Assembly: GCF_030758955.1 (NCBI RefSeq)
Contig: NZ_CP132360.1
Location: 325,467 to 389,466 of the forward strand
Length of the DNA: 64,000 nt
Reading direction: 5' to 3'
From: Agrococcus beijingensis
GTDB taxonomy: Bacteria > Actinomycetota > Actinomycetes > Actinomycetales > Microbacteriaceae
The notes beneath the pieces were generated by a model, which did no database searches, was not told where the DNA came from, and saw only the letters and a program-made list of their open reading frames with translations. This document shows, piece after piece, positions 1 through 64,000 of this stretch. Made by a program: the position numbers and the translations under genes. The first letter of the stretch is position 1. Each line of letters starts with the position of its first letter.

Positions 1-1896
1 GAGCAGGGCAACACGGCGGTCATCGTCGAGAGCCGGCTGCCACGGATCGCTGCGGCGATCGTCGTCGGCCTGGCCCTCGGCGCCGCGGGCTATGCGATGC
101 AGACGCTCACCGGCAATCCGCTCGCTTCGCCCGACACGCTCGCGGTGAACGGCGGTGCCGGCGCCGCGATCGCCCTGGCCGCGGTGTTCGGCATCAGCCT
201 GCCGGGCATCGGCGGCGCAGGGCTCGCGTTCGCCGGCGGCCTCATCGCCGCCCTCCTCGTCGTGGCGATCGGTCGCGGCCGCGGCTCGACGACGCAGATG
301 GTGCTCGTCGGCACGGCGCTCGCGCTCGCGCTGCAGTCGGTCACGACGGTCGCCATCATCCTCGCCGAGCAGGAGACCGCCGGGCTCTACGCCTGGGGCG
401 TCGGCCAGCTGTCCCAGAACGGGATCGGCACCGTCGCGCAGCTGCTGCCGCTCGTGCTGCTCGGCATCGCTGCGCTGCTGCTGCTCTCGCGCAGGCTCGA
501 CGTGCTGGCGCTCGGCGAGGAGGCCGCCACCATCGTCGGCGTCGGCGTCGGTCGGCTGCGCCTGCTGACGCTCGTCGCCTCGGTGGCGCTGGCCGCCGCC
601 GCAGTCGCCATCGCGGGACCCATCGGCTTCGTCGGCCTCGCCGCGCCCATCGTGGTGCGCCTGCTCGTCGCACGGATCCCCGGCGCCGGGAGGCACCTCG
701 TCGCGATCCCGCTGGCGGCGTTGGCGGGCGCCGTGCTGGTGGTCGGCTCCGACGTGCTGCTGCGGGCGGTCCTGCCCGCCTCCGCCGCGCTCGACGTGCC
801 CACCGGCGTCGTCACGAGCCTCGTCGGCGCGGTGTGCATCGTCGTGCTCTCCCGCACGATCGCCGGGGCGAACGAGACCGAGTCGATGACGGTGCTGGGC
901 TCGCGCACCATGGCGCGGCGCGCCTGGGTGCCGATCGTCATCGCCGCACTCGTGCTCGCGACGCTCACGATCGGCGCGGTGCTGCTCGGCGACCGCATGC
1001 TGCTGCTCGGCGACGTCGCCAACTGGCTCGGCGGCCGGGCCGGCGATGCGGTGCGGGTCACGCTCGACACCCGCACGCCCCGCGTGGCGGCCGCCGTGCT
1101 GGCGGGCGTCGCCCTGGCGATCTCGGGCGGCCTCGTGCAGGCCGTCGCTCGCAACGCCCTCGCCGACCCGTATCTGCTCGGTGTCGCCGGTGGCGCCGGG
1201 TTGGGCGCCATCTCGGTCATCACGCTCGCGCCGGCGGCCGTCGGCTGGATGGTGGCGGGCGGCGCCCTCGGGGGAGGTGCGCTGGCGGGGGCGCTGGTGC
1301 TGGTGCTGGTCGGCTGGAGGCGCCTGGGCAGCCTGCGGCTCGTGCTCACCGGTCTCGCGCTCTCGGCCGGCACCGCGGCGCTGACCAGCATGCTGATCGT
1401 GGTCACCGACCCCTACAACCAGGCGAAGGCGATCGTGTGGCTCGCCGGCAGCACCTACGGCCGCGGCTTCGAGGACGTCGTGCCGGTGGCCGTCACGCTG
1501 GTCGTCGCAGTGCTCGCGCTCACGTGGATGCACCGCGATCTCGACCTCGCGCAGCTCGACGAGTCGACGCCGCGACTGCTCGGCGTGCGGCTCTCGGCCG
1601 TGCAGGTGGTCGCGCTCGTCGTCGCCGTCGCGCTGACCTCGACGGCCGTCGCCGCCATCGGCGTGGTGGCCTTCGTCGGCCTCGTCGCGCCCCATGCGGC
1701 GCGCGCCATCGTGGGTGCGAGGCACCGCGCGCTGCTGCCGCTCGCGGCGCTGCTGGGCGGCACGCTGACGCTGCTGGCCGACACGCTGGGGCGCACGCTG
1801 ATCGCTCCGGCGCAGCTGCCGGCGGGCGTCATGACGGCGCTCGTGGGCATCCCGTACTTCATCTGGCTGGTGCTGCAGGCGGGCCGCGCGCGCTGA
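1..1896 (+). CDS. FecCD-type siderophore ABC transporter permease, double-length fusion (5' end outside window)
   Basis: This is a polytopic inner-membrane permease that would move ferric siderophores into the cell with an ATPase and a binding protein not seen here. The frame is open from base 1, and residues before the first internal ATG (97) already read as FecCD sequence (ESRLPR, then GAAGYAMQTLTGNPLASP), so the true start lies upstream. Two homologous halves are present, each with an RxPR entry motif, a Q-x-hydrophobic-x-NPLAxP loop and a GLxAPHxxR-like end (GLAAPIVVR in the first, GLVAPHAARAI in the second). That is the FhuB-like arrangement of two permeases in one chain. At least 631 residues are visible. 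The family call is firm; the substrate is unknown. Confidence 0.9.
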   Translation, partial: EQGNTAVIVESRLPRIAAAIVVGLALGAAGYAMQTLTGNPLASPDTLAVNGGAGAAIALAAVFGISLPGIGGAGLAFAGGLIAALLVVAIGRGRGSTTQMVLVGTALALALQSVTTVAIILAEQETAGLYAWGVGQLSQNGIGTVAQLLPLVLLGIAALLLLSRRLDVLALGEEAATIVGVGVGRLRLLTLVASVALAAAAVAIAGPIGFVGLAAPIVVRLLVARIPGAGRHLVAIPLAALAGAVLVVGSDVLLRAVLPASAALDVPTGVVTSLVGAVCIVVLSRTIAGANETESMTVLGSRTMARRAWVPIVIAALVLATLTIGAVLLGDRMLLLGDVANWLGGRAGDAVRVTLDTRTPRVAAAVLAGVALAISGGLVQAVARNALADPYLLGVAGGAGLGAISVITLAPAAVGWMVAGGALGGGALAGALVLVLVGWRRLGSLRLVLTGLALSAGTAALTSMLIVVTDPYNQAKAIVWLAGSTYGRGFEDVVPVAVTLVVAVLALTWMHRDLDLAQLDESTPRLLGVRLSAVQVVALVVAVALTSTAVAAIGVVAFVGLVAPHAARAIVGARHRALLPLAALLGGTLTLLADTLGRTLIAPAQLPAGVMTALVGIPYFIWLVLQAGRAR

Positions 1897-2199
1897 CCCA
1901 CGGCGGGCGCGCACCTGCTGCGGATGCTGGGGAAATCCATCACAACCTCATGCGTGCCGCAAGGAACAGTCAGCGGAGCAGGCAGAAACCGAGAACCTGC
2001 GGATGCGGTGCACAACTCCACAGGGTGGTCTGAGTCGGTGCGTCTTGAGTGTTGGGGTGCCCGAGAACGAGTCTTCTTGGCAAGCAAGCAAGGCTCATGG
2101 CACTGCAAGTTGCGACGGTCGTGGTAACGGAGCCGCGGACGACTATGGGCCTCCCTCGGCGGGCGCAGCTCGTCGAGCAACGCAACCAGGAGTATTCCC
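1897..2199. other. Intergenic gap between permease and peroxidase genes
   Basis: This stretch of 303 bases holds no convincing gene. The only clear signal is the ribosome-binding sequence AGGAG at 2188-2192, seven bases before the GTG start at 2200. I see a weak GCAGG...CCTGC inverted pair near 1980-2005 but no strong terminator and no recognisable iron-regulator box. Confidence 0.4.
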
Positions 2200-5100
2200 G
2201 TGCACAAGCTCAACCCCAGCAGCTGGTCCCCACCTCCACGTCGCAGTGCCAAGCTGCGGCGCAACGTCATCGGCCTGACCGCGGCCTTCGCCATGGTCGT
2301 CCCACTGGCCATCGTCAGCGCGCCCGCGCCCGCGCTCGCCGTCACCGACGAGACCCCGTCGTTCGTGCTGAACCAGAACGACCTCGAGTTCATCCTCCGG
2401 CAGGTCCAGATCTCCGAGGCGCACGCCGCCGATGAGGCCGACCCGAGCAACTACACCTACGTCTGCGCGGATCCGAGCGACCTGAGCGGCACCTGCGTCA
2501 CCAACGTCGCGCAGCCCGGTGGCGTGCGCACGGTCGACGGCAGCTACAACAACCTGATCGCCGGCCAGTCGGAGTTCGGCTCCGGCGGCCTCCCCTTCCC
2601 GCGGCTGCTCGACCCCGAGTGGCTGCAGGGTGAGGCGCCGCCGCCGTTCGCGCCGCCCAACGCTCCCGGCGTCACGGCCAGCTGCGAGGCGGGGCTCACC
2701 TGCTACACGCAGACCGAGGGCTTCGTCTACGACTCGGACCCGCGAATCATCAGCAACCTGATCGTCGACCAGACCACCGGCAACCCGGCGATCGTCAACC
2801 AGCTCGACGCGGGCACGGCGACGCTGCTCCCGCAGGACCCGAACGTGCCCGACCTCGACCCCGACACCGAGATGGTGAGCACGCCCAACACAGCGCCCGA
2901 CGAGGCCCTGTCCGCTCCGTTCAACACCTTCCTGGGGTTCTTCGGCCAGTTCTTCGACCACGGTCTCGATCTGGTCAAGAAGGGTGGCAACGGCACCCTC
3001 GTCGTGCCGCTCGAGCCCGACGACCCGCTGTACGAGGCCGGGTCGCCCACGAACTTCCTCGTGCTCACCCGAGCGACTCGCGCCGACGACGCCGCTGGCA
3101 ACCCGACGACGGAGCACACGAACCTGACCACGCCGTTCGTCGATCAGAACCAGACGTACGCGTCGCACCCGGCGCACCAGGTCTTCCTGCGCGAGTACGC
3201 CCCGGGCGGCGGTGCGACCGGCAAGCTCATCGAGGGCGCCGCCGGCGGCATGGCGACCTGGACCGAGGTCAAGGACCAGGCCCGGACCATCCTGGGCATC
3301 GACCTCACCGACGCCGACGTGCTGGCCGTGCCGCAGCTGGTCGTCGACCCGTACGGCAACTTCGTGCCGGGACCGCTGCGCGGCATGCCCCAGCTCATCG
3401 TCTCGACCGGACCGGGTGTCGACGACATCGCGTTCCGCGAGGGCGACCCGGGTGCCCCCGTCTCGACGGCCGGCGCGCTCACCACGGGCACCGCCTTCCT
3501 CGACGACATCGCGCACGGCGCCACCCCGGTGTTCGACGCGAACGGCAACCTCGTCCCGCAGTACGACGAGAACGGCCAGCCGACCACGGACATCCTCAGC
3601 GGCTACAACAACGTCGCGCTCGGCGAGCACTTCATCGCCGGGGACGGTCGCGTCAACGAGAACATCGGCCTCACCGCGGTGCACGCGGTGTTCCACGCCG
3701 AGCACAACCGCATGGTGGAGCAGATCGAGGCGCTGCTGAACGGCGACCCGAGCACGGCATTGCTGCGCAACGACCAGACGATGGCCGACCCCGCACTGCT
3801 GGCCGAGTTCGCGAAGGCGTTCCGGGGCGAGGCGCACGCCTACCCCTCGGCCGTGCCCGAGCTCGCCCTGCCGCAGCCGCAGGCCGATGACTGGACCTAC
3901 GAGCAGCGCCTGTTCCAGGCGGCGAAGTTCGCCACCGAGATGCAGTACCAGCACATCGTCTTCGAGGAGTTCGGACGCACGATCTCCCCCTCGATCGATC
4001 CGGTGGTCTTCAACGAGAACAGCTACAACCCCGCCATCGACCCGGCGATCATGGCCGAGTTCGCCGATGTGGTCTACCGCTTCGGGCACTCGATGATGAC
4101 CGAGGAGATCGGCCGCGAGGATGTGCCAGGCACCGCTGCCGTGGAGTCTGACGTGTCGCTGCTCGACGGCTTCCTCAATCCGGATGCCTTCGACGACGGA
4201 GGCGCGCTGACGCCAGATCAGGCGGTGGGTTCCCTCATCGACGGCATGACGTCGCGCGTCGGCAGCCAGATCGACGAGTACGTCACCGACACGCTGCGCA
4301 ACAACCTGCTCGGCCTGCCGCTCGACCTCGCCACCATCAACATGGCGCGAGCTCGAGACGTCGGCATCCCGCCGCTGCAGACAGCGCGCGAGGAGTTCTT
4401 CCGGCTCACCGGCGACTCGTCGCTCGAGCCCTACAGCGACTGGGTCGACTTCGGGCTCGGGCTGCGCAACGGCAACAACTTCGGGCGTGGCGGCAACAAC
4501 GCCTCGCTGGTGAACTTCGTCGCCGCCTACGGCACCCACCCGACCGTCGAGGCGGCGACCACGGTCGTCGGTCGTCGTGCGGCGGCCTCGCTGCTCGTCA
4601 ACGGTGCACCGGTCGGCAGCGAGTTCATCTCGCGGTTCCCGGGCGCCAGCCGCTTCCACACCGCCGCGCTGTTCTCGCAGCGCCACTACGAGCCGGGCAT
4701 CGACACGGTCTACGTGACGAACGGCCTCAACTTCCCCGACGCGCTGTCGGCCGGAGCCCTGGGCAAGCCCATCCTGCTCGTGCCGCCGGGCTCCGCGGGA
4801 ACCATCCCGGCCGAGACCCACGAGGAGCTGCTGAGGCTCGCGCCCGGCCGCATCGTCGTGCTCGGCGACACGGCTTCGGTCGGCGCCAACACCGTGCTCG
4901 CGCTCAACGCGATCTCGGCGACCGACGCTCCGGTGACCCGGATCGCAGGCCCGAACCGCTACGCGACCTCCGCAGCCATCTCGGCGACCTTCACGGGTCC
5001 GGTCGAGCGGGTGTTCATCGCGAACGGCGAGAACTTCCCGGATGCGCTGGCCGGTGCAGCGGTCGCTGCGCAGGGCAACTCGCCCGTGCTGCTCGTGACG

Positions 5101-7905
5101 CCGAACGGGATCCCTGCGGTCATCGCCGCAGAGCTCCAGCGGCTCAACCCGCCGGAGATCGTGGTCCTCGGTGGTACGCCCTCGGTGAGCGCGGCAGTCG
5201 CCACGCAGCTCGACGCCTTCACGACCGGCCCCGTCATCCGGCTCGCCGGTGCGAGCCGGTACGACACGGCGGTCGAGATCAGCAAGCAGTTCTTCCCGAC
5301 CGGAGCCGATCGCGTGTACGTGACGACCGGCACCAACTTCCCCGACGCGGTCACGGCGGCTCCGGGTGCAGGCCTCAACGGCTCGCCCATCCTGCTGCTC
5401 CCGCCGACCGGGATGACGCCGGCCATCCGGGCCGAGATCGAGCGCCTGGCACCCACCGAGATCTTCATCCTCGGTGACACCAACTCGGTCAGCGCGGCGA
5501 CCGAGCTGAACCTCGCCTCGCTCGCACCGACGCCGCTCACGGCGCCGGCGGACCGGCTCGAGTTCATGAACAGCACGGGAGCCTGGGCTGACGCCAACGG
5601 CGGCACGACGACCGGTCTGGAGTCGGTCGACCTCTGGGTCGGCGGTCTGGCGGAGAAGATCGACGCCTTCGGCGGCATGCTGGGATCGACGTTCAACTAC
5701 GTCTTCGAGACGCAGCTCGAGAAGCTGCAGTTCGGCGACCGGTTCTACTACCTGTTCCGCAACCCCGGCGTGCAGCTGTTCGCTGCGCTCGAGGGCAACT
5801 CGCTCTCGGATCTCATCCAGCGCAACTCCGACGCATCCAATCTGCCGGCGAACATCTTCTCGCTGAACGAACAGATCCTCGACCTCGACGCTCTGCCGAA
5901 CCCGCTCCCTGCGGGTCTGCTCCAGGGCGCCGATGGCAGCTGGCGCTGGTCGGGAGTGGAGCACCTCGAGCTGCACGGCACCGCGGGACCGGACAACATG
6001 TCCGGCGACGAGGGTGACGACTCGCTCTGGGGCTACGAGGGCAACGACAGGATCGAGGGCGGCGGGGGCAACGACTCGCTCGTCGGCGGTCCTGGTGACG
6101 ACATCATCACTGACTCGTTCGGCGACGATGTCATCCACGGCGACCAGGGCAACGACGCCATCCACGTCGGCGCCGGCATCGATCTCGCGATCGCGGGCCT
6201 CGGCGACGACTTCGCGGTCAATGGCGGCGGCGGCGCGGGCTCCTCGTTCTTCATGGGGATGGGCGACGACGTCGTGACCGGCACCAGCGGGCGCGCCACG
6301 GTGTTCGGCGGCGAGCAGCACGACTGGGTCGAGGGCGGCTCCCACGCCGACCTCCTCCAGGGCGACAACGCCGACCAGCAGCAGGACGACACGCTGGGTG
6401 GCAGCGACGTGGTGCTCGGCCGGCTCGGCAACGACGACATCGAGGGCGAGGGCGGTGACGACATCCTCGTCGGCGCCGCCGTCGGCACCGACCGTCACCT
6501 GGGCAACCTCGGGTTCGACTGGCTGACCTACTACGGCCAGACGGCGAACGTGACGGCTGACTTCGCGTTCACGAGCCTCGTCGATCCGAACAACCCGCTG
6601 CGGTCGCGGTTCGACCAGCTCGAGTCCCTCTCGGGCGGTGCCGGCAACGACACACTCCGCGGGCCGCTGATCGCGCCGACGGAGATCCCTGCCCACCTGC
6701 TCCCGCTGGAGCGGGCGACCGAGGCCAGCATCGATCTCGTCGACGGCCTGGAGGGCCTGCTCCGGCCGACCCCCGAGACCGACTACGCAGCGCGCCTCAT
6801 CGGGCCGCCCGATCCTGCCGCCACGGGGATGAACATGGTCATCCTCGGTGGTCCCGGCGACGACACCGTGGAGGGCAGGGCCGGCGACGACTTCCTCGAC
6901 GGCGACGCCATGCTCCGGGTCCAGCTGCTCGACTCCGCCACCGGCCAGCGCTACGACAGCGCGAACGACGTCGAGGCGCGCGTCTTCGCGGGCACGGTGA
7001 ACCCGGGCAACCTCGACATCGTGCGGGAGATCGTCTCCGTCGATGGCGGGAGCGACACATCCGTCTACAGCGACGTGATGGCCGCGTACACGATCACGCA
7101 GGGTGCCCCCGGGTACTGGCAGGTCGAGCACGCCACGCAGGGCTCGGATGTCATCCGTGGCTTCGAGCGGCTGCAGTTCTCGGATGGCTGCGCGACGCTC
7201 AACGAGGCCGGCGACGCGTGGGAGGCCTGCGACACCACGTTCGCAGTCTCCCTGTCGACCGACACGCCGCTCGAGGGAGTCCCGGTCGTCGCGACGGTCG
7301 TGGCGCCCGACGGCACGAGCCCGCTCGACGCCAGCGCCTTCACCGGAGCTGAGTTCGTCTGGTTGGGCGGCAAGGCTGACTTCCCCGAGAACGTCACCGA
7401 GTGGGTTGAGCTCGCTCGACAGACTCCCGGGACGAGCAACGGGGCGACTCTGGCCAGCTCGTTCACACCCGGAGTGGAGGAGAACGGCATGTTCCTCCGC
7501 GTCTCGGTGACCTACAGAGACGGGTCCGGTGTCCTGCATACGGCGTCTTCCCCGGTCACCGGCAGCTTCGTCACGGTGCCCAACGAGCTGCCGGTCGGTC
7601 CGACACTCGTCTGGGACGAGGCCCCCGCCGCACCGACGGTCGGATCGTTGCTGATCGCCACCGAAGTGCTGGACGCCAACGGCCTCGAGGAGGGGACCGA
7701 GTTCGTCTACGAATGGACGAGCTCGACCGATCCGACGGTGCCGCCGGGCTCGACGGTGCTCGGCTCTGAGGTCGAGAGCTACCAGGTCGTCGCCGCCGAC
7801 GTCGGCAGCTTCATACGGGTGACGGTCACCTACACCGACGCAGCCGGCTATGCCGAGACCGCGACCGCTGTGCTCGACGTGGCAGTCGTGGCGGCCACAC
7901 CCTAG
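2200..7905 (+). CDS. Secreted animal-type haem peroxidase with inserted cell-wall-binding repeats, RTX repeats and Ig-like C-terminus
   Basis: This is a 1901-residue exported protein. A signal peptide (basic N-region, hydrophobic stretch, APALA cleavage site) covers about residues 1-48. The haem peroxidase fold follows, with FFGQFFDHGLD (distal His254), HAVFHAEHNR and VYRFGHSMM (proximal His630). At about residues 806-1111 three cell-wall-binding type 2 repeats interrupt it (RxxGxxRYxTA ... NFPDA ... PILLV ... hILGxTxSV). Peroxidase sequence then resumes (EFMNSTGAW, VDLWVGGLAEK, GDRFYYL). RTX calcium-binding nonapeptides (GGxGNDxL) lie at about 1261-1427, and two Ig-like domains close the chain. 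The GTG start has AGGAG seven bases upstream. It probably oxidises substrates at the cell surface; the substrate is unknown. Confidence 0.88.
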   Translation: MHKLNPSSWSPPPRRSAKLRRNVIGLTAAFAMVVPLAIVSAPAPALAVTDETPSFVLNQNDLEFILRQVQISEAHAADEADPSNYTYVCADPSDLSGTCVTNVAQPGGVRTVDGSYNNLIAGQSEFGSGGLPFPRLLDPEWLQGEAPPPFAPPNAPGVTASCEAGLTCYTQTEGFVYDSDPRIISNLIVDQTTGNPAIVNQLDAGTATLLPQDPNVPDLDPDTEMVSTPNTAPDEALSAPFNTFLGFFGQFFDHGLDLVKKGGNGTLVVPLEPDDPLYEAGSPTNFLVLTRATRADDAAGNPTTEHTNLTTPFVDQNQTYASHPAHQVFLREYAPGGGATGKLIEGAAGGMATWTEVKDQARTILGIDLTDADVLAVPQLVVDPYGNFVPGPLRGMPQLIVSTGPGVDDIAFREGDPGAPVSTAGALTTGTAFLDDIAHGATPVFDANGNLVPQYDENGQPTTDILSGYNNVALGEHFIAGDGRVNENIGLTAVHAVFHAEHNRMVEQIEALLNGDPSTALLRNDQTMADPALLAEFAKAFRGEAHAYPSAVPELALPQPQADDWTYEQRLFQAAKFATEMQYQHIVFEEFGRTISPSIDPVVFNENSYNPAIDPAIMAEFADVVYRFGHSMMTEEIGREDVPGTAAVESDVSLLDGFLNPDAFDDGGALTPDQAVGSLIDGMTSRVGSQIDEYVTDTLRNNLLGLPLDLATINMARARDVGIPPLQTAREEFFRLTGDSSLEPYSDWVDFGLGLRNGNNFGRGGNNASLVNFVAAYGTHPTVEAATTVVGRRAAASLLVNGAPVGSEFISRFPGASRFHTAALFSQRHYEPGIDTVYVTNGLNFPDALSAGALGKPILLVPPGSAGTIPAETHEELLRLAPGRIVVLGDTASVGANTVLALNAISATDAPVTRIAGPNRYATSAAISATFTGPVERVFIANGENFPDALAGAAVAAQGNSPVLLVTPNGIPAVIAAELQRLNPPEIVVLGGTPSVSAAVATQLDAFTTGPVIRLAGASRYDTAVEISKQFFPTGADRVYVTTGTNFPDAVTAAPGAGLNGSPILLLPPTGMTPAIRAEIERLAPTEIFILGDTNSVSAATELNLASLAPTPLTAPADRLEFMNSTGAWADANGGTTTGLESVDLWVGGLAEKIDAFGGMLGSTFNYVFETQLEKLQFGDRFYYLFRNPGVQLFAALEGNSLSDLIQRNSDASNLPANIFSLNEQILDLDALPNPLPAGLLQGADGSWRWSGVEHLELHGTAGPDNMSGDEGDDSLWGYEGNDRIEGGGGNDSLVGGPGDDIITDSFGDDVIHGDQGNDAIHVGAGIDLAIAGLGDDFAVNGGGGAGSSFFMGMGDDVVTGTSGRATVFGGEQHDWVEGGSHADLLQGDNADQQQDDTLGGSDVVLGRLGNDDIEGEGGDDILVGAAVGTDRHLGNLGFDWLTYYGQTANVTADFAFTSLVDPNNPLRSRFDQLESLSGGAGNDTLRGPLIAPTEIPAHLLPLERATEASIDLVDGLEGLLRPTPETDYAARLIGPPDPAATGMNMVILGGPGDDTVEGRAGDDFLDGDAMLRVQLLDSATGQRYDSANDVEARVFAGTVNPGNLDIVREIVSVDGGSDTSVYSDVMAAYTITQGAPGYWQVEHATQGSDVIRGFERLQFSDGCATLNEAGDAWEACDTTFAVSLSTDTPLEGVPVVATVVAPDGTSPLDASAFTGAEFVWLGGKADFPENVTEWVELARQTPGTSNGATLASSFTPGVEENGMFLRVSVTYRDGSGVLHTASSPVTGSFVTVPNELPVGPTLVWDEAPAAPTVGSLLIATEVLDANGLEEGTEFVYEWTSSTDPTVPPGSTVLGSEVESYQVVAADVGSFIRVTVTYTDAAGYAETATAVLDVAVVAATP

Positions 7906-7920
7906 GGGCTGGGAACCCCG

Positions 7921-7956
7921 CAGGGGCGCTGCATCCTCACGGATGCAGCGCCCCTG
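7921..7956. terminator. Bidirectional hairpin terminator
   Basis: A perfect 16-base-pair stem (CAGGGGCGCTGCATCC with its complement) closes a TCAC loop. It sits between the convergent peroxidase and M3 peptidase genes and can serve both strands. There is no long T run. Confidence 0.8.
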
Positions 7957-7983
7957 TCGTGCGACTGCTCGGCGGCGGCGGCG

Positions 7984-10023
7984 CTATTCGGCCGCGTCGA
8001 GGCCGCGGCGCTTGAGCAGCGGCGCCAGCTCGGCGTCGCGGCCCAGGAAGTCGCGGAACGCGGCCAGCGGATCCTTCGACCCGCCCACGCCCAGCAGGCG
8101 CTCGCGGAAGCGCTGCCCGGCCTCGCGGATCGACGGCTGCTGCTTGAACCACTCGACCGTGTCGGCGTCCATGACCTCCGACCAGATGTACGAGTAGTAG
8201 CCGGCCGAGTAGCCTCCCGAGAACACGTGCTGGAAGTAGCCGGTCGAGTAGCGCGTCGGCACCGTCTCGCTCAGGAGGCCCACGCGGTCGAGGGCGTCCC
8301 GCTCGAACGCCGCGACATCCGTCACCTCGTCGCCCGCGACGCGCGCGTGCCACGCCTGGTCGAGCAGCGCGGCCGCCAGGTACTCGCTGGTGTCGTGCCC
8401 CTGGTTGAACGACTCCGACGCCTGCAGGCGGGCGATGACATCGGCCGGCAGCGGCTCTCCGGTCTCGATGTGCCGGGCGTAGTGCTCGACGATGCCCGGC
8501 CACAGCATCCACATCTCGTTGACCTGGCTGGGGAACTCGACGAAGTCGCGGAACACGTTCGTGCCGCCGAACGACGGGTAGGTGACCTGCGCGAACAGGC
8601 CGTGCAGCGCGTGCCCGAACTCGTGGAAGAGCGTGGTGGTCTCGTCGAACGTCAGCAGCGTGGGCGTGCCGGCCGGGGGCTTCGGCACGTTGAGGTTGTT
8701 CATCACCACCGTCGGGTGCTCGAGCAGCGCGTTCTGCTGGATCAGCGGGTTCATCCACGCGCCGCCGCGCTTCGAGTCGCGGGTGTAGAGGTCGAGCAGG
8801 TACAGGCCGACCTCCGAGCCGTCGTCGTCGCGCACCTCGAACACCCGCACGTCGGGGTGGTAGCCGACCAGATCGGTGCGCTCCTCGAAGGTGACGCCGT
8901 ACACCTGGGTCGCCGCGTAGAAGACGCCGTCGCGCAGCACGCGCTCGGCCTCGAAGTAGGGGCGCAGCGCCGCCGTGTCGACGTCGAAGCGGGCGGTGCG
9001 CTCCTTCTCGGTCCAGTACGCCCAGTCCCAGGCGGCGAGCTCGTAGGGCTCGCCGGCAGCGTCGATCTGCGCCTGCAGCGCGGCGGCCTCCGTGCGCGCG
9101 TTGGCGGCGGCGGGCTTCGCCAGCTTCGTCAGCATCGCCATCACGTTGTCGGGGCTGCCGGCCGTCTCGTCAGCGGTGATCGCATGCGCGTGCGTGGCGA
9201 AGCCCAGCAGCTGCGCGCGCTCTGCGCGCAGGGCGGTGAGCTCGACGACGGTGTCGCGGTTGTCGTGCTCGTTGCCGCGGGTGCCGCGGGCGAGGGATGC
9301 CTCCAGCACGCGCCGTCGGACGTCGCGGTTCGTGAGCGAGGCGAGCCACGGGTGGCCGGAGAACAGCGGCAGGGTGATGAGCCACTTGCCCTCGAGGCCG
9401 CGGTCGGCCGCCGCGGCGGCCGCCGCCTCGATCTCGCCCGAGCTGAGGCCGTCGAGCTCGGCCTCGGTGTCGATGACCACGGCCAGGTCGTTGGTGTCGG
9501 CCTGCAGGTGCTTGTCGAAGCGCGTGGTGAGCGTCGCGATCTGCTGGTTGAGCTGCTTGAGGCGGTCGCGGGCCGCCTCGTCGAGGCCCGCGCCGGCGAC
9601 GGTCATCTCGGTGTGGCGGCGCTCGACCAGGTAGCGCTGCTCGTCGTTCCATGCGGGGTCGGGGCTCTGGTGCAGCGCCGCGACGCGCGCGTAGAGCGAC
9701 GGGTCGAGCGTGATCGCGTCGGCGTGCGCGGCGAAGCGCGGCGCGTAGCGCTCCTCGAGCTCCTCGAGGAAGGGCGAGGAGTCGGTCGAGGTCATGCTCC
9801 AGAAGACGTGCGCGACCCGCGACAGGATCGCGCCGCTGCGCTCCAGCGGCACCATGGTGTTCTCGAACGTCGGGGCCGCGGCGTCGTCGATGACAGCGCG
9901 GACCTCCTCGAGCTGCTCGGCGAAGCCCGCCTCGAGCGCCTCCTCGTAGTGCTCCTCGCGGATCTCGGCGAACGGCGGCAGCTGGTACGGGAGCGCGCTG
10001 GGCGTCAGGAAGGGGTTGGTCAT
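7984..10023 (-). CDS. M3 family zinc metallopeptidase (oligopeptidase / peptidyl-dipeptidase Dcp type)
   Basis: This is a 679-residue cytoplasmic peptidase expected to degrade short peptides. The thimet-oligopeptidase zinc site HEFGHALHGLF lies near residue 464, followed by SFGGTNVFRDFVEFPSQ, which carries the downstream glutamate region typical of M3A enzymes. Length matches the family. I start at MTNPFLTPS (10023); longer frames add an unlike N-terminus. A -10 box TAGGGT (10036-10031 on the reverse strand) ends seven bases before the ATG, which suggests a leaderless mRNA. The gene is divergent from the methyltransferase gene at 10076. Confidence 0.93.
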   Translation of the reverse strand: MTNPFLTPSALPYQLPPFAEIREEHYEEALEAGFAEQLEEVRAVIDDAAAPTFENTMVPLERSGAILSRVAHVFWSMTSTDSSPFLEELEERYAPRFAAHADAITLDPSLYARVAALHQSPDPAWNDEQRYLVERRHTEMTVAGAGLDEAARDRLKQLNQQIATLTTRFDKHLQADTNDLAVVIDTEAELDGLSSGEIEAAAAAAADRGLEGKWLITLPLFSGHPWLASLTNRDVRRRVLEASLARGTRGNEHDNRDTVVELTALRAERAQLLGFATHAHAITADETAGSPDNVMAMLTKLAKPAAANARTEAAALQAQIDAAGEPYELAAWDWAYWTEKERTARFDVDTAALRPYFEAERVLRDGVFYAATQVYGVTFEERTDLVGYHPDVRVFEVRDDDGSEVGLYLLDLYTRDSKRGGAWMNPLIQQNALLEHPTVVMNNLNVPKPPAGTPTLLTFDETTTLFHEFGHALHGLFAQVTYPSFGGTNVFRDFVEFPSQVNEMWMLWPGIVEHYARHIETGEPLPADVIARLQASESFNQGHDTSEYLAAALLDQAWHARVAGDEVTDVAAFERDALDRVGLLSETVPTRYSTGYFQHVFSGGYSAGYYSYIWSEVMDADTVEWFKQQPSIREAGQRFRERLLGVGGSKDPLAAFRDFLGRDAELAPLLKRRGLDAAE

Positions 10024-10030
10024 GGCACCC

Positions 10031-10075
10031 ACCCTAGGTTCTTCCGCCCGGGGTTCCTGGTCATACACTCGCGGC
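10031..10075. promoter_or_regulatory. Back-to-back leaderless promoters for M3 peptidase and methyltransferase
   Basis: Within 52 bases between the two divergent ATGs lie two -10 boxes. TAGGGT on the reverse strand (10036-10031) is seven bases before the peptidase ATG, and TACACT on the forward strand (10064-10069) is six bases before the methyltransferase ATG. Neither start has a good ribosome-binding sequence. Each promoter's -35 region would overlap the other's transcription unit. Confidence 0.6.
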
Positions 10076-10870
10076 ATGGCGCAGGTCACCTACTCCCACG
10101 GGCACCACGCGAGCGTCGTCGCCGCGCACGCCGCCCGCACCGTCGCGAACTCGGCGGCATACCTCTCGCCGCTCGTCGAGCCCGGCATGAGGATCCTCGA
10201 CGTCGGCTGCGGCCCGGGGTCGATCACGATCGACCTCGCGCGCCGGGTGGGCGACCGCGGCCGGGTCGTGGGCATCGACATGAGCGCCGAGGTGGTCGAG
10301 ACCGCTCGGACGGCGGCGGCGCTCGCGGGGGTCTCGAACGTGGAGTTCCACGTCGGCGACGCGTACGACCCGACGCCGGGGGAGCGGTACGACGTGGTGC
10401 ACGCGCACCAGGTGCTGCAGCACCTCGGGCGGCCGATCGATGCGCTCGCCGCCTGGCGGCGCGTGGGCGACCTCGTCGCCGCCCGTGACGTGATCTACTC
10501 GGCCACGGTCATCCATCCGCTCACCCCCGAGCTCGCCCTCTGGCGCAAGGTGATCGTCGCGCTGCAGGCGGCGAACGGCGGCGACGGCGATGCGGGCGCC
10601 AAGCTGAAGTCGTGGGCGCGCGCCGCGGGCTTCGCGAGCGTCGAGACCGACGTCGAGACGTGGTGCTTCGAGTCGCCGCACGGCCGCGCGTTCTGGGGCG
10701 GGCAGTGGGTCGAGCGCGCGCTGCACTCGGCCTTCGCCGACGGCAGCGAGCGTCATGGGCTGGCGGATGCCGCCCAGCGCCAGGCGATCTCGGACGCGTG
10801 GGGTGCGTGGCAGGCCGCCGACGACGGATGGATGGCGATGCTGCACGGCTGGATCCTCGCCCGAGGCTGA
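10076..10870 (+). CDS. Class I SAM-dependent methyltransferase
   Basis: This is a 264-residue cytoplasmic methyltransferase of the UbiE/Methyltransf_11 type. Motif I (ILDVGCGPGSITIDLA, about residues 42-57) and the acidic ribose-binding loop (VVGIDMS) are clear, and an HAHQVLQHL motif follows. I chose MAQVTYSHGHH at 10076 because the upstream in-frame ATG (10016) would run through the promoter and into the peptidase start. The acceptor substrate cannot be predicted; it could be a small metabolite. It is transcribed alone, divergently from the peptidase. Confidence 0.85.
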   Translation: MAQVTYSHGHHASVVAAHAARTVANSAAYLSPLVEPGMRILDVGCGPGSITIDLARRVGDRGRVVGIDMSAEVVETARTAAALAGVSNVEFHVGDAYDPTPGERYDVVHAHQVLQHLGRPIDALAAWRRVGDLVAARDVIYSATVIHPLTPELALWRKVIVALQAANGGDGDAGAKLKSWARAAGFASVETDVETWCFESPHGRAFWGGQWVERALHSAFADGSERHGLADAAQRQAISDAWGAWQAADDGWMAMLHGWILARG

Positions 10871-10935
10871 CCGCGCGGAAAGCCGACCTCGGCGGTCGGC
10901 CACGGCCTTCGGCGACGGGCAATCACTTGTCAGAT

Positions 10936-10970
10936 ACCTCTTGCAAAGAGGTGTTTGCAAAGAGTATTCT
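10936..10970 (+). promoter_or_regulatory. Leaderless promoter and probable operator of the ArsR-type gene
   Basis: A -35-like TTGCAA (10941-10946) and a -10 TATTCT (10965-10970) are 18 bases apart, and the -10 ends six bases before the ATG at 10977. Over the -35 lies a perfect inverted repeat ACCTCTT-GCA-AAGAGGT (10936-10952). The decamer TTGCAAAGAG occurs twice (10941-10950 and 10955-10964), 14 bases apart. This fits an autoregulatory operator for the dimeric winged-helix regulator that follows. Confidence 0.65.
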
Positions 10971-10976
10971 GGATGC

Positions 10977-11618
10977 ATGCCCGACGCCGCCGTCGACGGA
11001 TCCGGCGGCGCGAGCGAGACCGCGGCCGTCGCTCCCGATGCCCTGAGCCTCGACTCGCTCAAGGCGCTCGCCCACCCGCTGCGCGTGCGGATCCTGCACG
11101 AGCTGACGACCCGCGGCCCGCAGACCGCCTCGTCGCTCGCCGCGACGCTCGGCGAGTCGACGGGCTCGACCAGCTATCACCTGCGGCAGCTCGAGGCGAA
11201 GGGCTTCATCGCTGAGGACTCCGAGCGCGGCACCGCGCGCGAGCGGTGGTGGCGCCGCGCCGTCGACCAGCTGCAGGTGTGGACGAAGGAGCTCGCCGAC
11301 GCGCCCGAGGGCCGTGCGGCCTCAGCGACCGTGCTCGGCGCCTGGGCGCAGCACGACAGCGCGCTGCTCGCCGCCTTCGTCGCCACCGGCGAGGAGCGCT
11401 ACGACGAGCCCACGCTCGACGCCGCGCGCGTCTCGAGCCGCTCCGCGACGCTCAGCGCGAGCGAGCTGCACCGGCTGACCCGCCAGGTCGACCGGCTCGT
11501 GCGCGACGCCATCGCGGCGTCGGGCGCCGAGGCCGGCGAGCACGACTCCGCAGACCCCGTCCCCGCAGACCCCGTCCACCGCATCCAGATCCAGTTCAAC
11601 GCCTTCCCGATCGACTGA
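10977..11618 (+). CDS. ArsR/HTH_20-type winged-helix transcriptional regulator
   Basis: This is a 213-residue DNA-binding protein. The winged helix spans about residues 22-105: LKALAHPLRVRILHEL, then TASSLAATLGESTGSTSYHLRQLEAKGFI, then the wing region ERWWRR. The C-terminal half is acidic and Arg-rich and resembles regulators of efflux pumps rather than metal sensors; I see no cysteine metal site. The ATG at 10977 sits six bases after a -10 box, so the mRNA is probably leaderless. A 31-codon ORF with a strong ribosome-binding site follows 26 bases downstream. Confidence 0.85.
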   Translation: MPDAAVDGSGGASETAAVAPDALSLDSLKALAHPLRVRILHELTTRGPQTASSLAATLGESTGSTSYHLRQLEAKGFIAEDSERGTARERWWRRAVDQLQVWTKELADAPEGRAASATVLGAWAQHDSALLAAFVATGEERYDEPTLDAARVSSRSATLSASELHRLTRQVDRLVRDAIAASGAEAGEHDSADPVPADPVHRIQIQFNAFPID

Positions 11619-11644
11619 TCGGGAAGCACCCAGGAGGAGACACC

Positions 11645-11740
11645 ATGCCCAAGCACGAGCCGCACCCCGTCACCATGCCCATCGCCGTCGTCAACGACGC
11701 GTTCGTGATGGCGCAGATCCTCACCCGCCCGATGCGGTAG
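11645..11740 (+). CDS. Possible 31-residue small protein behind the ArsR-type regulator
   Basis: An ORF of 31 codons begins at an ATG seven bases after a near-perfect AGGAGG (11632-11637), the strongest ribosome-binding site in this region. The product starts MPKHEPHPVTMP, has a mildly hydrophobic centre (IAVVNDAFVMAQIL) and a basic end (TRPMR). It is probably co-transcribed with the regulator. It could be a genuine small protein or the leftover N-terminus of a lost transporter or enzyme gene. I do not recognise the family. Confidence 0.5.
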   Translation: MPKHEPHPVTMPIAVVNDAFVMAQILTRPMR

Positions 11741-11754
11741 GCGGGTCTGCCGCG

Positions 11755-11982
11755 TCAGTCGCGGCCGACCACCACGTCGTCCCCGTCGAGGCGGATCGTC
11801 GTGCCGTCGTCGAGCTCGACGACCGGCTGACCCTCGAGCCACGTGAGCGTCCAGCGCCACGCCGAGGTGTCGGCGCCCAGCTCGACGAGCGTGCGCTCCT
11901 CGTCGTCGATCGCCGCGCGCATCGCGACCGGCACCGACTGCGGGGCCTCGCCGCCGACGCTCCACCGGGTGCCGATCTGCAT
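11755..11982 (-). CDS. Small uncharacterised protein coupled to valS
   Basis: This is a 75-residue protein of unknown function (MQIGTRWSVG ... VVELDDGTTIRL). It is rich in tryptophan and short beta strands. Its ATG overlaps the valS stop codon by one base (TGATG), so it is probably translated by re-initiation after valS. No signal peptide, transmembrane segment or known domain is visible. Confidence 0.75.
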   Translation of the reverse strand: MQIGTRWSVGGEAPQSVPVAMRAAIDDEERTLVELGADTSAWRWTLTWLEGQPVVELDDGTTIRLDGDDVVVGRD

Positions 11983-14558
11983 CAGGCCTCCTCGAGCACG
12001 ATCTCGCCGACGGCGAGCTCCGCGCCGTCGACGATCGAGAGCTCGCGGATGCGTCCCACGGCCTTCAGGTCGTCGGCTGCGGCCTCCAGGTGCTCGCGCA
12101 GCGCCTCGGGCACCGCGATGACCGCGGAGGCGACGGGCGTCTTCTGGCTTGCCTTCGCATCCGTCTTCGCCCGTCGGATGCCGATGAGCGCCTGGCCCAC
12201 GGAGGCGAGCATGCCGGTGGCGCTGAGGCCCTCGCCGAGCTCGTCGGCCGTCGGCCACGCGGCGACGTGGATCGACGAGTCGTGCGACCACGACCAGACC
12301 TCCTCGGTCGCGAACGGCAGGAACGGCGCAAGCAGTCGCAGCTGCACGTCGATGGCGGCGCGCAGGGCGGCGATCGCCGAGCCGCGGCCGGCCTCGTCGC
12401 CCGAGTACGCGCGCTCCTTGACGAGCTCGAGGTAGTCGTCGCAGAAGGTCCAGAAGAACCCCTCGGTCGCCTCGAGCGCCTTCGCGTGGTCGTAGCCCTC
12501 GAACGCGCGGGTGGCGGTGCGCACGACGCCCGCGAGCTCGGCGAGCATCTCGCGATCGAGCCGCTCGGTGATCTCGCCCGGCGCGCCCTCCATCGAGAGC
12601 ACGAACTTCGCCGCGTTCAGCACCTTCATCGCGAGGCGCCGGCCGATCTTGATCATCTTCGGGTTCTGCGGGTCGAGCGTGGCGTCGACGCCCAGGCGCG
12701 ACGAGGCCGCCCAGTAGCGCACGCCGTCGGAGCCGTGCTCCTCGAGCATGCCCAAGGGCGTCACGACGTTGCCCTTCGACTTCGACATCTTCTTGCGGTC
12801 GGGGTCGAGGATCCAGCCCGAGAGCGCGGCGTGCTGCCACGGGGCGCGGCCGTCCTCGAACTTCGAGCGCAGCAGCGTCGAGAACAGCCAGGTGCGGATG
12901 ATGTCCTGGCCCTGCGGGCGCAGGTCGAAGGGGGTGAGCTTCGACCACAGCTCGGGGTCGTCGCACCAGCCGCCCGCGAGCTGCGGGGTGAGCGACGAGG
13001 TCGCCCAGGTGTCCATGATGTCGAGCTCGCCGACGAAGCCGCCGGGCACGCCGCGCTGCGCCTCGTCGAAGCCGTCGGGCCCATCGATCGAGGGGTCGAG
13101 CGGCAGCTGGTCGGGGCGGGGCAGCAGCACGCGGTCGAAGTCGGTCTGCCCCTCCTCGTCGAGCCCGTACCAGACGGGGATCGGCACGCCGAAGAAGCGC
13201 TGGCGCGAGATGAGCCAGTCGCCGTTGAGGCCGTGCACCCAGTTCTCGTAGCGGGTGCGCATGTGCTCGGGGTGCCAGACGATCTCGCGGCCGAGGCGCA
13301 CGAGCTCCTCACGCAGCTGCTCGTCGCGGCCGCCGTTGCGGATGTACCACTGGCGCGTCGAGACGATCTCGAGCGGCTTGTCGCCCTTCTCGAAGAACTT
13401 CACCGGGTGCTGCACGGGCTTGGGGTCGCCGATCATCTTCCCGGCCTCCTGCAGCAGCTCGACCATGCGCTTCTTGGCGCTGAAGGCGGTCTTGCCGGCG
13501 AGCTCGCCGTAGGCGGCCTTCGCCGCCTCGCTCGAGAGCGCCTCGGGCGGCTCGGCGCCGAAGCGGCCGTCGAAGCCGATCACCGAGCGGTTCGGCAGGT
13601 CGAGCTCCCGCCACCAGGTGACGTCGGTGACGTCGCCGAAGGTGCAGATCATCGCCACGCCGGTGCCCTTGTCGACCTGCGCGAGCTCATGCGCGACGAA
13701 CGGCACCTCGACGCCGAACACCGGGGTGGTCACGGTGGTGCCGAACAGGTGCTGGTAGCGCTCGTCGGACGGATGCGCGACAACGGCCACGCAGGAGGGC
13801 AGCAGCTCGGGGCGGCTCGTCTCGATGCGCAGGTCGCCGTCCTCCGAGGTGAACACGATCGTGTGGTAGGCGCCGGGCTGGTCGCGATCCTCGAGCTCCG
13901 CCTGGGCCACGGCGGTGCGGAACGTGACGTCCCACAGCGTCGGCGCATCCGCCTGGTACGCCTCGCCGCGCTCGAGGTTGCGCAGGAACGCGAGCTGCGA
14001 CGTGCGGCGCGCGTCGTCGGAGATCGTGCGGTAGGTCTGCGACCAGTCGATCGAGAGGCCGAGGGTGCGCCAGAGGTGCTCGAAGCGCTCCTCGTCCTCC
14101 TCGGTCAGCCGCTCGCAGAGCTCGATGAAGTTGCGGCGCGAGATGGGCAGCTGGTCGGCCGCCTTCGAGCTCTTGCCGTCGCCGCCCTCCTGCGGGGGCG
14201 TGAAGCCGGGGTCGTACGGCAGCGTCGGGTCGACGCGCACGCCGTAGTAGTTCTGCACGCGGCGCTCGGTGGGGAGGCCGTTGTCGTCCCAGCCCATCGG
14301 GTAGAAGACGTGCTTGCCGCGCATGCGCTGGAAGCGGGCGACCAGGTCGGTGTGCGTGTACGAGAACACGTGCCCGACGTGGAGCGAGCCGGAGGCGGTC
14401 GGCGGCGGCGTGTCGATCGAGTAGATCGCGTCGCGGTCGAGGCCTGCCGCATCGAAGCGATAGGTGCCGGCCTCCTCCCACTGCTGACCCCACTTCTCCT
14501 CGAGTCCTTCGAGGGCGGGGCGGTCCGGCATCCCGGGGCCTGCGGGCATGGCGCTCAT
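11982..14558 (-). CDS. valS: Valyl-tRNA synthetase
   Basis: This enzyme charges tRNA-Val. The 858-residue class I synthetase has the HIGH-type motif HVGH at residues 60-63 (after PPPTASGSL), the KMSKS motif in DRKKMSKSKGN near residue 590, and an editing domain between them. The C-terminus ends soon after the anticodon-binding region without the long coiled-coil arm of many bacterial ValS enzymes. The start MSAMPAGPG fits; MPAGPG three codons later is a possible alternative. A small unknown gene follows with a one-base overlap. Confidence 0.95.
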   Translation of the reverse strand: MSAMPAGPGMPDRPALEGLEEKWGQQWEEAGTYRFDAAGLDRDAIYSIDTPPPTASGSLHVGHVFSYTHTDLVARFQRMRGKHVFYPMGWDDNGLPTERRVQNYYGVRVDPTLPYDPGFTPPQEGGDGKSSKAADQLPISRRNFIELCERLTEEDEERFEHLWRTLGLSIDWSQTYRTISDDARRTSQLAFLRNLERGEAYQADAPTLWDVTFRTAVAQAELEDRDQPGAYHTIVFTSEDGDLRIETSRPELLPSCVAVVAHPSDERYQHLFGTTVTTPVFGVEVPFVAHELAQVDKGTGVAMICTFGDVTDVTWWRELDLPNRSVIGFDGRFGAEPPEALSSEAAKAAYGELAGKTAFSAKKRMVELLQEAGKMIGDPKPVQHPVKFFEKGDKPLEIVSTRQWYIRNGGRDEQLREELVRLGREIVWHPEHMRTRYENWVHGLNGDWLISRQRFFGVPIPVWYGLDEEGQTDFDRVLLPRPDQLPLDPSIDGPDGFDEAQRGVPGGFVGELDIMDTWATSSLTPQLAGGWCDDPELWSKLTPFDLRPQGQDIIRTWLFSTLLRSKFEDGRAPWQHAALSGWILDPDRKKMSKSKGNVVTPLGMLEEHGSDGVRYWAASSRLGVDATLDPQNPKMIKIGRRLAMKVLNAAKFVLSMEGAPGEITERLDREMLAELAGVVRTATRAFEGYDHAKALEATEGFFWTFCDDYLELVKERAYSGDEAGRGSAIAALRAAIDVQLRLLAPFLPFATEEVWSWSHDSSIHVAAWPTADELGEGLSATGMLASVGQALIGIRRAKTDAKASQKTPVASAVIAVPEALREHLEAAADDLKAVGRIRELSIVDGAELAVGEIVLEEA

Positions 14559-14672
14559 GGCGTCTCGCTTTCGATGTGCGCGGCATCGCGTCGCGCCGGA
14601 TCCTCGGGTCGAGGGCTCGGCTTGATGCCTGGTTGTGCTGGGGAACAGTCTACGACCGGTGCTTGCGCGGCC

Positions 14673-14849
14673 CTACTGCTGCTTGCGACGCATCCGCCAC
14701 TGCAGCACCGCGGTGAGGGCGAGCGCGGCGGCGGCCACCAGGAACAGCGTGCGCGTCAGCGCGCTGTCGTTCAGGAGCCCGGCGATCGCGAAGCACGCGG
14801 CGGCGACGATCCAGATCCAGAGCGGTGCGGGCTTGCGCGAGATGGCCAT
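14673..14849 (-). CDS. Small two-helix membrane protein
   Basis: This is a 58-residue protein (MAISRKPAPLWIWIV ... QWRMRRKQQ) with two hydrophobic helices at about 10-27 and 34-50 and a positively charged tail. The ATG follows GGAGG by only one base, which is unusually tight, and an in-frame stop sits three codons upstream, so no longer start exists. It is on the same strand as valS, just upstream of it. The function is unknown. Confidence 0.7.
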   Translation of the reverse strand: MAISRKPAPLWIWIVAAACFAIAGLLNDSALTRTLFLVAAAALALTAVLQWRMRRKQQ

Positions 14850-14987
14850 GCCTCCACGCTAGCCGGGCGGCACGACGAGCCGTCGCACGCGGCCTGCGCG
14901 TCGCCGTGACGGCCGCACCGGGCGTCGAGCTCGCGCCCCCGTGCTCGCACCCTCGCCGTGTGCGCTGCAACCCTCACCGCTCTCCAC

Positions 14988-15060
14988 TTTGCAGGTGACG
15001 CGGGTCGCTCGAGGGGAATGCTCCCTCGGGATACCGGGATCGCCTGCAAAACGGAACGAG
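14988..15060. repeat. REP-like palindromic element, copy 1
   Basis: The element begins TTTGCAGGTGACGCGGGT and ends with the near-complement ACCGGGATCGCCTGCAAA, then ACGGAACGAG. An internal hairpin CGAGGG-GAATGCT-CCCTCG forms the centre. Copy 2 lies at 15178-15247 in the same orientation with most positions conserved. Confidence 0.8.
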
Positions 15061-15081
15061 GTCGCGGGCGAGGGCGGCGCG

Positions 15082-15145
15082 GTGGCCGGGCGGGGCAGTG
15101 GCCGGGCGGGGCAGTGGTCGGGCGGCGCGGTGGTCGGGGCGGCGA
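15082..15145. repeat. 16-base tandem repeat, four units
   Basis: Four consecutive 16-base units start GTGGCCGGGCGGGG and drift toward GTGGTCGGGCGGCG. They occupy 15082-15097, 15098-15113, 15114-15129 and 15130-15145, exactly between the two palindromic elements. Confidence 0.8.
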
Positions 15146-15177
15146 CGGCGGCCGCAGCCTTCGCTCGTCTCGCACTG

Positions 15178-15247
15178 TGCAGGTGATCCGGGCCGATCGA
15201 GGGGAATGCTCCCTCGAGAGGCCCGGATCGCCTGCAGAACGGAACGG
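15178..15247. repeat. REP-like palindromic element, copy 2
   Basis: The outer stem TGCAGGTGATCCGGGCC pairs with GGCCCGGATCGCCTGCA with one G-T wobble over 17 positions. The inner hairpin CGAGGG-GAATGCT-CCCTCG and the trailer GAACGGAACG match copy 1. Its outer stem is better paired than that of copy 1, which suggests that stem pairing is maintained. Confidence 0.8.
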
Positions 15248-15284
15248 GTCGGCTTCGGTGCCGGTCAGCCGCAGCCGACGCCGC

Positions 15285-16634
15285 TCAGGCGGGCTCGGGC
15301 ACGCGCTCCGGGGTGACCGCCTGTGCGGCGTCGGCGTCCTCGTCGCCGAGGTGCCGCATCCGCTGCGCGATGATCGCGCCGACCAGCGTCAGCGCCGACA
15401 ATGCGGCGAGCACCAGGCCCGGGTGCCACCAGGCGCCGCCGGTCGCCGTGCCGAGCTCTGCGGTCAGGTAGGGGATGAAGCCCGACAGCACCGCGGCGAT
15501 CGCGTACGCGACCGACAGGGCCGAGTAGGCGTGGCGCCCGCGGAAGAGCTCCTGCATGGTGCCGCCGAGCGCCGCCCACGAGGCGGTCGGCAGGATGCCG
15601 CCGACGACCATGAGCGCGACGAGCACCGCGAAGGTGGCGCTGCCCAGCAGCCAGTAGATGGGGAACGCGATCAGCAGCGTGCCGAGCGCGCCCAGCGCCA
15701 CCACGCGGGCCGAGCCGATGCGCACCGCGAGCACGCCGAACAGCGGCACGGTGACGAACTGCAGCAGGCCGCCGATCGTGGCGGCGGCGAGCAGCTGCAT
15801 CTCGTCGAAGCCCAGCGAGACCACGCCGTAGCCCATCGTGTAGGTGTTCATCAGCGAGTAGGAGCCGATGCCGAGCAGCGCGACCAGGATCGCGACGCCG
15901 AAGGCTGCCGGCTGCGTGCGGATCGCCGCCCACACGGGGTTCTTCTCGCGCTCGCCCTTGGCCGCGAGCTCCTTGAACACCGGCGTCTCGTCGATCGACC
16001 AGCGCAGGTAGAGCGAGACGGCGATCAGCGGGATCGCCAGCAGGAACGGCACGCGCCAGCCCCAGGCGACCATCGCCTCCGGGCCGAGCCCGAAGAACAT
16101 CGCCAGCATCAGCCCGCCCGCGGCGACCGAGCCGATGGGGGAGCCCAGCTGCGGCAGCGAGGCGAAGAAGGGTCGTCGTCGGGCGTCGGCGTGCTCGGTC
16201 GCGAGCAGCACGGCGCCGCCCCACTCGCCGCCGAGCGACAGACCCTGCGCGATGCGCAGCACGACGAGCGCGACCGCGCCGAACATCGCCGTGCTCTCGC
16301 CGGTGGGCAGGAACCCGACGAGGCCCGTCGCTACGCCCATCAGTGCGATCGTGATGAGCAGCGTCGAGCGGCGGCCGATGCGGTCGCCGAGGTGGCCGAA
16401 CAGCACGGCTCCGATGGGGCGCACGACGAACGCGATGCCGATCGTCGCGAACGAGGCGAGCAGTGCGCCGGTGTCGCCGAGCGCCGAGAAGAAGAAGGGG
16501 CCGGCGAAGAACGCGGCGAAGTAGGAGTAGGTGTAGAAGTCGTAGGACTCCAGCGCGGTGCCGACGGTGGCAGCTGCGGCGACGCGGCGGGTGCTGGTCG
16601 AGCGGTGCGGTGTCGACTTGGTGGTGACGGTCAC
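15285..16634 (-). CDS. MFS transporter, metabolite:H+ symporter (MHS) family
   Basis: This is a 449-residue inner-membrane transporter with about 12 transmembrane helices. The N-terminus (GTALESYDFYTYSYFAAFF) and the loop GHLGDRIGRR are hallmarks of the MHS branch, which takes up organic acids, osmolytes or shikimate with protons. The GTG start (MTVTTKS) has AAGGAG seven bases upstream. It is divergent from the TetR-family gene at 16710, which probably controls it. The substrate is unknown. Confidence 0.9.
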   Translation of the reverse strand: MTVTTKSTPHRSTSTRRVAAAATVGTALESYDFYTYSYFAAFFAGPFFFSALGDTGALLASFATIGIAFVVRPIGAVLFGHLGDRIGRRSTLLITIALMGVATGLVGFLPTGESTAMFGAVALVVLRIAQGLSLGGEWGGAVLLATEHADARRRPFFASLPQLGSPIGSVAAGGLMLAMFFGLGPEAMVAWGWRVPFLLAIPLIAVSLYLRWSIDETPVFKELAAKGEREKNPVWAAIRTQPAAFGVAILVALLGIGSYSLMNTYTMGYGVVSLGFDEMQLLAAATIGGLLQFVTVPLFGVLAVRIGSARVVALGALGTLLIAFPIYWLLGSATFAVLVALMVVGGILPTASWAALGGTMQELFRGRHAYSALSVAYAIAAVLSGFIPYLTAELGTATGGAWWHPGLVLAALSALTLVGAIIAQRMRHLGDEDADAAQAVTPERVPEPA

Positions 16635-16709
16635 GGGTGCTCCTTGGCGGCGCCGCTGTCGGCGAGGTTTCTATACGGTGTGCAACATTAGTCCTGGAAG
16701 GAGATTCCC
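16635..16709. promoter_or_regulatory. Divergent promoter region between MHS transporter and TetR gene
   Basis: The 75-base gap holds both ribosome-binding sites (AAGGAG for each gene) and an AT-rich core TTTCTATACGGTGTGCAACA (about 16669-16688). The core contains an imperfect TGT...ACA dyad and a TATACG -10 candidate. This is the likely site for TetR-family control, but the operator is not sharply defined. Confidence 0.45.
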
Positions 16710-17324
16710 ATGGCATCCACGTCAGCGCGAGGTCCGGGGCGACCGAGGGCGTCGAGCAGGGCGACGATCCACGAGGCCGCCCTCGAGCTCTTCCTCGAGC
16801 GCGGCTACGACGCGGTGAGCCTCGACGACATCGCCCGCCGTGCCGGCGTCTCGCGCGGCACGCTCTTCGCCTACGTCGACGCGAAGGCCGATGCGCTCTG
16901 GGGGTCGCTCGACGCCGCGATCGAGCGGGCGTCGGATGCGTTCCAGTCGACGACCGACGACCCCCAGGCGGGCAAGGCGGTCACCAGGCTCATCGACGCG
17001 GCGGTGCGCGCGGTGGAGCCCTGGGGCACGGCGCCGCCGACGGTGCTCCGCGACGCGGCGGCGATGGGTGCCGCGGCACCGCTGCGCGACGGTGCGGCGG
17101 CCCGCCTGCAGCCCCTCGCCGACCGGGCGGCGCTCGCGATCGCGCTCGAGTGCGACGAGCTCCCCGAGTCGCCGGAGGCCGCCGTCGCGCCGGTCGCGAT
17201 CCTCGCCGCCGCGTGCGCTGCCCTCGTCGCGTGGGCGGCCACGCCCGCCAGGCCGCCCGCGGCCGAGGCGCTGCGCGCGGCGCTCGCGCCGCTGGCGGCG
17301 CTGGCTGAGACGGCTCAGGCGTAG
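16710..17324 (+). CDS. TetR/AcrR family transcriptional regulator
   Basis: This is a 204-residue repressor-type protein. The helix-turn-helix is clear at about residues 14-60 (ATIHEAALELFLERGYDAVSL, DDIARRAGVSRGTLFAYV). The C-terminal ligand domain is alanine-rich and variable, as usual. The ATG has AAGGAGA upstream. Divergence from the MHS transporter suggests it represses that gene and releases it when a substrate binds; this is inference from layout. Confidence 0.88.
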   Translation: MASTSARGPGRPRASSRATIHEAALELFLERGYDAVSLDDIARRAGVSRGTLFAYVDAKADALWGSLDAAIERASDAFQSTTDDPQAGKAVTRLIDAAVRAVEPWGTAPPTVLRDAAAMGAAAPLRDGAAARLQPLADRAALAIALECDELPESPEAAVAPVAILAAACAALVAWAATPARPPAAEALRAALAPLAALAETAQA

Positions 17325-17480
17325 ACAGCGGGCCGGGACGGCCCCGCCGAGACGGGCCGGGACGGCCCCGCCGGGACAGCCCGGTCGAGACCGCCCGGGC
17401 CGGGACAGCCTTGCCGGGACAGCGCCGCCGAGACAGCCCGGTCGAGACCGCCCGGGCCGGGACGCCGAGACCGCTCGGTC
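17325..17480. repeat. 14/15-base repeat array between convergent genes
   Basis: About eleven units with the core YCGRGAC occur every 14-15 bases, with a 10-base and an 8-base slip. Within it, a 32-base block is exactly duplicated at 17375-17406 and 17432-17463 (starting GACAGCCCGGTCGAGACC). The array fills the whole gap between the tetR-like and aminotransferase stop codons. It has no spacers and is not CRISPR. Confidence 0.8.
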
Positions 17481-18335
17481 CTAGACCTCGAGGATGCGTC
17501 GCAGCGCGGCGTCGAGCGGCGACCGCGGCAGCTCGGTGCCGTCGACGCTCGTCACCGCGGCGAGCAGCCGGCCGGAGGAGAGCAGCCACGCGCCATCGGC
17601 GGTGCGCAGGTCGGCGGCGACCATCGGCGCGAACGCGACCTCGATGCCCGCGGCCGGCGCGTCGCGCATCAGGTGCTCGAGCGTCAGCGAGGCGAGGATG
17701 CCGTCCTGCGGCGGCGTGAGCAACCGCCCGCCGCGGTCGACGACGAGCGTCGACGTCGGCCCCTCGAGCAGCTGGCCCGACGGCGCCACGAACACGACGT
17801 CGTCGAAGCCGCGCTGCGCCGCGTGCCGCTTGGCCGCCATGTTGATCGAGTACGACAGGCTCTTCGCGCCCGGCAGCAGCCACGGCATGCTCGCGACCTC
17901 GTCGCCGTCGTGGCCCCGCCCCAGCAGCGTGATCGCCACGCCGTGCTCCCGCTCGCGGGCGACGGATGCGCCCAGGGGCGCCATGAGCGCGAAGGCCGTC
18001 GCGTCGCCGCCCCCCTCGGGCCCGCGCGTCAGCACGAGCCTGATGACGGCCTCCGGGTGCTCGGCGAAGTCCCAGGCGGCGACGAGCGCGTCGATCGCGC
18101 GCCCGTAGCCTGCGCGGTCCGGCGCCGGCAGCTGCAGGATCTCGGCCGAGCGCTCGAGCCGGTCGAGGTGCTCCTCGCGGTCGCGCACGTGCCCGGCGCC
18201 GTCGGGGCCGCGCCGCGCGAGCGTGGCGTCGAAGACGCCGTCGCCGCGCACCACGCCCAGGTCGTCGGCACGGATCAGCGGGTGGGCGACGTCGACGATC
18301 GAGCCGTCGAGGAGGGCGAGCAGGGGCGTGCTCAT
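17481..18335 (-). CDS. Class IV aminotransferase (aminodeoxychorismate lyase type)
   Basis: This is a 284-residue PLP enzyme of fold type IV. The PLP lysine region is LPGAKSLSYSINMAAKRHA, the cofactor-phosphate region is QLLEGPTSTLVV, and the N-terminus LGVVRGDGVFDATL matches PabC-like proteins. It may release 4-aminobenzoate from aminodeoxychorismate for folate synthesis, or act on another amino substrate; no pabB is in the window. Its ATG overlaps the upstream lipoprotein stop (ATGA). Confidence 0.82.
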   Translation of the reverse strand: MSTPLLALLDGSIVDVAHPLIRADDLGVVRGDGVFDATLARRGPDGAGHVRDREEHLDRLERSAEILQLPAPDRAGYGRAIDALVAAWDFAEHPEAVIRLVLTRGPEGGGDATAFALMAPLGASVAREREHGVAITLLGRGHDGDEVASMPWLLPGAKSLSYSINMAAKRHAAQRGFDDVVFVAPSGQLLEGPTSTLVVDRGGRLLTPPQDGILASLTLEHLMRDAPAAGIEVAFAPMVAADLRTADGAWLLSSGRLLAAVTSVDGTELPRSPLDAALRRILEV

Positions 18336-18811
18336 GCGGTGCCCGCGCAGAACTCCTGCAGCGCCGAGACCTGCTCGCCGAGCTCGGTCAGGCCGGCGAC
18401 GACGCGCTCGAGCCCCGCGGCGTCGCCGCTGGTCAGCGAGCCCTGCGCGTCGGCCACGACGGCGTCCCATCCCGACTGGATCTCGGCGATGCGCTCGAGC
18501 AGCTCCGGGTCGGTGACGCGCACCTGCAGATCGCCGACGCGGTTCGAGATGCTCCCGACGAGCGCGAGGGCGCCGAACGGGTCGGAGCCGACCATCTCGA
18601 CGACGCGACCGACGTCGGTCGCGATGCCCTGCACATCCGCCACCACCTGCGCGCACTGCTGCGCCTGCGTCTGCTCGCCCGCGGGCTCGCTGGTCGAGGG
18701 GTCAGGGACGGGCGTCGGCGACGGCGTGGGCAGCAGCCCGCACCCGGTGAGCAGGAGCCCGGTCGCGACGATCAGGCCTGCTGCGGCATGGCGGATGCGG
18801 GTGTCGGTCAT
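18332..18811 (-). CDS. Predicted lipoprotein
   Basis: This is a 159-residue protein with a lipoprotein signal: a hydrophobic stretch, then LLTGC with the acylated cysteine near residue 24. A Pro/Ser/Thr linker and an alpha-helical, probably coiled-coil domain with two further cysteines (C53, C155) follow. It would be anchored outside the membrane; the role is unknown. A TACCCT -10 box ends seven bases before the ATG, suggesting leaderless expression. It is coupled by ATGA to the class IV aminotransferase. Confidence 0.8.
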   Translation of the reverse strand: MTDTRIRHAAAGLIVATGLLLTGCGLLPTPSPTPVPDPSTSEPAGEQTQAQQCAQVVADVQGIATDVGRVVEMVGSDPFGALALVGSISNRVGDLQVRVTDPELLERIAEIQSGWDAVVADAQGSLTSGDAAGLERVVAGLTELGEQVSALQEFCAGTA

Positions 18812-18975
18812 GCGATCGAGGGTAGTGCCGGGGTCTGTGGGCCGGGCCTGACCCGGGCCCGCGGGCGGGCACAGCGGATGGGTCGGCAGTGGGGGTCCGG
18901 CGGTGGGGGATAGCCCCCGGAAGCCGTCGGGATCTCCACCGGGCGCGGGCTCCCGGCGCGGCCTAGCGTGGAGCC

Positions 18976-20199
18976 ATGCAACGCACCCGCTCCATCCTCG
19001 CGACGATCGCGCACCTGGTCGTGCTCGGCTCCGTCGGCATCCCCGTGCTCGTGAGCATCGTGGTCGTCGCCGCGACCGGCATCGCCCTGCTGGTCGTGAT
19101 CGTGGGCGTGCTGCTGCTGCTGCTGGCCATGCTGATGATGCTCGCCGTCTCGTGGTTCGAGCGGGAGCGGGTCGCCGGCCTCTACGGCGCGCCGGTGCCG
19201 CCCGCCGTGCTGCGGACCTCGCACCGCACCGACTGGCTGCGGCCTCTGCACCGGGTGCTGCGCATCACCACCGACGGCGCCAACTGGCGCGCGCTGCTCA
19301 GCTTCTTCATCGCCAGCCTGCTGGGCGCCATCACGCTCACGCTCCTCTCGCTCGCAGGCCTCGGCGTGCCGCTCGCGTTCGCGGGCCTCGGCGACGCCGA
19401 GGTGGTGCGCGTGCCGCTCACCTCGATCCCCGTGCCGGTCGAGTGGGCGCCGCTGCTCGGCATCCTCTCGGTGGTCGCCGGCATCGCCGGCACCATCGGC
19501 CTGGCGCTCGCGCACCGCAACGTCACGCTCGGCCTCCTCGTGCCCGACGAGCGCGAGCAGCTCGAGGCGCGGGCCCGCGACGAGCGCGAGCGCCGCCAGG
19601 GCGCGGTGCAGGCCGCCGACTACGACCGCACCCGCATCGAGCGCGACCTCCACGACGGCGTGCAGCCGCGGCTGGTCTCGATCGCGATGCAGCTGGGCAT
19701 GGCCCGCGACCGCATCGAGCAGGATCCGGAGGGCGCGCGCCGGCTCATCGACGAAGCCCACGCGTCGTCGAAGACGGCCGTCACCGAGCTTCGTCAGGTG
19801 GCGCGCGGCATCCACGTCGCCGTGCTCGACGACCGCGGCCTCGACGCCGCCGTGTCGGCCATCGCCGCCCGCAGCGTCATCCCGGTCGAGATCGACGCCA
19901 GGATCGAGCAGCGGTGCTCCCGCGAGACCGAGACCGCCGTCTACTTCGCCATCGCCGAGGCGATCACCAACGCGCAGAAGCACGGCCGCGCGAGCCGCAT
20001 CCGGGTCGCGATCCGCACCCGCGAGCACTCGCTGTGGGCCCGCATCGAGGACGACGGCATCGGCGGCGCCGAGCGCCTGCCCGGCGGCGGCATCGACGGC
20101 CTCGCCAACCGCATCGCCGGCGTCGGCGGCACCCTCACCCTCACCAGCCCCGCCGGGGGCCCGACCGCGATCGAGGTGGACGTCCCGTGCGCATCCTGA
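18976..20199 (+). CDS. Two-component sensor histidine kinase (HisKA_3 / NarL-LiaS type)
   Basis: This is a 407-residue membrane kinase. Four hydrophobic helices in two pairs (about 10-60 and 110-185) form the Sensor-type input region. The dimerisation/phospho-acceptor motif ERDLHDGVQPRLVSIAM carries the histidine, and an HATPase domain (AIAEAITNAQKHGRA; EDDGIGG; GLANRIAGVGG) ends the chain. A TAGCGT box (18964-18969) ends six bases before the ATG. The response regulator overlaps its 3' end by 13 bases. Confidence 0.92.
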   Translation: MQRTRSILATIAHLVVLGSVGIPVLVSIVVVAATGIALLVVIVGVLLLLLAMLMMLAVSWFERERVAGLYGAPVPPAVLRTSHRTDWLRPLHRVLRITTDGANWRALLSFFIASLLGAITLTLLSLAGLGVPLAFAGLGDAEVVRVPLTSIPVPVEWAPLLGILSVVAGIAGTIGLALAHRNVTLGLLVPDEREQLEARARDERERRQGAVQAADYDRTRIERDLHDGVQPRLVSIAMQLGMARDRIEQDPEGARRLIDEAHASSKTAVTELRQVARGIHVAVLDDRGLDAAVSAIAARSVIPVEIDARIEQRCSRETETAVYFAIAEAITNAQKHGRASRIRVAIRTREHSLWARIEDDGIGGAERLPGGGIDGLANRIAGVGGTLTLTSPAGGPTAIEVDVPCAS

Positions 20200-20867
20200 T
20201 CTGCGAGGACAGCGTCCTCCTCCGCGAAGGCATCGCCCGCCTCCTCACCGACGCCGGCCACGACGTCGTCGCCCAGCTGCCCGACGCCACGGCGATCGAG
20301 GCCGCGGTGCGCGACACCGACCCGGATCTCGCCATCCTCGACGTGCGGATGCCCCCCACTCGCACCAACGAGGGCATCCTCGCCGCCATCGGCATCCGCT
20401 CGCGCGGCGACCGGCCGCGCGTGCTCGTGCTCTCGCAGTACGTCGAGGAGCGCTACGCCGCCGACCTGATCGCCAGCAGCCCGGCCGGCTTCGGCTACCT
20501 GCTGAAGGACCGCGTCGCCGACGTCGCCGACTTCCTGCAGGCCGTCGAGCAGGTGGCCGGCGGGGGCACCGTGCTCGACCCCGAGGTGGTCAGCCAGCTG
20601 CTCGCCCGGCGTCGCCGCGACGCCCGCATGGAGCGGCTCACGCCGCGCGAGCGCCAGGTGCTGGCGCTCATGGCCGAGGGCGGCGCGAACCAGACCATCG
20701 CCGACCGCCTCTACATCTCTGCGGGCAGTGTCGAGAAGCACATCTCTGCGGTCTTCCAGAAGCTCGAGCTCGAGCCCGAGGACGGCAACCGCCGCGTGCT
20801 CGCGGTGCTCGCCCACCTCGACGCACCCCTCACCGACCAGAACGACGTGCCCGGAGGCATCCGATGA
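20187..20867 (+). CDS. NarL/LuxR-family response regulator
   Basis: This is a 226-residue transcription factor and the partner of the upstream kinase. The receiver domain begins RILICEDSVLLREG, with phospho-acceptor Asp in LAILDVRMP and the lysine in YLLKDRV. The C-terminal LuxR helix-turn-helix (LTPRERQVLALMAEGGANQTIADRLYI) is clear. I start at GTG 20187, which makes the conserved first beta strand complete. It overlaps the kinase by 13 bases and the next gene by ATGA. Confidence 0.92.
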   Translation: MRILICEDSVLLREGIARLLTDAGHDVVAQLPDATAIEAAVRDTDPDLAILDVRMPPTRTNEGILAAIGIRSRGDRPRVLVLSQYVEERYAADLIASSPAGFGYLLKDRVADVADFLQAVEQVAGGGTVLDPEVVSQLLARRRRDARMERLTPRERQVLALMAEGGANQTIADRLYISAGSVEKHISAVFQKLELEPEDGNRRVLAVLAHLDAPLTDQNDVPGGIR

Positions 20868-21712
20868 CCACCATCAACCCCACGCCGAGCGCTCCCGCCT
20901 CGACCCGCCCCGGTCGCTGGATCAGCGTGCTGCTGATCGTGCTCGGCAGCATCGGACTCGTCTTCGGCGTCACCGGCGGCGTGGTGCGCGGCTTCGCCTC
21001 GCACGGCGCGACCGACCAGTCGTGGACGGCCGACGCCGAGGGCGTGCGCGAGCTGCGCATCGAGAGCTCGGCGAGCCGCTTCGAGCTGCTCTTCGCCGAC
21101 GTCGACGAGGCGACGCTCGTCGCGGAGTCCGACGGCGGCCCGGTGCAGCGGTGGAACCTCGAGCGTCGCGGCGACACTCTGGTCGTCGGCACCGACTGGC
21201 GCTGGGACTGGGTGGGCTTCGGGCGGCTCTTCGACGACGGCATCGGCGACGAGCGCGCCACCCTCACGGTGCCCGAGGAGCTGCAGGCCGGCGGCCTCGA
21301 CCTCGACGCCGACATCTCGGCGGGCAGCTTCACCGCCGACGCCGACCTGGCGCTCGCGCGGATCGACCTGAGCGCCGGCGAGTTCGACCTCGCGGGCTCG
21401 GCCGAGCAGCTCGAGCTGCACGTCAGCGCCGGCGACGGCCGGGTCGAGATCGACTCGGCGTCGAGCGTCGTGCTCGACGTCAGCGCCGGCCGCATCAGCG
21501 GCGCGCTGACCGGCAAGCAGCCCGACTCGATCGTCGCGAGCGTGAGCGCCGGCGACATCGACATGATGATCCCCGACGGCGAGTACGCCGTCACCGAGGA
21601 CGCCTCGGCGGGCAGCTCCGACGTCGACGTCGTCAGCGACTCGCGCGCCGCGGCCACCATCGACGTCGACGTGAGCGCCGGCAGCGTGACGCTGCGGGGC
21701 GTCTCGCGGTAG
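20864..21712 (+). CDS. DUF4097-type membrane-anchored beta-repeat protein
   Basis: This is a 282-residue protein with one N-terminal transmembrane helix (about 19-42: WISVLLIVLGSIGLVFGV) and an extracytoplasmic beta-repeat domain. The DISAGSFT / DLSAGEFD / HVSAGDG / DVSAGRI / SVSAGDI / DVSAGSV repeats are typical of DUF4097 (putative adhesin) proteins. It is coupled by ATGA to the kinase-regulator pair, resembling LiaFSR-type envelope-stress modules. It may feed back on the kinase; that is inference. Confidence 0.85.
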   Translation: MTTINPTPSAPASTRPGRWISVLLIVLGSIGLVFGVTGGVVRGFASHGATDQSWTADAEGVRELRIESSASRFELLFADVDEATLVAESDGGPVQRWNLERRGDTLVVGTDWRWDWVGFGRLFDDGIGDERATLTVPEELQAGGLDLDADISAGSFTADADLALARIDLSAGEFDLAGSAEQLELHVSAGDGRVEIDSASSVVLDVSAGRISGALTGKQPDSIVASVSAGDIDMMIPDGEYAVTEDASAGSSDVDVVSDSRAAATIDVDVSAGSVTLRGVSR

Positions 21713-21714
21713 CA

Positions 21715-21935
21715 TCGAGGCACACGCATCGATCCGGCCATCACCGGGGAGCGGTCGGGAGAACAGCGGCTCAGCATCGGCAGGTGCGGCGCCACCCAGT
21801 AGATCCGAACGGGGCAGGCCCGTCACAGCCGCAGGCCTGAGGCTCAGGCACGAAGCGGCAGATCTGCGATCTGCAAGCGGGGTGGTACCGCGCGAGAGCG
21901 TCCCCGCATCCGTCAGACCCGAGGATGCAGGAGAC
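21715..21935 (+). promoter_or_regulatory. T-box riboswitch controlling ileS (actinobacterial translational type)
   Basis: The leader has a short specifier hairpin CCGGCC-ATC-ACCGG with isoleucine codon ATC at 21740-21742. A stem II block (CAGTAGATCCGAACGGG ... GGCCCGTCACAGCC) follows, then the T-box GGGGTGGTACCGCG (21880-21892) and a distal CGTCCCCGC that can pair with the antisequestrator/sequestrator region close to the ribosome-binding site. No T-run terminator is present. This matches ileS T-boxes of Actinobacteria that sense uncharged tRNA-Ile and release the ribosome-binding site. Confidence 0.93.
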
Positions 21936-21940
21936 CCAGC

Positions 21941-24900
21941 GTGACCGATCAGACCCAGCCCCGTGGCCGCTACCCGCTCTCCGGTGACGCGAGCGTCGTC
22001 GCCAGCCCCGACCTGCCGGCGATCGAGACCGGCATCCTCGCCTTCTGGAAGGGCGACGACACCTTCAGGGCGTCGCTCGAGCAGCGCCAGGGCTGCGAGG
22101 AGTGGGTCTTCTACGACGGCCCGCCGTTCGCGAACGGCCTGCCGCACTACGGCCACCTGCTCACCGGGTACGCGAAGGACGTCTTCCCGCGCTTCCACAC
22201 GATGCGCGGCAAGCAGGTGCCGCGCGTGTTCGGCTGGGACACCCACGGCCTGCCGGCGGAGCTCGAGGCGATGAAGCAGCTGGGCATCACCGAGAAGGCC
22301 GAGATCGAGGCGATGGGCGTCGACGTCTTCAACGCGAAGGCGCGCGAGTCGGTGCTGCAGTACGTCGACGAGTGGCAGGCCTACGTCACCCGCCAGGCGC
22401 GCTGGGTCGACTTCGAGGGCGGCTACAAGACGCTCGACCTCACCTACATGGAGAGCGTCATCTGGGCGTTCAAGACGCTCCACGACAAGGGCCTCGCCTA
22501 CGAGGGCTACCGGGTGCTGCCGTACTGCTGGCGCGACGAGACGCCGCTGTCGAACCACGAGCTGCGCATGGACGACGACGTCTACCAGGACCGCCAGGAC
22601 ACCACGCTCACCGTCACCTTCCCGCTCTCGGGCGAGCGGGCGGATGCGTTGGGACTGACGGGCGTGAAGGCCCTGGCATGGACGACGACACCGTGGACGC
22701 TGCCCACGAACCTCGCGCTCGCGGTCGGCCCGGGCGTGCAGTACGCCGTCGTGCCCGCCGGCCCCGAGGGCACCAGCGCCGGCCACCCAGGCGCCGGCGA
22801 GGGCGACTTCCTGCTCGCCGCCGACACGGTCGCCGGCTACTTCAAGGACCTCGGCTACGGCTCCGCCGAGGACGCCGTGGCCGCGGCGACGCGCACGCTG
22901 CCGGGCAGCGAGCTCGCGGGCATCACCTACGAGCCCCTCTTCGATTTCTTCGCCGACGCATCCGTCTGGGGCACCGAGCACGCGTTCCAGATCCTCGTCG
23001 ACGACTACGTCGCCACCGGCGAGGGCACCGGCATCGTGCACCAGGCGCCGGCCTACGGCGAGGACGACCAGCGCGTCGCCACCGCCGCCGGCATCCCCAC
23101 CATCCTCTCGGTCGACGACGGCGGCCGGTTCCTCGACGTCGTCGCGCCGGTCGCCGGCCAGCAGGTCTTCGACGCGAACAAGCCGCTGTCGAAGCTGCTG
23201 AAGGACGCCGGCCGGGTGCTGCGCCAGGCCTCGTACGTGCACTCCTACCCGCACTGCTGGCGCTGCCGCAACCCGCTCATCTACAAGGCGGTCTCGAGCT
23301 GGTTCGTGAAGGTCACCGACTTCAAGGACGACCTGCTCGCCGCCAACGAGCAGATCAACTGGGTGCCCGAGAACGTCAAGCACGGGCAGTTCGGCAAGTG
23401 GCTCGAGGGCGCCCGAGACTGGTCGATCAGCCGCAACCGCTACTGGGGCAGCCCGATCCCGGTGTGGAAGAGCGACGACCCCAACCACCCGCGCGTCGAC
23501 GTGTACGGCTCGCTCGACGAGCTCGAGCGCGACTTCGGCGTGCGCCCGACCGACCTGCACCGGCCGGCGATCGACGAGCTCACCCGCCCGAACCCCGACG
23601 ACCCGACCGGCAGGAGCACCATGCGCCGCATCGAGGACGTGCTCGACGTCTGGTTCGACTCGGGCTCGATGCCGTTCGCGCAGTTCCACTACCCGTTCGA
23701 GAACGAGGCCTGGTTCGAGGCGCACAGCCCCGCCGACTACATCGTCGAGTACATCGGGCAGGCGCGCGGCTGGTTCTACGTCATGCACGTGCTGTCGGTG
23801 GGCCTGTTCGGGCGGCCGGCGTTCGAGAACGTCATCAGCCACGGCATCATCCTCGGCGACGACGGCTTCAAGGCGTCGAAGTCGCGGCGCAACTACCCCG
23901 ACGTGAACGAGTCGTTCGACACGTACGGGTCGGATGCGGTGCGCTGGAACCTGATGCAGGGCTCGATCCTGCGGGGCGGCAACTTCGTCGTCTCGGAGGA
24001 GGGCATCCGCGAGGCGCTGCGGCAGTTCCACCTGCCGCTGTGGTCGACCTGGTACTTCTTCTCCACCTACGCGAACCGCGCCGCCGACGGCGCGCCGTAC
24101 CTCGCGAAGCGCAGCACCGCATCCGCCGACGTGCTCGACCGCTACATCCTCGCCAAGCTGCGGCAGACGGTCGAGGCGGCGACGGCGAGCCTCGAGCGGC
24201 TCGACGCGACCGGCGCGACGCTCGCGGTGCGCGAGTTCCTCGACGTGCTCACCAACTGGTACGTGCGGCGCTCGCGCGACCGCTTCTGGCAGGGCGTCGC
24301 CGCCGACGGCCCGGCTGGGACGAGCGCGGGCGCCGAGGCGTTCGACACCCTCTGGACGGTGCTCGAGACCCTCACCCGCATCGCCGCGCCGCTGTCGCCG
24401 CTCGTCACCGAGGAGGTCTGGCGGGGACTGACCGGCGGCCGCTCGGTGCACCTGACGGACTGGCCGGATGCGTCGGCGCTGCCGGCCGACGACGCCCTCG
24501 TCGCGCAGATGGATGCGGTGCGCGCGGTCGCGAGCGTCGGCAACGCCCTGCGCAAGCAGGCGCGGAAGCGCGTCAGGCTGCCGCTGCCGACCCTCACGGT
24601 CGTCGGCGACGTCGATGTGGCGGCATTCCGGGCCGTGCTGCAGGACGAGCTGAACGTGCGCGAGGTCGTGCTCGAGCCCGCCGGCCCCGACGCGCTCGAG
24701 CGCTACGGCATCTCGCGGCGGCTGCAGGTCAACGCCCGCGCGGCCGGCCCGCGCCTCGGCAAGGACGTGCAGCGGGCGATCCAGGCGGCGCGCGCCGGCG
24801 ACTGGAGCGTCGACGGCGAGGCGGTCGTGGCGGGCGGCATCGCGCTCGAGGAGGGCGAGTACGAGCTGGCGCTCGAGGTCGCCGACGAGACGGCTGCGGT

Positions 24901-25303
24901 CGGGTTCCTGCCCGGCGGCGGCTTCGTCGTGCTCGACACCGCCACCACGCCGGAGCTCGAGGCCGAGGGCCTGGCCCGCGACGTCGTGCGCGCCGTGCAG
25001 TCGGCGCGCAAGGATGCCGGCCTCGACGTGAGCGACCGCATCCGCCTCGTGCTCGGCTCCGACGCCCACGGCGTCGCCGCGCTCGAGGCCAACCGCGAGC
25101 TGGTGATGGGCGAGACGCTCGCCGTCGAGCTCGACCTCGAGCGCGTCGACGACACCATGGGCGAGCTGGCCGACGGCCGCACCGCGCACCGCGTGGGCGA
25201 CGGGTCGCCGCTCGCCATCACGATCGAGCGGGCCGAGGGCGCCGCGGCCTCCTCCGCCGGCACGCACGCCACCGCCTACACCGCCGAGGGGGCGCAGGCA
25301 TGA
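21941..25303 (+). CDS. ileS: Isoleucyl-tRNA synthetase
   Basis: This 1120-residue class I synthetase charges tRNA-Ile. The HIGH motif is HYGH in [14 protein letters not shown], the editing domain follows, and a zinc-ribbon-like [14 protein letters not shown] places it with the eukaryote-like (type 2) bacterial IleS group. The KMSKS loop reads KASKS (residues 644-648), with methionine replaced by alanine. The GTG start follows GCAGGAGAC and a T-box leader. The stop overlaps folC by ATGA, so folC and DUF4233 may share T-box control. Confidence 0.95.
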
Positions 25304-26757
25304 CCGGCGAGACCGAGGGCCGCGAGCCCGACATCGACGACCGGATCCTCGAGGCGCTCGAGCACCGCGAGGCGGCCGAAGCGGCCTATCAGGCGCTGCT
25401 GGCCCGGGCGGGGGAGCAGGCGATCGAGCCGCGCATCGAGGCGACCCGTCGCGCCGTCGAGCTGCTCGGCGACCCGCAGCGCGCGTACCGCGTGATCCAC
25501 ATCACCGGCACCAACGGCAAGGGCTCGACGGCCCGCATCGCCGACGCGCTGCTGCGCGCGCACGGGCTGCGCACCGGCGTGCTGACGAGCCCGCACCTCG
25601 AGCGCGTCAACGAGCGCATCATGCTCGACGGCGAGCCGATCAGCGACGAGGCGTTCGCGCGCGGCTACGACGACGTCGTGCCGTTCCTCGAGATGGTCGA
25701 CGCCGAGCTCGAGGCCGCGGGCGAGCGGACGCTGACGTTCTTCGAGGCGTTCACCGTGCTCGCGCTGGCCGTGATGGCCGACACCCCGGTCGACGTGGCC
25801 GTGCTCGAGGTCGGCATGGGCGGCACCTGGGACTCCACGAACGTCGCCGACGGCGACGTCGCGGTGCTCACGCCCATCGCGCTCGACCACACCAGCCGGC
25901 TCGGCACGACCGTCGAGGCGATCGCGCGCGAGAAGGCCGGCATCATCAAGCCCGACGCGATCGTGGTCTCTGCCGCGCAGGAGCCCGAGGCGCTCGCCGT
26001 CATCGAGGCCCGCGCCGACGAGGTCGGCGCCCGGCTGCTCGTCGAGGGGCGCGACTTCGCGCTCTCGGCCCAGTCGGTGGCGGTCGGCGGCCAGCTGATC
26101 ACCGTGCGCGGCCTCGCCGCCGAGTACCTCGACCAGCTCGTGCCGCTGCTGGGCGCGCACCAGGGCGCCAACGCCGCGCTCGCGCTCGTCGCGGTCGAGG
26201 CGTTCCTCGGCGGCGGCACCCAGCCGATGACCGCCGAGGTGCTGGCCGACGGCTTCGCCGCCGCGACCTCGCCCGGCCGCCTCGACGTCGTGGGCGCGCA
26301 GCCGCTCGTCATCCTCGACGCCGCGCACAACCCGCACGGCGCCGAGGCGCTGCGGGCGGCGCTGGGGGAGTACTTCGGCCTCGAGCGCGTCACGCTCGTG
26401 CTCGGGGTGCTCGCCGGCAAGGACGCCTCGGGCGTGCTGCGCGCGCTCGAGCCGGTCATCGACGAGGTCATCGTCACCCAGTCGACCTCCGAGCGCGCGA
26501 TGGACGCCGACGCGCTCGCCGCGCAGGCGGTGGAGGTGCTCGGCGCCGACCGCGTGCTCGTCGAGCCCGACCTCGGCACGGCCGTCGAGACCGCGCGGGA
26601 GTCGGCGACCGACCGTGGCGGCGCCGTCGTCGTGACCGGCTCGATCACCCTGCTCGGCGACGTGCTCGGCCACGCTCGCGAGGCCGGCTGGCTCACGCGG
26701 CCCGACGCGCGCCGCCAGGCCGCCACGGTCGAGATCACCGACGAGGAGCAGCGATGA
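25300..26757 (+). CDS. folC: Folylpolyglutamate synthase / dihydrofolate synthase
   Basis: This is a 485-residue Mur-ligase-family enzyme that adds glutamate to folates. The P-loop [13 protein letters not shown] lies near residue 68, with [12 protein letters not shown], a metal/ATP region ([28 protein letters not shown]) and the C-terminal [13 protein letters not shown]. The ATG overlaps the ileS stop and the TGA overlaps the next gene's ATG, so the three are translationally coupled. Confidence 0.94.
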
Positions 26758-27140
26758 GCACCCGTGCGCCGCGCCAGCGGCCCGCCCGCGGCGCGATGGA
26801 GTCGCTGCTGCGCATCACCCACACGCTGCAGTTCGCCGCGATCCTGTTCGGCGCGCTCGCCACCTGGGGCGTCACGCGCGACTGGCCCGCGCCGGTCGCG
26901 TTCCTCGGCGTGGGCGTGCTGCTGCTGGCGACCATGCCGGTGCTCAGCCGCCCGTGGGGGTGGCTCGTGAGCCTGCTGCTGCAGGTCGCGATCGGCGCGC
27001 TGACGGTGTTCGAGCCCGTCTGGGGCGTCGTCGCGGCGGTGCTCATCGGCCTGTGGATCTTCTGCTTCGTGAAGGCGCGCGGCATCGAGCAGCAGCGCCG
27101 CGCAGCCGGCCTCGATCCGCGCGGTGCGCCGGGCAGCTGA
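26754..27140 (+). CDS. DUF4233 membrane protein
   Basis: This is a 128-residue protein with three to four hydrophobic helices (QFAAILFGALATWGV, VAFLGVGVLLLATMPVL, WLVSLLLQVAIGALTVF, VVAAVLIGLWIFCFV) and a basic tail. The family is found behind folC in Actinobacteria; its role is unknown. It overlaps the folC stop by four bases. Confidence 0.88.
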   Translation: MSTRAPRQRPARGAMESLLRITHTLQFAAILFGALATWGVTRDWPAPVAFLGVGVLLLATMPVLSRPWGWLVSLLLQVAIGALTVFEPVWGVVAAVLIGLWIFCFVKARGIEQQRRAAGLDPRGAPGS

Positions 27141-27177
27141 GTCGGCTCGAGGGGCGGCGCTCGGTAGGCTGGCAGCC

Positions 27178-27588
27178 ATGCAGACCACCCTCGTCCTCAT
27201 CAAGCCCGACGGCGTCCAGCGCCAGCTCACCGGCGCCATCCTGGCCCGCATCGAGGCGAAGGGCTATCGTCTCACCGACCTGCGCCTGGTGCAGCCCGAC
27301 CGCGCCCGCCTCGAGGAGCACTACGCCGAGCACCAGGGCAAGCCCTTCTTCGAGCCGCTCGTCGAGTTCATGATGTCGGGCCCCTCGGTGGCGATCCGCC
27401 TCGAGGGCGACCGCGTCATCGAGGGCTTCCGCTCGCTCGCCGGCACCACCGACCCGACGACCGCCGCGCCCGGCACGATCCGCGGCGACCTCGGCCGCGA
27501 CTGGGGCCTCAAGGTGCAGCAGAACCTCGTGCACGGCTCCGACTCCGAGGAGTCGGCAGAGCGCGAGCTCGCGCTCTGGTTCGCCTGA
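27178..27588 (+). CDS. ndk: Nucleoside diphosphate kinase
   Basis: This is a 136-residue cytoplasmic enzyme that exchanges phosphate between nucleoside di- and triphosphates. The phospho-histidine is in NLVHGSDS near the C-terminus; the start MQTTLVLIKPDGVQR is typical. An upstream in-frame start (27124) was rejected because it adds an unlike stretch. A TAGGCT -10 box (27165-27170) ends seven bases before this ATG, indicating a separate leaderless promoter. Confidence 0.96.
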   Translation: MQTTLVLIKPDGVQRQLTGAILARIEAKGYRLTDLRLVQPDRARLEEHYAEHQGKPFFEPLVEFMMSGPSVAIRLEGDRVIEGFRSLAGTTDPTTAAPGTIRGDLGRDWGLKVQQNLVHGSDSEESAERELALWFA

Positions 27589-27613
27589 GCCGACGTGGTC
27601 TGACCGACCCGGA

Positions 27614-27656
27614 CGACGAACGGCGCGGCTCCCGACAGGGGCCGCGCCGTTCGTCG
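27614..27656. terminator. Bidirectional terminator between ndk and VKOR-family gene
   Basis: A 16-base-pair stem CGACGAACGGCGCGGC pairs with its exact complement at 27641-27656. Inside it, CCC-GACA-GGG can extend the stem after one bulged T. It serves the convergent genes. Confidence 0.8.
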
Positions 27657-27663
27657 GCAGACG

Positions 27664-28281
27664 CTAGAACGCGAAGAGGTAGCGGGGGATGCCCGGCAGC
27701 ACGATCATGATCGTCACCACGACGACCACCGCGAGCGCGAGCGACAGGACCCATCCCCATGACGAGAAGCGCGCGGCGGTGCGCCTGAGGCCGGCGGGTG
27801 CGGGGATCGCGCCGGCGCCGAACGCCCAGACCCAGAGCGGGAACGACATCGTGTACATCGCCATCCACACCAGGAAGCACCAGGGGCAGACGAAGCCGAG
27901 CACGAACACCGACTGCTGCGCGAGGAAGAGCACGATCGCCATGCCGCCGAGCACGCCGATCGAGAAGGTCGTCCACACCCAGCGCGGCATCGCGACGCGG
28001 CCGAGCGTGAGCGCGCCCATGATGATCGGCGCGGGGAAGGTCATGAGCCCGAGGAACGGGTTGGGGAAGCCGAACAGCTCGCCCTGCTCCGACTCGATCG
28101 CGCCCGAGCACGAGAGGAAGGGGTTCAGGTCGCAGCTGAGCGCCTCCTCCGGGTTGAGCAGCAGCTCGATGCGCTCGACCGAGAGCGAGAACGAGCCGAG
28201 CAGGCCGAGCAGGCCGGTCACGATGAGCACCACGCCGAGCCAGATGGGCGCGGCGATGTGGGCGGGACGAGTATCAGACAT
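27664..28281 (-). CDS. Vitamin K epoxide reductase family protein
   Basis: This is a 205-residue integral membrane protein with about five helices. The redox site CPWC lies in FVCPWCFLVW, and the loop cysteines in CDLNPFLSCSGAI match the VKOR fold. Bacterial members re-oxidise DsbA-like proteins to make disulfide bonds outside the membrane; no DsbA is visible here. The ATG has AGGAGG upstream. It is divergent from the LysE-type gene. Confidence 0.9.
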   Translation of the reverse strand: MSDTRPAHIAAPIWLGVVLIVTGLLGLLGSFSLSVERIELLLNPEEALSCDLNPFLSCSGAIESEQGELFGFPNPFLGLMTFPAPIIMGALTLGRVAMPRWVWTTFSIGVLGGMAIVLFLAQQSVFVLGFVCPWCFLVWMAMYTMSFPLWVWAFGAGAIPAPAGLRRTAARFSSWGWVLSLALAVVVVVTIMIVLPGIPRYLFAF

Positions 28282-28320
28282 GGTGCCTCCTGACGGTCAT
28301 CATGTCAGCCCGGAGCACGC

Positions 28321-29004
28321 GTGAGCTTCGACGCGGCGACACTCACAGCCTTCACATTGGGCGCGATCGCGATCGTGCTGCTGCCCGGCGCCAACAGCCT
28401 CTTCGTCGCGACCACCGCGCTGCGCGCAGGCCCGCGCGCCGGCTTCGGGGCGATGTCGGGCGTCTTCCTCGGCGACGCGATCCTGATGGTGCTCGCGGTG
28501 CTGTCGGCGCAGGCGCTGTCGGCGAACCCGATCGTCTACCTGGCGCTGACGTGGGCGGGCGCGCTCTACCTCTGCTGGCTCGCGCTCGGGCTGGTGCGCA
28601 GCGCCGTCGCGCGCATCCGCGCGAAGCTGCGCGACCGCGCCGAGCCCGAGCCGACCGAGAGCCCGATGAGCCCGGCGACGGCGCCGAACCCGATCATCGC
28701 GCAGCCGCGGCTGCGGCCGTTCCGGACGGCACTGGTCACGAGCGTGCTCAACCCGAAGGCGATCCTGTTCGTCGCATCCTTCTTCGTGCAGTTCATCGAC
28801 CCCGGTTCGGCCACGCCCCTGGTCGACGTGCTGGTGCTCATGCTGATCCTCGAGCTGCTCTCGGGCGCCTACCTGACGGTGCTGGTCGTGGTGGGGGCCC
28901 GCATCGGCCGGAGGGTCTCGCCGCACGGCTGGCCGGCGATCGTCGGCACGCTGCTCGCGGCCGCCGCCTTCGTCGCCCTCGCCGTGCGCGTCGTGCTCCC
29001 ATGA
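28321..29004 (+). CDS. LysE/RhtB family amino-acid exporter
   Basis: This is a 227-residue membrane protein with about six helices. The N-terminus ends in LLPGANSLFVATTALRAGPRAGFGA, the family signature (PGPN-like), and TALVTSVLNPKAILF is the conserved fifth-helix region. A charged, proline-containing loop (about 105-130) is longer than usual. It would export amino acids or related compounds. The GTG start has a weak ribosome-binding site (CGGAG). Confidence 0.85.
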   Translation: MSFDAATLTAFTLGAIAIVLLPGANSLFVATTALRAGPRAGFGAMSGVFLGDAILMVLAVLSAQALSANPIVYLALTWAGALYLCWLALGLVRSAVARIRAKLRDRAEPEPTESPMSPATAPNPIIAQPRLRPFRTALVTSVLNPKAILFVASFFVQFIDPGSATPLVDVLVLMLILELLSGAYLTVLVVVGARIGRRVSPHGWPAIVGTLLAAAAFVALAVRVVLP

Positions 29005-29197
29005 TCGGCGGCGCACAGGTGGGGTAGACTCCTGCCCAGCGCGCCCGACGGGCGCACCACAGGTTTTCCGGGTGGCATCACGTAGCCCGGGCCGCCCCCG
29101 AGAGGGGGTGCCAGGACGAAGGCTTCGCGCCGGGGCGAGCCCCGCCGCGACAGAGATTGCGACCGGCGACGCCGGTTGCGGCAGGAGTGCGCCAGCG
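29005..29197 (+). promoter_or_regulatory. Promoter and structured 5' leader of the RNase E/G gene
   Basis: A -10 TAGACT (29025-29030) would start transcription near 29037, leaving a leader of about 160 bases. The leader contains a GC hairpin CCCCC-GAGA-GGGGG (about 29095-29109), a GCGGGG-type dyad near 29130-29150 and GGCGACGCCGG near the start codon. RNase E mRNAs in other bacteria are autoregulated through the leader; here that is inference. Confidence 0.5.
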
Positions 29198-31882
29198 ATG
29201 GCTGACAACGAGACGAACCTCCACGACGAGGCGACCAGCACCGAGACCCAGGCCGTCGAGGCTCCGGTGGAGGACAAGCCCAAGCGCAAGCGCGTGTCGA
29301 CCCGGCGCAAGGCGGCGGCTCCCGTCGACGATGCGGCGGCGGAAGGGGCGGATGCGTCGGCAGAGCCGAGCGCGCAGGCCGGCGTCGCAGACGCCCCGGC
29401 CGAGGCGGCCGCTGAGCCCGCCGCTGCGGCCGACGACGTCGCCGGTGCGGCAGCGGCCGTCGAGGCCGCCGCTGCGACCGACGCCGAGCAGCCGGCAGCG
29501 TCGGCCGAGGCGGCGGAGCCGGAGCCTGGCCAGGAGCCCGGCCTGACCGGCCCGACCGAGGCGACGGCCGCTGCCGAGCTCGAGCCCGCGCCCGCCGACG
29601 ACCCGCTGGCCGCGGCGCGGCAGCTGCCCGCGATGCCCGCCGGCCCCTTCGGCCTGCTGTTCCACGCGCCCGACCTCGCCGCGCTGCCCGCCCTGCCCTC
29701 GCTGCAGGACGACCGCGATGACGACGACGACGATGACGACGACGACGCGCAGGGCGGCTCCCGCTCGACCTCGCGCCGCTCGCGCTCCCGGTCGCGCTCG
29801 CGCCGCAGCGCCGACGACGAGGACGACAAGCCGCTCATCACCGAGCCCCAGAAGGTGCGCGGCTCGACGCGCCTGGAGGCGAAGCGCCAACGCCGCCGCG
29901 AGGGCCGCGACGCGGGCCGCCGCCGCACCGTCGTCACCGAGACCGAGTTCCTCGCCCGTCGCGAGGCCGTCGAGCGCCAGATGATCGTGCGCTCGAAGCA
30001 CGACCGCGTGCAGCTCGCCGTGCTCGAGGACGGCGTGCTCGTCGAGCACTACGTCGCGAAGTCGTCGGAGTCGAGCCTGATCGGCAACGTCTACCTCGGC
30101 CGGGTGCAGAACGTGCTGCCGAGCATGGAGGCCGCCTTCGTCGACATCGGCAAGGGCCGCAACGCCGTGCTCTACTCCGGCGAGGTCGACTGGGATGCGG
30201 CAGAGCTCGAGGGCCAGCCGCGCAAGATCGAGCTGGCGCTGAAGCCGGGCGACACGGTGCTCGTGCAGGTCACGAAGGATCCCGTCGGCCACAAGGGCGC
30301 ACGCCTCACCAGCCAGATCTCGCTGCCGGGCCGCTACCTGGTCTCGGTGCCCGGCGGCTCGATGAACGGCATCTCGCGCAAGCTGCCCGACACGGAGCGC
30401 GCGCGCCTCAAGAAGATCCTCAAGCAGGTGCTGCCGGAGGGCGTGGGCGTCATCGTGCGCACCGCGGCCGAGGGCGCCACCGAGGAGCAGCTGACCGACG
30501 ACGTCGAGCGCCTGACGCGCCAGTGGGAGCGGATCCAGCAGCAGCGCCAGACGGGCACCTCGCCGCAGCGCCTGCACGCCGAGCCCGACCTGCTCGTCAA
30601 GATCGTGCGCGACGTCTTCAACGAGGACTTCGGCAAGCTCGTGATCCAGGGATCCGAGGCGCTCACCACGATCCGCGACTACCTCGAGTCGATCGCTCCC
30701 GACCTGCTCGACCGGGTCGAGGCATTCGACGGCAGCGACGACCCGTTCGACCGCTTCCGCATCTCGGAGCAGATCGACAAGGCGCTCGACCGCAAGGTGT
30801 GGCTGCCCTCCGGCGGCTCGCTCGTCATCGACCGCACCGAGGCCATGACGGTCGTCGACGTGAACACGGGCCGCTTCGTCGGCGCCGGCGGCAACCTCGA
30901 GGAGACGGTCACCAAGAACAACCTCGAGGCGGCCGAGGAGATCGTCCGGCAGCTGCGGCTGCGCGACATCGGCGGCATCATCGTGATCGACTTCATCGAC
31001 ATGGTGCTCGAGTCGAACCGCGACCTCGTGCAGCGCCGCCTGATCGAGTGCCTCAGCCGCGACCGCACGAAGCACCAGGTGGCAGAGGTGACGAGCCTCG
31101 GCCTGGTGCAGATGACGCGCAAGAAGCTGGGCCTCGGCCTGCTCGAGTCGTACTCGGAGCCCTGCGACGTCTGCGCCGGCCGCGGCGTCATCGTGCACCA
31201 CGAGCCGGTCTCGCGCTCGCAGCGTCAGCAGCAGCAGCAGGAGAGCGGCAACGGCGGTCGCCGTCGTGGCCGCGGCGGCAAGCAGAACGAGCAGCAGCCG
31301 CAGTCCGAGCAGCACCAGCAGCACCAGCAGGCCGGCGGCGCGCACGGCGGCACGCACGCGATCACCGAGGACCTCCGCAAGGGCCTCTCGCAGATCGCGG
31401 CGGCGGCCAAGGGCAAGCCGGTCGAGGGCGAGCAGCAGCCGGCCGCGCAGCCCGAGACGGCCGAGGTCGAGCAGGCTGCCGAGGCTCCGCAGCGCGATGG
31501 CCAGCGGGATGGCCAGCGCGAGGGCCAGCGCGAGGGCCAGCGCGGCGGTCGAGGCCGCGGCGGCCGCGAGGGCCGCCAGCAGCGCGGGCAGCAGTCCGAG
31601 CGCGGGCAGCAGCCCGAGCGCGAGCAGCCCACGGGCATCGTCACGCCCTCGCGCGCGGCGGTCGAGTCGGTCGCGGCCGAGCCGGTCGTGACCATCCTCG
31701 ACATCCCCGTCGAGCCGAAGCGCGACCTGCCGACCCAGACGGCGACCGAGCGCGACCTCGACGGCCTGCTCGGCGGCGCCCTCGACGCGCTCGCCACGCC
31801 GGCACCCGGCACCGGCCGCGCTGCGCGCCGGTCGCGCCGCGCCTCCTCCGGCGTCATCACGGCGAAGCCCGAGGACGCCTGA
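29198..31882 (+). CDS. rne: Rne/Rng family ribonuclease (RNase E/G)
   Basis: This is an 894-residue endoribonuclease for RNA decay and rRNA/tRNA maturation. The catalytic core occupies the middle: S1 domain (NVYLGRVQNVLPSMEAAFVDIG), DNase-I-like site (VVDVNTGRFVG and IIVIDFIDM), and the zinc-link CDVCAGRG. The core is flanked by a low-complexity Ala/Glu N-terminal region with an eight-residue Asp run and an Arg/Ser tract, and by a Gln/Arg/Gly-rich C-terminus (QREGQRE repeats). This actinobacterial layout has the catalytic core in the centre. I start at MADNETNLHD. Confidence 0.94.
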   Translation: MADNETNLHDEATSTETQAVEAPVEDKPKRKRVSTRRKAAAPVDDAAAEGADASAEPSAQAGVADAPAEAAAEPAAAADDVAGAAAAVEAAAATDAEQPAASAEAAEPEPGQEPGLTGPTEATAAAELEPAPADDPLAAARQLPAMPAGPFGLLFHAPDLAALPALPSLQDDRDDDDDDDDDDAQGGSRSTSRRSRSRSRSRRSADDEDDKPLITEPQKVRGSTRLEAKRQRRREGRDAGRRRTVVTETEFLARREAVERQMIVRSKHDRVQLAVLEDGVLVEHYVAKSSESSLIGNVYLGRVQNVLPSMEAAFVDIGKGRNAVLYSGEVDWDAAELEGQPRKIELALKPGDTVLVQVTKDPVGHKGARLTSQISLPGRYLVSVPGGSMNGISRKLPDTERARLKKILKQVLPEGVGVIVRTAAEGATEEQLTDDVERLTRQWERIQQQRQTGTSPQRLHAEPDLLVKIVRDVFNEDFGKLVIQGSEALTTIRDYLESIAPDLLDRVEAFDGSDDPFDRFRISEQIDKALDRKVWLPSGGSLVIDRTEAMTVVDVNTGRFVGAGGNLEETVTKNNLEAAEEIVRQLRLRDIGGIIVIDFIDMVLESNRDLVQRRLIECLSRDRTKHQVAEVTSLGLVQMTRKKLGLGLLESYSEPCDVCAGRGVIVHHEPVSRSQRQQQQQESGNGGRRRGRGGKQNEQQPQSEQHQQHQQAGGAHGGTHAITEDLRKGLSQIAAAAKGKPVEGEQQPAAQPETAEVEQAAEAPQRDGQRDGQREGQREGQRGGRGRGGREGRQQRGQQSERGQQPEREQPTGIVTPSRAAVESVAAEPVVTILDIPVEPKRDLPTQTATERDLDGLLGGALDALATPAPGTGRAARRSRRASSGVITAKPEDA

Positions 31883-31901
31883 GCTCAGTGCAGCGATGAT
31901 C

Positions 31902-31939
31902 GAGCGGGACCGGCACGGCTATCCGTGCCGGTCCCGCTC
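31902..31939. terminator. Terminator overlapping the DUF4031 stop codon
   Basis: A perfect 17-base-pair stem (GAGCGGGACCGGCACGG and its complement) closes a CTAT loop. The TAG stop of the reverse-strand DUF4031 gene falls in the loop (31921-31919), so the gene's last six codons form one arm while the element also ends rne transcription. Confidence 0.82.
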
Positions 31940-32188
31940 CTTCACGCGCAGGCCGCTCGCGATGAGCCGCCGCACGAGCTCCTTGGGCGGCACGTGCTCC
32001 GCGCCCCTGGCGATCAGGTCGGGGATGCGCGACTCCGGCACGTCGTAGTGGTCGTGGTCGAAGCCGCGCGCGGGCAGCCCGGCGGCGCGCGCGAAGGCGT
32101 GCAGCTCGTCGAGGCTCGCGTCGCTGATCAGGTGCGCCCACATGCCGCCGTGCGCCGGCCAGAGCGGGTCGTCCACCAGGATCGCCAT
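31919..32188 (-). CDS. DUF4031 protein
   Basis: This is an 89-residue protein that begins MAILVDDPLWPAHG and contains WAHLISDASLDELHAFARAAGLP and HDHYDVPE, all conserved in the DUF4031 family of unknown function. No membrane or signal segment is present. A TACCGT box (32200-32195) ends six bases before the ATG, suggesting leaderless expression. Its 3' end forms half of a terminator shared with rne. Confidence 0.88.
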   Translation of the reverse strand: MAILVDDPLWPAHGGMWAHLISDASLDELHAFARAAGLPARGFDHDHYDVPESRIPDLIARGAEHVPPKELVRRLIASGLRVKERDRHG

Positions 32189-32225
32189 CCGCCCACGGTA
32201 GCGGCGCGCCGCGCAGGCGCCTATG

Positions 32226-32342
32226 TTGACCGACGCCTCAGATGCCGTGTATCGTTGTTCGCTGGCGCAAGTCGCGGAATAGCGCGCGCTACAAGCTTCG
32301 TCCCGGCTGGGCCGGGAGTCGTTCCAACAGTGAGGATCCAAC
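32226..32342 (+). promoter_or_regulatory. Promoter and leader of rplU-rpmA
   Basis: A -35 TTGACC (32226-32231) and a -10 TATCGT (32250-32255) with an 18-base spacer give a start near 32262 and a leader of about 80 bases. The leader includes a CCCGGCTGGGCCGGG hairpin (about 32302-32316) upstream of the GTG start. A ribosomal-protein autoregulatory element is possible. Confidence 0.55.
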
Positions 32343-32651
32343 GTGGTGTACGCAATCGTGCGCGCCGGCGGCCGGCAGGAGAAGGTCGAGGTCGGCACCG
32401 TGCTCGTCGTCGACCGCATCGCCGGTGACGACAACGGCAACGTCGAGCTCGCCCCCGTGCTGCTCGTCGACGGCGACAAGGTGACGACCGACGTCGACGC
32501 CCTCGCCAAGGTCAAGGTGACGGCCGAGGTCGTGACCGACCTCCGCGGCCCGAAGATCCGCATCCAGCACTACCGCAACAAGACCGGCTACAAGCGCCGC
32601 ATGGGCCACCGCTCGGAGCTCACGCGCCTCAAGGTCACCGAGATCAAGTAA
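32343..32651 (+). CDS. rplU: 50S ribosomal protein L21
   Basis: This is a 102-residue ribosomal protein beginning [17 protein letters not shown] and ending [18 protein letters not shown], typical of bL21. Two GTG codons are adjacent (32343 and 32346), and either could be the start. It is followed by rpmA after 12 bases. Confidence 0.96.
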
Positions 32652-32663
32652 GGGGTCGAAGAC

Positions 32664-32921
32664 ATGGCACATAAGAAGGGCGCATCGTCCACCCGCAACG
32701 GTCGTGACTCGAACGCGCAGTACCTCGGCGTGAAGCGTTTCGGCGGCCAGGTCGTCAAGGCCGGCGAGATCCTCGTCCGCCAGCGCGGCACCCACTTCCA
32801 CCCCGGCGCAGGCGTCGGTCGTGGCGGTGACGACACGCTGTTCGCCCTCGAGGCAGGCGCGGTCCAGTTCGGCCAGAAGGGCGGCCGCAAGGTCGTCAAC
32901 ATCGTCGCAGCTGCCGAATAA
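32664..32921 (+). CDS. rpmA: 50S ribosomal protein L27
   Basis: This is an 85-residue bL27 with the family start [19 protein letters not shown] and the central [15 protein letters not shown]. It lies near the peptidyl-transferase centre of the ribosome. It is in an operon with rplU and probably obg. Confidence 0.97.
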
Positions 32922-32945
32922 GCAGCGCGAGACAGGCATCCCGAT

Positions 32946-32975
32946 GAACGGGGCGGGCTTCGGCTCGCCCCGTTC
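32946..32975 (+). terminator. TTCG-loop hairpin between rpmA and obg
   Basis: GAACGGGGCGGGC and GCTCGCCCCGTTC form a 13-pair stem with one G-T wobble and a TTCG tetraloop. It lies 21 bases upstream of the obg start and could act as a partial terminator that lowers obg relative to the ribosomal genes. No T run follows. Confidence 0.65.
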
Positions 32976-32996
32976 TCGCATCGACAGGAGAGAACC

Positions 32997-34529
32997 ATGG
33001 CGACATTCGTCGACCAGGTGACGCTGCACCTGAGCGCCGGCAACGGCGGGCACGGCTGCGTGTCGGTGCGCCGCGAGAAGTTCAAGCCGCTGGGCGGCCC
33101 CGACGGCGGCAACGGCGGCAACGGCGGCGACATCGTGCTCGTCGCCGACCCGCAGGTCACCACGCTGCTCGGCTACCACCGCGCCCCGCACCGCTCGAGC
33201 GAGAACGGCCAGCCGGGCCAGGGCGACCTCAAGGCCGGCACCACCGGCCACGAACTGCTGCTGCCGGTGCCCGTCGGCACCGTCGTGCGCGACGCGTCGG
33301 GCGAGCAGCTGGCCGACCTCACCGAGCCGGGCATGCGCGTCGTGGTCGCCGAAGGCGGCCAGGGCGGCCTCGGCAACGCCGCCCTGTCGAACACCAAGCG
33401 CAAGGCGCCCGGCTTCGCGCTGCTCGGCACCCCCGGCGGCGAGGGCGACATCACGCTCGAGCTGAAGACCGTGGCCGACGTGGCGCTCGTGGGCTTCCCC
33501 AGCGCCGGCAAGTCGAGCCTGGTCGCGGCCATGTCGGCCGCCCGGCCGAAGATCGCCGACTACCCCTTCACGACCCTGCACCCCAACCTGGGCGTCGTGG
33601 AGTCGGGCCAGACCCGCTACACGATCGCCGACGTGCCGGGTCTCATCGAGGGCGCCAGCGAGGGCAAGGGCCTGGGGCTCGAGTTCCTGCGGCACGTCGA
33701 GCGCTGCTCTGCCCTCCTGCACGTCATCGACTGCGCCACGCTCGAGCCGGGCCGCGACCCGGTGAGCGACCTGAAGGTCATCCTCGGCGAGCTCGCCGCC
33801 TACCCGGTGCCCGAGGGCCAGACGCCCCTGCTCGAGCGCCAGCAGCTCGTCGCGCTCAACAAGATCGACGTGCCCGAGGCGGCAGAGCTGGCCGACTTCG
33901 TGCGCCCGGAGCTCGAGGCGATGGGCTATCGCGTGTTCGAGATCTCGACCGTCGCCCACAGGGGCCTGCGCGAGCTGTCGTTCGCGCTGGCCGACATCGT
34001 CGAGGCCGACCGGCTGGCGAAGTCGGCTGAGCCGGTCGGCGAGCGCATCGTGCTGCGCCCGCGGGCGATCGACGACCAGGGCTTCAAGGTCAAGGTCGAG
34101 GGCTCGCACGCCGGCCCCATCTACCGCATCCTGGGCGCGAAGCCCGAGCGCTGGGTCGCGCAGACCGACTTCCGCAACGACGAGGCCGTCGGCTACCTCG
34201 CCGATCGCCTCGCGAAGCTCGGCACCGAGGATGCGCTGCTCAAGGCCGGCGCGGTCGCGGGCGCGACCGTCGTGATCGGTCCGGGCGCCGGCATCGTCTT
34301 CGACTGGGAGCCGACGATCGCGTCGGCCGCCGAGCTGGTCGGCAACCGCGGCACCGATCCGCGCCTCGACCGCAACGACCGGCGCACGACCACCGAGCGC
34401 CGCGAGGAGTACAAGCGCCTCATGGACGGCAAGCAGGCCGCGCGCGACGACCTCAAGGTCGAGCGCGACGCCGGCGTCTGGACCGACGACGAGGGGTTCG
34501 AGGTCCAGCGCTGGGACGACGAGGGATGA
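32997..34529 (+). CDS. obg: GTPase Obg/CgtA
   Basis: This is a 510-residue GTPase that acts in 50S ribosome assembly. The glycine-rich Obg fold spans about 1-160, and the G domain has [11 protein letters not shown] (G1), [12 protein letters not shown] (G2), DVPGLIEG (G3) and NKID (G4). The OCT domain follows at about 345-430, then a charged tail. The ATG has CAGGAGAG upstream. The stop overlaps proB by ATGA. Confidence 0.96.
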
Positions 34530-35299
34530 CGAGCCTCGACCTCGCCGCCGGCGAGCGGGTCGTCGTCAAGGTCGGCTCGTCGTCGATCTCGGGCGAGCGG
34601 CGCGGCCAGATCGAGCCGCTGGTCGACGGTCTGGCGCGGCTGCACCGCGCCGGCGAGGTGATCCTCGTCTCCTCCGGCGCCATCTCCACCGGCATGCCCT
34701 ACCTGGGCCTCGACGCCCGACCGGTCGACCTGCCCATGCAGCAGGCTGCCGCTGCGGTCGGACAGAACGTGCTGATGAACCGCTACCAGCGCAGCCTCTC
34801 GCGGCATGAGCTGGTGGCCGCGCAGATCCTGCTGACCGCCTCCGACATGGAGATGGATTCGCACCGGGTCAACGCGAAGAACGCGCTCGAGCGGCTGCTC
34901 GAGCTGCGCATGCTGCCGATCGTCAACGAGAACGACACGGTCGCCACGCACGAGATCCGCTTCGGCGACAACGACCGGCTCGCCGCGCTCGTCGCCCGGC
35001 TGGTGGGCGCCGACCGGCTCATCCTGCTCTCCGACATCGAGGCGCTGCGCACGGCACCGCCCGACGAGCCCGGCTCCGAGCCGATCGGGCGGGTCGCCTA
35101 CGGGGATCCCCTCGAGGGCGTGCGCCTCGGCGCGAGCGGATCCCACATCGGCTCCGGCGGCGCGATGACCAAGGTCGACGCCGCCCGCCTCGCCGCCGAC
35201 GCCGGCGTGCGGGTGACCGTGACGGCCACGCCGCTGCTCGACCGGCTCGTCTCGGGGGAGCGGCTCGGCACCGAGTTCGAGCCGAACCCCTCGCCGTAG
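34526..35299 (+). CDS. proB: Glutamate 5-kinase
   Basis: This is a 257-residue enzyme that makes glutamyl-5-phosphate in proline synthesis. The amino-acid-kinase fold starts VVVKVGSSS and has [22 protein letters not shown] and [15 protein letters not shown]. The C-terminal PUA domain of longer ProB proteins is absent. It is coupled to obg by ATGA; proA lies two genes downstream. Confidence 0.95.
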
Positions 35300-35306
35300 C
35301 GCTGAC

Positions 35307-35741
35307 GTGGCGGCGCTCCGGTCGTTGACGGCCGCCGACGCGGATGCGGCGGTCGCGCTATGGGAGGCCGCGGGGCTCACGCGGCCATGGAACCCGCCGC
35401 ACACCGACTTCGACCGCGCGATCGCCGGCCCCGACTCGGCGGTGCTCGGCCTGCTCGACGCCGACGGCATGGTCGGCACGGTCATGGTCGGCCACGACGG
35501 CCATCGTGGCTGGATGTACTACCTCGCCGTCGCGCCGGAGTGCCGTAGGGAGGGTCTGGGCCGGATGCTCGTCGAGGCTGCGGAGGCGTGGATCGGCGAG
35601 CGCGGCATCGTCAAGGCGCAGCTGATGGTGCGCGCCGACAACGCCGACGCGGCCGGCTTCTACCGGGCGCTCGGCTACCAGCTGCAGGACGCCGCCGTGC
35701 TGGGCCGCAGGCTCGACGGCGCCGCCCGCCCGACTGGCTGA
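35307..35741 (+). CDS. GNAT family N-acetyltransferase
   Basis: This is a 144-residue acetyl-CoA-dependent transferase. The acetyl-CoA motif LAVAPECRREGLGRMLVEAAEAW is clear, followed by MVRADNADAAGFYRALGYQ. It resembles YpeA-type proteins. The GTG start is six bases after the proB stop. The substrate is unknown. Confidence 0.86.
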   Translation: MAALRSLTAADADAAVALWEAAGLTRPWNPPHTDFDRAIAGPDSAVLGLLDADGMVGTVMVGHDGHRGWMYYLAVAPECRREGLGRMLVEAAEAWIGERGIVKAQLMVRADNADAAGFYRALGYQLQDAAVLGRRLDGAARPTG

Positions 35742-35829
35742 CGCGACCCACCGCATCCGCCCAGGATCACGATCCGTCCTGTGCCGTCGTGACGCGACCA
35801 GCGCATCCGTCGCGGCCTAGGATCGAGGC

Positions 35830-37077
35830 ATGGCCGATGACTTCGAGACGCTGCTGACCGAGTCGAAGCGCGCCTCGCGCGCCCTCGGCATCGCGCCTGC
35901 AGAGCGCCGCCACGCGGCCATCGAGGCGATCGCCGACGCGATCGAGGCGTCGGCCGATCGGATCCTGGAGGCCAACGCGGAGGACCTCGAGCGCGGTCGC
36001 GCCGCGGGTCTCGCGAGCGGCCTGCTCGACCGGTTGCTGCTCGACTCCGGCCGCATCACCGGATTGGCCGCCGCCGCTCGCGCGCTCGCCGCGCTGCCCG
36101 ACCCGGTCGGCGAGCACCTGCGCGAGCGCACCCTGCCGAACGGCCTCGAGCTCACCGAGGTGCGCGTGCCGTTCGGCGTGATCGGCGTCATCTACGAGGC
36201 CCGCCCCAACGTGACCGTCGACCTCGCGTGCATCGCGCTCGGCTCCGGCAACGCGGTGGTGCTGCGCGGCGGCTCGGCGGCCGAGCGCACCAACGCCGTG
36301 CTCGTCGACGCCATGCAGGCGGCCATCGACGGGGCCGGCCTGCCGCGCGCCGCCGTGCAGACGATCGACCGTTTCGGCCGAGACGGCGCGGGCCGCCTCA
36401 TGCGCGCGCGGGGGCTCGTCGACCTGCTCGTGCCGCGCGGCAGTGCCGCGCTCATCGAGCGGGTCGTCACCGAGTCGACCGTGCCCGTGATCGAGACCGG
36501 CGCCGGCGTCGTGCACGCCTTCGTCGACCGCGACGCGAGCCTGCCGATGGCGCTCGAGATCATCCTGAACGCCAAGACGCAGCGCACGAGCGTCTGCAAC
36601 GCGCTCGAGACGGTGCTCGTGCACCGCGACATCGCCGACGCGGCCGTGCCAGCGCTCGCCGAGGCCCTGCGCGGCGCCGGCGTCACGATCCACGCCGACG
36701 GCCCGCTGCCGGGCGTCTCGGCCACCGAGCCGCTCGGCGAGGGCGGCTGGTCGACCGAGCACCTGTCGATGGATGTCGCCATCGGCGTGGTCGACGACCT
36801 CGACGCCGCGATCAACCACGTCAACACCTACGGCACGCACCACACCGACACGATCGTGACGGGTGACGCCGATGCGGCTGCGCGATTCCTCGCCGAGGTG
36901 GACTCCGCGGTCGTCATGCACAACGCATCCACCCGCTTCACCGACGGCGGCGAGTTCGGCTTCGGCGCCGAGGTCGGCATCTCGACGCAGAAGTCGCACG
37001 CGCGCGGCCCCATGGGCCTGCCGGAGCTGACGAGCACCAAGTGGATCGTGCGAGGCACGGGCCAGGTGCGCGCCTGA
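35830..37077 (+). CDS. proA: Glutamate-5-semialdehyde dehydrogenase (gamma-glutamyl phosphate reductase)
   Basis: This is a 415-residue enzyme that follows ProB in proline synthesis. The aldehyde-dehydrogenase-like fold has GVIGVIYEARPNVTVD, KTQRTSVCNALETVL with the catalytic cysteine, and FGFGAEVGISTQKSHARGPMGL near the end. A TAGGAT box (35818-35823) ends six bases before the ATG, so it likely has its own leaderless promoter. The 88-base upstream gap carries a partial direct repeat beginning TGACGCGACC (35739 and 35790). Confidence 0.95.
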   Translation: MADDFETLLTESKRASRALGIAPAERRHAAIEAIADAIEASADRILEANAEDLERGRAAGLASGLLDRLLLDSGRITGLAAAARALAALPDPVGEHLRERTLPNGLELTEVRVPFGVIGVIYEARPNVTVDLACIALGSGNAVVLRGGSAAERTNAVLVDAMQAAIDGAGLPRAAVQTIDRFGRDGAGRLMRARGLVDLLVPRGSAALIERVVTESTVPVIETGAGVVHAFVDRDASLPMALEIILNAKTQRTSVCNALETVLVHRDIADAAVPALAEALRGAGVTIHADGPLPGVSATEPLGEGGWSTEHLSMDVAIGVVDDLDAAINHVNTYGTHHTDTIVTGDADAAARFLAEVDSAVVMHNASTRFTDGGEFGFGAEVGISTQKSHARGPMGLPELTSTKWIVRGTGQVRA

Positions 37078-37120
37078 CCTCCGCCCGCCGCGCTAGGCTG
37101 GAGTCGGATCGGAGGCACCC

Positions 37121-37303
37121 ATGACCCACCTGCTCGTTGCTGCCGCAGAGGCCGGCGCGGCCGGCGAAGAGTTCGCGCCGTACATCGCCGGCGCCATCAC
37201 GGCCGCCGTCTTCATCTTCGCCGCCGTCGTGCTGCGCTCCTTCCGCGACGTGGCACACCGCTCCACCAGGGGTGGCGACGCGCACGGGTCCGATCACGCC
37301 TGA
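37121..37303 (+). CDS. Small single-helix membrane protein between proA and nadD
   Basis: This is a 60-residue protein with an acidic start ([17 protein letters not shown]), one transmembrane helix (about 22-38: [14 protein letters not shown]) and a His/Arg tail. GGAGG sits six bases before the ATG, and a TAGGCT -10 candidate lies at 37092-37097. The function is unknown. Confidence 0.75.
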
Positions 37304-37313
37304 TCGCCCGGCG

Positions 37314-37910
37314 GTGCCGGCACGTCCGCGTCGCCTGGGCATCATGGGCGGCACGTTCGACCCGATCCATCACGGCCACCTGGTGGCCGCGAGCGAGGTC
37401 GCGCACCACTTCCAGCTCGACGAGGTCGTGTTCGTGCCGACCGGTCAGCCGTACCAGAAGCGCAAGGTGTCGCCCGGCGAGCACCGCTACCTGATGACCG
37501 TTGTCGCGACGGCGTCGAACCCGAGCTTCCGGGTCAGCCGCGTCGACATCGACCGCGACGGCCCGACGTACACGATCGACACGCTGCGCGACGTGCACCG
37601 GCTGCATCCCGACGCCGACCTCTTCTTCATCACGGGGGCGGATGCGTTCACCTCGATCGTGGAGTGGAAGGACGCGCAGGAGCTCTGGGACCTCGCGCAC
37701 TTCGTGGCCGTCACCCGGCCGGGACATGAGCTCAACGTGTCGGGATTCCCGAAGGAGCGCGTCTCACTGCTGGAGATCCCCGCACTTGCGATATCCTCGA
37801 CCGATTGCCGTGCGCGCGTTCGCGCCGGCTACCCGGTCTGGTATCTCGTGCCAGACGGAGTTGTCCAATACATCAGCAAGCACGACTTGTACCGGAGACT
37901 GACAGCATGA
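37314..37910 (+). CDS. nadD: Nicotinate-nucleotide adenylyltransferase
   Basis: This enzyme makes deamido-NAD+ in NAD synthesis. The nucleotidyltransferase signature [15 protein letters not shown] is at the N-terminus, and [13 protein letters not shown] near the end is the second conserved block. I chose GTG 37314 (198 residues), which leaves six residues before the first strand. GTG 37272 in the same frame is a possible longer start; neither has a good ribosome-binding site. It overlaps the next gene by ATGA. Confidence 0.93.
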
Positions 37911-39031
37911 CCGATGCGAACGAAGGGCGCCCCCTCACGCGGCGGCAGCTTCGCGAGCTGGAGCGCGCTGCAGAGCTGGCCCGCACCGGCGGGCTGCCGT
38001 CGGCGCCCGAGGCAGAGGCCGACGCCGAGCGCCTGATCGACGAGCCCGTGCACGAGGGTCGTCATTCGACGCCCAGCGTGCCTGCGGCTCCCGCCGACAT
38101 CCAGCAGAGCGAGCCCGCCGCTGCGCCGGCCGACGAGGCGCCCAAGCCCACTGGCCGCTTCTTCGGCCGCAAGAAGCAGCGCGGCGACGCCCCGGCTCCC
38201 GAGCCCGCCATCGAGCTCACCGAGACCGTCGCGATGGATCGCGTCGAGCTCGACCAGGCCATGGGCCTCGACGTCATCGAGGCCGAGGTGACCACGCCCG
38301 ACGAGCCCAGGGCCTCGGTGCCTGCGCCGTGGTCGGCGCGCCGCTCGACCGTGCAGGTCGATGACGTGCAGGGCCTCGACACCGTCAGCGATGACGAGAT
38401 CGACAGCCTCGAGATCGACGAGGTCGTCGTCACGCAGCCGCGCGTCTCCGCGCACCGCGTCGCCGAGGCGACGCCGGCAGAGCTCGAGGATCGCCGCAGG
38501 GCGCTCGAGGCCGAGGAGGAGTCCGCGCCGACCGGCCCCAGCCGTGCCTCCGGTCGCCTGCCCGTGATCGTCAACGTCGTCTCCGACACGTCCGAGCACC
38601 ACATCGCCGACCTGCGCGACCGCGGTGTCGCCGGCAGCGGCGGCTCGTCGTCGTCGTCGTTCACGGCGAACGCGCTCGTGCTGCCCGCCGGCACCGACAA
38701 CCCCGACTTCCAGCTCGAGGGCGACGACGGACTGCTCGTCACCGGCTCGATCGACGTGCCCGAGGGCTTCGCGTCCTCCGGCCGCGGCAGCGCCTCGATC
38801 GACGGCAGCGACGTCGACTCCGACGTCGCCGACGGCGAGGTCTCGACCCCCGAGACGGCGCCCGTGCGGGCTTCGAAGGCCGTCTCGTCCTATGCCAATG
38901 CGCGCGTGCAGATCGCACCGCAGAAGCAGCGCACCAACTTCATGCCCGTCGCGATCGGCGCGGGTGCTGGCGTGTTCGTCGCCGGCGTCGCCGGCGTGAT
39001 CATCTGGGCACTGACGAGCGGCGCGCTCTGA
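37907..39031 (+). CDS. Low-complexity acidic protein with C-terminal membrane anchor
   Basis: This is a 374-residue protein coupled to nadD by ATGA. It has a conserved-looking N-terminal helix ([17 protein letters not shown]), a long acidic, Ala/Pro/Asp-rich and probably disordered middle, a serine run (SSSSSF near residue 248) and one transmembrane helix at the extreme C-terminus (about 347-370). It would be tail-anchored with the bulk in the cytoplasm. I do not recognise a functional domain. Confidence 0.78.
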
Positions 39032-39047
39032 ACACCGGAGGTGCGCG

Positions 39048-39434
39048 ATGAGCGCCGATGCCCGAGCCATAGCGCTCGCACGAACCGCAGCGCTGGCTGC
39101 CGACAAGGCGCTGGCCACCGACCAGGTGGCGCTCGACGTCTCGGGGCAGCTGCCGTTGACCGACGTCTTCCTGATCGCCACCGGCCGCAACGAGCGGCAG
39201 GTCAGCGCGATCGCGCGCGAGATCGAGGATGCCCTGATCGTCGACGGCGCGAAGCCGGTGCGCCGTGAGGGCCGCGCCGACGGCCGCTGGGTGCTGCTGG
39301 ACTTCAACGACATCGTCGTGCACATCTTCCACGAGGAGGAGCGCACCTACTACCAGCTCGAGCGGCTCTGGCGCGATGCCGCGGTCGTCGACCTGCAGCT
39401 GCCCGAGGCGCCCGCGCCGGCGCAAGCCGAGTAG
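39048..39434 (+). CDS. rsfS: Ribosome silencing factor RsfS
   Basis: This is a 128-residue protein that binds L14 on the 50S subunit and blocks subunit joining. The DUF143 core reads DVSGQLPLTDVFLIATGRNERQ, REGRADGRWVLLDFNDIVVHIFHEEER and YYQLERLW. The nadD-rsfS association is common in bacteria. A strong hairpin terminator follows. Confidence 0.95.
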   Translation: MSADARAIALARTAALAADKALATDQVALDVSGQLPLTDVFLIATGRNERQVSAIAREIEDALIVDGAKPVRREGRADGRWVLLDFNDIVVHIFHEEERTYYQLERLWRDAAVVDLQLPEAPAPAQAE

Positions 39435-39448
39435 GCCGCACCGCCACC

Positions 39449-39476
39449 CGAAGCCCCCGCGAATGCGGGGGCTTCG
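39449..39476 (+). terminator. Terminator of the nadD-rsfS operon
   Basis: A 12-base-pair perfect stem (CGAAGCCCCCGC and complement) closes a GAAT loop, 15 bases after the rsfS stop. It forms the left border of the repeat arrays that follow. Confidence 0.8.
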
Positions 39477-39514
39477 TCGCGTCCGGCACCCCCGCGCTCG
39501 CGCGGCCCAGTCGC

Positions 39515-39714
39515 CTGACTGGCGCCGTGCGTGCCTGACTGGCGCCTCGCGTGCCTGAGTGGCGCCTCGCGCACTTGAGTGGCGCCTCGCGTGCCTGAGT
39601 GGCGGCTTGCGCACTTGAGTGGCGCCATGCGTGCCTGAGTGGCGCCGTGCGTGCCTGAGTGGCGCCTCGCGCACTTGAGTGGCGCCGTGCGTGCCTGAGT
39701 GGCGGCTTGCGACG
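39515..39714. repeat. Array A: ten 20-base tandem units
   Basis: Ten contiguous units in exact 20-base register share the core TGASTGGCG followed by a variable triplet (CCT, CCG, CCA or GCT) and an end alternating GCGTGC and GCGCAC. Units begin at 39515, 39535, 39555 and so on to 39695. There are no spacers. The array encodes no plausible protein. Confidence 0.9.
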
Positions 39715-39810
39715 CCTGCGCTCGTCCGATGATCCGACTTGCTGGCATCCGTTCGTGTCCGTGCTCTGCTCGCCGTCGGCGTCAGCTGAACTGAGGAGAC
39801 GGAGGCGAAG
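39715..39810. other. Spacer between the inverted repeat arrays
   Basis: About 96 bases of unique sequence separate arrays A and B. I see no gene or promoter of note in it. Confidence 0.5.
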
Positions 39811-39950
39811 GGCTGCCACTTGCTCGCCGGAGCCGCCAGTCAGGCGCCGGAGCCGCCAGTCAGATGCGGGAGCCGCCAGTCAGATGCGGGAGGCGCCAGT
39901 CAGATGCGGGAGGCGCCAGTCAGATGCCGGAGCCGCCACTCGGCCGGGGG
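39811..39950. repeat. Array B: seven 20-base units, inverted relative to array A
   Basis: Units AGCCGCCAGTCAGATGCGGG (39831-39950, with one degenerate leading unit at 39811) repeat in 20-base register. Their reverse complement carries CTGACTGGCGSCTC, the same core as array A. The arrays therefore form one family facing each other across a 96-base spacer. Confidence 0.88.
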
Positions 39951-39986
39951 AGCGAGCGCTCCGTTGCAGGAGGCGGCGGCAGCGCA

Positions 39987-40010
39987 AAGCCCCCGCCGTG
40001 GCGGGGGCTT
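39987..40010 (-). terminator. Terminator of the VOC-family gene
   Basis: The stem AAGCCCCCGCC pairs with GGCGGGGGCTT around a two-to-six-base tip and is followed on the reverse strand by TTT. It closes the right side of the repeat region. Confidence 0.75.
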
Positions 40011-40041
40011 CGCTGCGCACGCCGCAGCTGCGCGGCGCGGG

Positions 40042-40920
40042 TCAGGCCGCGGCGGGCGTCAGCGTGATCGTGTTCGCCCAGGGGTCCTCGAAGCGGAGGC
40101 CGCGTCCGTCGTCGGCGACCGTGACGCCCGCGGACGCGAGGCGCTCGCGTGCCGCACCGAGCGCATCCGCATCGGGCACCTGGATCTCGACCCGACCGAG
40201 GCCGAGGGTGTCGGCGCGGCGGCCGGCGCCGCGCGAGTTCCAGACGTTCATGGCCATGTGGTGGTGGTAGCCGCCGGCGCTGACGAACAGCGCCGCGCTG
40301 CCGAGCTGGGTGGTCTGCTCGAAGCCGAGCGCGTCGACGTAGAACGACTTCGCGGTGGCGACGTCGCCGACCTGCAGGTGCACGTGGCCGATCTTCGCGT
40401 CGACGGGAGCCGTGGAGGAGATGCCGAACGAGCCGCGGTCGAGGTGCTCGTTGACGAAGCGGTTCGGGTCGATGAACTCGGTGGTCATGTAGACCTGGCC
40501 GTCCTGCCACACCCACTGGTCGCGGGGCCGGTCGACGTAGAGCTCGACGCCGTTGCCGTCGGGGTCGGCGAAGTAGAAGGCCTCGGAGACGTGGTGGTCG
40601 CCGGTGCCGGCGAACTGGATGTTGGGGATCTGCGTCATGCGCACGACGGCGGCGGCGAGCGCCGCATAGGTCGGGTAGAGCACCGCGGTGTGGAAGAGCC
40701 CGGCGTCGGCGGGGTTCGGGCCGCGCAGGTCGGGGGCCTCCTCGAGCACCAGGATCGTGCGGCCGCCCACGCCCAGCTCGACGACACCGGGTCGCTCGGC
40801 GACGTGCTCGAGGCCGACGCCGGCGGTGTACCAGTGCACGAGCCGCGCGAGCTTCGCGGTCTTGAGCATGACGGGGCCCATGCCGGTCTCGGCGGGCAGC
40901 AGATCGATCGTGGTGTTCAT
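40042..40920 (-). CDS. VOC superfamily protein, extradiol-dioxygenase-like
   Basis: This is a 292-residue protein made of two vicinal-oxygen-chelate domains. It shows FYFADPDGNGVELYVDRP at the end of domain 1, AKIGHVHLQVGDVATAKSFYVDALGF at the start of domain 2 and GGYHHHMAMNVWNS with candidate metal histidines. This matches CatE-like ring-cleaving dioxygenases or lyase relatives. The substrate is unknown. It lies beside an Lrp-type regulator on the same strand, separated by 48 bases. Confidence 0.85.
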   Translation of the reverse strand: MNTTIDLLPAETGMGPVMLKTAKLARLVHWYTAGVGLEHVAERPGVVELGVGGRTILVLEEAPDLRGPNPADAGLFHTAVLYPTYAALAAAVVRMTQIPNIQFAGTGDHHVSEAFYFADPDGNGVELYVDRPRDQWVWQDGQVYMTTEFIDPNRFVNEHLDRGSFGISSTAPVDAKIGHVHLQVGDVATAKSFYVDALGFEQTTQLGSAALFVSAGGYHHHMAMNVWNSRGAGRRADTLGLGRVEIQVPDADALGAARERLASAGVTVADDGRGLRFEDPWANTITLTPAAA

Positions 40921-40968
40921 CAGTTCCTCCAGGGAATGGAACGCGCCCGCGAGGCTGGCATTCCGGGA

Positions 40969-41439
40969 TCAGTGGCCGAGATCGCGCTCGAGCACCGGCG
41001 CCATGCGGAAGGGGATGAGCTCGCCCATCGACAGCCACGTCTCGGTGCGCTCCACGCCGTCGCAGGCGAGCACGAGCTTGTTGACGCGGTAGAGGTCCTC
41101 GGCATCGCGGCACACGGCGCGCACGAGCACGTCGGCCTGGCCCGAGAGGCCGAAGGCCTGCACCACCTCGGGGATCTGCCGCAGCTGCTCGACCACCTGG
41201 TCGATGCGCGGCTGGTCGACGTGCGTCGCCATGAACACGGTGAGGGGGTACCCGAGCGCTGCGGCGTGGAACCTGCGGTCGAAGCCCTGCAGCGCATCCG
41301 ACGCCTCGAGCGCCGCGACGCGGGTCTGCACCGTGTTGCGGGCGAGCCCCAGCTGCTCGGCGATCGCGGCGTTCGTGATCCGCGGATGCCGTGTGAGCTC
41401 GAGCAGGATCCTCCGGTCGGTGTCATCCACGATGCGCAT
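40969..41439 (-). CDS. Lrp/AsnC family transcriptional regulator
   Basis: This is a 156-residue regulator. The N-terminal HTH (DDTDRRILLELTRHPRITNAAIAEQLGLARNTVQTRVAAL) is followed by an AsnC ligand domain (QAFGLSGQADVLVRAVC). It is divergent from the branched-chain keto acid dehydrogenase operon, and such regulators (BkdR type) commonly respond to branched-chain amino acids. A TAGATT box (41452-41447) ends seven bases before the ATG, so the mRNA is probably leaderless. GCGCA-type repeats cover its promoter. Confidence 0.88.
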   Translation of the reverse strand: MRIVDDTDRRILLELTRHPRITNAAIAEQLGLARNTVQTRVAALEASDALQGFDRRFHAAALGYPLTVFMATHVDQPRIDQVVEQLRQIPEVVQAFGLSGQADVLVRAVCRDAEDLYRVNKLVLACDGVERTETWLSMGELIPFRMAPVLERDLGH

Positions 41440-41613
41440 GGTGCGCAATCTAGCGCAGGGTGCGCCCACAGGGAATGGGCGTGCCGCGCAGGGCGCGTGT
41501 CGCTGATTGCGCGTTCTGCGTTCCGGCGATAGCGTCGACCCACGATCTGCGCGCACACCCGCGCGCTGATCCGACCGGCGCCCACGAAGCGCTTCGAACA
41601 AGGAGGTTCGATC
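41440..41613. promoter_or_regulatory. Divergent control region between lrp-type gene and bkd operon
   Basis: On the forward strand TTGCGC (41507-41512) and TAGCGT (41530-41535) with a 17-base spacer form a clear promoter for the dehydrogenase operon, with a leader of about 70 bases and AAGGAGG before the GTG start. On the reverse strand the lrp -10 is TAGATT. Several GTGCGC/GCGCA copies between 41440 and 41520 are candidate Lrp sites. Confidence 0.6.
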
Positions 41614-42732
41614 GTGTCGATCACTGTCCCCGCCCCGCGACCCGAGCTCGCGGTGGGCCTCGACTGCCCCCTTCGCGTACTCGACCTCGATGGCTCCCGC
41701 CTGCCCGAGCCGCTGCTCGACGGGCACCTCGGCGACATCGACGAGCACGCCCTCACGAACCTCTACGTCGACATGGTGCGCGTGCGCCGGCTCGACGTCG
41801 AGGCCTTCGCCCTCACCCGCCAGGGCCACCTGGTGCTGTGGCCGCCGCTGCTGGGCCAGGAGGCCGCGCAGGTCGGTCCCGCCCGCGCGCTCGGCGACGA
41901 CGACTGGGTGTTCGGCTCCTACCGCGAGCACGGCTTCGCGCTGCTGCGGGGCGCCGACATGGGCGAGTTCGCCCGCATCTGGAAGGCCTACGCCCACAGC
42001 GGCTGGGACCCCCAGGAGATCAAGATGGCGCCGTCGCAGATCATCATCGGCGCGCAGACGCTGCACGGCGTCGGCTACGCGATGGCGGCGAAGATGGATG
42101 GCGCGGCCGAGGTCGCGCTCACCTGCTTCGGCGACGGCGCGACCAGCGAGGGCGACGTCAGCGAGGCGATGGTGTGGGCGTCGGCCTTCCAGGCGCCCGT
42201 GGTCTTCCTCTGCCAGAACAACCAGTACGCCATCTCGGAGCCCGTCGCGGTGCAGTCGGGCGTGCCGCTGGCGCTGCGCCCTACCGGCTTCGGCATCCCC
42301 TCGATGCGCGTCGACGGCAACGACGTGCTCGCGATGCACGCGGCCGCCCGCATCGCGTTCGAGCGCGCCCGCTCCGGCGGCGGCCCGACCTTCATCGAGG
42401 CCGTCACCTACCGCCGCGGCCCGCACACGACCACCGACGACCCGAAGCGCTACCGCGACAAGGCCGAGGAGGAGCAGTGGCTCGCGAAGGACCCGATCGA
42501 CCGGGTCGAGCGGGCGCTCGAGCGCATGGGCGCCAACATGGAGGCCGTGCGCGCCGAGGCGAAGATCCGCGCCGACCAGCTCGCCAAGGAGTTCCGCGCC
42601 GCCGCCGAGCACGCCGTGCCGCCGACCGCCGAGGCGATCTTCGACCACGTCTACGCGCAGCCGAGCCCGCGCCTCGAGCGTCAGCGCCTCGAGCACCGCG
42701 CCTTCACCAGCAGCATCGAGGCCAAGGCATGA
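41614..42732 (+). CDS. bkdA: 2-oxo acid dehydrogenase E1 component, alpha subunit
   Basis: This is a 372-residue thiamine-diphosphate enzyme subunit that decarboxylates a 2-oxo acid. The ThDP motif is GDGATSEGDVSEAMVWASAFQAPVVFLCQNNQYA, and the phosphorylation-loop-like TYRRGPHTTTDDPKRYR is typical of branched-chain E1-alpha. A strong AAGGAGG precedes the GTG start. It forms an operon with E1-beta and E2. Branched-chain rather than pyruvate specificity is inferred from the leucine-type genes downstream. Confidence 0.9.
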   Translation: MSITVPAPRPELAVGLDCPLRVLDLDGSRLPEPLLDGHLGDIDEHALTNLYVDMVRVRRLDVEAFALTRQGHLVLWPPLLGQEAAQVGPARALGDDDWVFGSYREHGFALLRGADMGEFARIWKAYAHSGWDPQEIKMAPSQIIIGAQTLHGVGYAMAAKMDGAAEVALTCFGDGATSEGDVSEAMVWASAFQAPVVFLCQNNQYAISEPVAVQSGVPLALRPTGFGIPSMRVDGNDVLAMHAAARIAFERARSGGGPTFIEAVTYRRGPHTTTDDPKRYRDKAEEEQWLAKDPIDRVERALERMGANMEAVRAEAKIRADQLAKEFRAAAEHAVPPTAEAIFDHVYAQPSPRLERQRLEHRAFTSSIEAKA

Positions 42733-43799
42733 CCCCGCAGACCGCCCAGAACGCGAACACCGAGACCCTGACGCTCGCGAAGGCGGTCAACGCCGCCCTC
42801 GCCGACTCGCTCGAGGGCGACGACCGCGTGCTGCTCATGGGCGAGGACATCGGCAAGCTCGGCGGCGTCTTCCGCGTCACCGACGGCCTGCAGGATCGCT
42901 TCGGCCCGCAGCGCGTGATCGACTCGCCGCTGGCGGAGTCGGCCATCATCGGCACCGCGATCGGCATGAGCTACCGCGGCTTCCGGGTGGTCGCCGAGAT
43001 CCAGTTCGACGGCTTCATCTACCCGGCGTTCGACCAGATCGTCGCGCAGGTGGCGAAGCTGCGCTACCGCTCGCAGGGTCGCGTCAGCATGCCGCTGACG
43101 ATCCGCGTGCCCTTCGGCGGCGCGATCGGCTCGGTCGAGCACCACTCCGAGTCGCCGGAGTCGTACTTCGCGCACACCGCGGGCCTCCGCGTCGTCACCG
43201 CCTCGACGCCGCAGGAGGCCTACTCGACCCTGCGCGCCGCCATCCAGAGCGACGATCCGGTGCTGTTCTTCGAGCCGAAGGGCAAGTACTACACGAAGGG
43301 CGAGGTCGACCGGTCGATCGTGCGCGACCTCGAGACCGCCAACGTGGTCGCGTCGGGCCGCGACGTGACGATCGCCGCCTACGGGCCGACCGTCGACACG
43401 GCCCTGCGCGCCGCGATCGCCGCCGCCGACGAGGGCATCGAGATCGAGGTGATCGACCTGCGCTCCATCTCGCCGCTCGACGTCGACACCGTGGTCGAGT
43501 CGGTGCGCCGCACCGGCCGCCTCATCGTCACGCACGAGGCCCCGGCCGAGTCGTCGGTCTCGAGCGAGCTCATCGCCTCGGTCGCCGAGCGCGCCTTCCA
43601 GCACCTCGAGGCCGCGCCCGAGCGGGTCACCGGCTACGACAGCCCCTACCCGCCGTCGGCCGTCGAGCACGACTACCTGCCCAGCATCGACCGGCTGCTC
43701 GACGCCGTCGACCGCACCCTCGGCCGTCGCAACTCGCGCACCGGCCTCGACTACAGCGCCGTCACCCCCGCAACTGTCACCACAGGAGCCGCACGATGA
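42729..43799 (+). CDS. bkdB: 2-oxo acid dehydrogenase E1 component, beta subunit
   Basis: This is a 356-residue partner of E1-alpha. The transketolase-like pyrimidine domain ([38 protein letters not shown]) and C-terminal domain ([32 protein letters not shown]) are complete. ATGA overlaps link it to both neighbours. Length is normal. Confidence 0.92.
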
Positions 43800-45181
43800 A
43801 GACCTTCCTGCTGCCCGACCTGGGCGAGGGGCTCACCGAGAGCGAGGTGGTCGCCTGGCGCGTCGCCGAGGGCGACACCGTCGAGCTGAACCAGCCGCTC
43901 GCCGACATCGAGACCGCCAAGGCCGTCGTCGAGCTGCCGAGCCCCTACGAGGGCACCATCGCCAAGCTGCACGCCGCCGAGGGCGAGACCGTCAACGTGG
44001 GCGCGCCGCTGATCGACTTCGACCTGGCCGGCGACCAGGCGGCACCGGCCCAGCAGCAGTCCGCGCCCGCCCAGCAGTCGGCGCCCGCGCCGACGCAGAC
44101 GACGGCGGATGCGCCCGGTCCGGTCGGGCAGGAGCCCGACGTCGTGACCGCGCCCGCCCAGGCGGCCGCCGCAGCGGCCGGCGAGACCAGCGTCGCCGCC
44201 GCGGCGGAGGCCGCCAGCTCCGACGACAAGCCCGAGAAGGTGTCGGTGCTCGTCGGCCACATCACCGTGCACGGCGGCAAGCCGACGCGCGCGAAGCGCA
44301 CCTGGGACGTCGAGCCGTTCGATCGCGCTGCGCTCGAGCGCAGCGAGCAGCGAGGCCCGAACCGCGCCATGCCGCCGGTGCGCAAGCTCGCGAAGGAGCG
44401 CGGCATCGACCTGCAGTCGGTGCGCCCGAGCGGCGCGGATGGCCTCGTCACGCGCGCCGACCTCGAGAGCGCCGGGACGGCATCCGCCCCCTCTGTCCAG
44501 GAGCCGAAGCCCGCCTCGACGCGCGAGAAGGTCACGGGCCTGCGCAAGCACACGGCCGCCGCGATGAGCCAGTCGGCGCTGACGGTGCCGCACGCGGCCA
44601 CCTTCCACCAGGTCGACGTCACCGAGACGCTGGCGCTGGCGAAGCGCGGCGACGCGTCGTTCCTGGCGCTCGCCAGCCGGGCGATCCTGCTCGCGGCGAA
44701 GCGCTGGCCCGACGTGACCTCGTCGTTCCACGCCGACACGAACGAGCTCGAGCGGTTCGCGCACGTCAACCTCGGCATCGCCGTCTCGACCGACCGCGGC
44801 CTGGTGGTCGCCTCAGTCGACCGGGCCGAGACGATGGATGCCGTCGAGCTGACCGCCCAGATCAAGGATCGCGCCGTGCGCGCCCGCGAGGGCAAGCTGT
44901 CGATGGAGGAGCTCACCTCGTCGAACATCACCATCTCGAACGTGGGCGTCTTCGGCGTCGACGGGGGCATCCCGATCCTCAACCCGGGGGAGTCGGCGAT
45001 CATCGCGCTCGGCGCGATCCGCAGCCTGCCGTGGAACCACCGGGGCGAGATCGTGCTGCGCGACCTCTGCACCGTGACCATCTCGTTCGACCACCGGGTG
45101 CTCGACGGCCGCGAGGCGGCGGGCTTCCTGGCCGACATCGCCGCGGTGCTCGAGCAGCCCGCCCTGGCGCTGGCCCGCTGA
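43796..45181 (+). CDS. bkdC: 2-oxo acid dehydrogenase E2 component (dihydrolipoyl acyltransferase)
   Basis: This is a 461-residue E2. One lipoyl domain (lipoyl-lysine K42 in [10 protein letters not shown]) is followed by an Ala/Gln linker, a peripheral-subunit-binding domain ([17 protein letters not shown]) and the catalytic domain ending [18 protein letters not shown] with the active-site His. It transfers the acyl group to CoA. No E3 (lipoamide dehydrogenase) gene is in the cluster, so a chromosomal E3 must serve it. Confidence 0.92.
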
Positions 45182-45198
45182 CGTGGCACGGTAGGGGC

Positions 45199-46869
45199 AT
45201 GCATCCACTCACCAGCCGCGTCGACCCGGCCTCCGACGCGGCCAAGGTCAACCGCGCCGCGATGACCGCGCTCGTCGACGAGCTGCGCGAGCGGCTCGGC
45301 CGCGTCGCGCTCGGCGGCCCCGAGGCGTCGCGCGAGCGGCACGTCGCGCGCGGCAAGCTGCTCGCCCGCGACCGCATCGACGCGCTGCTCGACCCAGGCA
45401 GCCCGTTCCTCGAGGTCGCGCCGCTGGCCGCCTGGGAGGTCTACGGCAACGACGGCCACGACGCGCCCAGCGCCGGCATCGTCACGGGCATCGGGCTGGT
45501 GCACGGGCGCTGCGTGATGGTGATCGCCAACGACGCGACCGTCAAGGGCGGCACCTACTACCCGCTGACGGTCAAGAAGCACCTGCGCGCGCAGCAGATC
45601 GCGCGCGAGAACCGGCTGCCCTGCATCGCGCTCGTCGACTCGGGCGGCGCGTTCCTGCCGATGCAGGACGAGGTGTTCCCCGACCGCGAGCACTTCGGCC
45701 GCATCTTCTTCAACCAGGCGCAGCTCTCGGCCCAGGGCGTGCCGCAGCTCGCTGCCGTGATGGGCTCGTCGACCGCGGGCGGCGCCTACGTGCCGGCGAT
45801 GAGCGACGAGACGGTGATCGTGCGCGAGCAGGGCACCATCTTCCTCGGCGGCCCGCCGCTCGTGAAGGCAGCGACCGGCGAGGTCGTCGATGCCGAGTCG
45901 CTCGGCGGCGGCCAGCTGCACGCCGAGGTCTCGGGGGTCGTCGACCACCTCGCCGACGACGACCAGCACGCGCTCGAGATCGTGCGCGACATGGTCGCAT
46001 CGCTGCCCGACGAGGATCGCGCGCTCCCCGGCGCGCGGCCGACGCCGACGTCGACCTTCGCCTGGCTCAGCCACTCGCCGCTCGGCGACGACGACGGGCG
46101 TGCCCCCGCGGTGGATCCCTCGACGCTCTACGACGCCATCCCGCCCGACCTGCAGACGCCCTACGACGCCCGCGAGATCATCGCCCGGCTCGTCGACCGC
46201 AGCGAGTTCCACGAGTTCAAGGCCGGCTACGGCGAGACGCTCGTGACCGGCTTCGCCGAGCTGCACGGCCACAAGGTGGGCATCATCGCCAACAACGGCG
46301 TGCTCTTCTCCGAGTCGGCGATGAAGGGCGCGCACTTCATCGAGCTGTGCGACCAGCGCGGCGTGCCGCTCGTGTTCCTGCAGAACATCACCGGCTTCAT
46401 GGTCGGCTCCGAGGCCGAGCGCGGCGGCATCGCCAAGCACGGCGCCAAGATGGTCACCGCCGTCGCCACGACCCGCGTGCCCAAGCTCACCGTCGTCGTC
46501 GGCGGCTCGTTCGGCGCCGGCACCTATTCGATGTGCGGCCGCGCCTACGACCCCCGGTTCCTGTGGCTGTGGCCGAACGCGCGCGTGAGCGTGATGGGCG
46601 GGCCGCAGGCGGCATCCGTGCTCTCCACCGTGAAGCGCGAGCAGATCGAGGCGGCCGGCGACGAGTGGTCGGCGGATGCGCAGCAAGACTTCGAGCGCCC
46701 GGTGCGCGAGCAGTACGAGCGGCAGGGCAACCCCTACTACGCCTCAGCCCGGCTCTGGGACGACGGCGTCATCGACCCCGCAGACACCCGCCGCGTGCTC
46801 GGCATGGCGCTCGACGTCGTGACCGCCGTGCCGCTGCCCGAACCGCGCTTCGGCGTCTTCAGGATGTGA
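45199..46869 (+). CDS. Acyl-CoA carboxylase, carboxyltransferase (beta) subunit, methylcrotonyl-CoA type
   Basis: This is a 556-residue carboxyltransferase. Conserved blocks are [82 protein letters not shown] and [22 protein letters not shown]. The pattern fits 3-methylcrotonyl-CoA carboxylase (AccD1-like), which acts in leucine degradation. The start MHPLTSRV is 17 bases after bkdC. The alpha subunit follows after a five-base gap. Confidence 0.9.
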
Positions 46870-46874
46870 GACGG

Positions 46875-48829
<1,955 letters not shown>

Positions 48830-48833
<4 letters not shown>

Positions 48834-49348
48834 CCGCCGAACCGAACGCATCCGCCCGCCGTGTCACGCAGCGCGGCCTCTACTTCGACGAGCTCGAGGA
48901 GGGCGTGGTCTACGAGCACCGCCCCGGGCGCACGATGACCGAGGCCGACAACGTGCTGTTCACGACGCTGACGATGAACACGCAGCCGCTGCACCTCGAC
49001 CGGCACTGGAGCGCATCGACCGAGTTCGGCGAGCCGCTGATGAACTCGATGCACACGCTCGCGACCATGGTTGGGCTGTCGGTCGGGCAGCTGACGCAGG
49101 GCACGATCGTCGCGAACCTCGGCTTCAGCGACATCAGCTTCCCGGCGCCGGTGAAGCAGGGCGACACGATCTACGTCGAGACGCGGGTGGTCGAGAAGCG
49201 CGCGTCGCAGTCGCGCCCCGGCCAGGGCATCGCCACCTTCGAGCACACCGCCCGCAACCAGCACGGCGACGTGGTGGCGAAGGCGGTGCGCAAGGTGCTC
49301 ATGCAGGGCTCGCCGGCGGCTGCCGATGCTGCGGGGGCGGACGCATGA
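48830..49348 (+). CDS. MaoC family acyl-CoA hydratase
   Basis: This is a 172-residue hot-dog fold protein. The segment NVLFTTLTMNTQPLHLDRHW resembles the hydratase-2 motif, and VNLG-like VANLGFSDISFPAPVKQGDTIYVETRV follows. In mycobacteria the equivalent gene (Rv2499c) lies beside AccA1/AccD1 and a CitE-like lyase, suggesting hydration of methylglutaconyl-CoA or a similar enoyl-CoA. It overlaps both neighbours by ATGA. Confidence 0.86.
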
Positions 49349-50175
49349 CGCGGCTCGAGATGGGGCCGGCGCTGCTGTTCTGCCCCGGCGACCGCCCCGA
49401 CCGCTTCGAGAAGGCGGCAGACAGGGCGGATGCGGTGATCCTCGACCTCGAGGACGCCGTCGGTGGCGACTCCAAGTCCGCCGCTCGCGACGCGATCCGC
49501 ACGGCCACGCTCGACCCGCTGCGCACGATGGTGCGCGTGAGTGGCGCCGGCAGCGCCGGCTTCGACGACGACCTCGCCGCGGTCGCCGACTCGCCGTTCC
49601 GCACCGTGATGCTCGCGAAGGCCGAGAGCGTGCATGATGTCGACCGGGTGGTCGCGGCGGTGCGCGGCGTGCGGGTGGTGGTGCTGTGCGAGACGGCGCG
49701 GGGCGTGCTCGCCGCCGAGTCGCTCGCCGCGCACGCGCAGGTCGTCGGGCTCATGTGGGGCGCGGAGGATCTGGTCGCGTCGCTCGGCGGCACGTCGAGC
49801 CACGACGAGACCGGTGCCTACCGCGAGGTGGCGCGGCACGCGCGCAGCCGCATCCTGCTCGCCGCGGGCGCCTTCGGCCGCACGGCGATCGACGCGATCC
49901 GCACCGACATCGCCGACCTCGAAGGCGCCCACGCCGAGGCGCTCGACGCCGCGGCCTCGGGCTTCGGCGCGAAGGCGGCGATCCACCCGAACCACGTCGA
50001 GCCCTACCGCCGAGCGTTCGCGCCGAGCCCTGCGCAGCACGACGAGGCACGACGCATCCTGGCTGCGGCCGAGGCGACGCCGGGCGTCTTCTCGTTCGAG
50101 GGTCGCATGGTCGACGAGCCGATCCTGCGGCACGCGCGCAGCGTGGTCGAGCGGGCCGAGGCGCTGGGCGGCTGA
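49345..50175 (+). CDS. HpcH/HpaI/CitE-family CoA-ester lyase
   Basis: This is a 276-residue TIM-barrel lyase. The start ALLFCPGDRPDRFEKAADRADAVILDLEDAVGGDSK carries the metal-binding region, and LCETARGVLAAESLAAHAQVVGLMWGAEDLVASLGG the second. The mycobacterial counterpart Rv2498c is a beta-hydroxyacyl-CoA lyase; here it would split hydroxymethylglutaryl-CoA or a related ester as the last step of the cluster. Confidence 0.88.
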   Translation: MTRLEMGPALLFCPGDRPDRFEKAADRADAVILDLEDAVGGDSKSAARDAIRTATLDPLRTMVRVSGAGSAGFDDDLAAVADSPFRTVMLAKAESVHDVDRVVAAVRGVRVVVLCETARGVLAAESLAAHAQVVGLMWGAEDLVASLGGTSSHDETGAYREVARHARSRILLAAGAFGRTAIDAIRTDIADLEGAHAEALDAAASGFGAKAAIHPNHVEPYRRAFAPSPAQHDEARRILAAAEATPGVFSFEGRMVDEPILRHARSVVERAEALGG

Positions 50176-50205
50176 GCCAGCCAGGCGCCACCCCACGCTC
50201 GCGCC

Positions 50206-50916
50206 TCAGGCGCGCTCGCGCGACTTCGCGGCCATCGTCGCGAACGCCTCGACCTTCCCGGTCGGCCCGTGCACGAGCAGCAGGTCGCCGCGCTCGAAGC
50301 GCAGCTCGATCGTCGACAGGATCCAGCTGCCCTCGCGCTTGACCGCGCCGATGCCGACACCGTGCTTCACCTGCAGGCCCAGCTCGCGCAGCGGCACCCC
50401 GAGCAGGTCGAGCGGCGCCTCGAGCAGCACCGCTGCGTAGCCGGGCTCGACCTCGATGAACTCGGCCAGCGCGCCGCGCACCATGTGGGCGACGCGGCGA
50501 CCCATGTCGGCCTCGGGTCGCACGACGTGCTGCACGCCCAGCTGCTGCAGGATCAGCGCATGCCGCTCATCGACGGCCTTCGCCCACACCTGCTTGACGC
50601 CCACACGCAGCAGCTGGCTGGTGGTGAGGATGCTGGCGGTCACGTCGGAGCCGATCGCGACGACCACCCGGTCGAAGTCGGCGAGCCCGAGCTGCTCGAT
50701 GAGCTCGGGCTTCGTCGCATCGCCCGCGACGACGGCCGTGAGCCGCCCGTTCAGGTCTTGCACCGCATCCGCGTCGCTGTCGATGCCGAGCACCTCGGTG
50801 CCGTGCGCCATCAGCTCGAGGGCGAGCGCGGTGCCGAAGCGGCCGAGGCCGATGACCGCGACAGAGGTGGCCGAGCCGACGGTCGCCGGGTCGAAGGGGC
50901 TGCGGAGCCTAGCCAA
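50206..50916 (-). CDS. trkA: TrkA/KtrA-type potassium channel regulatory subunit
   Basis: This is a 236-residue cytoplasmic regulator. The Rossmann RCK_N domain (SVAVIGLGRFGTALALELMAHGTEVLGID) binds nucleotide, and an RCK_C domain follows (about 150-225: ALAEFIEVEPGYAAVLLE). It overlaps the trkH gene by eight bases and gates that transporter. Confidence 0.92.
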   Translation of the reverse strand: MARLRSPFDPATVGSATSVAVIGLGRFGTALALELMAHGTEVLGIDSDADAVQDLNGRLTAVVAGDATKPELIEQLGLADFDRVVVAIGSDVTASILTTSQLLRVGVKQVWAKAVDERHALILQQLGVQHVVRPEADMGRRVAHMVRGALAEFIEVEPGYAAVLLEAPLDLLGVPLRELGLQVKHGVGIGAVKREGSWILSTIELRFERGDLLLVHGPTGKVEAFATMAAKSRERA

Positions 50917-52273
50917 TGATGGGCCTTTCCTTGGGCAGCTCGTACACGAGCCTGCGGGGGCGGAGGGCGAGCGTCGTGGCGACCGTGATGGGGCCGACGC
51001 GGCCGATGAACATGAGCAGGATCAGGATCAGCTGGCTCGGGGTGCCGACGGATGCGGTGATGCCGGTCGAGAGCCCCACGGTGCCGAAGGCGCTGATCAC
51101 CTCGAAGAGCACGCGGTCGTGGTCGATGTCGGTGAGCAGCATGATCGCGAGGGTCGCGGCGAGGCAGAGGGCGACCGACAGCAGCGCGACGGTGATCGCC
51201 TCGCGGTGCACGGCGCGCGAGAGGCGCTTGCCGAACATCGTCACGGTCGGGTCGCCGCGCACCTCGGCGAGGATGATCGCGAGCAGCACCCCGAAGGTGG
51301 TGATCTTGATGCCGCCGGCGGTGCCGGCCGGGCCGCCGCCGATGAACATCAGCACGTCCATCACGAGCAGGGTCTCGGGGCGGAACTGCCCGATGTCGAG
51401 GGCGTTGAAGCCGGCGGTGCGGGTCTGCACGGAGTGGAAGAACGACTCAAGGATGCGCGTGCCGGTCGGGTGGGTGCCGAGCGACCCCGGGTTGTTCCAC
51501 TCGAGCGCCGCGATCGAGAGCGTGCCCACCAGCAGCAGCACGCCGGTGCCGATGAGCACGAGCCAGGTGTGCATCGAGAAGCGGCGCGGATGCGGTGCGT
51601 GCTTCAGGATCTGCATGAGCACAGGGAAGCCGAGGCCGCCGATGATGGTCGAGAAGGCGAGCGGCAGTAGGATCCACGGGTCGTCGACGAAGCCCATCAG
51701 GTTGTCGCTGAAGAGCGCGAAGCCGGCGTTGTTGTAGCTGGAGACGGCGTGGAAGACGCCCAGCCAGAGCGCGTGCAGCGGGTCTTCGCCGCGGCCGAGC
51801 CAGAGGCGCAGCCAGAGCACCAGCGCGACGCCGCCTTCGACGACGAGGGCGATCTTGGCGATGCTGACGATGAGCCGGCCGACCGAGCCGATGCTCTCGG
51901 CGTGCGCCTCCTGCGCCGTGGTGAGGCGGGAGCCGAGCGTGAGGCGGCGGAGCACCAGGATGCCGATGAGGCTCGCGAAGACCATCACGCCGAGGCCGCC
52001 GAGCTGGATGAGCACAAGGATCACGACCTGGCCGAAGGGCGTCCAGTGCGCGGCGGTGTCGACGATCGTCAGCCCGGTCACGCAGGCGGCGGAGACGGCG
52101 GTGAAGAGCGCCTCGATCCAGCTCGCGCCTCCCGGGCCCTGCTTCGCCACCGGCAGCATGAGCAGGCCCCAGCCGACGAGGTTGAGGCCGACGAACGCGA
52201 AGAAGATGCGCCGAGCGGGATGCTGCTGCTTCCAGAGCTCGAGGAGCCCCGAGCGGGGCCGTGTGGCTTGCAC
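50909..52273 (-). CDS. trkH: TrkH/KtrB-type potassium uptake protein
   Basis: This is a 454-residue membrane protein with four repeated M1-P-M2 units. Selectivity-filter-like segments include TAVSAACVTGLT, VSSYNNAGFAL and FIGGGPAGTAGGIKITTFG. It imports K+ (or Na+/K+) under control of the TrkA protein. The start is GTG at 52273; a TATGCT box about eight bases upstream could give a nearly leaderless mRNA. It is divergent from the tRNA-Ala gene. Confidence 0.92.
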   Translation of the reverse strand: MQATRPRSGLLELWKQQHPARRIFFAFVGLNLVGWGLLMLPVAKQGPGGASWIEALFTAVSAACVTGLTIVDTAAHWTPFGQVVILVLIQLGGLGVMVFASLIGILVLRRLTLGSRLTTAQEAHAESIGSVGRLIVSIAKIALVVEGGVALVLWLRLWLGRGEDPLHALWLGVFHAVSSYNNAGFALFSDNLMGFVDDPWILLPLAFSTIIGGLGFPVLMQILKHAPHPRRFSMHTWLVLIGTGVLLLVGTLSIAALEWNNPGSLGTHPTGTRILESFFHSVQTRTAGFNALDIGQFRPETLLVMDVLMFIGGGPAGTAGGIKITTFGVLLAIILAEVRGDPTVTMFGKRLSRAVHREAITVALLSVALCLAATLAIMLLTDIDHDRVLFEVISAFGTVGLSTGITASVGTPSQLILILLMFIGRVGPITVATTLALRPRRLVYELPKERPIIG

Positions 52274-52298
52274 GAGCGATGAGCATACGCCCGTCGAT

Positions 52299-52328
52299 GT
52301 GACTTCAAGCCCAAACTTGTTGTACAGT
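52299..52328 (+). promoter_or_regulatory. Probable promoter of tRNA-Ala
   Basis: GTGACT (52299-52304) and TACAGT (52323-52328) are separated by 18 bases, placing a start near 52335, about 20 bases before the mature tRNA. Confidence 0.5.
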
Positions 52329-52354
52329 TATCTGGTTGCTCCGAGAGCAGCTGA

Positions 52355-52430
52355 GGGTCTGTGGCGCAGCTGGTAGCGCACCTGCATGGCATGCAGGGGG
52401 TCGGGAGTTCGAGTCTCCCCAGATCCACCA
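52355..52430 (+). tRNA. tRNA-Ala (anticodon GGC)
   Basis: The acceptor stem GGGTCTG pairs with CAGATCC. The D arm is GCGCAGCTGGTAGCGC, the anticodon stem CCTGC/GCAGG holds loop ATGGCAT with anticodon GGC, and the T arm has GGGAGTTCGAGTCTCCC. The CCA end is encoded. It decodes GCC. It probably contains the attachment site of the adjacent integrative element. Confidence 0.95.
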
Positions 52431-52456
52431 AAACCCCCGTCTGACCGGGGGTTTTT
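52430..52456 (+). terminator. Rho-independent terminator of tRNA-Ala
   Basis: AAAACCCCCG pairs with CGGGGGTTTT around a TCTGAC loop and ends in five T residues. It begins at the last base of the tRNA CCA. Confidence 0.85.
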
Positions 52457-52635
52457 CGGTAGGGCGTCCGGTTCCACTTGCGCGTGGCAGCGCGAACCGG
52501 CCAAGTTACTCGGGTCCGCCGCGGCGGGGTGTCTGGCGTGTCCCGGTGTGCCCCGTCTGCCCCCTGCGACTCCCGAGCACTCCCAAGGTTGGCCGGATCG
52601 GCCCGTTTCGCACCGCCTATGTCGTTAGCGTGACG
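52457..52635. other. Gap between tRNA and excisionase-like gene
   Basis: These 179 bases contain no supportable gene. They would hold integrase arm-binding sites and the xis-int promoter; the short block CCACTTGCGCGTGG with its surroundings is the only dyad I notice. Confidence 0.35.
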
Positions 52636-52866
52636 ATGAACGACATCCCAGTCAGCGGAGCCGACCCCGTGCGAACCGACCTCTTCGGGTATCCGCCCGG
52701 CGTCCTGCTCACCGAGCGGGAGCTCGCCGCGGCGATCCACATGAGCAGCAAGACCCTGCAGCACTGGCGCTACACCCAGCAGGGGCCGCCATTCGTCCGG
52801 CTCGGCCGGCACGTGCGGTACCGCGTCAGCGACGTCACCGAGTGGATCGAGCGCAACCGTGGCTAG
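52636..52866 (+). CDS. Excisionase-type helix-turn-helix protein
   Basis: This is a 76-residue DNA-binding protein. LLTERELAAAIHMSSKTLQHWRYTQQGPPFVRLGRHVRYRVSDVTEWI is the MerR/excisionase-like HTH_17 fold. It sits between the tRNA and the integrase and overlaps the integrase start by eight bases, so it is a likely recombination directionality factor. The ATG at 52636 is preceded by an in-frame GTG two codons earlier that could also serve. Confidence 0.8.
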   Translation: MNDIPVSGADPVRTDLFGYPPGVLLTERELAAAIHMSSKTLQHWRYTQQGPPFVRLGRHVRYRVSDVTEWIERNRG

Positions 52867-54049
52867 GCCGCCGCTGCCGCCCGGTTCCTGGGGCGCCGTG
52901 CGCTACTACCCGCAGCCGAACGGCCGGGTGCTCGCCCGTAGCCGCTACCGCGATCACGCGGGCAACTACCACCCGCTCCGCGCCACCGCGGAGACGGCGG
53001 AGGCGGCCGAGCGGCTGCTGAAGTCCCGCGCCGCGGTCGGCGTGCGCGACGGCGCCTGGATCACGCTCGACTCCCGGGTGACGCAGCTGGCCAAGTGGTG
53101 GCTCGCGGGGCTCGAACTCGCCGGCCGCCTGCAGCCCGGCACGCTGGAGAACTACGCGTTGGACGCCCGGCACACCGCGGACGTCTTCGGGAATCTGCGG
53201 CTGCGCGAGCTGACCGTGCTGGTGGTCGACTCGGTGCTGCTCGAGCTGGCGGGCACCGATCCGCGGCTCGCGTACCGCGTCCACGGCACCCTGCGGCGCA
53301 TGTGCGCAGACGCGGCGCGCGTGGGCGTGCTCACGTCGAACCCGGTCGAGCACGTCCCCGCCCCCCAGGTGCCGACGTCGACGCCGTACACGCTCAACCC
53401 GGAGCAGGCGGAGTACCTGCGGCTCTTCCTCGCCCGCTGGCTGGCCGAGCGCGCCAAGCCCGGCCCCCGCCCGGACGCGCGGATCGTGCCGATGGTGGAC
53501 ATCCTGCTCGCTACCGGCATCCGGATCGGCGAGCTGCTCGCGCTGCGCCAGCGGGACATCGACCTGGAAGGCAGGCCGCCGACGCTGCTGGTCGGCGCGA
53601 CGCTGATCGAGGACGCCCGGGGCGGGCCGCAGTGGCAGGACCACCCCAAGGCGAAGGGCCAGCGGCGGCGCCTCGTCCTCCCGGCGCTGGCCGTCGACGC
53701 GCTGGCGCCGCTGCTGACCCCTGAGGACCCCGACCGACCGGTCTTCCCGAACCGCAAGGGTGCCTGGACCCGCCCGAACCACGTCGAACGCATCCTCCGG
53801 TCCTTCGCGGCCGAGTCGGGCGGCCGGCTCCGGTCGATGGGCATCGACCCCGACGAGGTGACCCCGCACCTCTTCCGTCGCACGCTCGCCACCATGATTG
53901 CCAACGAGGCGAACGTCGACCGCGCCAAGGAGCAGCTCGGGCACGCGTCCCGATCGACCACCGAGCGCCACTACATCACCCCGCCCGACGTGGTGGGAGC
54001 CTCCGCGGCGCAGATCGTCGATCGCCACTTCGGTGCCAATCGCCGCTGA
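52859..54049 (+). CDS. Tyrosine-type site-specific integrase
   Basis: This is a 396-residue phage-type integrase. The N-terminal arm-binding region is followed by a SAM-like core domain (about 60-160) and the catalytic domain. The catalytic residues are visible: Arg in LLATGIRIGELLAL, His-x-x-Arg in TPHLFRRTLATM, His in LGHASRSTTERHY and the nucleophile Tyr in that last block. It appears intact. Placement beside tRNA-Ala indicates integration at the tRNA 3' end. Confidence 0.92.
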   Translation: MARPPLPPGSWGAVRYYPQPNGRVLARSRYRDHAGNYHPLRATAETAEAAERLLKSRAAVGVRDGAWITLDSRVTQLAKWWLAGLELAGRLQPGTLENYALDARHTADVFGNLRLRELTVLVVDSVLLELAGTDPRLAYRVHGTLRRMCADAARVGVLTSNPVEHVPAPQVPTSTPYTLNPEQAEYLRLFLARWLAERAKPGPRPDARIVPMVDILLATGIRIGELLALRQRDIDLEGRPPTLLVGATLIEDARGGPQWQDHPKAKGQRRRLVLPALAVDALAPLLTPEDPDRPVFPNRKGAWTRPNHVERILRSFAAESGGRLRSMGIDPDEVTPHLFRRTLATMIANEANVDRAKEQLGHASRSTTERHYITPPDVVGASAAQIVDRHFGANRR

Positions 54050-54075
54050 TGGCGCGCCCGGGCACGCTGGCTCGA

Positions 54076-54870
54076 CTACGCGTCGGCGAGGAACCCGGCC
54101 AGGCATGGGATCGACAGCGCGTGATGGAGGTCGTTGTCGGTGAACCGCCGGCGATGCGGCAGCTCCGCGTCTCGCAGGCCGGTCAAGGCGTCGTAGCGGC
54201 CCTCTCCCACGTCCCCGGCGCGAATCTCCCGGACGGCAGCGCTCGCCGCTTCCTTCCGTTTCGCGAGCAGCAGGCGCCGAAGGAGGGCACCACAGTCGCC
54301 GCTGCGGTAGCGGCGGGTGCCGTCCTCCAACAGCACGAGGCCGCACATCGCCCGGGCGCCGGCGTCGCGATCGCCCCCGAGCAGCAGCCGGAAGGCGGCC
54401 GGCACGCGGCTGACCACCCATTGCACGGGGACGGCATCCAGCTCCGCGCCGCCGGCCAGGACCGGCAGCGCCTCAGCGAATGCCCGCGCATGCTCCGGCA
54501 GCATCGCCGCGTCGTAGAGCGCCAGCAGATCGCCCGGATGCGCGGCGGCCATACCTTCCAGCCGCTCCGACCAGGCCAGCCCGACCGCGCCCCACAAGTA
54601 CTCACGCTCCCCGAACTCCTCGGCACGTCCGAGCTGCAGCAGGTGCCCGGCGGCGTCCCTCCCGCGCGTGATCAGCGAACGCGTGGCAGTGGTCACATCG
54701 GTGCCCGCCGCGACGTCCTCCAGCCACGTCGGCAGTCCCGACTGCTCGAGGTTGAGCGTCTCGCGGCGGAGCCGGATAGACGCCCCGGACCGGGCCTGGA
54801 CGTCTTCGGCGAGATCCAGGAGTTCGCGGTAGTGGGCGCGAGGCCCTGCGCCCGTTCGGCCGGCGCGCAA
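54076..54870 (-). CDS. Uncharacterised protein, or 3' half of a split gene
   Basis: This frame of 264 codons has no ATG or GTG near its beginning. The first possible start is a TTG at 54870, directly after the TGA that ends the upstream 163-codon ORF in the same frame. The sequence is helical and leucine-rich (LLDLAEDVQARSG, GREYLW-like EREYLWGAVGLAW, AFRLLLGGDRDAGARAM). No domain is recognised. Either a single older gene is interrupted by the TGA or this is re-initiated translation. Confidence 0.55.
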   Translation of the reverse strand: MRAGRTGAGPRAHYRELLDLAEDVQARSGASIRLRRETLNLEQSGLPTWLEDVAAGTDVTTATRSLITRGRDAAGHLLQLGRAEEFGEREYLWGAVGLAWSERLEGMAAAHPGDLLALYDAAMLPEHARAFAEALPVLAGGAELDAVPVQWVVSRVPAAFRLLLGGDRDAGARAMCGLVLLEDGTRRYRSGDCGALLRRLLLAKRKEAASAAVREIRAGDVGEGRYDALTGLRDAELPHRRRFTDNDLHHALSIPCLAGFLADA

Positions 54871-55362
54871 TCAGGCGGCGACTGCCGCGATCGCCATGCT
54901 GCGATCGCCGATCTGCATATTCGTGATCACGGCGGCCGCGCTCGCGTGTCGGCTGGCTTGCACCTGGCGCCAAGGCCCTTCAAGCGCCAAGCGGTCTTCC
55001 GGCTCGAGGTCCCGACGGTCCAGGCCGAAATCGACCCGCCGCAGGGGGTCCAACGGTCGTTCGCCGAGAGCGACCCGGATACTCGTCAGGGCAACCGCGT
55101 CGCGTTCAGTTTCGAGCCAGCGTGCCGCGTGGACGTACCTGCCGATGCGCCCCTGCGGCTCGCAGTGCGGGCGCGGCGGCAGATGTGCTGTGGCAAACGC
55201 GCCGCTAGCCGGTTGCTCGAAGTGTTCGATCGAGAGTTGCGACCTGCGAAGCGTCGGACAGGTCGGGTCGCCGTGCAGGGTGTACCCGTGCGCGGAGCGA
55301 TAGAACGGCACCTTCGTGCCGGCGAGGGGACCCAGCGGGATCTCGACTTCTGGCGCGGGCAT
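54871..55362 (-). CDS. Uncharacterised protein, possibly 5' half of a split gene
   Basis: This is 163 codons starting MPAPEVEIPLGPLAGTKVPFY. The first third has YTLHGDPTCPTLRRS and later PHCEPQGRIGRYVHAARWLETE, so two cysteines and three histidines could bind metal. A TATGTT box (55374-55369) ends six bases before the ATG, suggesting leaderless expression, divergent from the SIR2 gene. The frame continues beyond its TGA for another 264 codons. Confidence 0.6.
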   Translation of the reverse strand: MPAPEVEIPLGPLAGTKVPFYRSAHGYTLHGDPTCPTLRRSQLSIEHFEQPASGAFATAHLPPRPHCEPQGRIGRYVHAARWLETERDAVALTSIRVALGERPLDPLRRVDFGLDRRDLEPEDRLALEGPWRQVQASRHASAAAVITNMQIGDRSMAIAAVAA

Positions 55363-55529
55363 GGCTCGAACATACTGGCCTCCGATGCGACCACAAGTGC
55401 GAATCCGAGCGGACCATCAGAGCGCCTTGACGCGGAGGAGAAGCGCAGAGAGCAACCCGGAGCACTGCCTTCGCCAACGACCGCGCGTTGGCGTCGATTC
55501 AAGAAATGAACACCGACTAATCTGAGCAC
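55363..55529. promoter_or_regulatory. Divergent promoter region upstream of the SIR2 gene
   Basis: On the forward strand TAATCT (55518-55523) ends six bases before an ATG at 55530. On the reverse strand TATGTT serves the opposite gene. No clear -35 or ribosome-binding sequence precedes either start, fitting leaderless mRNAs. Confidence 0.5.
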
Positions 55530-55550
55530 ATGACTGCGGTGGCGCAATGA
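55530..55550 (+). CDS. Six-codon leader ORF (MTAVAQ) coupled to the SIR2 gene
   Basis: ATG ACT GCG GTG GCG CAA TGA begins six bases after a -10 box, and its TGA overlaps the SIR2 gene ATG (ATGA at 55547-55550) in a different frame. Ribosomes loading on the leaderless 5' end would translate it and re-initiate on the effector. This is a sequence-based proposal. Confidence 0.45.
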   Translation: MTAVAQ

Positions 55551-58489
55551 CGGCTCTTGACCGGCTCCGGAGAGCGCTCGCGCGTGGAGAAGTCGTGATT
55601 GTGACGGGGACAGGTGTCAGCATGGCTGTCAGCCCGGATCGGCCGGAGCTCAGCTGGATAGGGTTGCTAACCGACGGCGTGCAACGGATTGCGGAGCGAA
55701 ACGCGCCGCGCGCGAATCTGCTGCGCCAGGAGCTTGAAATGGCTTCTTCGGCCGAAGACCTTGCGACAGTGGCCGCGGCCGTCAAGCGGCATCTCGCAGC
55801 TGACTTCCCCCGCTGGATCTCACAGTCCTTAGGTGACATTGAGCCGGTGCACACGCGTTTGGCCAAGGCGATCGCAGGTCTTGATTCACCCATACTCACG
55901 ACGAACTATGACACTCTGCTGGAGACGTCCCTGGGGCGGGATTCGGTGAGCTGGGCAAACCCCACGCTCATGCGGGACGTGGTGCGCAATGCCCGGAAGA
56001 GCATCGGACATCTCCATGGTGTCTGGTCGGATTCCACGTCCCTGGTGTTCTCCACCGAGGACTACGACGCGCTCTTGCGGCAAGACGGCGCCCAGGACAT
56101 CCAGTCGAGCGCTTTCAACATGAAGACCTTCCTGTTCGTTGGCGTGGGTGCAGGCGTGGAGGATCCCAATTTCAGCCCGATGGTCGAGGCATTCGGGAGG
56201 CACTTCCACTCGAGCGACGGCGCGCACTTCCGTCTATGCCGCGACTCAGAAGTTGACAGTGCCACCGAGCTCTCGGTGGTCGCGGACGTCGGCTATGGCG
56301 CGGACCACGGCGACCTGGCGGGCTTCCTTGAGAGTCTTGCAGCTAGTGTCGTCCCTGATCGCTCAAGCGAGATTCAGGCGCGGGCACGCGACGTCTTGCT
56401 GGACCAGCTGCGCGACAACTCTGCCCTCTGGCGCGACAACGAGGCCATACTCGCTGGTGGGCTTGCTGACCTGGTGGTTGAGCCGATCTTCCTCCCCGCG
56501 CCACACGACCAGTTTGTCAACGACTCGGCGCTCGACGACTCTGCTGGGGCATTGTCGGAGCCGTTTGAGGCAGACGAACTCATCGATCAGGGTGGGATTC
56601 TGCTGGTTGCTGGCGAAACGAGTTCGGGCGTAACCACGGCGTTGATCTGGTTGCTCGATCGGGCGTCCGACCGGTTGCAGCATCCGCCGATTCTCGTGGA
56701 CAAGCCCCACGCGGCGGGGCACCACCCGGTCAAGCGGGTTGTTGACCGCTCCCTCAAGGGCTGGGACGCCGAGGGGGACTCGTCCAGCCCTGTGATCCTG
56801 GGCGTCGACAACCTGCGGCGCGAGCCCGCAAGAACCTATGAGCGTGCTCTCAGCGATATCCAGCAGCTCGACGCCCCGCTGAAAGTGATCGGGGTGCAGC
56901 AAGAGGATGCCTTAGAGATTGCAGCGGCGCTCCAGGCAACAGACGATGGCGTCGAGATTCGCATCGCGTTTCTCGGACGATTCAGCGATCGCGAAGCACG
57001 AGCGATTGCGCTCCGCATCGCTCCCGCGAAGGGGGAAGCGATCGCGCAAGCCGCTATGGAAATGGTGCGCACTAGGAACCTGCCCCGAACCCCGGTAACG
57101 ATCACCCTGGTCGTCGAACTGCTTGCGGCCGGGATCGCGATCGAGGAGGGCGATACCGACAGCTGGGTGCTGAGCAAGTATCTGGACCTCCTGCTTGACA
57201 AGCACCTGCCGTCCTCGTCGCCTCAGACTCCGATGCTGATCCGGAACAAGCGCGTCGCAATGGAGGATATTGCGGCAGGGTTCGTAGAGAAGCGAACGGA
57301 CTCGGCGAGCCGGGAGCTGCTGTTCAAGAGGCTAGAAGGCCTGTTTGCCAGATTAGGCTGGAACTACGATCCAGGCGACCTGCTGGACGAACTGATCGCA
57401 CGCCACGTCCTGAAGCGTCTCCCGGATGGCAACATCAGTTTCCAGCGTTCGGCCTATCTGGAACTTTCCGCAGGGATGGCAGCCCGAAAGAACGACGCCT
57501 TGCGTCAAGCCATGCTGCAGCACCCCATCGAGATGGCGTCCATCGTCCGAAGCTACGTCGCGATGACTCGCAGTGACGAGGCGATGCTGGAAGTGATGGA
57601 GCGGGAACTGGACAGGATCTTCAACGAGAAGTTGACGGGTCGGATCTTCGCAAGCGTGAAACAGCAGCCGGGGCGCAAGGAGTTGTTCGCCGACCGAGGG
57701 GAGCCAGAGGACAGGGAGCAAGAAGACCGGGAGTTTCCGCGCGAAGGACTCATGTACGACGCCTCCGATGATTCTGACACCCCCGCGTTCCTGCAGGGCC
57801 ACCTCGATGAGTTGTCAGGGGGTCGGCTTGCAATGCTGGTGGTCGATCTCGCGTCGCGAGTCCTGCGTGACTCGGATGAGGTGCCGAATCAAGAGTTGAA
57901 ACAACGGGTCCTGACCAAGCTGCTCCACTGCTGGGCCGTATTCACCGACCTTTATGAAGCCGACTTGCGCGAGCTGCCAAACCTCGACGAGACAGTTGCC
58001 AGGTTGCACCCCAAGGATGATCCGACGACCGAGCAGATCGAGGACCTGAAGACGGCGCTCGTCAGCATCGTGCCGGCTTTCTTGACTCTCTCGGGCATGC
58101 GCGCGTGCCTAGCAGCTGCGAGCCTCCACCTCGCGCTGGAGGATGCGGAACTCGATCCGGGATCGACGGCCGAGCTGATGCGGGTGCTCGCGCTCTACTC
58201 AAGCTCCAGTCCTCGTTGGACCGCTGCTTTAAACGGGCTGGACGACCAAGCGGCCCGCACCTTCTTCGGCGCCTCATTCCTCGCGAGCCTGGCTCGCCAC
58301 ACCTTCATGGCAGATGAAGCCGTCACCGATCAGCAGCGGGATGACATCCGCGCTTTTCTGCGGCGAGTGGTTCTTCTGCGATACCGCTTCGACGGCGTAA
58401 GAGAGCGCAACGAGGCTTTGAACCGGTTCGAGCAGCGGCTCCGGCGCGACCGCTTGACGCGCAACAGGGCTCTCGCGATCGAGATGTAG
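55547..58489 (+). CDS. SIR2-domain NTPase-like protein, candidate anti-phage effector
   Basis: This is a 980-residue protein. The N-terminal SIR2-like NADase domain (about 14-270) has VVIVTGTGVSM for the Rossmann turn, LTTNYDTLLE with catalytic Asn120, GHLHGVW with His157, and FLFVGVGAGVEDPNF. A second module at about 345-500 looks like a STAND/AAA P-loop: GETSSGVTT at 356-364, with valine in place of the Walker A lysine, then PVILGVDNLRR as Walker B and FLGRFSDREA. The rest is alpha-helical with no clear repeats. Codon use is less GC-biased than in the core genes. The architecture resembles SIR2-STAND (Avs-type) and DSR-type abortive-infection proteins that deplete NAD+. The family call is good; the defence role is inferred. 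Confidence 0.82.
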   Translation: MTALDRLRRALARGEVVIVTGTGVSMAVSPDRPELSWIGLLTDGVQRIAERNAPRANLLRQELEMASSAEDLATVAAAVKRHLAADFPRWISQSLGDIEPVHTRLAKAIAGLDSPILTTNYDTLLETSLGRDSVSWANPTLMRDVVRNARKSIGHLHGVWSDSTSLVFSTEDYDALLRQDGAQDIQSSAFNMKTFLFVGVGAGVEDPNFSPMVEAFGRHFHSSDGAHFRLCRDSEVDSATELSVVADVGYGADHGDLAGFLESLAASVVPDRSSEIQARARDVLLDQLRDNSALWRDNEAILAGGLADLVVEPIFLPAPHDQFVNDSALDDSAGALSEPFEADELIDQGGILLVAGETSSGVTTALIWLLDRASDRLQHPPILVDKPHAAGHHPVKRVVDRSLKGWDAEGDSSSPVILGVDNLRREPARTYERALSDIQQLDAPLKVIGVQQEDALEIAAALQATDDGVEIRIAFLGRFSDREARAIALRIAPAKGEAIAQAAMEMVRTRNLPRTPVTITLVVELLAAGIAIEEGDTDSWVLSKYLDLLLDKHLPSSSPQTPMLIRNKRVAMEDIAAGFVEKRTDSASRELLFKRLEGLFARLGWNYDPGDLLDELIARHVLKRLPDGNISFQRSAYLELSAGMAARKNDALRQAMLQHPIEMASIVRSYVAMTRSDEAMLEVMERELDRIFNEKLTGRIFASVKQQPGRKELFADRGEPEDREQEDREFPREGLMYDASDDSDTPAFLQGHLDELSGGRLAMLVVDLASRVLRDSDEVPNQELKQRVLTKLLHCWAVFTDLYEADLRELPNLDETVARLHPKDDPTTEQIEDLKTALVSIVPAFLTLSGMRACLAAASLHLALEDAELDPGSTAELMRVLALYSSSSPRWTAALNGLDDQAARTFFGASFLASLARHTFMADEAVTDQQRDDIRAFLRRVVLLRYRFDGVRERNEALNRFEQRLRRDRLTRNRALAIEM

Positions 58490-58651
58490 TTCTGCCGGCT
58501 CTCCTCTCTCGACCTCTTGAGCCTTGACGCACCCTGGTCGGTCCGCGGTTGGACTGCAAGCGCTTGTCCGCTCTGGGGTGCCGGGCGGCGAATTGCGAGT
58601 TATCCTTCGATGACGCGAGTGCACCGCTGCACGCGAACCGCACGGAGGGCC

Positions 58652-59194
58652 ATGGACCACACTGCCCCGCCCAATCCGCCCCCTGGTTGGTATCCGTACC
58701 CGGATGAAGCGGCCTCTGTCCGATGGTGGGACGGTGCCGCCTGGTCGAACTCTTGGAGACCCGCTCCAATTGCTCACCATCTGAGCGAGCCAGTGCAACC
58801 GCCGACACCCGGCATTCTCTACACTCCGGGGTCGCGCGAGGGTGGGTTACGCCCGCGCGACAGATCGTCTTCGGACCGGATCGCAGGCGCACTCGCGGCG
58901 GCTGGGCCGCAGTGGTATTGGACAAACCTGGTTCGCATCCGCTTTTGGTGGTTCCTCGCCACGGGTCCGCTCTTCCTCGCGATTGTTGCGGGATTCATCA
59001 GCCCGGTCCTGATCTACGTCGTATGGCCGATCGCAGCGCTGCTGATGGCCTTCGTCTTCCTCCGTACGCAGATGTCGTGTCGCCAGTGCGGGTCACTCTT
59101 GGCAGCGAACAAGCTCGGGGGTAACCCGAACGCCTGCCCGAAGTGCCAAACGCCCACCGACGCGGCACTCGCCGGGGCTCTTCGCTCGCCGTAG
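58652..59194 (+). CDS. DUF2510 membrane protein with C-terminal zinc ribbon
   Basis: This is a 180-residue protein. A DUF2510 motif (PPGWYPYPDEAASVRWWDGAAWS, about 10-33) is followed by a linker, two transmembrane helices (about 95-133) and a four-cysteine zinc ribbon (CRQCG ... CPKCQ, about 141-164). GGAGG lies shortly before the ATG at 58652; longer in-frame starts lack this. It is 162 bases downstream of the SIR2 gene on the same strand and could be a membrane partner or an independent cargo gene. Confidence 0.75.
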   Translation: MDHTAPPNPPPGWYPYPDEAASVRWWDGAAWSNSWRPAPIAHHLSEPVQPPTPGILYTPGSREGGLRPRDRSSSDRIAGALAAAGPQWYWTNLVRIRFWWFLATGPLFLAIVAGFISPVLIYVVWPIAALLMAFVFLRTQMSCRQCGSLLAANKLGGNPNACPKCQTPTDAALAGALRSP

Positions 59195-59311
59195 CACCGA
59201 TCCGCGTGGGAGTCATTGGCCGTGCCGGGAACGGCACGCGCGCTGCGCAGCGGGAACGGACACGACGCATGCCCGAATCTCGGACGGCGCTGTCGTCGCG
59301 GGCGGCGCGAC

Positions 59312-59555
59312 CTATACCGGGGACGCGTGCGCGTCTGGGAGGGATCGAGCAAGTCGATCTAGCTTCATGACGACGAGGCTGTCTCCGGCGCGGCAGGGGG
59401 CCAACGCTCGCTCGAGCCGGGGCGACTCCGATTGGCGCCCGTGAGTGCGTGATCGACGAAGATCTGTTCGACTTGAACGCCGAGCGCCCGGACCGCTTCG
59501 CATTGCGCGGCGAGGTCTTGCCCGACGGTTAGACGCGCGCATAGCTGATGAGCAT
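59312..59555 (-). pseudogene. Decayed serine recombinase (resolvase/invertase N-terminal fragment)
   Basis: Three frames together read MLISYARV / STVGQDLAAQCEAVRALG...VDHALTGANRSRPG / LERALAPCRAGDSLVVMKLDRLARSLPDA, the N-terminal catalytic domain of serine resolvases. A one-base loss after MLISYARV creates TAA just where the catalytic serine codon should be, and a second frameshift lies near 59415-59425. Similarity ends after SLPDA, so the rest of the domain and the DNA-binding domain are missing. It is non-functional. Confidence 0.8.
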
Positions 59556-59839
59556 GCTTCGGAGCGTAGGGATAGGGCCCCACAACGAGAAAGGCCGCGG
59601 GCAGATCTTGCGGGACGGCAGGAGGGGCGGATCTACGTGCGGCCGGACGTCCGAGAGTCCGTCCCGGTCCAGGATCCTCCTGCGGACAGGGGACGCCGGC
59701 GCTCCGTGCCTGCTTTGGCGCGGACCACTGGAGAGCGCAGCGCCGCGCTCGGTTACGCATCAGCCATTCGTCGAGTGGGAGTGGCGGAGCCGCAACTCAG
59801 TGTTAAGCGCGAGGTCTGCTCCGTGGAGATAGAGGAGAC

Positions 59840-60742
59840 ATGATTAGGGTCATGGCTGGCGACGATGACGAATACCGCTTCTACCTAGCGGTTGGTGCGG
59901 CGCGAAAAATAGTGAGTCAGTGCCGCGCGCACGTGGAGAGCGCAACCTCCAAACTTTCCTCACGTGTCGAACGCGCAGCATCCGCGACCCCACATGGGCG
60001 GGATCTAGCAGCCGCGTCAGATGGCGACCATTCCCTTGCCTACCGGCAGCGCATCGCGCACGTGGAGTCGATGTGCAACGCGCTCCTCTCGCACCTTCGT
60101 GGGCTTGAAGTCCTGCTGCTGCACGACACGTTCTACCCGCTACCAGCCATTCCCGTCGTTCGTTCGATCGCGGAAGTTGCCGCCTCATGCTCCTGGATCC
60201 TTGACTCCAACATCGGTCCCGATGAGCGTGCCGCTCGCGCATACGCATCGCTCTTCCGGTCTCTCGAAACCACCATCTCCGCGACGCTACCCGCCGATGC
60301 AGCTATGGCCACGATGCTTCGGGAAAGTTTGATCCAGGAGCTCCGCGGCCGTGGCGTGAGGGTCGTTCGCAGGGTCAGAAATGAAGTACAGACGGACGAG
60401 GTGTCGCAGGTGCACGTTGGGCGCTCGCAGGCGAAGACTAACTATCAATATTCGCTGCGCGTCGCTACTGAGATACCGCTGATCGCGGGCACCTACTCCG
60501 GCATGTCGGGTATCACCCACGGCGAGTACACCCACCTTTCGAGCTCGTGGGACAGCCCAGACACCCACGCGCGCTTGATCGGGCTGGTCTCGCAGAGATC
60601 GGTCGAGGCATGGTCGCGCGCAGTTCACACGTGGGTGGGCGTTGAACCTGGTCCCTTCATCAATCCAAACGACCAGAAGAATCTCATCCGCTCGATGCCA
60701 CGAGCGCTCCTCGCAGAGTTCGGCGGTACGCAGGCTGGGTAG
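59840..60742 (+). CDS. Uncharacterised protein, DUF5677-like region
   Basis: This is a 300-residue protein beginning MIRVMAGDDDEYRFYLAVG, with GGAG six bases upstream. It is alpha-helical. The block PAIPVVRSIAEVAASCSWILDSNIGPDERAARAYASLFRSL recalls the Arg-x-x-x-Glu pattern of DUF5677-type proteins, but the match is not strong. The C-terminal half has GTYSGMSGITHGEYTHLS. No signal or membrane segment is seen. Its island location suggests accessory cargo. Confidence 0.7.
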   Translation: MIRVMAGDDDEYRFYLAVGAARKIVSQCRAHVESATSKLSSRVERAASATPHGRDLAAASDGDHSLAYRQRIAHVESMCNALLSHLRGLEVLLLHDTFYPLPAIPVVRSIAEVAASCSWILDSNIGPDERAARAYASLFRSLETTISATLPADAAMATMLRESLIQELRGRGVRVVRRVRNEVQTDEVSQVHVGRSQAKTNYQYSLRVATEIPLIAGTYSGMSGITHGEYTHLSSSWDSPDTHARLIGLVSQRSVEAWSRAVHTWVGVEPGPFINPNDQKNLIRSMPRALLAEFGGTQAG

Positions 60743-61274
60743 CACGGCTGCGACGCTCCCTCGACCGCGCCCTTCGATGGAGGCCGTCAGGCGTTGTGTG
60801 GGCTTTATCCCGCCCGGCGCCGCGCACGGCGCACGACCAAATCCGGCGCTCGGTGCCGCCCCAGGAACGGGGTCTTGCTGGTCGGCATGAGCTCTGTTGA
60901 ACGAGCGGAGCGCCGCAGACAGTAGGCGCCCCGGTGCGTAATCGAAGGGGACATCCCGATCCGACGCACAACGCGCTCGAGCAGTTCGAGGTTCGCAGGC
61001 GCGCTGGTGCCCTAGAGCGTCGGCTTCACCAAGGGCACCTCATCGGCAAGCGTGAGTCCTCGACCGGCAGAGGCGTCCGCGAAGTTGTCTCGCGCGGCTC
61101 GCGGCGCTACCGACTGTCGACGCGGCTTGCAGCGCATCCTCAATCTCGGCTCCGCGCCCGGCGTCGACGGCGGCCGCCACGCCGCCTGACAGTCCTCACG
61201 ACAGCGCCCCGCATCTTGGAAGGTGGCGGAGCGACTTTGGTCTTGTGCGGCGTTCGAGTCGGTTGAGGACATCG
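60743..61274. other. 530-base stretch with no recognised gene
   Basis: Short frames occur on both strands, but none has family-like sequence, a good start or sustained codon bias. It is probably decayed island DNA. Confidence 0.5.
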
Positions 61275-62015
61275 TCACGTGCCCTTGCCCTCGCGCGTTA
61301 AAGCAGTCGCTGCCGCCTCTGGCTCTCTCGGCGCTGTGGTGTCTCGCCGGGCCTCCGCCACGGCGGCGGCCTGGGCTTGCGCGCTCGCCCGCTCGGCCGC
61401 TTCCTCGGCCTCGTACTCCTGATCCCGAGCCTTCTCAGCGCGCTTCACGTCGCACAGCAGGTGACGAATGACGGTTAGGGGCTGGCCCGGTAGTGGGTCG
61501 CCGCGCATGTGAGCCTGCAGCACGTTGATGCCGCCCTCCATCACTTGTCGCTGTCGCACGTACGGCCAAGCGTCGCTCGACCACGTGCCTTCTGCGATGG
61601 CGCGCCACGCATGGAAGACGCCGTAGAGGGCATCGCGCACGGGCTCTCGGACCTCGGTATCGCGGATCTTCGCGACCGCCCGCCCGGCGGCGTGGTACAG
61701 CTCCGGATCGAGTGCGAGCGTCCCGGATGACGACGTCGGATGTGTGTCGCGCACCGGGTTCCACAACGCGTCGACTCGCTCCAAGGCAGCCTCGGCGGCA
61801 GCCGAGCTTGCCGCACTCTTGTCTGCTTCGGCTTGGCGACGAGCGGCGGCCTCGTCTCGGTCGGTGGCCCGTTGATGTTCCGCGGCAGCGGACTTGCGAG
61901 TGAAGAAGGCGCCCACCCAGGCTGCCAAGAGCACGGCGGCCAGCGGTGCGACGATCTGCAGCACCTCCAGCATGATCTGCGCATCGACGGGGATTGCTGC
62001 GGGATCCTCGGGCAT
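61275..62015 (-). CDS. Membrane-anchored coiled-coil protein of unknown function
   Basis: This is a 246-residue protein with one N-terminal transmembrane helix (about 16-38: MLEVLQIVAPLAAVLLAAWVGAFF), a charged Ala/Arg/Glu coiled coil (about 44-85), a compact helical middle (LYHAAGRAVAKIRD, VFHAWRAIAEGTWSSDAW) and a second Ala/Glu coil at the end. A TAGCAT box (62027-62022) ends six bases before the ATG, so it is likely leaderless. I do not recognise the family. Confidence 0.72.
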   Translation of the reverse strand: MPEDPAAIPVDAQIMLEVLQIVAPLAAVLLAAWVGAFFTRKSAAAEHQRATDRDEAAARRQAEADKSAASSAAAEAALERVDALWNPVRDTHPTSSSGTLALDPELYHAAGRAVAKIRDTEVREPVRDALYGVFHAWRAIAEGTWSSDAWPYVRQRQVMEGGINVLQAHMRGDPLPGQPLTVIRHLLCDVKRAEKARDQEYEAEEAAERASAQAQAAAVAEARRDTTAPREPEAAATALTREGKGT

Positions 62016-62052
62016 GGGTGCATGCTACGTGCAGCTGCTGCTGCCGCCGAGC

Positions 62053-62427
62053 TCAGGCTCGACTCGAGTGCTTCGCCGGCCGAGCCGGGCGGCCCGGGTC
62101 GTGCTTCCTGGGTGGTGCCTGCTGCGGCACGAGCGGCCGCGCCTGCGGTCTGTCGCCGCCGGAGAGGGATATGCGCCTGAGGTGCTCGCCGAGCAAGAGT
62201 ATGCCGTCGTGTGCGTGCTCGAGCCAGCCCCAGTAGCCGATGAGACGCAGCTGCGTTCGGGCGGGTTCGGGCGAGACGGCGCAATAGTAGGGCTCGCGGC
62301 CGGGTCCGAGAGTGAGCAGGCGGACGACGGCGAGGGGTCCGCCGTCGAGAGGTGCAGCACACTCCGCTCGTACGACCTGATCGTCACGGCATCGAAGATA
62401 CGTTCGAAAGAATCGCGTGCCAGCGGC
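62053..62427 (-). pseudogene. Open 124-codon frame without a start codon, possible truncated gene
   Basis: Between a TGA at 62430-62428 and a TGA at 62055-62053 the reverse strand is open and reads like protein (PLAVVRLLTLGPGREPYYCA, LRLIGYWGWLEHAHDG), but the first 25 codons include no ATG, GTG, TTG or CTG. It may be a 5'-truncated or frameshifted gene. Family unknown. Confidence 0.35.
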
Positions 62428-62443
62428 TCACGCGTCGCCGCCC

Positions 62444-62791
62444 TCAGGCGATCGGATCGGGCATAACGGTAACGTGCTTGGCAAACTCGTGGAGCTGCTC
62501 CGGACTGGCGCACATCCCGATGCCGTCGAACTTGCAAGCGTCGAAGACGCAGTTTTTGACTCCGATGCCGCCGACGACACCCGGGCGATGGGGCTCGTAG
62601 TCCCAGAAGATCGCTTCGGTGCCCAGTCCGCCGGTGGCCCAGGCGCCGCCATTGATCCAGGTGACGTCGCCGAGCATGACCATGATGCCGGGTCCCGTCA
62701 GCGTCACGTTCTCGAACTCGTAGCCCTCAAGCATGTAACTGCTGTCGATCAGGTCAATGATGCGGTACTTTCCCCCGCTGATCTTTTTCAT
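62444..62791 (-). CDS. Small uncharacterised protein
   Basis: This is a 115-residue protein starting MKKISGGKYRIIDLIDSSYM, with a beta-strand pattern rich in glycine and asparagine (EFENVTLTGPGIMVML, GGIGVKNCVFDACKFDGIGM). This suggests a short right-handed beta-helix or similar fold. Codon use is less GC-biased than in the core genes. No known domain is assigned. Confidence 0.65.
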   Translation of the reverse strand: MKKISGGKYRIIDLIDSSYMLEGYEFENVTLTGPGIMVMLGDVTWINGGAWATGGLGTEAIFWDYEPHRPGVVGGIGVKNCVFDACKFDGIGMCASPEQLHEFAKHVTVMPDPIA

Positions 62792-63496
62792 GGACGCAAC
62801 CTACCGCCACGGCCCGACCGCGGGCAGGTGGTCGGGGCGGTGCGGCGGCAGCGGCCCTTGAGAGTCTCTGGCCGCCACCCGCAAGACGGGCAGGCGCCGT
62901 CGTGCATGATTTCACCGACCTGCGCGAAGGTGGGAAGCCAGCTTGCTCCCGAAGACTTCGCCGTGCTTGAACTCGCTGCAGGACCATGCCGCAGCCGAGG
63001 GTGGATGGACCGCAAGATCCGCAGCCCCCAGCGGCTTGACCGGCTCGCGCGTACCCGCGCTGCGATCAAGCACGACCCGGTCACCTGCCGGGGCGTGTTT
63101 GAGTTGATTCTCCTGCCTTGGGGGCGCGGGTCGACTCTGTACAAGACGTCTGAGTCGGGCGGAGCCTGCATCGACGTCTGCGTCACAGACGATCGTTCAA
63201 GACGTTCAAGACGGCTGTATCACTTGGACCTGTCGGGGGCGGCGGATGCCCCTCACAACCCTGAAGCGAGATCCACGAGTCAGAACAGGCCGTGAGCGAC
63301 GGGTTGCGCGGCGTTCGCGGCGGCGTGCTCTGTTGCTACGCGTGCGGCGACCCTCCGCACCTCGTCACCGCGTGGTCTCCACGGCGGGCGAGGCGGCGAA
63401 CCGGTTGCGCTCCGGCGCACTCGGGCGGTCGAGCGCAAGACGCGGTACTGCTGCTCGCTACGCGACGATCGCCCGCCGTACGATGCGCCTGTAGGC
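62792..63496. other. 700-base stretch with no confident gene
   Basis: Frames exist on both strands. A reverse-strand frame near 62900 contains HDGACPSCGWRPETLKG, which could be a zinc-binding remnant, but no start or family supports a full gene. Confidence 0.45.
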
Positions 63497-63532
63497 ATGT
63501 GCGGGCTCAGCCGGTTCGCGAAGGGGGAATCC

Positions 63533-64000
63533 ATGTGGATCGATGAGCTGGGCGACAACGAGGTGTTCGTCTTCGGATCCAACGCCCTCGGGCATCACAG
63601 AGGTGGCGCGGCGAAGACAGCGCGCGAGCGCTTCGGTGCAGTCCGGGGTCAGGCTCACGGGCTCCAGGGGCGCTCATACGCCATCAACAGCATGAGCGGA
63701 CTCGATGCACTGCGCGAAGAGGTCAGGAAGTTCTACGCGTTCGCGGCGGCGCGCTCCGACCTGCGATTCCTCGTCACCGCGATCGGCACCGGTATCGCTG
63801 GCCACGCGGCGGCGGATGTCGCCCCGCTTTTTGCCCATCCGCCCGCCAATGTGCGGCTTCCGCGTGATTTCGCGGAACTGCTCGACCCGCCCCTCATTAG
63901 GCACGACCGCTTGCCGGAACTGCTCGGCGTGAGGGCACCCGACTACGTCGACGAGTTCGGCAACGAGATTCTGCCGGGACTCATGCTCGGTGGACCTTTC
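63533..64000 (+). CDS. A1S_2505-like phage-type protein (3' end outside window)
   Basis: The frame is open from the ATG at 63533 to the window edge (156 codons). It reads WIDELGDNEVFVFGSNALG, GGAAKTARERFGAV, GLQGRSYAINSMSGL, DLRFLVTAIGTGIAGHAAADVAPLF, the pattern of the A1S_2505 family found in phages and mobile elements. AAGGGGGA lies six bases upstream of this ATG. An in-frame ATG at 63497 is possible but lacks such a site. The biochemical role is unknown. Confidence 0.72.
   Translation, partial: MWIDELGDNEVFVFGSNALGHHRGGAAKTARERFGAVRGQAHGLQGRSYAINSMSGLDALREEVRKFYAFAAARSDLRFLVTAIGTGIAGHAAADVAPLFAHPPANVRLPRDFAELLDPPLIRHDRLPELLGVRAPDYVDEFGNEILPGLMLGGPF

Follow-up and report, generated by a model that had tools for sequence, protein, structure and literature searches.

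Genes and features at the locus

The window, i.e., the whole stretch of 64,000 nucleotides that was analysed (Agrococcus beijingensis, contig NZ_CP132360.1, positions 325,467 to 389,466), contained an open frame at 55547..58489, on the forward strand like the other window features described below unless stated otherwise. The frame was uninterrupted over 980 codons and encoded a protein of 980 amino acids, in which a SIR2 domain was followed by a NACHT-like STAND module without the Walker A lysine; this assignment was based on the open frame, a match to SIR2_2 and 15 other members of the same clade. Upstream of the gene lay a tRNA-Ala (GGC) gene (52355..52430, found by ARAGORN), which provided the integration site of an island. 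The left attachment repeat (52393..52433), a direct repeat of 41 nt derived from the 3' end of the tRNA, had its right copy, with one mismatch, 23,404 bp downstream and outside the window (G000:C1:401263-401303). The tRNA was followed by an excisionase-like HTH_17 protein (52636..52866; PF12728, E = 4.8e-9 within ORF 52336-52866), the start of which was taken as the ATG at 52636 inside that longer ORF, and by the tyrosine integrase of the island (52859..54049; PF00589, E = 1.1e-15). Beyond the window, the island carried a restriction system comprising HsdM, HsdS, an Mrr-type nuclease and HsdR.

The order trkH-tRNA was kept in four of five genus mates, where similarity to the window stopped at 52429-52458, at or just past the end of the tRNA; in the fifth, similarity stopped before the tRNA, and the stretch yielded no tRNA. 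After the tRNA, genus mates matched the right flank of the island over 37-50 bp only, and a clean empty site, sought in genus mates through the gene to the right of the right repeat, was not found. The G-C content of the gene was 62.3%, against 72.2% for positions 1-52354 of the window. The tRNA, the integrase and the repeat pair bore out an earlier note on this DNA, which had placed the gene in a tRNA-associated island, and the island was interpreted from these features as mobile.

Two adjoining ORFs on the reverse strand (54076-55362) separated the integrase from the SIR2 gene and had no significant Pfam match; the first had no plasmid match, and neither was related to anything in the other loci fetched. 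When seven proteins of the window's island were compared with the other loci in search of a recurring partner gene, only the integrase found a relative (L028:14868-16055), which was 32% identical and lay near the Cryobacterium member of the clade.

Domain structure of the protein

The SIR2 domain, of the NADase type, occupied residues 1-270 (55547..56356). Its catalytic residues were intact as previously claimed, and were read in frame as N120 within TTNYD (55904-55906) and H157 within HLHG (56015-56017). SIR2_2 (PF13289) matched residues 116-241 (E = 2.2e-16), while no confident Pfam match was obtained beyond SIR2; the score against nSTAND_NTPase4 (PF24406) was 12.8 bits, below the curated cut-off of 27. 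PADLOC and NCBIfam matches were likewise restricted to SIR2, the sole NCBIfam exception being an insignificant match to ComGA across the P-loop region (E = 0.15).

The STAND module spanned residues 271-697 (56357..57637). The degenerate Walker A motif GETSSGVTT (residues 356-364, 56612..56638) was read directly as G356-ETSS-G361-V362-T363-T364, with V362 (56630-56632) in place of lysine, just as the earlier note had reported. The Walker B strand corresponded to residues 416-422 (56792..56812), with D421-N422 ('DN') after the strand. LPRTP (residues 512-516, 57080..57094), which we take to be the GxP-type motif of STAND proteins, fell where conservation of the module was highest. The remaining region (residues 698-980, 57638..58486) was predicted to be helical and is presumed, by analogy only, to be a ligand sensor; the predicted model placed helices at 758-979, with low confidence at 711-736.

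In the predicted models, a strand (350-356), a loop and a helix (362-377) occupied the places of beta1, the P-loop and alpha1, and the module folded alone matched NACHT domains, with a complete NACHT arrangement in the closed state. These placements and matches favour the original description of the module as NTPase-like, and predict a P-loop NTPase fold rather than the absence of one. When the whole model was compared by Foldseek, the best matches were Avs5 structures; full-length TM-scores to EfAvs5 were low (0.23/0.26), so the likeness may not extend to the packing of the domains. Comparison of the module with PDB sequences gave eight weak matches up to E = 10, none of them to Avs5 or an NLR.

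Membership of the clade

The clade consisted of 16 members, including the window protein, from families such as Microbacteriaceae, Micrococcaceae, Nocardiaceae, Gordoniaceae and Mycobacteriaceae, and identity to the window protein was as low as 23%. Nine of the others came from whole-protein searches. The same-family search produced some match in 11 of 398 genomes and a full-length match in eight, i.e., the genome of the window and seven others; the class search matched 6 of 396 genomes, with one full-length relative (L003); and the plasmid search matched three plasmid records, with one full-length protein on a Rhodococcus plasmid (L017). An alignment-based scan returned nine loci, of which six were new (L022, L023, L025-L028) and three were L013, L010 and L012 found again. 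One of the two patterns in that scan requires Leu at the lysine column; none of the six new proteins fitted it, so all were found through the other pattern. Among ten members scanned at E up to 0.1, SIR2_2 was detected in nine and nSTAND_NTPase4 in five.

No further full-length member was found in searches of the class (345 genomes), the order (297) or the Gordonia order (239), where the remaining matches were weak and fell within model positions 251-418, late in the module; three such rows (L031-L033) had ordinary GKT/GKS P-loops. Proteins were left out of the clade if the match concerned SIR2 only (L002, L004, L014, L015, L018, L019), the surroundings of the P-loop only (L005, L006 and L016, the last a secretion ATPase) or weakly the later module (L031-L033, L083-L087). 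A single-protein pattern scan of genome contigs gave 52 pattern matches, none related; none of 39 pattern stretches in viral contigs was related either, and phage records gave no match. A scan of 296 genomes with the PADLOC candidate PDC-S60 matched 37, mostly within the metallophosphoesterase portion at the front of the model alone, and the long proteins obtained in this way besides L003/L034 (L035, L036, L058) had no match to the module profile.

Loss of the Walker A lysine

In a MAFFT alignment the lysine column was occupied by Leu in 11 members of the clade and by Val in the other five. The identity of this column was confirmed by remote relatives, since L064 (Sphingomonas, GNRESGKTS) and L065 (Klebsiella grimontii, GVKEAGKTI) aligned there with Lys and L067 with Arg; Lys was also present in L076 (Deinococcus) and in L075, an ordinary NACHT-like protein from Calothrix. 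Neither the window protein nor 14 of its 15 fellow members (L023 being scanned by its first piece) contained a Gx4GK[ST] or Gx2GK[ST] string; the exception was L017, where GPIGKS at residue 507 fell outside the P-loop column. SIR2-NTPase proteins outside the clade included two with GK[ST] (L018, L002) and one without such a motif (L019). The metallophosphoesterase-STAND protein of Sinorhizobium meliloti (L067:4932-8153) read SPQEYGRTT, with Arg for the P-loop lysine and without the first glycine, and is interpreted from its sequence as another deviation from Walker A, distinct from that of the clade.

The altered loop was among the most conserved parts of the module. Mean pairwise identity was 0.58 for residues 356-364 against 0.30 for residues 300-715, and 17 of 379 nine-residue segments of the module (itself counted) were as conserved or more; residues 512-518 were unequalled among 387 seven-residue segments (1/387, i.e., itself). 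Given this conservation and the presence of Leu or Val in 16/16 members, the absence of lysine cannot be put down to chance, and the altered P-loop is strongly conserved, not decaying. A loop signature of E358 (14/16; Thr in the window protein), Leu/Val 362 and W368 (15/16) marked the clade, none of these residues occurring in the five outgroup rows. A tree of residues 300-715 (20 rows, midpoint root, with L075 left out) united the 16 members (100/99), and the five Val members formed one sub-clade (96/94). With the P-loop excluded from the tree, again without L075, the transition from Lys/Arg to Leu/Val was a single change; several outgroup branches were long and the program warned on their joins, leaving the outgroup order unsure. 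The pattern indicates a single, ancestral loss of the lysine.

The earlier note had also drawn attention to DN at Walker B. The dipeptide is indeed present after the strand, but it has no connection with the loss of lysine and was rejected as a sign of inactivation, because L064 and L065, which bear the lysine, also read DN.

Two explanations would retain nucleotide binding despite the altered loop. In the first, which is put forward tentatively and judged unlikely, ADP or ATP would be retained by the loop backbone, T363 and D421 as a fixed structural cofactor or slow clamp, with no rapid hydrolysis, and the switch would be slow or one-way, not free of nucleotide. Both T/S at 363 and D421 were retained in 16/16 members, leaving room for residual binding of nucleotide or Mg2+ as well as for a merely structural role, and the predicted closed NACHT arrangement and the exceptional conservation around LPRTP are consistent with a bound nucleotide. 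Set against this, the first P-loop glycine was Ala in 3/16 members, Glu 358 should repel phosphate wherever it occurs (that is, outside the window protein and one other), and in PaAvs5 replacement of either Gly362 or Lys363 with Ala abolishes immunity (PMC12931631), so that its Walker A lysine is needed. In the second explanation, another residue or another protein would supply the positive charge and NTP binding would be ordinary; this was considered highly improbable. R/K514 of LPRTP was present in 16/16 members and R/K478, a further candidate, in 13/16 including the window protein and in 0/5 outgroup rows; but R/K478 was absent from L017, L003 and L027, themselves without the lysine, and no partner gene recurred among the seven island proteins compared. 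R514 was rejected as a substitute for lysine: Arg is also found there in lysine-bearing L065 and L076, and so did not arrive with the loss.

Exchange of the front end

The catalytic Asn and His were retained in 14/14 members with a whole SIR2 domain. L003 had a metallophosphoesterase (Metallophos, E = 4.4e-12) in place of SIR2 and branched first, the SIR2 rows being grouped with support of 91/89. Outgroups L064 and L065 had a metallophosphoesterase front by annotation, and L067 by its match to the L003 front. Parsimony required two changes for three front-end states, with L022 scored as SIR2 and the L076 front labelled by eye. The front end was thus swapped while the altered module stayed, and two unrelated front ends are attached to the same module.

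Some copies do decay: in Gordonia otitidis (L022:9557-12103) about two thirds of SIR2 were gone from the front, leaving the STAND module and C-terminus in one open frame, and the Rhodococcus protein L023 was split into two frames. That the window gene is itself degrading or dead is nevertheless scarcely credible, because its copy is intact over all 980 codons and conservation of the altered loop and of the SIR2 residues extends throughout the clade to its most divergent members. Loss of function is hard to credit for a lysine-less design that is natural, conserved and accompanied by intact effectors, and here the account given before, of such a SIR2-STAND protein in a mobile island with a restriction system, was upheld.

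In the locus of the Agreia member, a separate gene (L021:7444-8703) lay just upstream on the same strand; its product, starting LAHISDTHLL, was metallophosphoesterase-like by eye and could be a second effector. On an Agrobacterium plasmid (L068:4857-10585) a metallophosphoesterase gene was directly beside genes annotated as GASH and GTPase or hypothetical, and on an Aliivibrio plasmid (L066:5998-12843) one was near genes with such annotations, with IS30 between; both gene sets resemble the conflict systems built around a GTPase that Kaur et al. described.

Genomic context of other members

In 11 of 14 loci, the family gene ranked lowest in G-C3 when called genes of at least 200 aa were compared; lower genes numbered one in L071, four in L073 and one in L028 (a home-made gene caller was used, and L023 was counted by its second piece only). 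Neighbours were tallied descriptively, as 56 genes picked by eye from 246 called, with no control set. The first 25 of 73 Pfam families included four resolvases, two TrwC relaxases and two integrases, together with AbiJ, Abi_alpha and a DNA methylase, and also PdxA, DNA polymerase III and other housekeeping genes. The first 25 of 43 PADLOC families were mostly type II methylase models, with one protein each, but also included AbiJ, TniQ and candidate systems. Contexts were interpreted from gene content as mobile or mixed; a consistent housekeeping setting, which had been raised earlier as an objection, was not observed.

These data bear on whether the protein might be a STAND regulator outside defence, e.g., a stress or developmental switch acting through NAD+ cleavage. 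Housekeeping genes do adjoin some members, but the patchy presence of the family, its low G-C3 relative to neighbours, the recombinases, integrases and relaxases among the genes picked and the restriction system within the same island make such a role improbable.

Comparison with known systems

The protein resembled Avs5 (EfAvs5, 9jap; AVAST5 filament, 9nc9; PaAvs5) in being encoded by a single gene, with an N-terminal SIR2 bearing catalytic Asn and His and a predicted central STAND NTPase fold. Where Avs5 has C-terminal sensor repeats, the C-terminus was helical in the whole-protein model. The protein differed in lacking the Walker A lysine that PaAvs5 needs, and none of its PADLOC matches was to a model named Avs5. 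The whole NACHT unit was predicted to fold like those of the animal receptors NLRP3, NLRC4 and NOD2, unlike which the protein is bacterial, has a SIR2 effector and has lost the lysine. By sequence, the best PDB match for SIR2 (55547-56356) was human FAM118B (E = 2e-14 for the single sequence and 4.1e-32 when the family profile was used), which tied for best by structure; KomC was the only other molecule matched by the single sequence, and far more weakly (1.1e-3). FAM118B, bacterial ThsA, DSR2 and KomC have the SIR2 domain in common with it, the matches ending with SIR2 and leaving the STAND module outside. PADLOC matches to Dsr1 and Dsr2 covered residues 105-201 and 116-173 only, unlike true DSR1/DSR2, and the NCBIfam Dsr2 match (residues 116-173) was far below its cut-off.

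The module was the same as that of PDC-S60 and nSTAND_NTPase4, with SIR2 in the window protein replacing the metallophosphoesterase, and without lysine. PDC-S60 (PDLC05051) represents the metallophosphoesterase branch and matched L003 (E = 1.3e-67), matched L017 (9.9e-9) and L012 (3.7e-6) in the module only, and did not match the window protein up to E = 1. The PF24406 cut-off was passed by L003 (32.7 bits), lysine-bearing L064 (41.3) and Arg-bearing L067 (43.9). Catalytically inactive STAND modules with varied N-terminal domains were described as iSTANDs by Kaur et al. (2020, PMC7159879), where they form the third component of MoxR-vWA systems and are almost wholly missing from actinobacteria; the present clade, by contrast, is actinobacterial, and no MoxR or vWA gene was present among the nine window ORFs and ten L080 ORFs scanned with Pfam, which are part of the island ORFs.

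The suggestion that this is an undescribed defence type was not supported, given that the protein shares its predicted fold with Avs5 and animal NLRs and that PADLOC already lists the metallophosphoesterase branch as candidate PDC-S60. What is known already comprises inactive STAND modules (iSTAND) and the nSTAND4/PDC-S60 family; for a SIR2-STAND clade in which every member is without the Walker A lysine, no report was found in the open-licence literature.

Proposed mechanism and significance

In the textbook picture, nucleotide exchange sets the timing of STAND and NLR receptors. The reading favoured here, with somewhat better than even confidence, is a single-gene, mobile, NLR-like abortive-infection receptor combining a SIR2 NADase, a NACHT-type STAND pseudo-NTPase and a helical sensor, in which the switch is driven by ligand and assembly. 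A role in defence, the trigger, assembly, NAD+ depletion and independence from nucleotide are steps that we infer. In the resting state, the STAND module would keep the protein closed and autoinhibited. A foreign protein, probably from phage, would bind the C-terminal region and the protein would open; opened modules would then assemble, and SIR2 assemblies would hydrolyse NAD+, stopping the infected cell. For comparison, the SIR2 of PaAvs5 hydrolyses NAD+ on infection (PMC12931631). In the absence of the phosphate-binding lysine, binding of the ligand and assembly would power the switch in place of ADP-to-ATP exchange and hydrolysis; because the lysine is essential in PaAvs5, a working version without it would need a different, still hypothetical switch.

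As to how this arose, there is slightly less than an even chance that nucleotide binding disappeared a single time, in an actinobacterial ancestor of the clade, whose members then kept working and swapping effectors. Ligand alone would open the module, and the old pocket (mostly Glu 358, Leu/Val 362 and Trp 368) would have been remodelled, either into a packing surface or to accept another ligand.

A clade without the phosphate-binding lysine, but with intact SIR2 and metallophosphoesterase effectors, constitutes a natural experiment on the need for a nucleotide switch, with its lysine-bearing relatives as natural controls for comparisons of nucleotide binding. Plant NLRs with degenerate P-loops have been described (PMC3478704), and the lysine-less clade bears on these also. 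It may show how NLR-like receptors work without the usual ATP switch.
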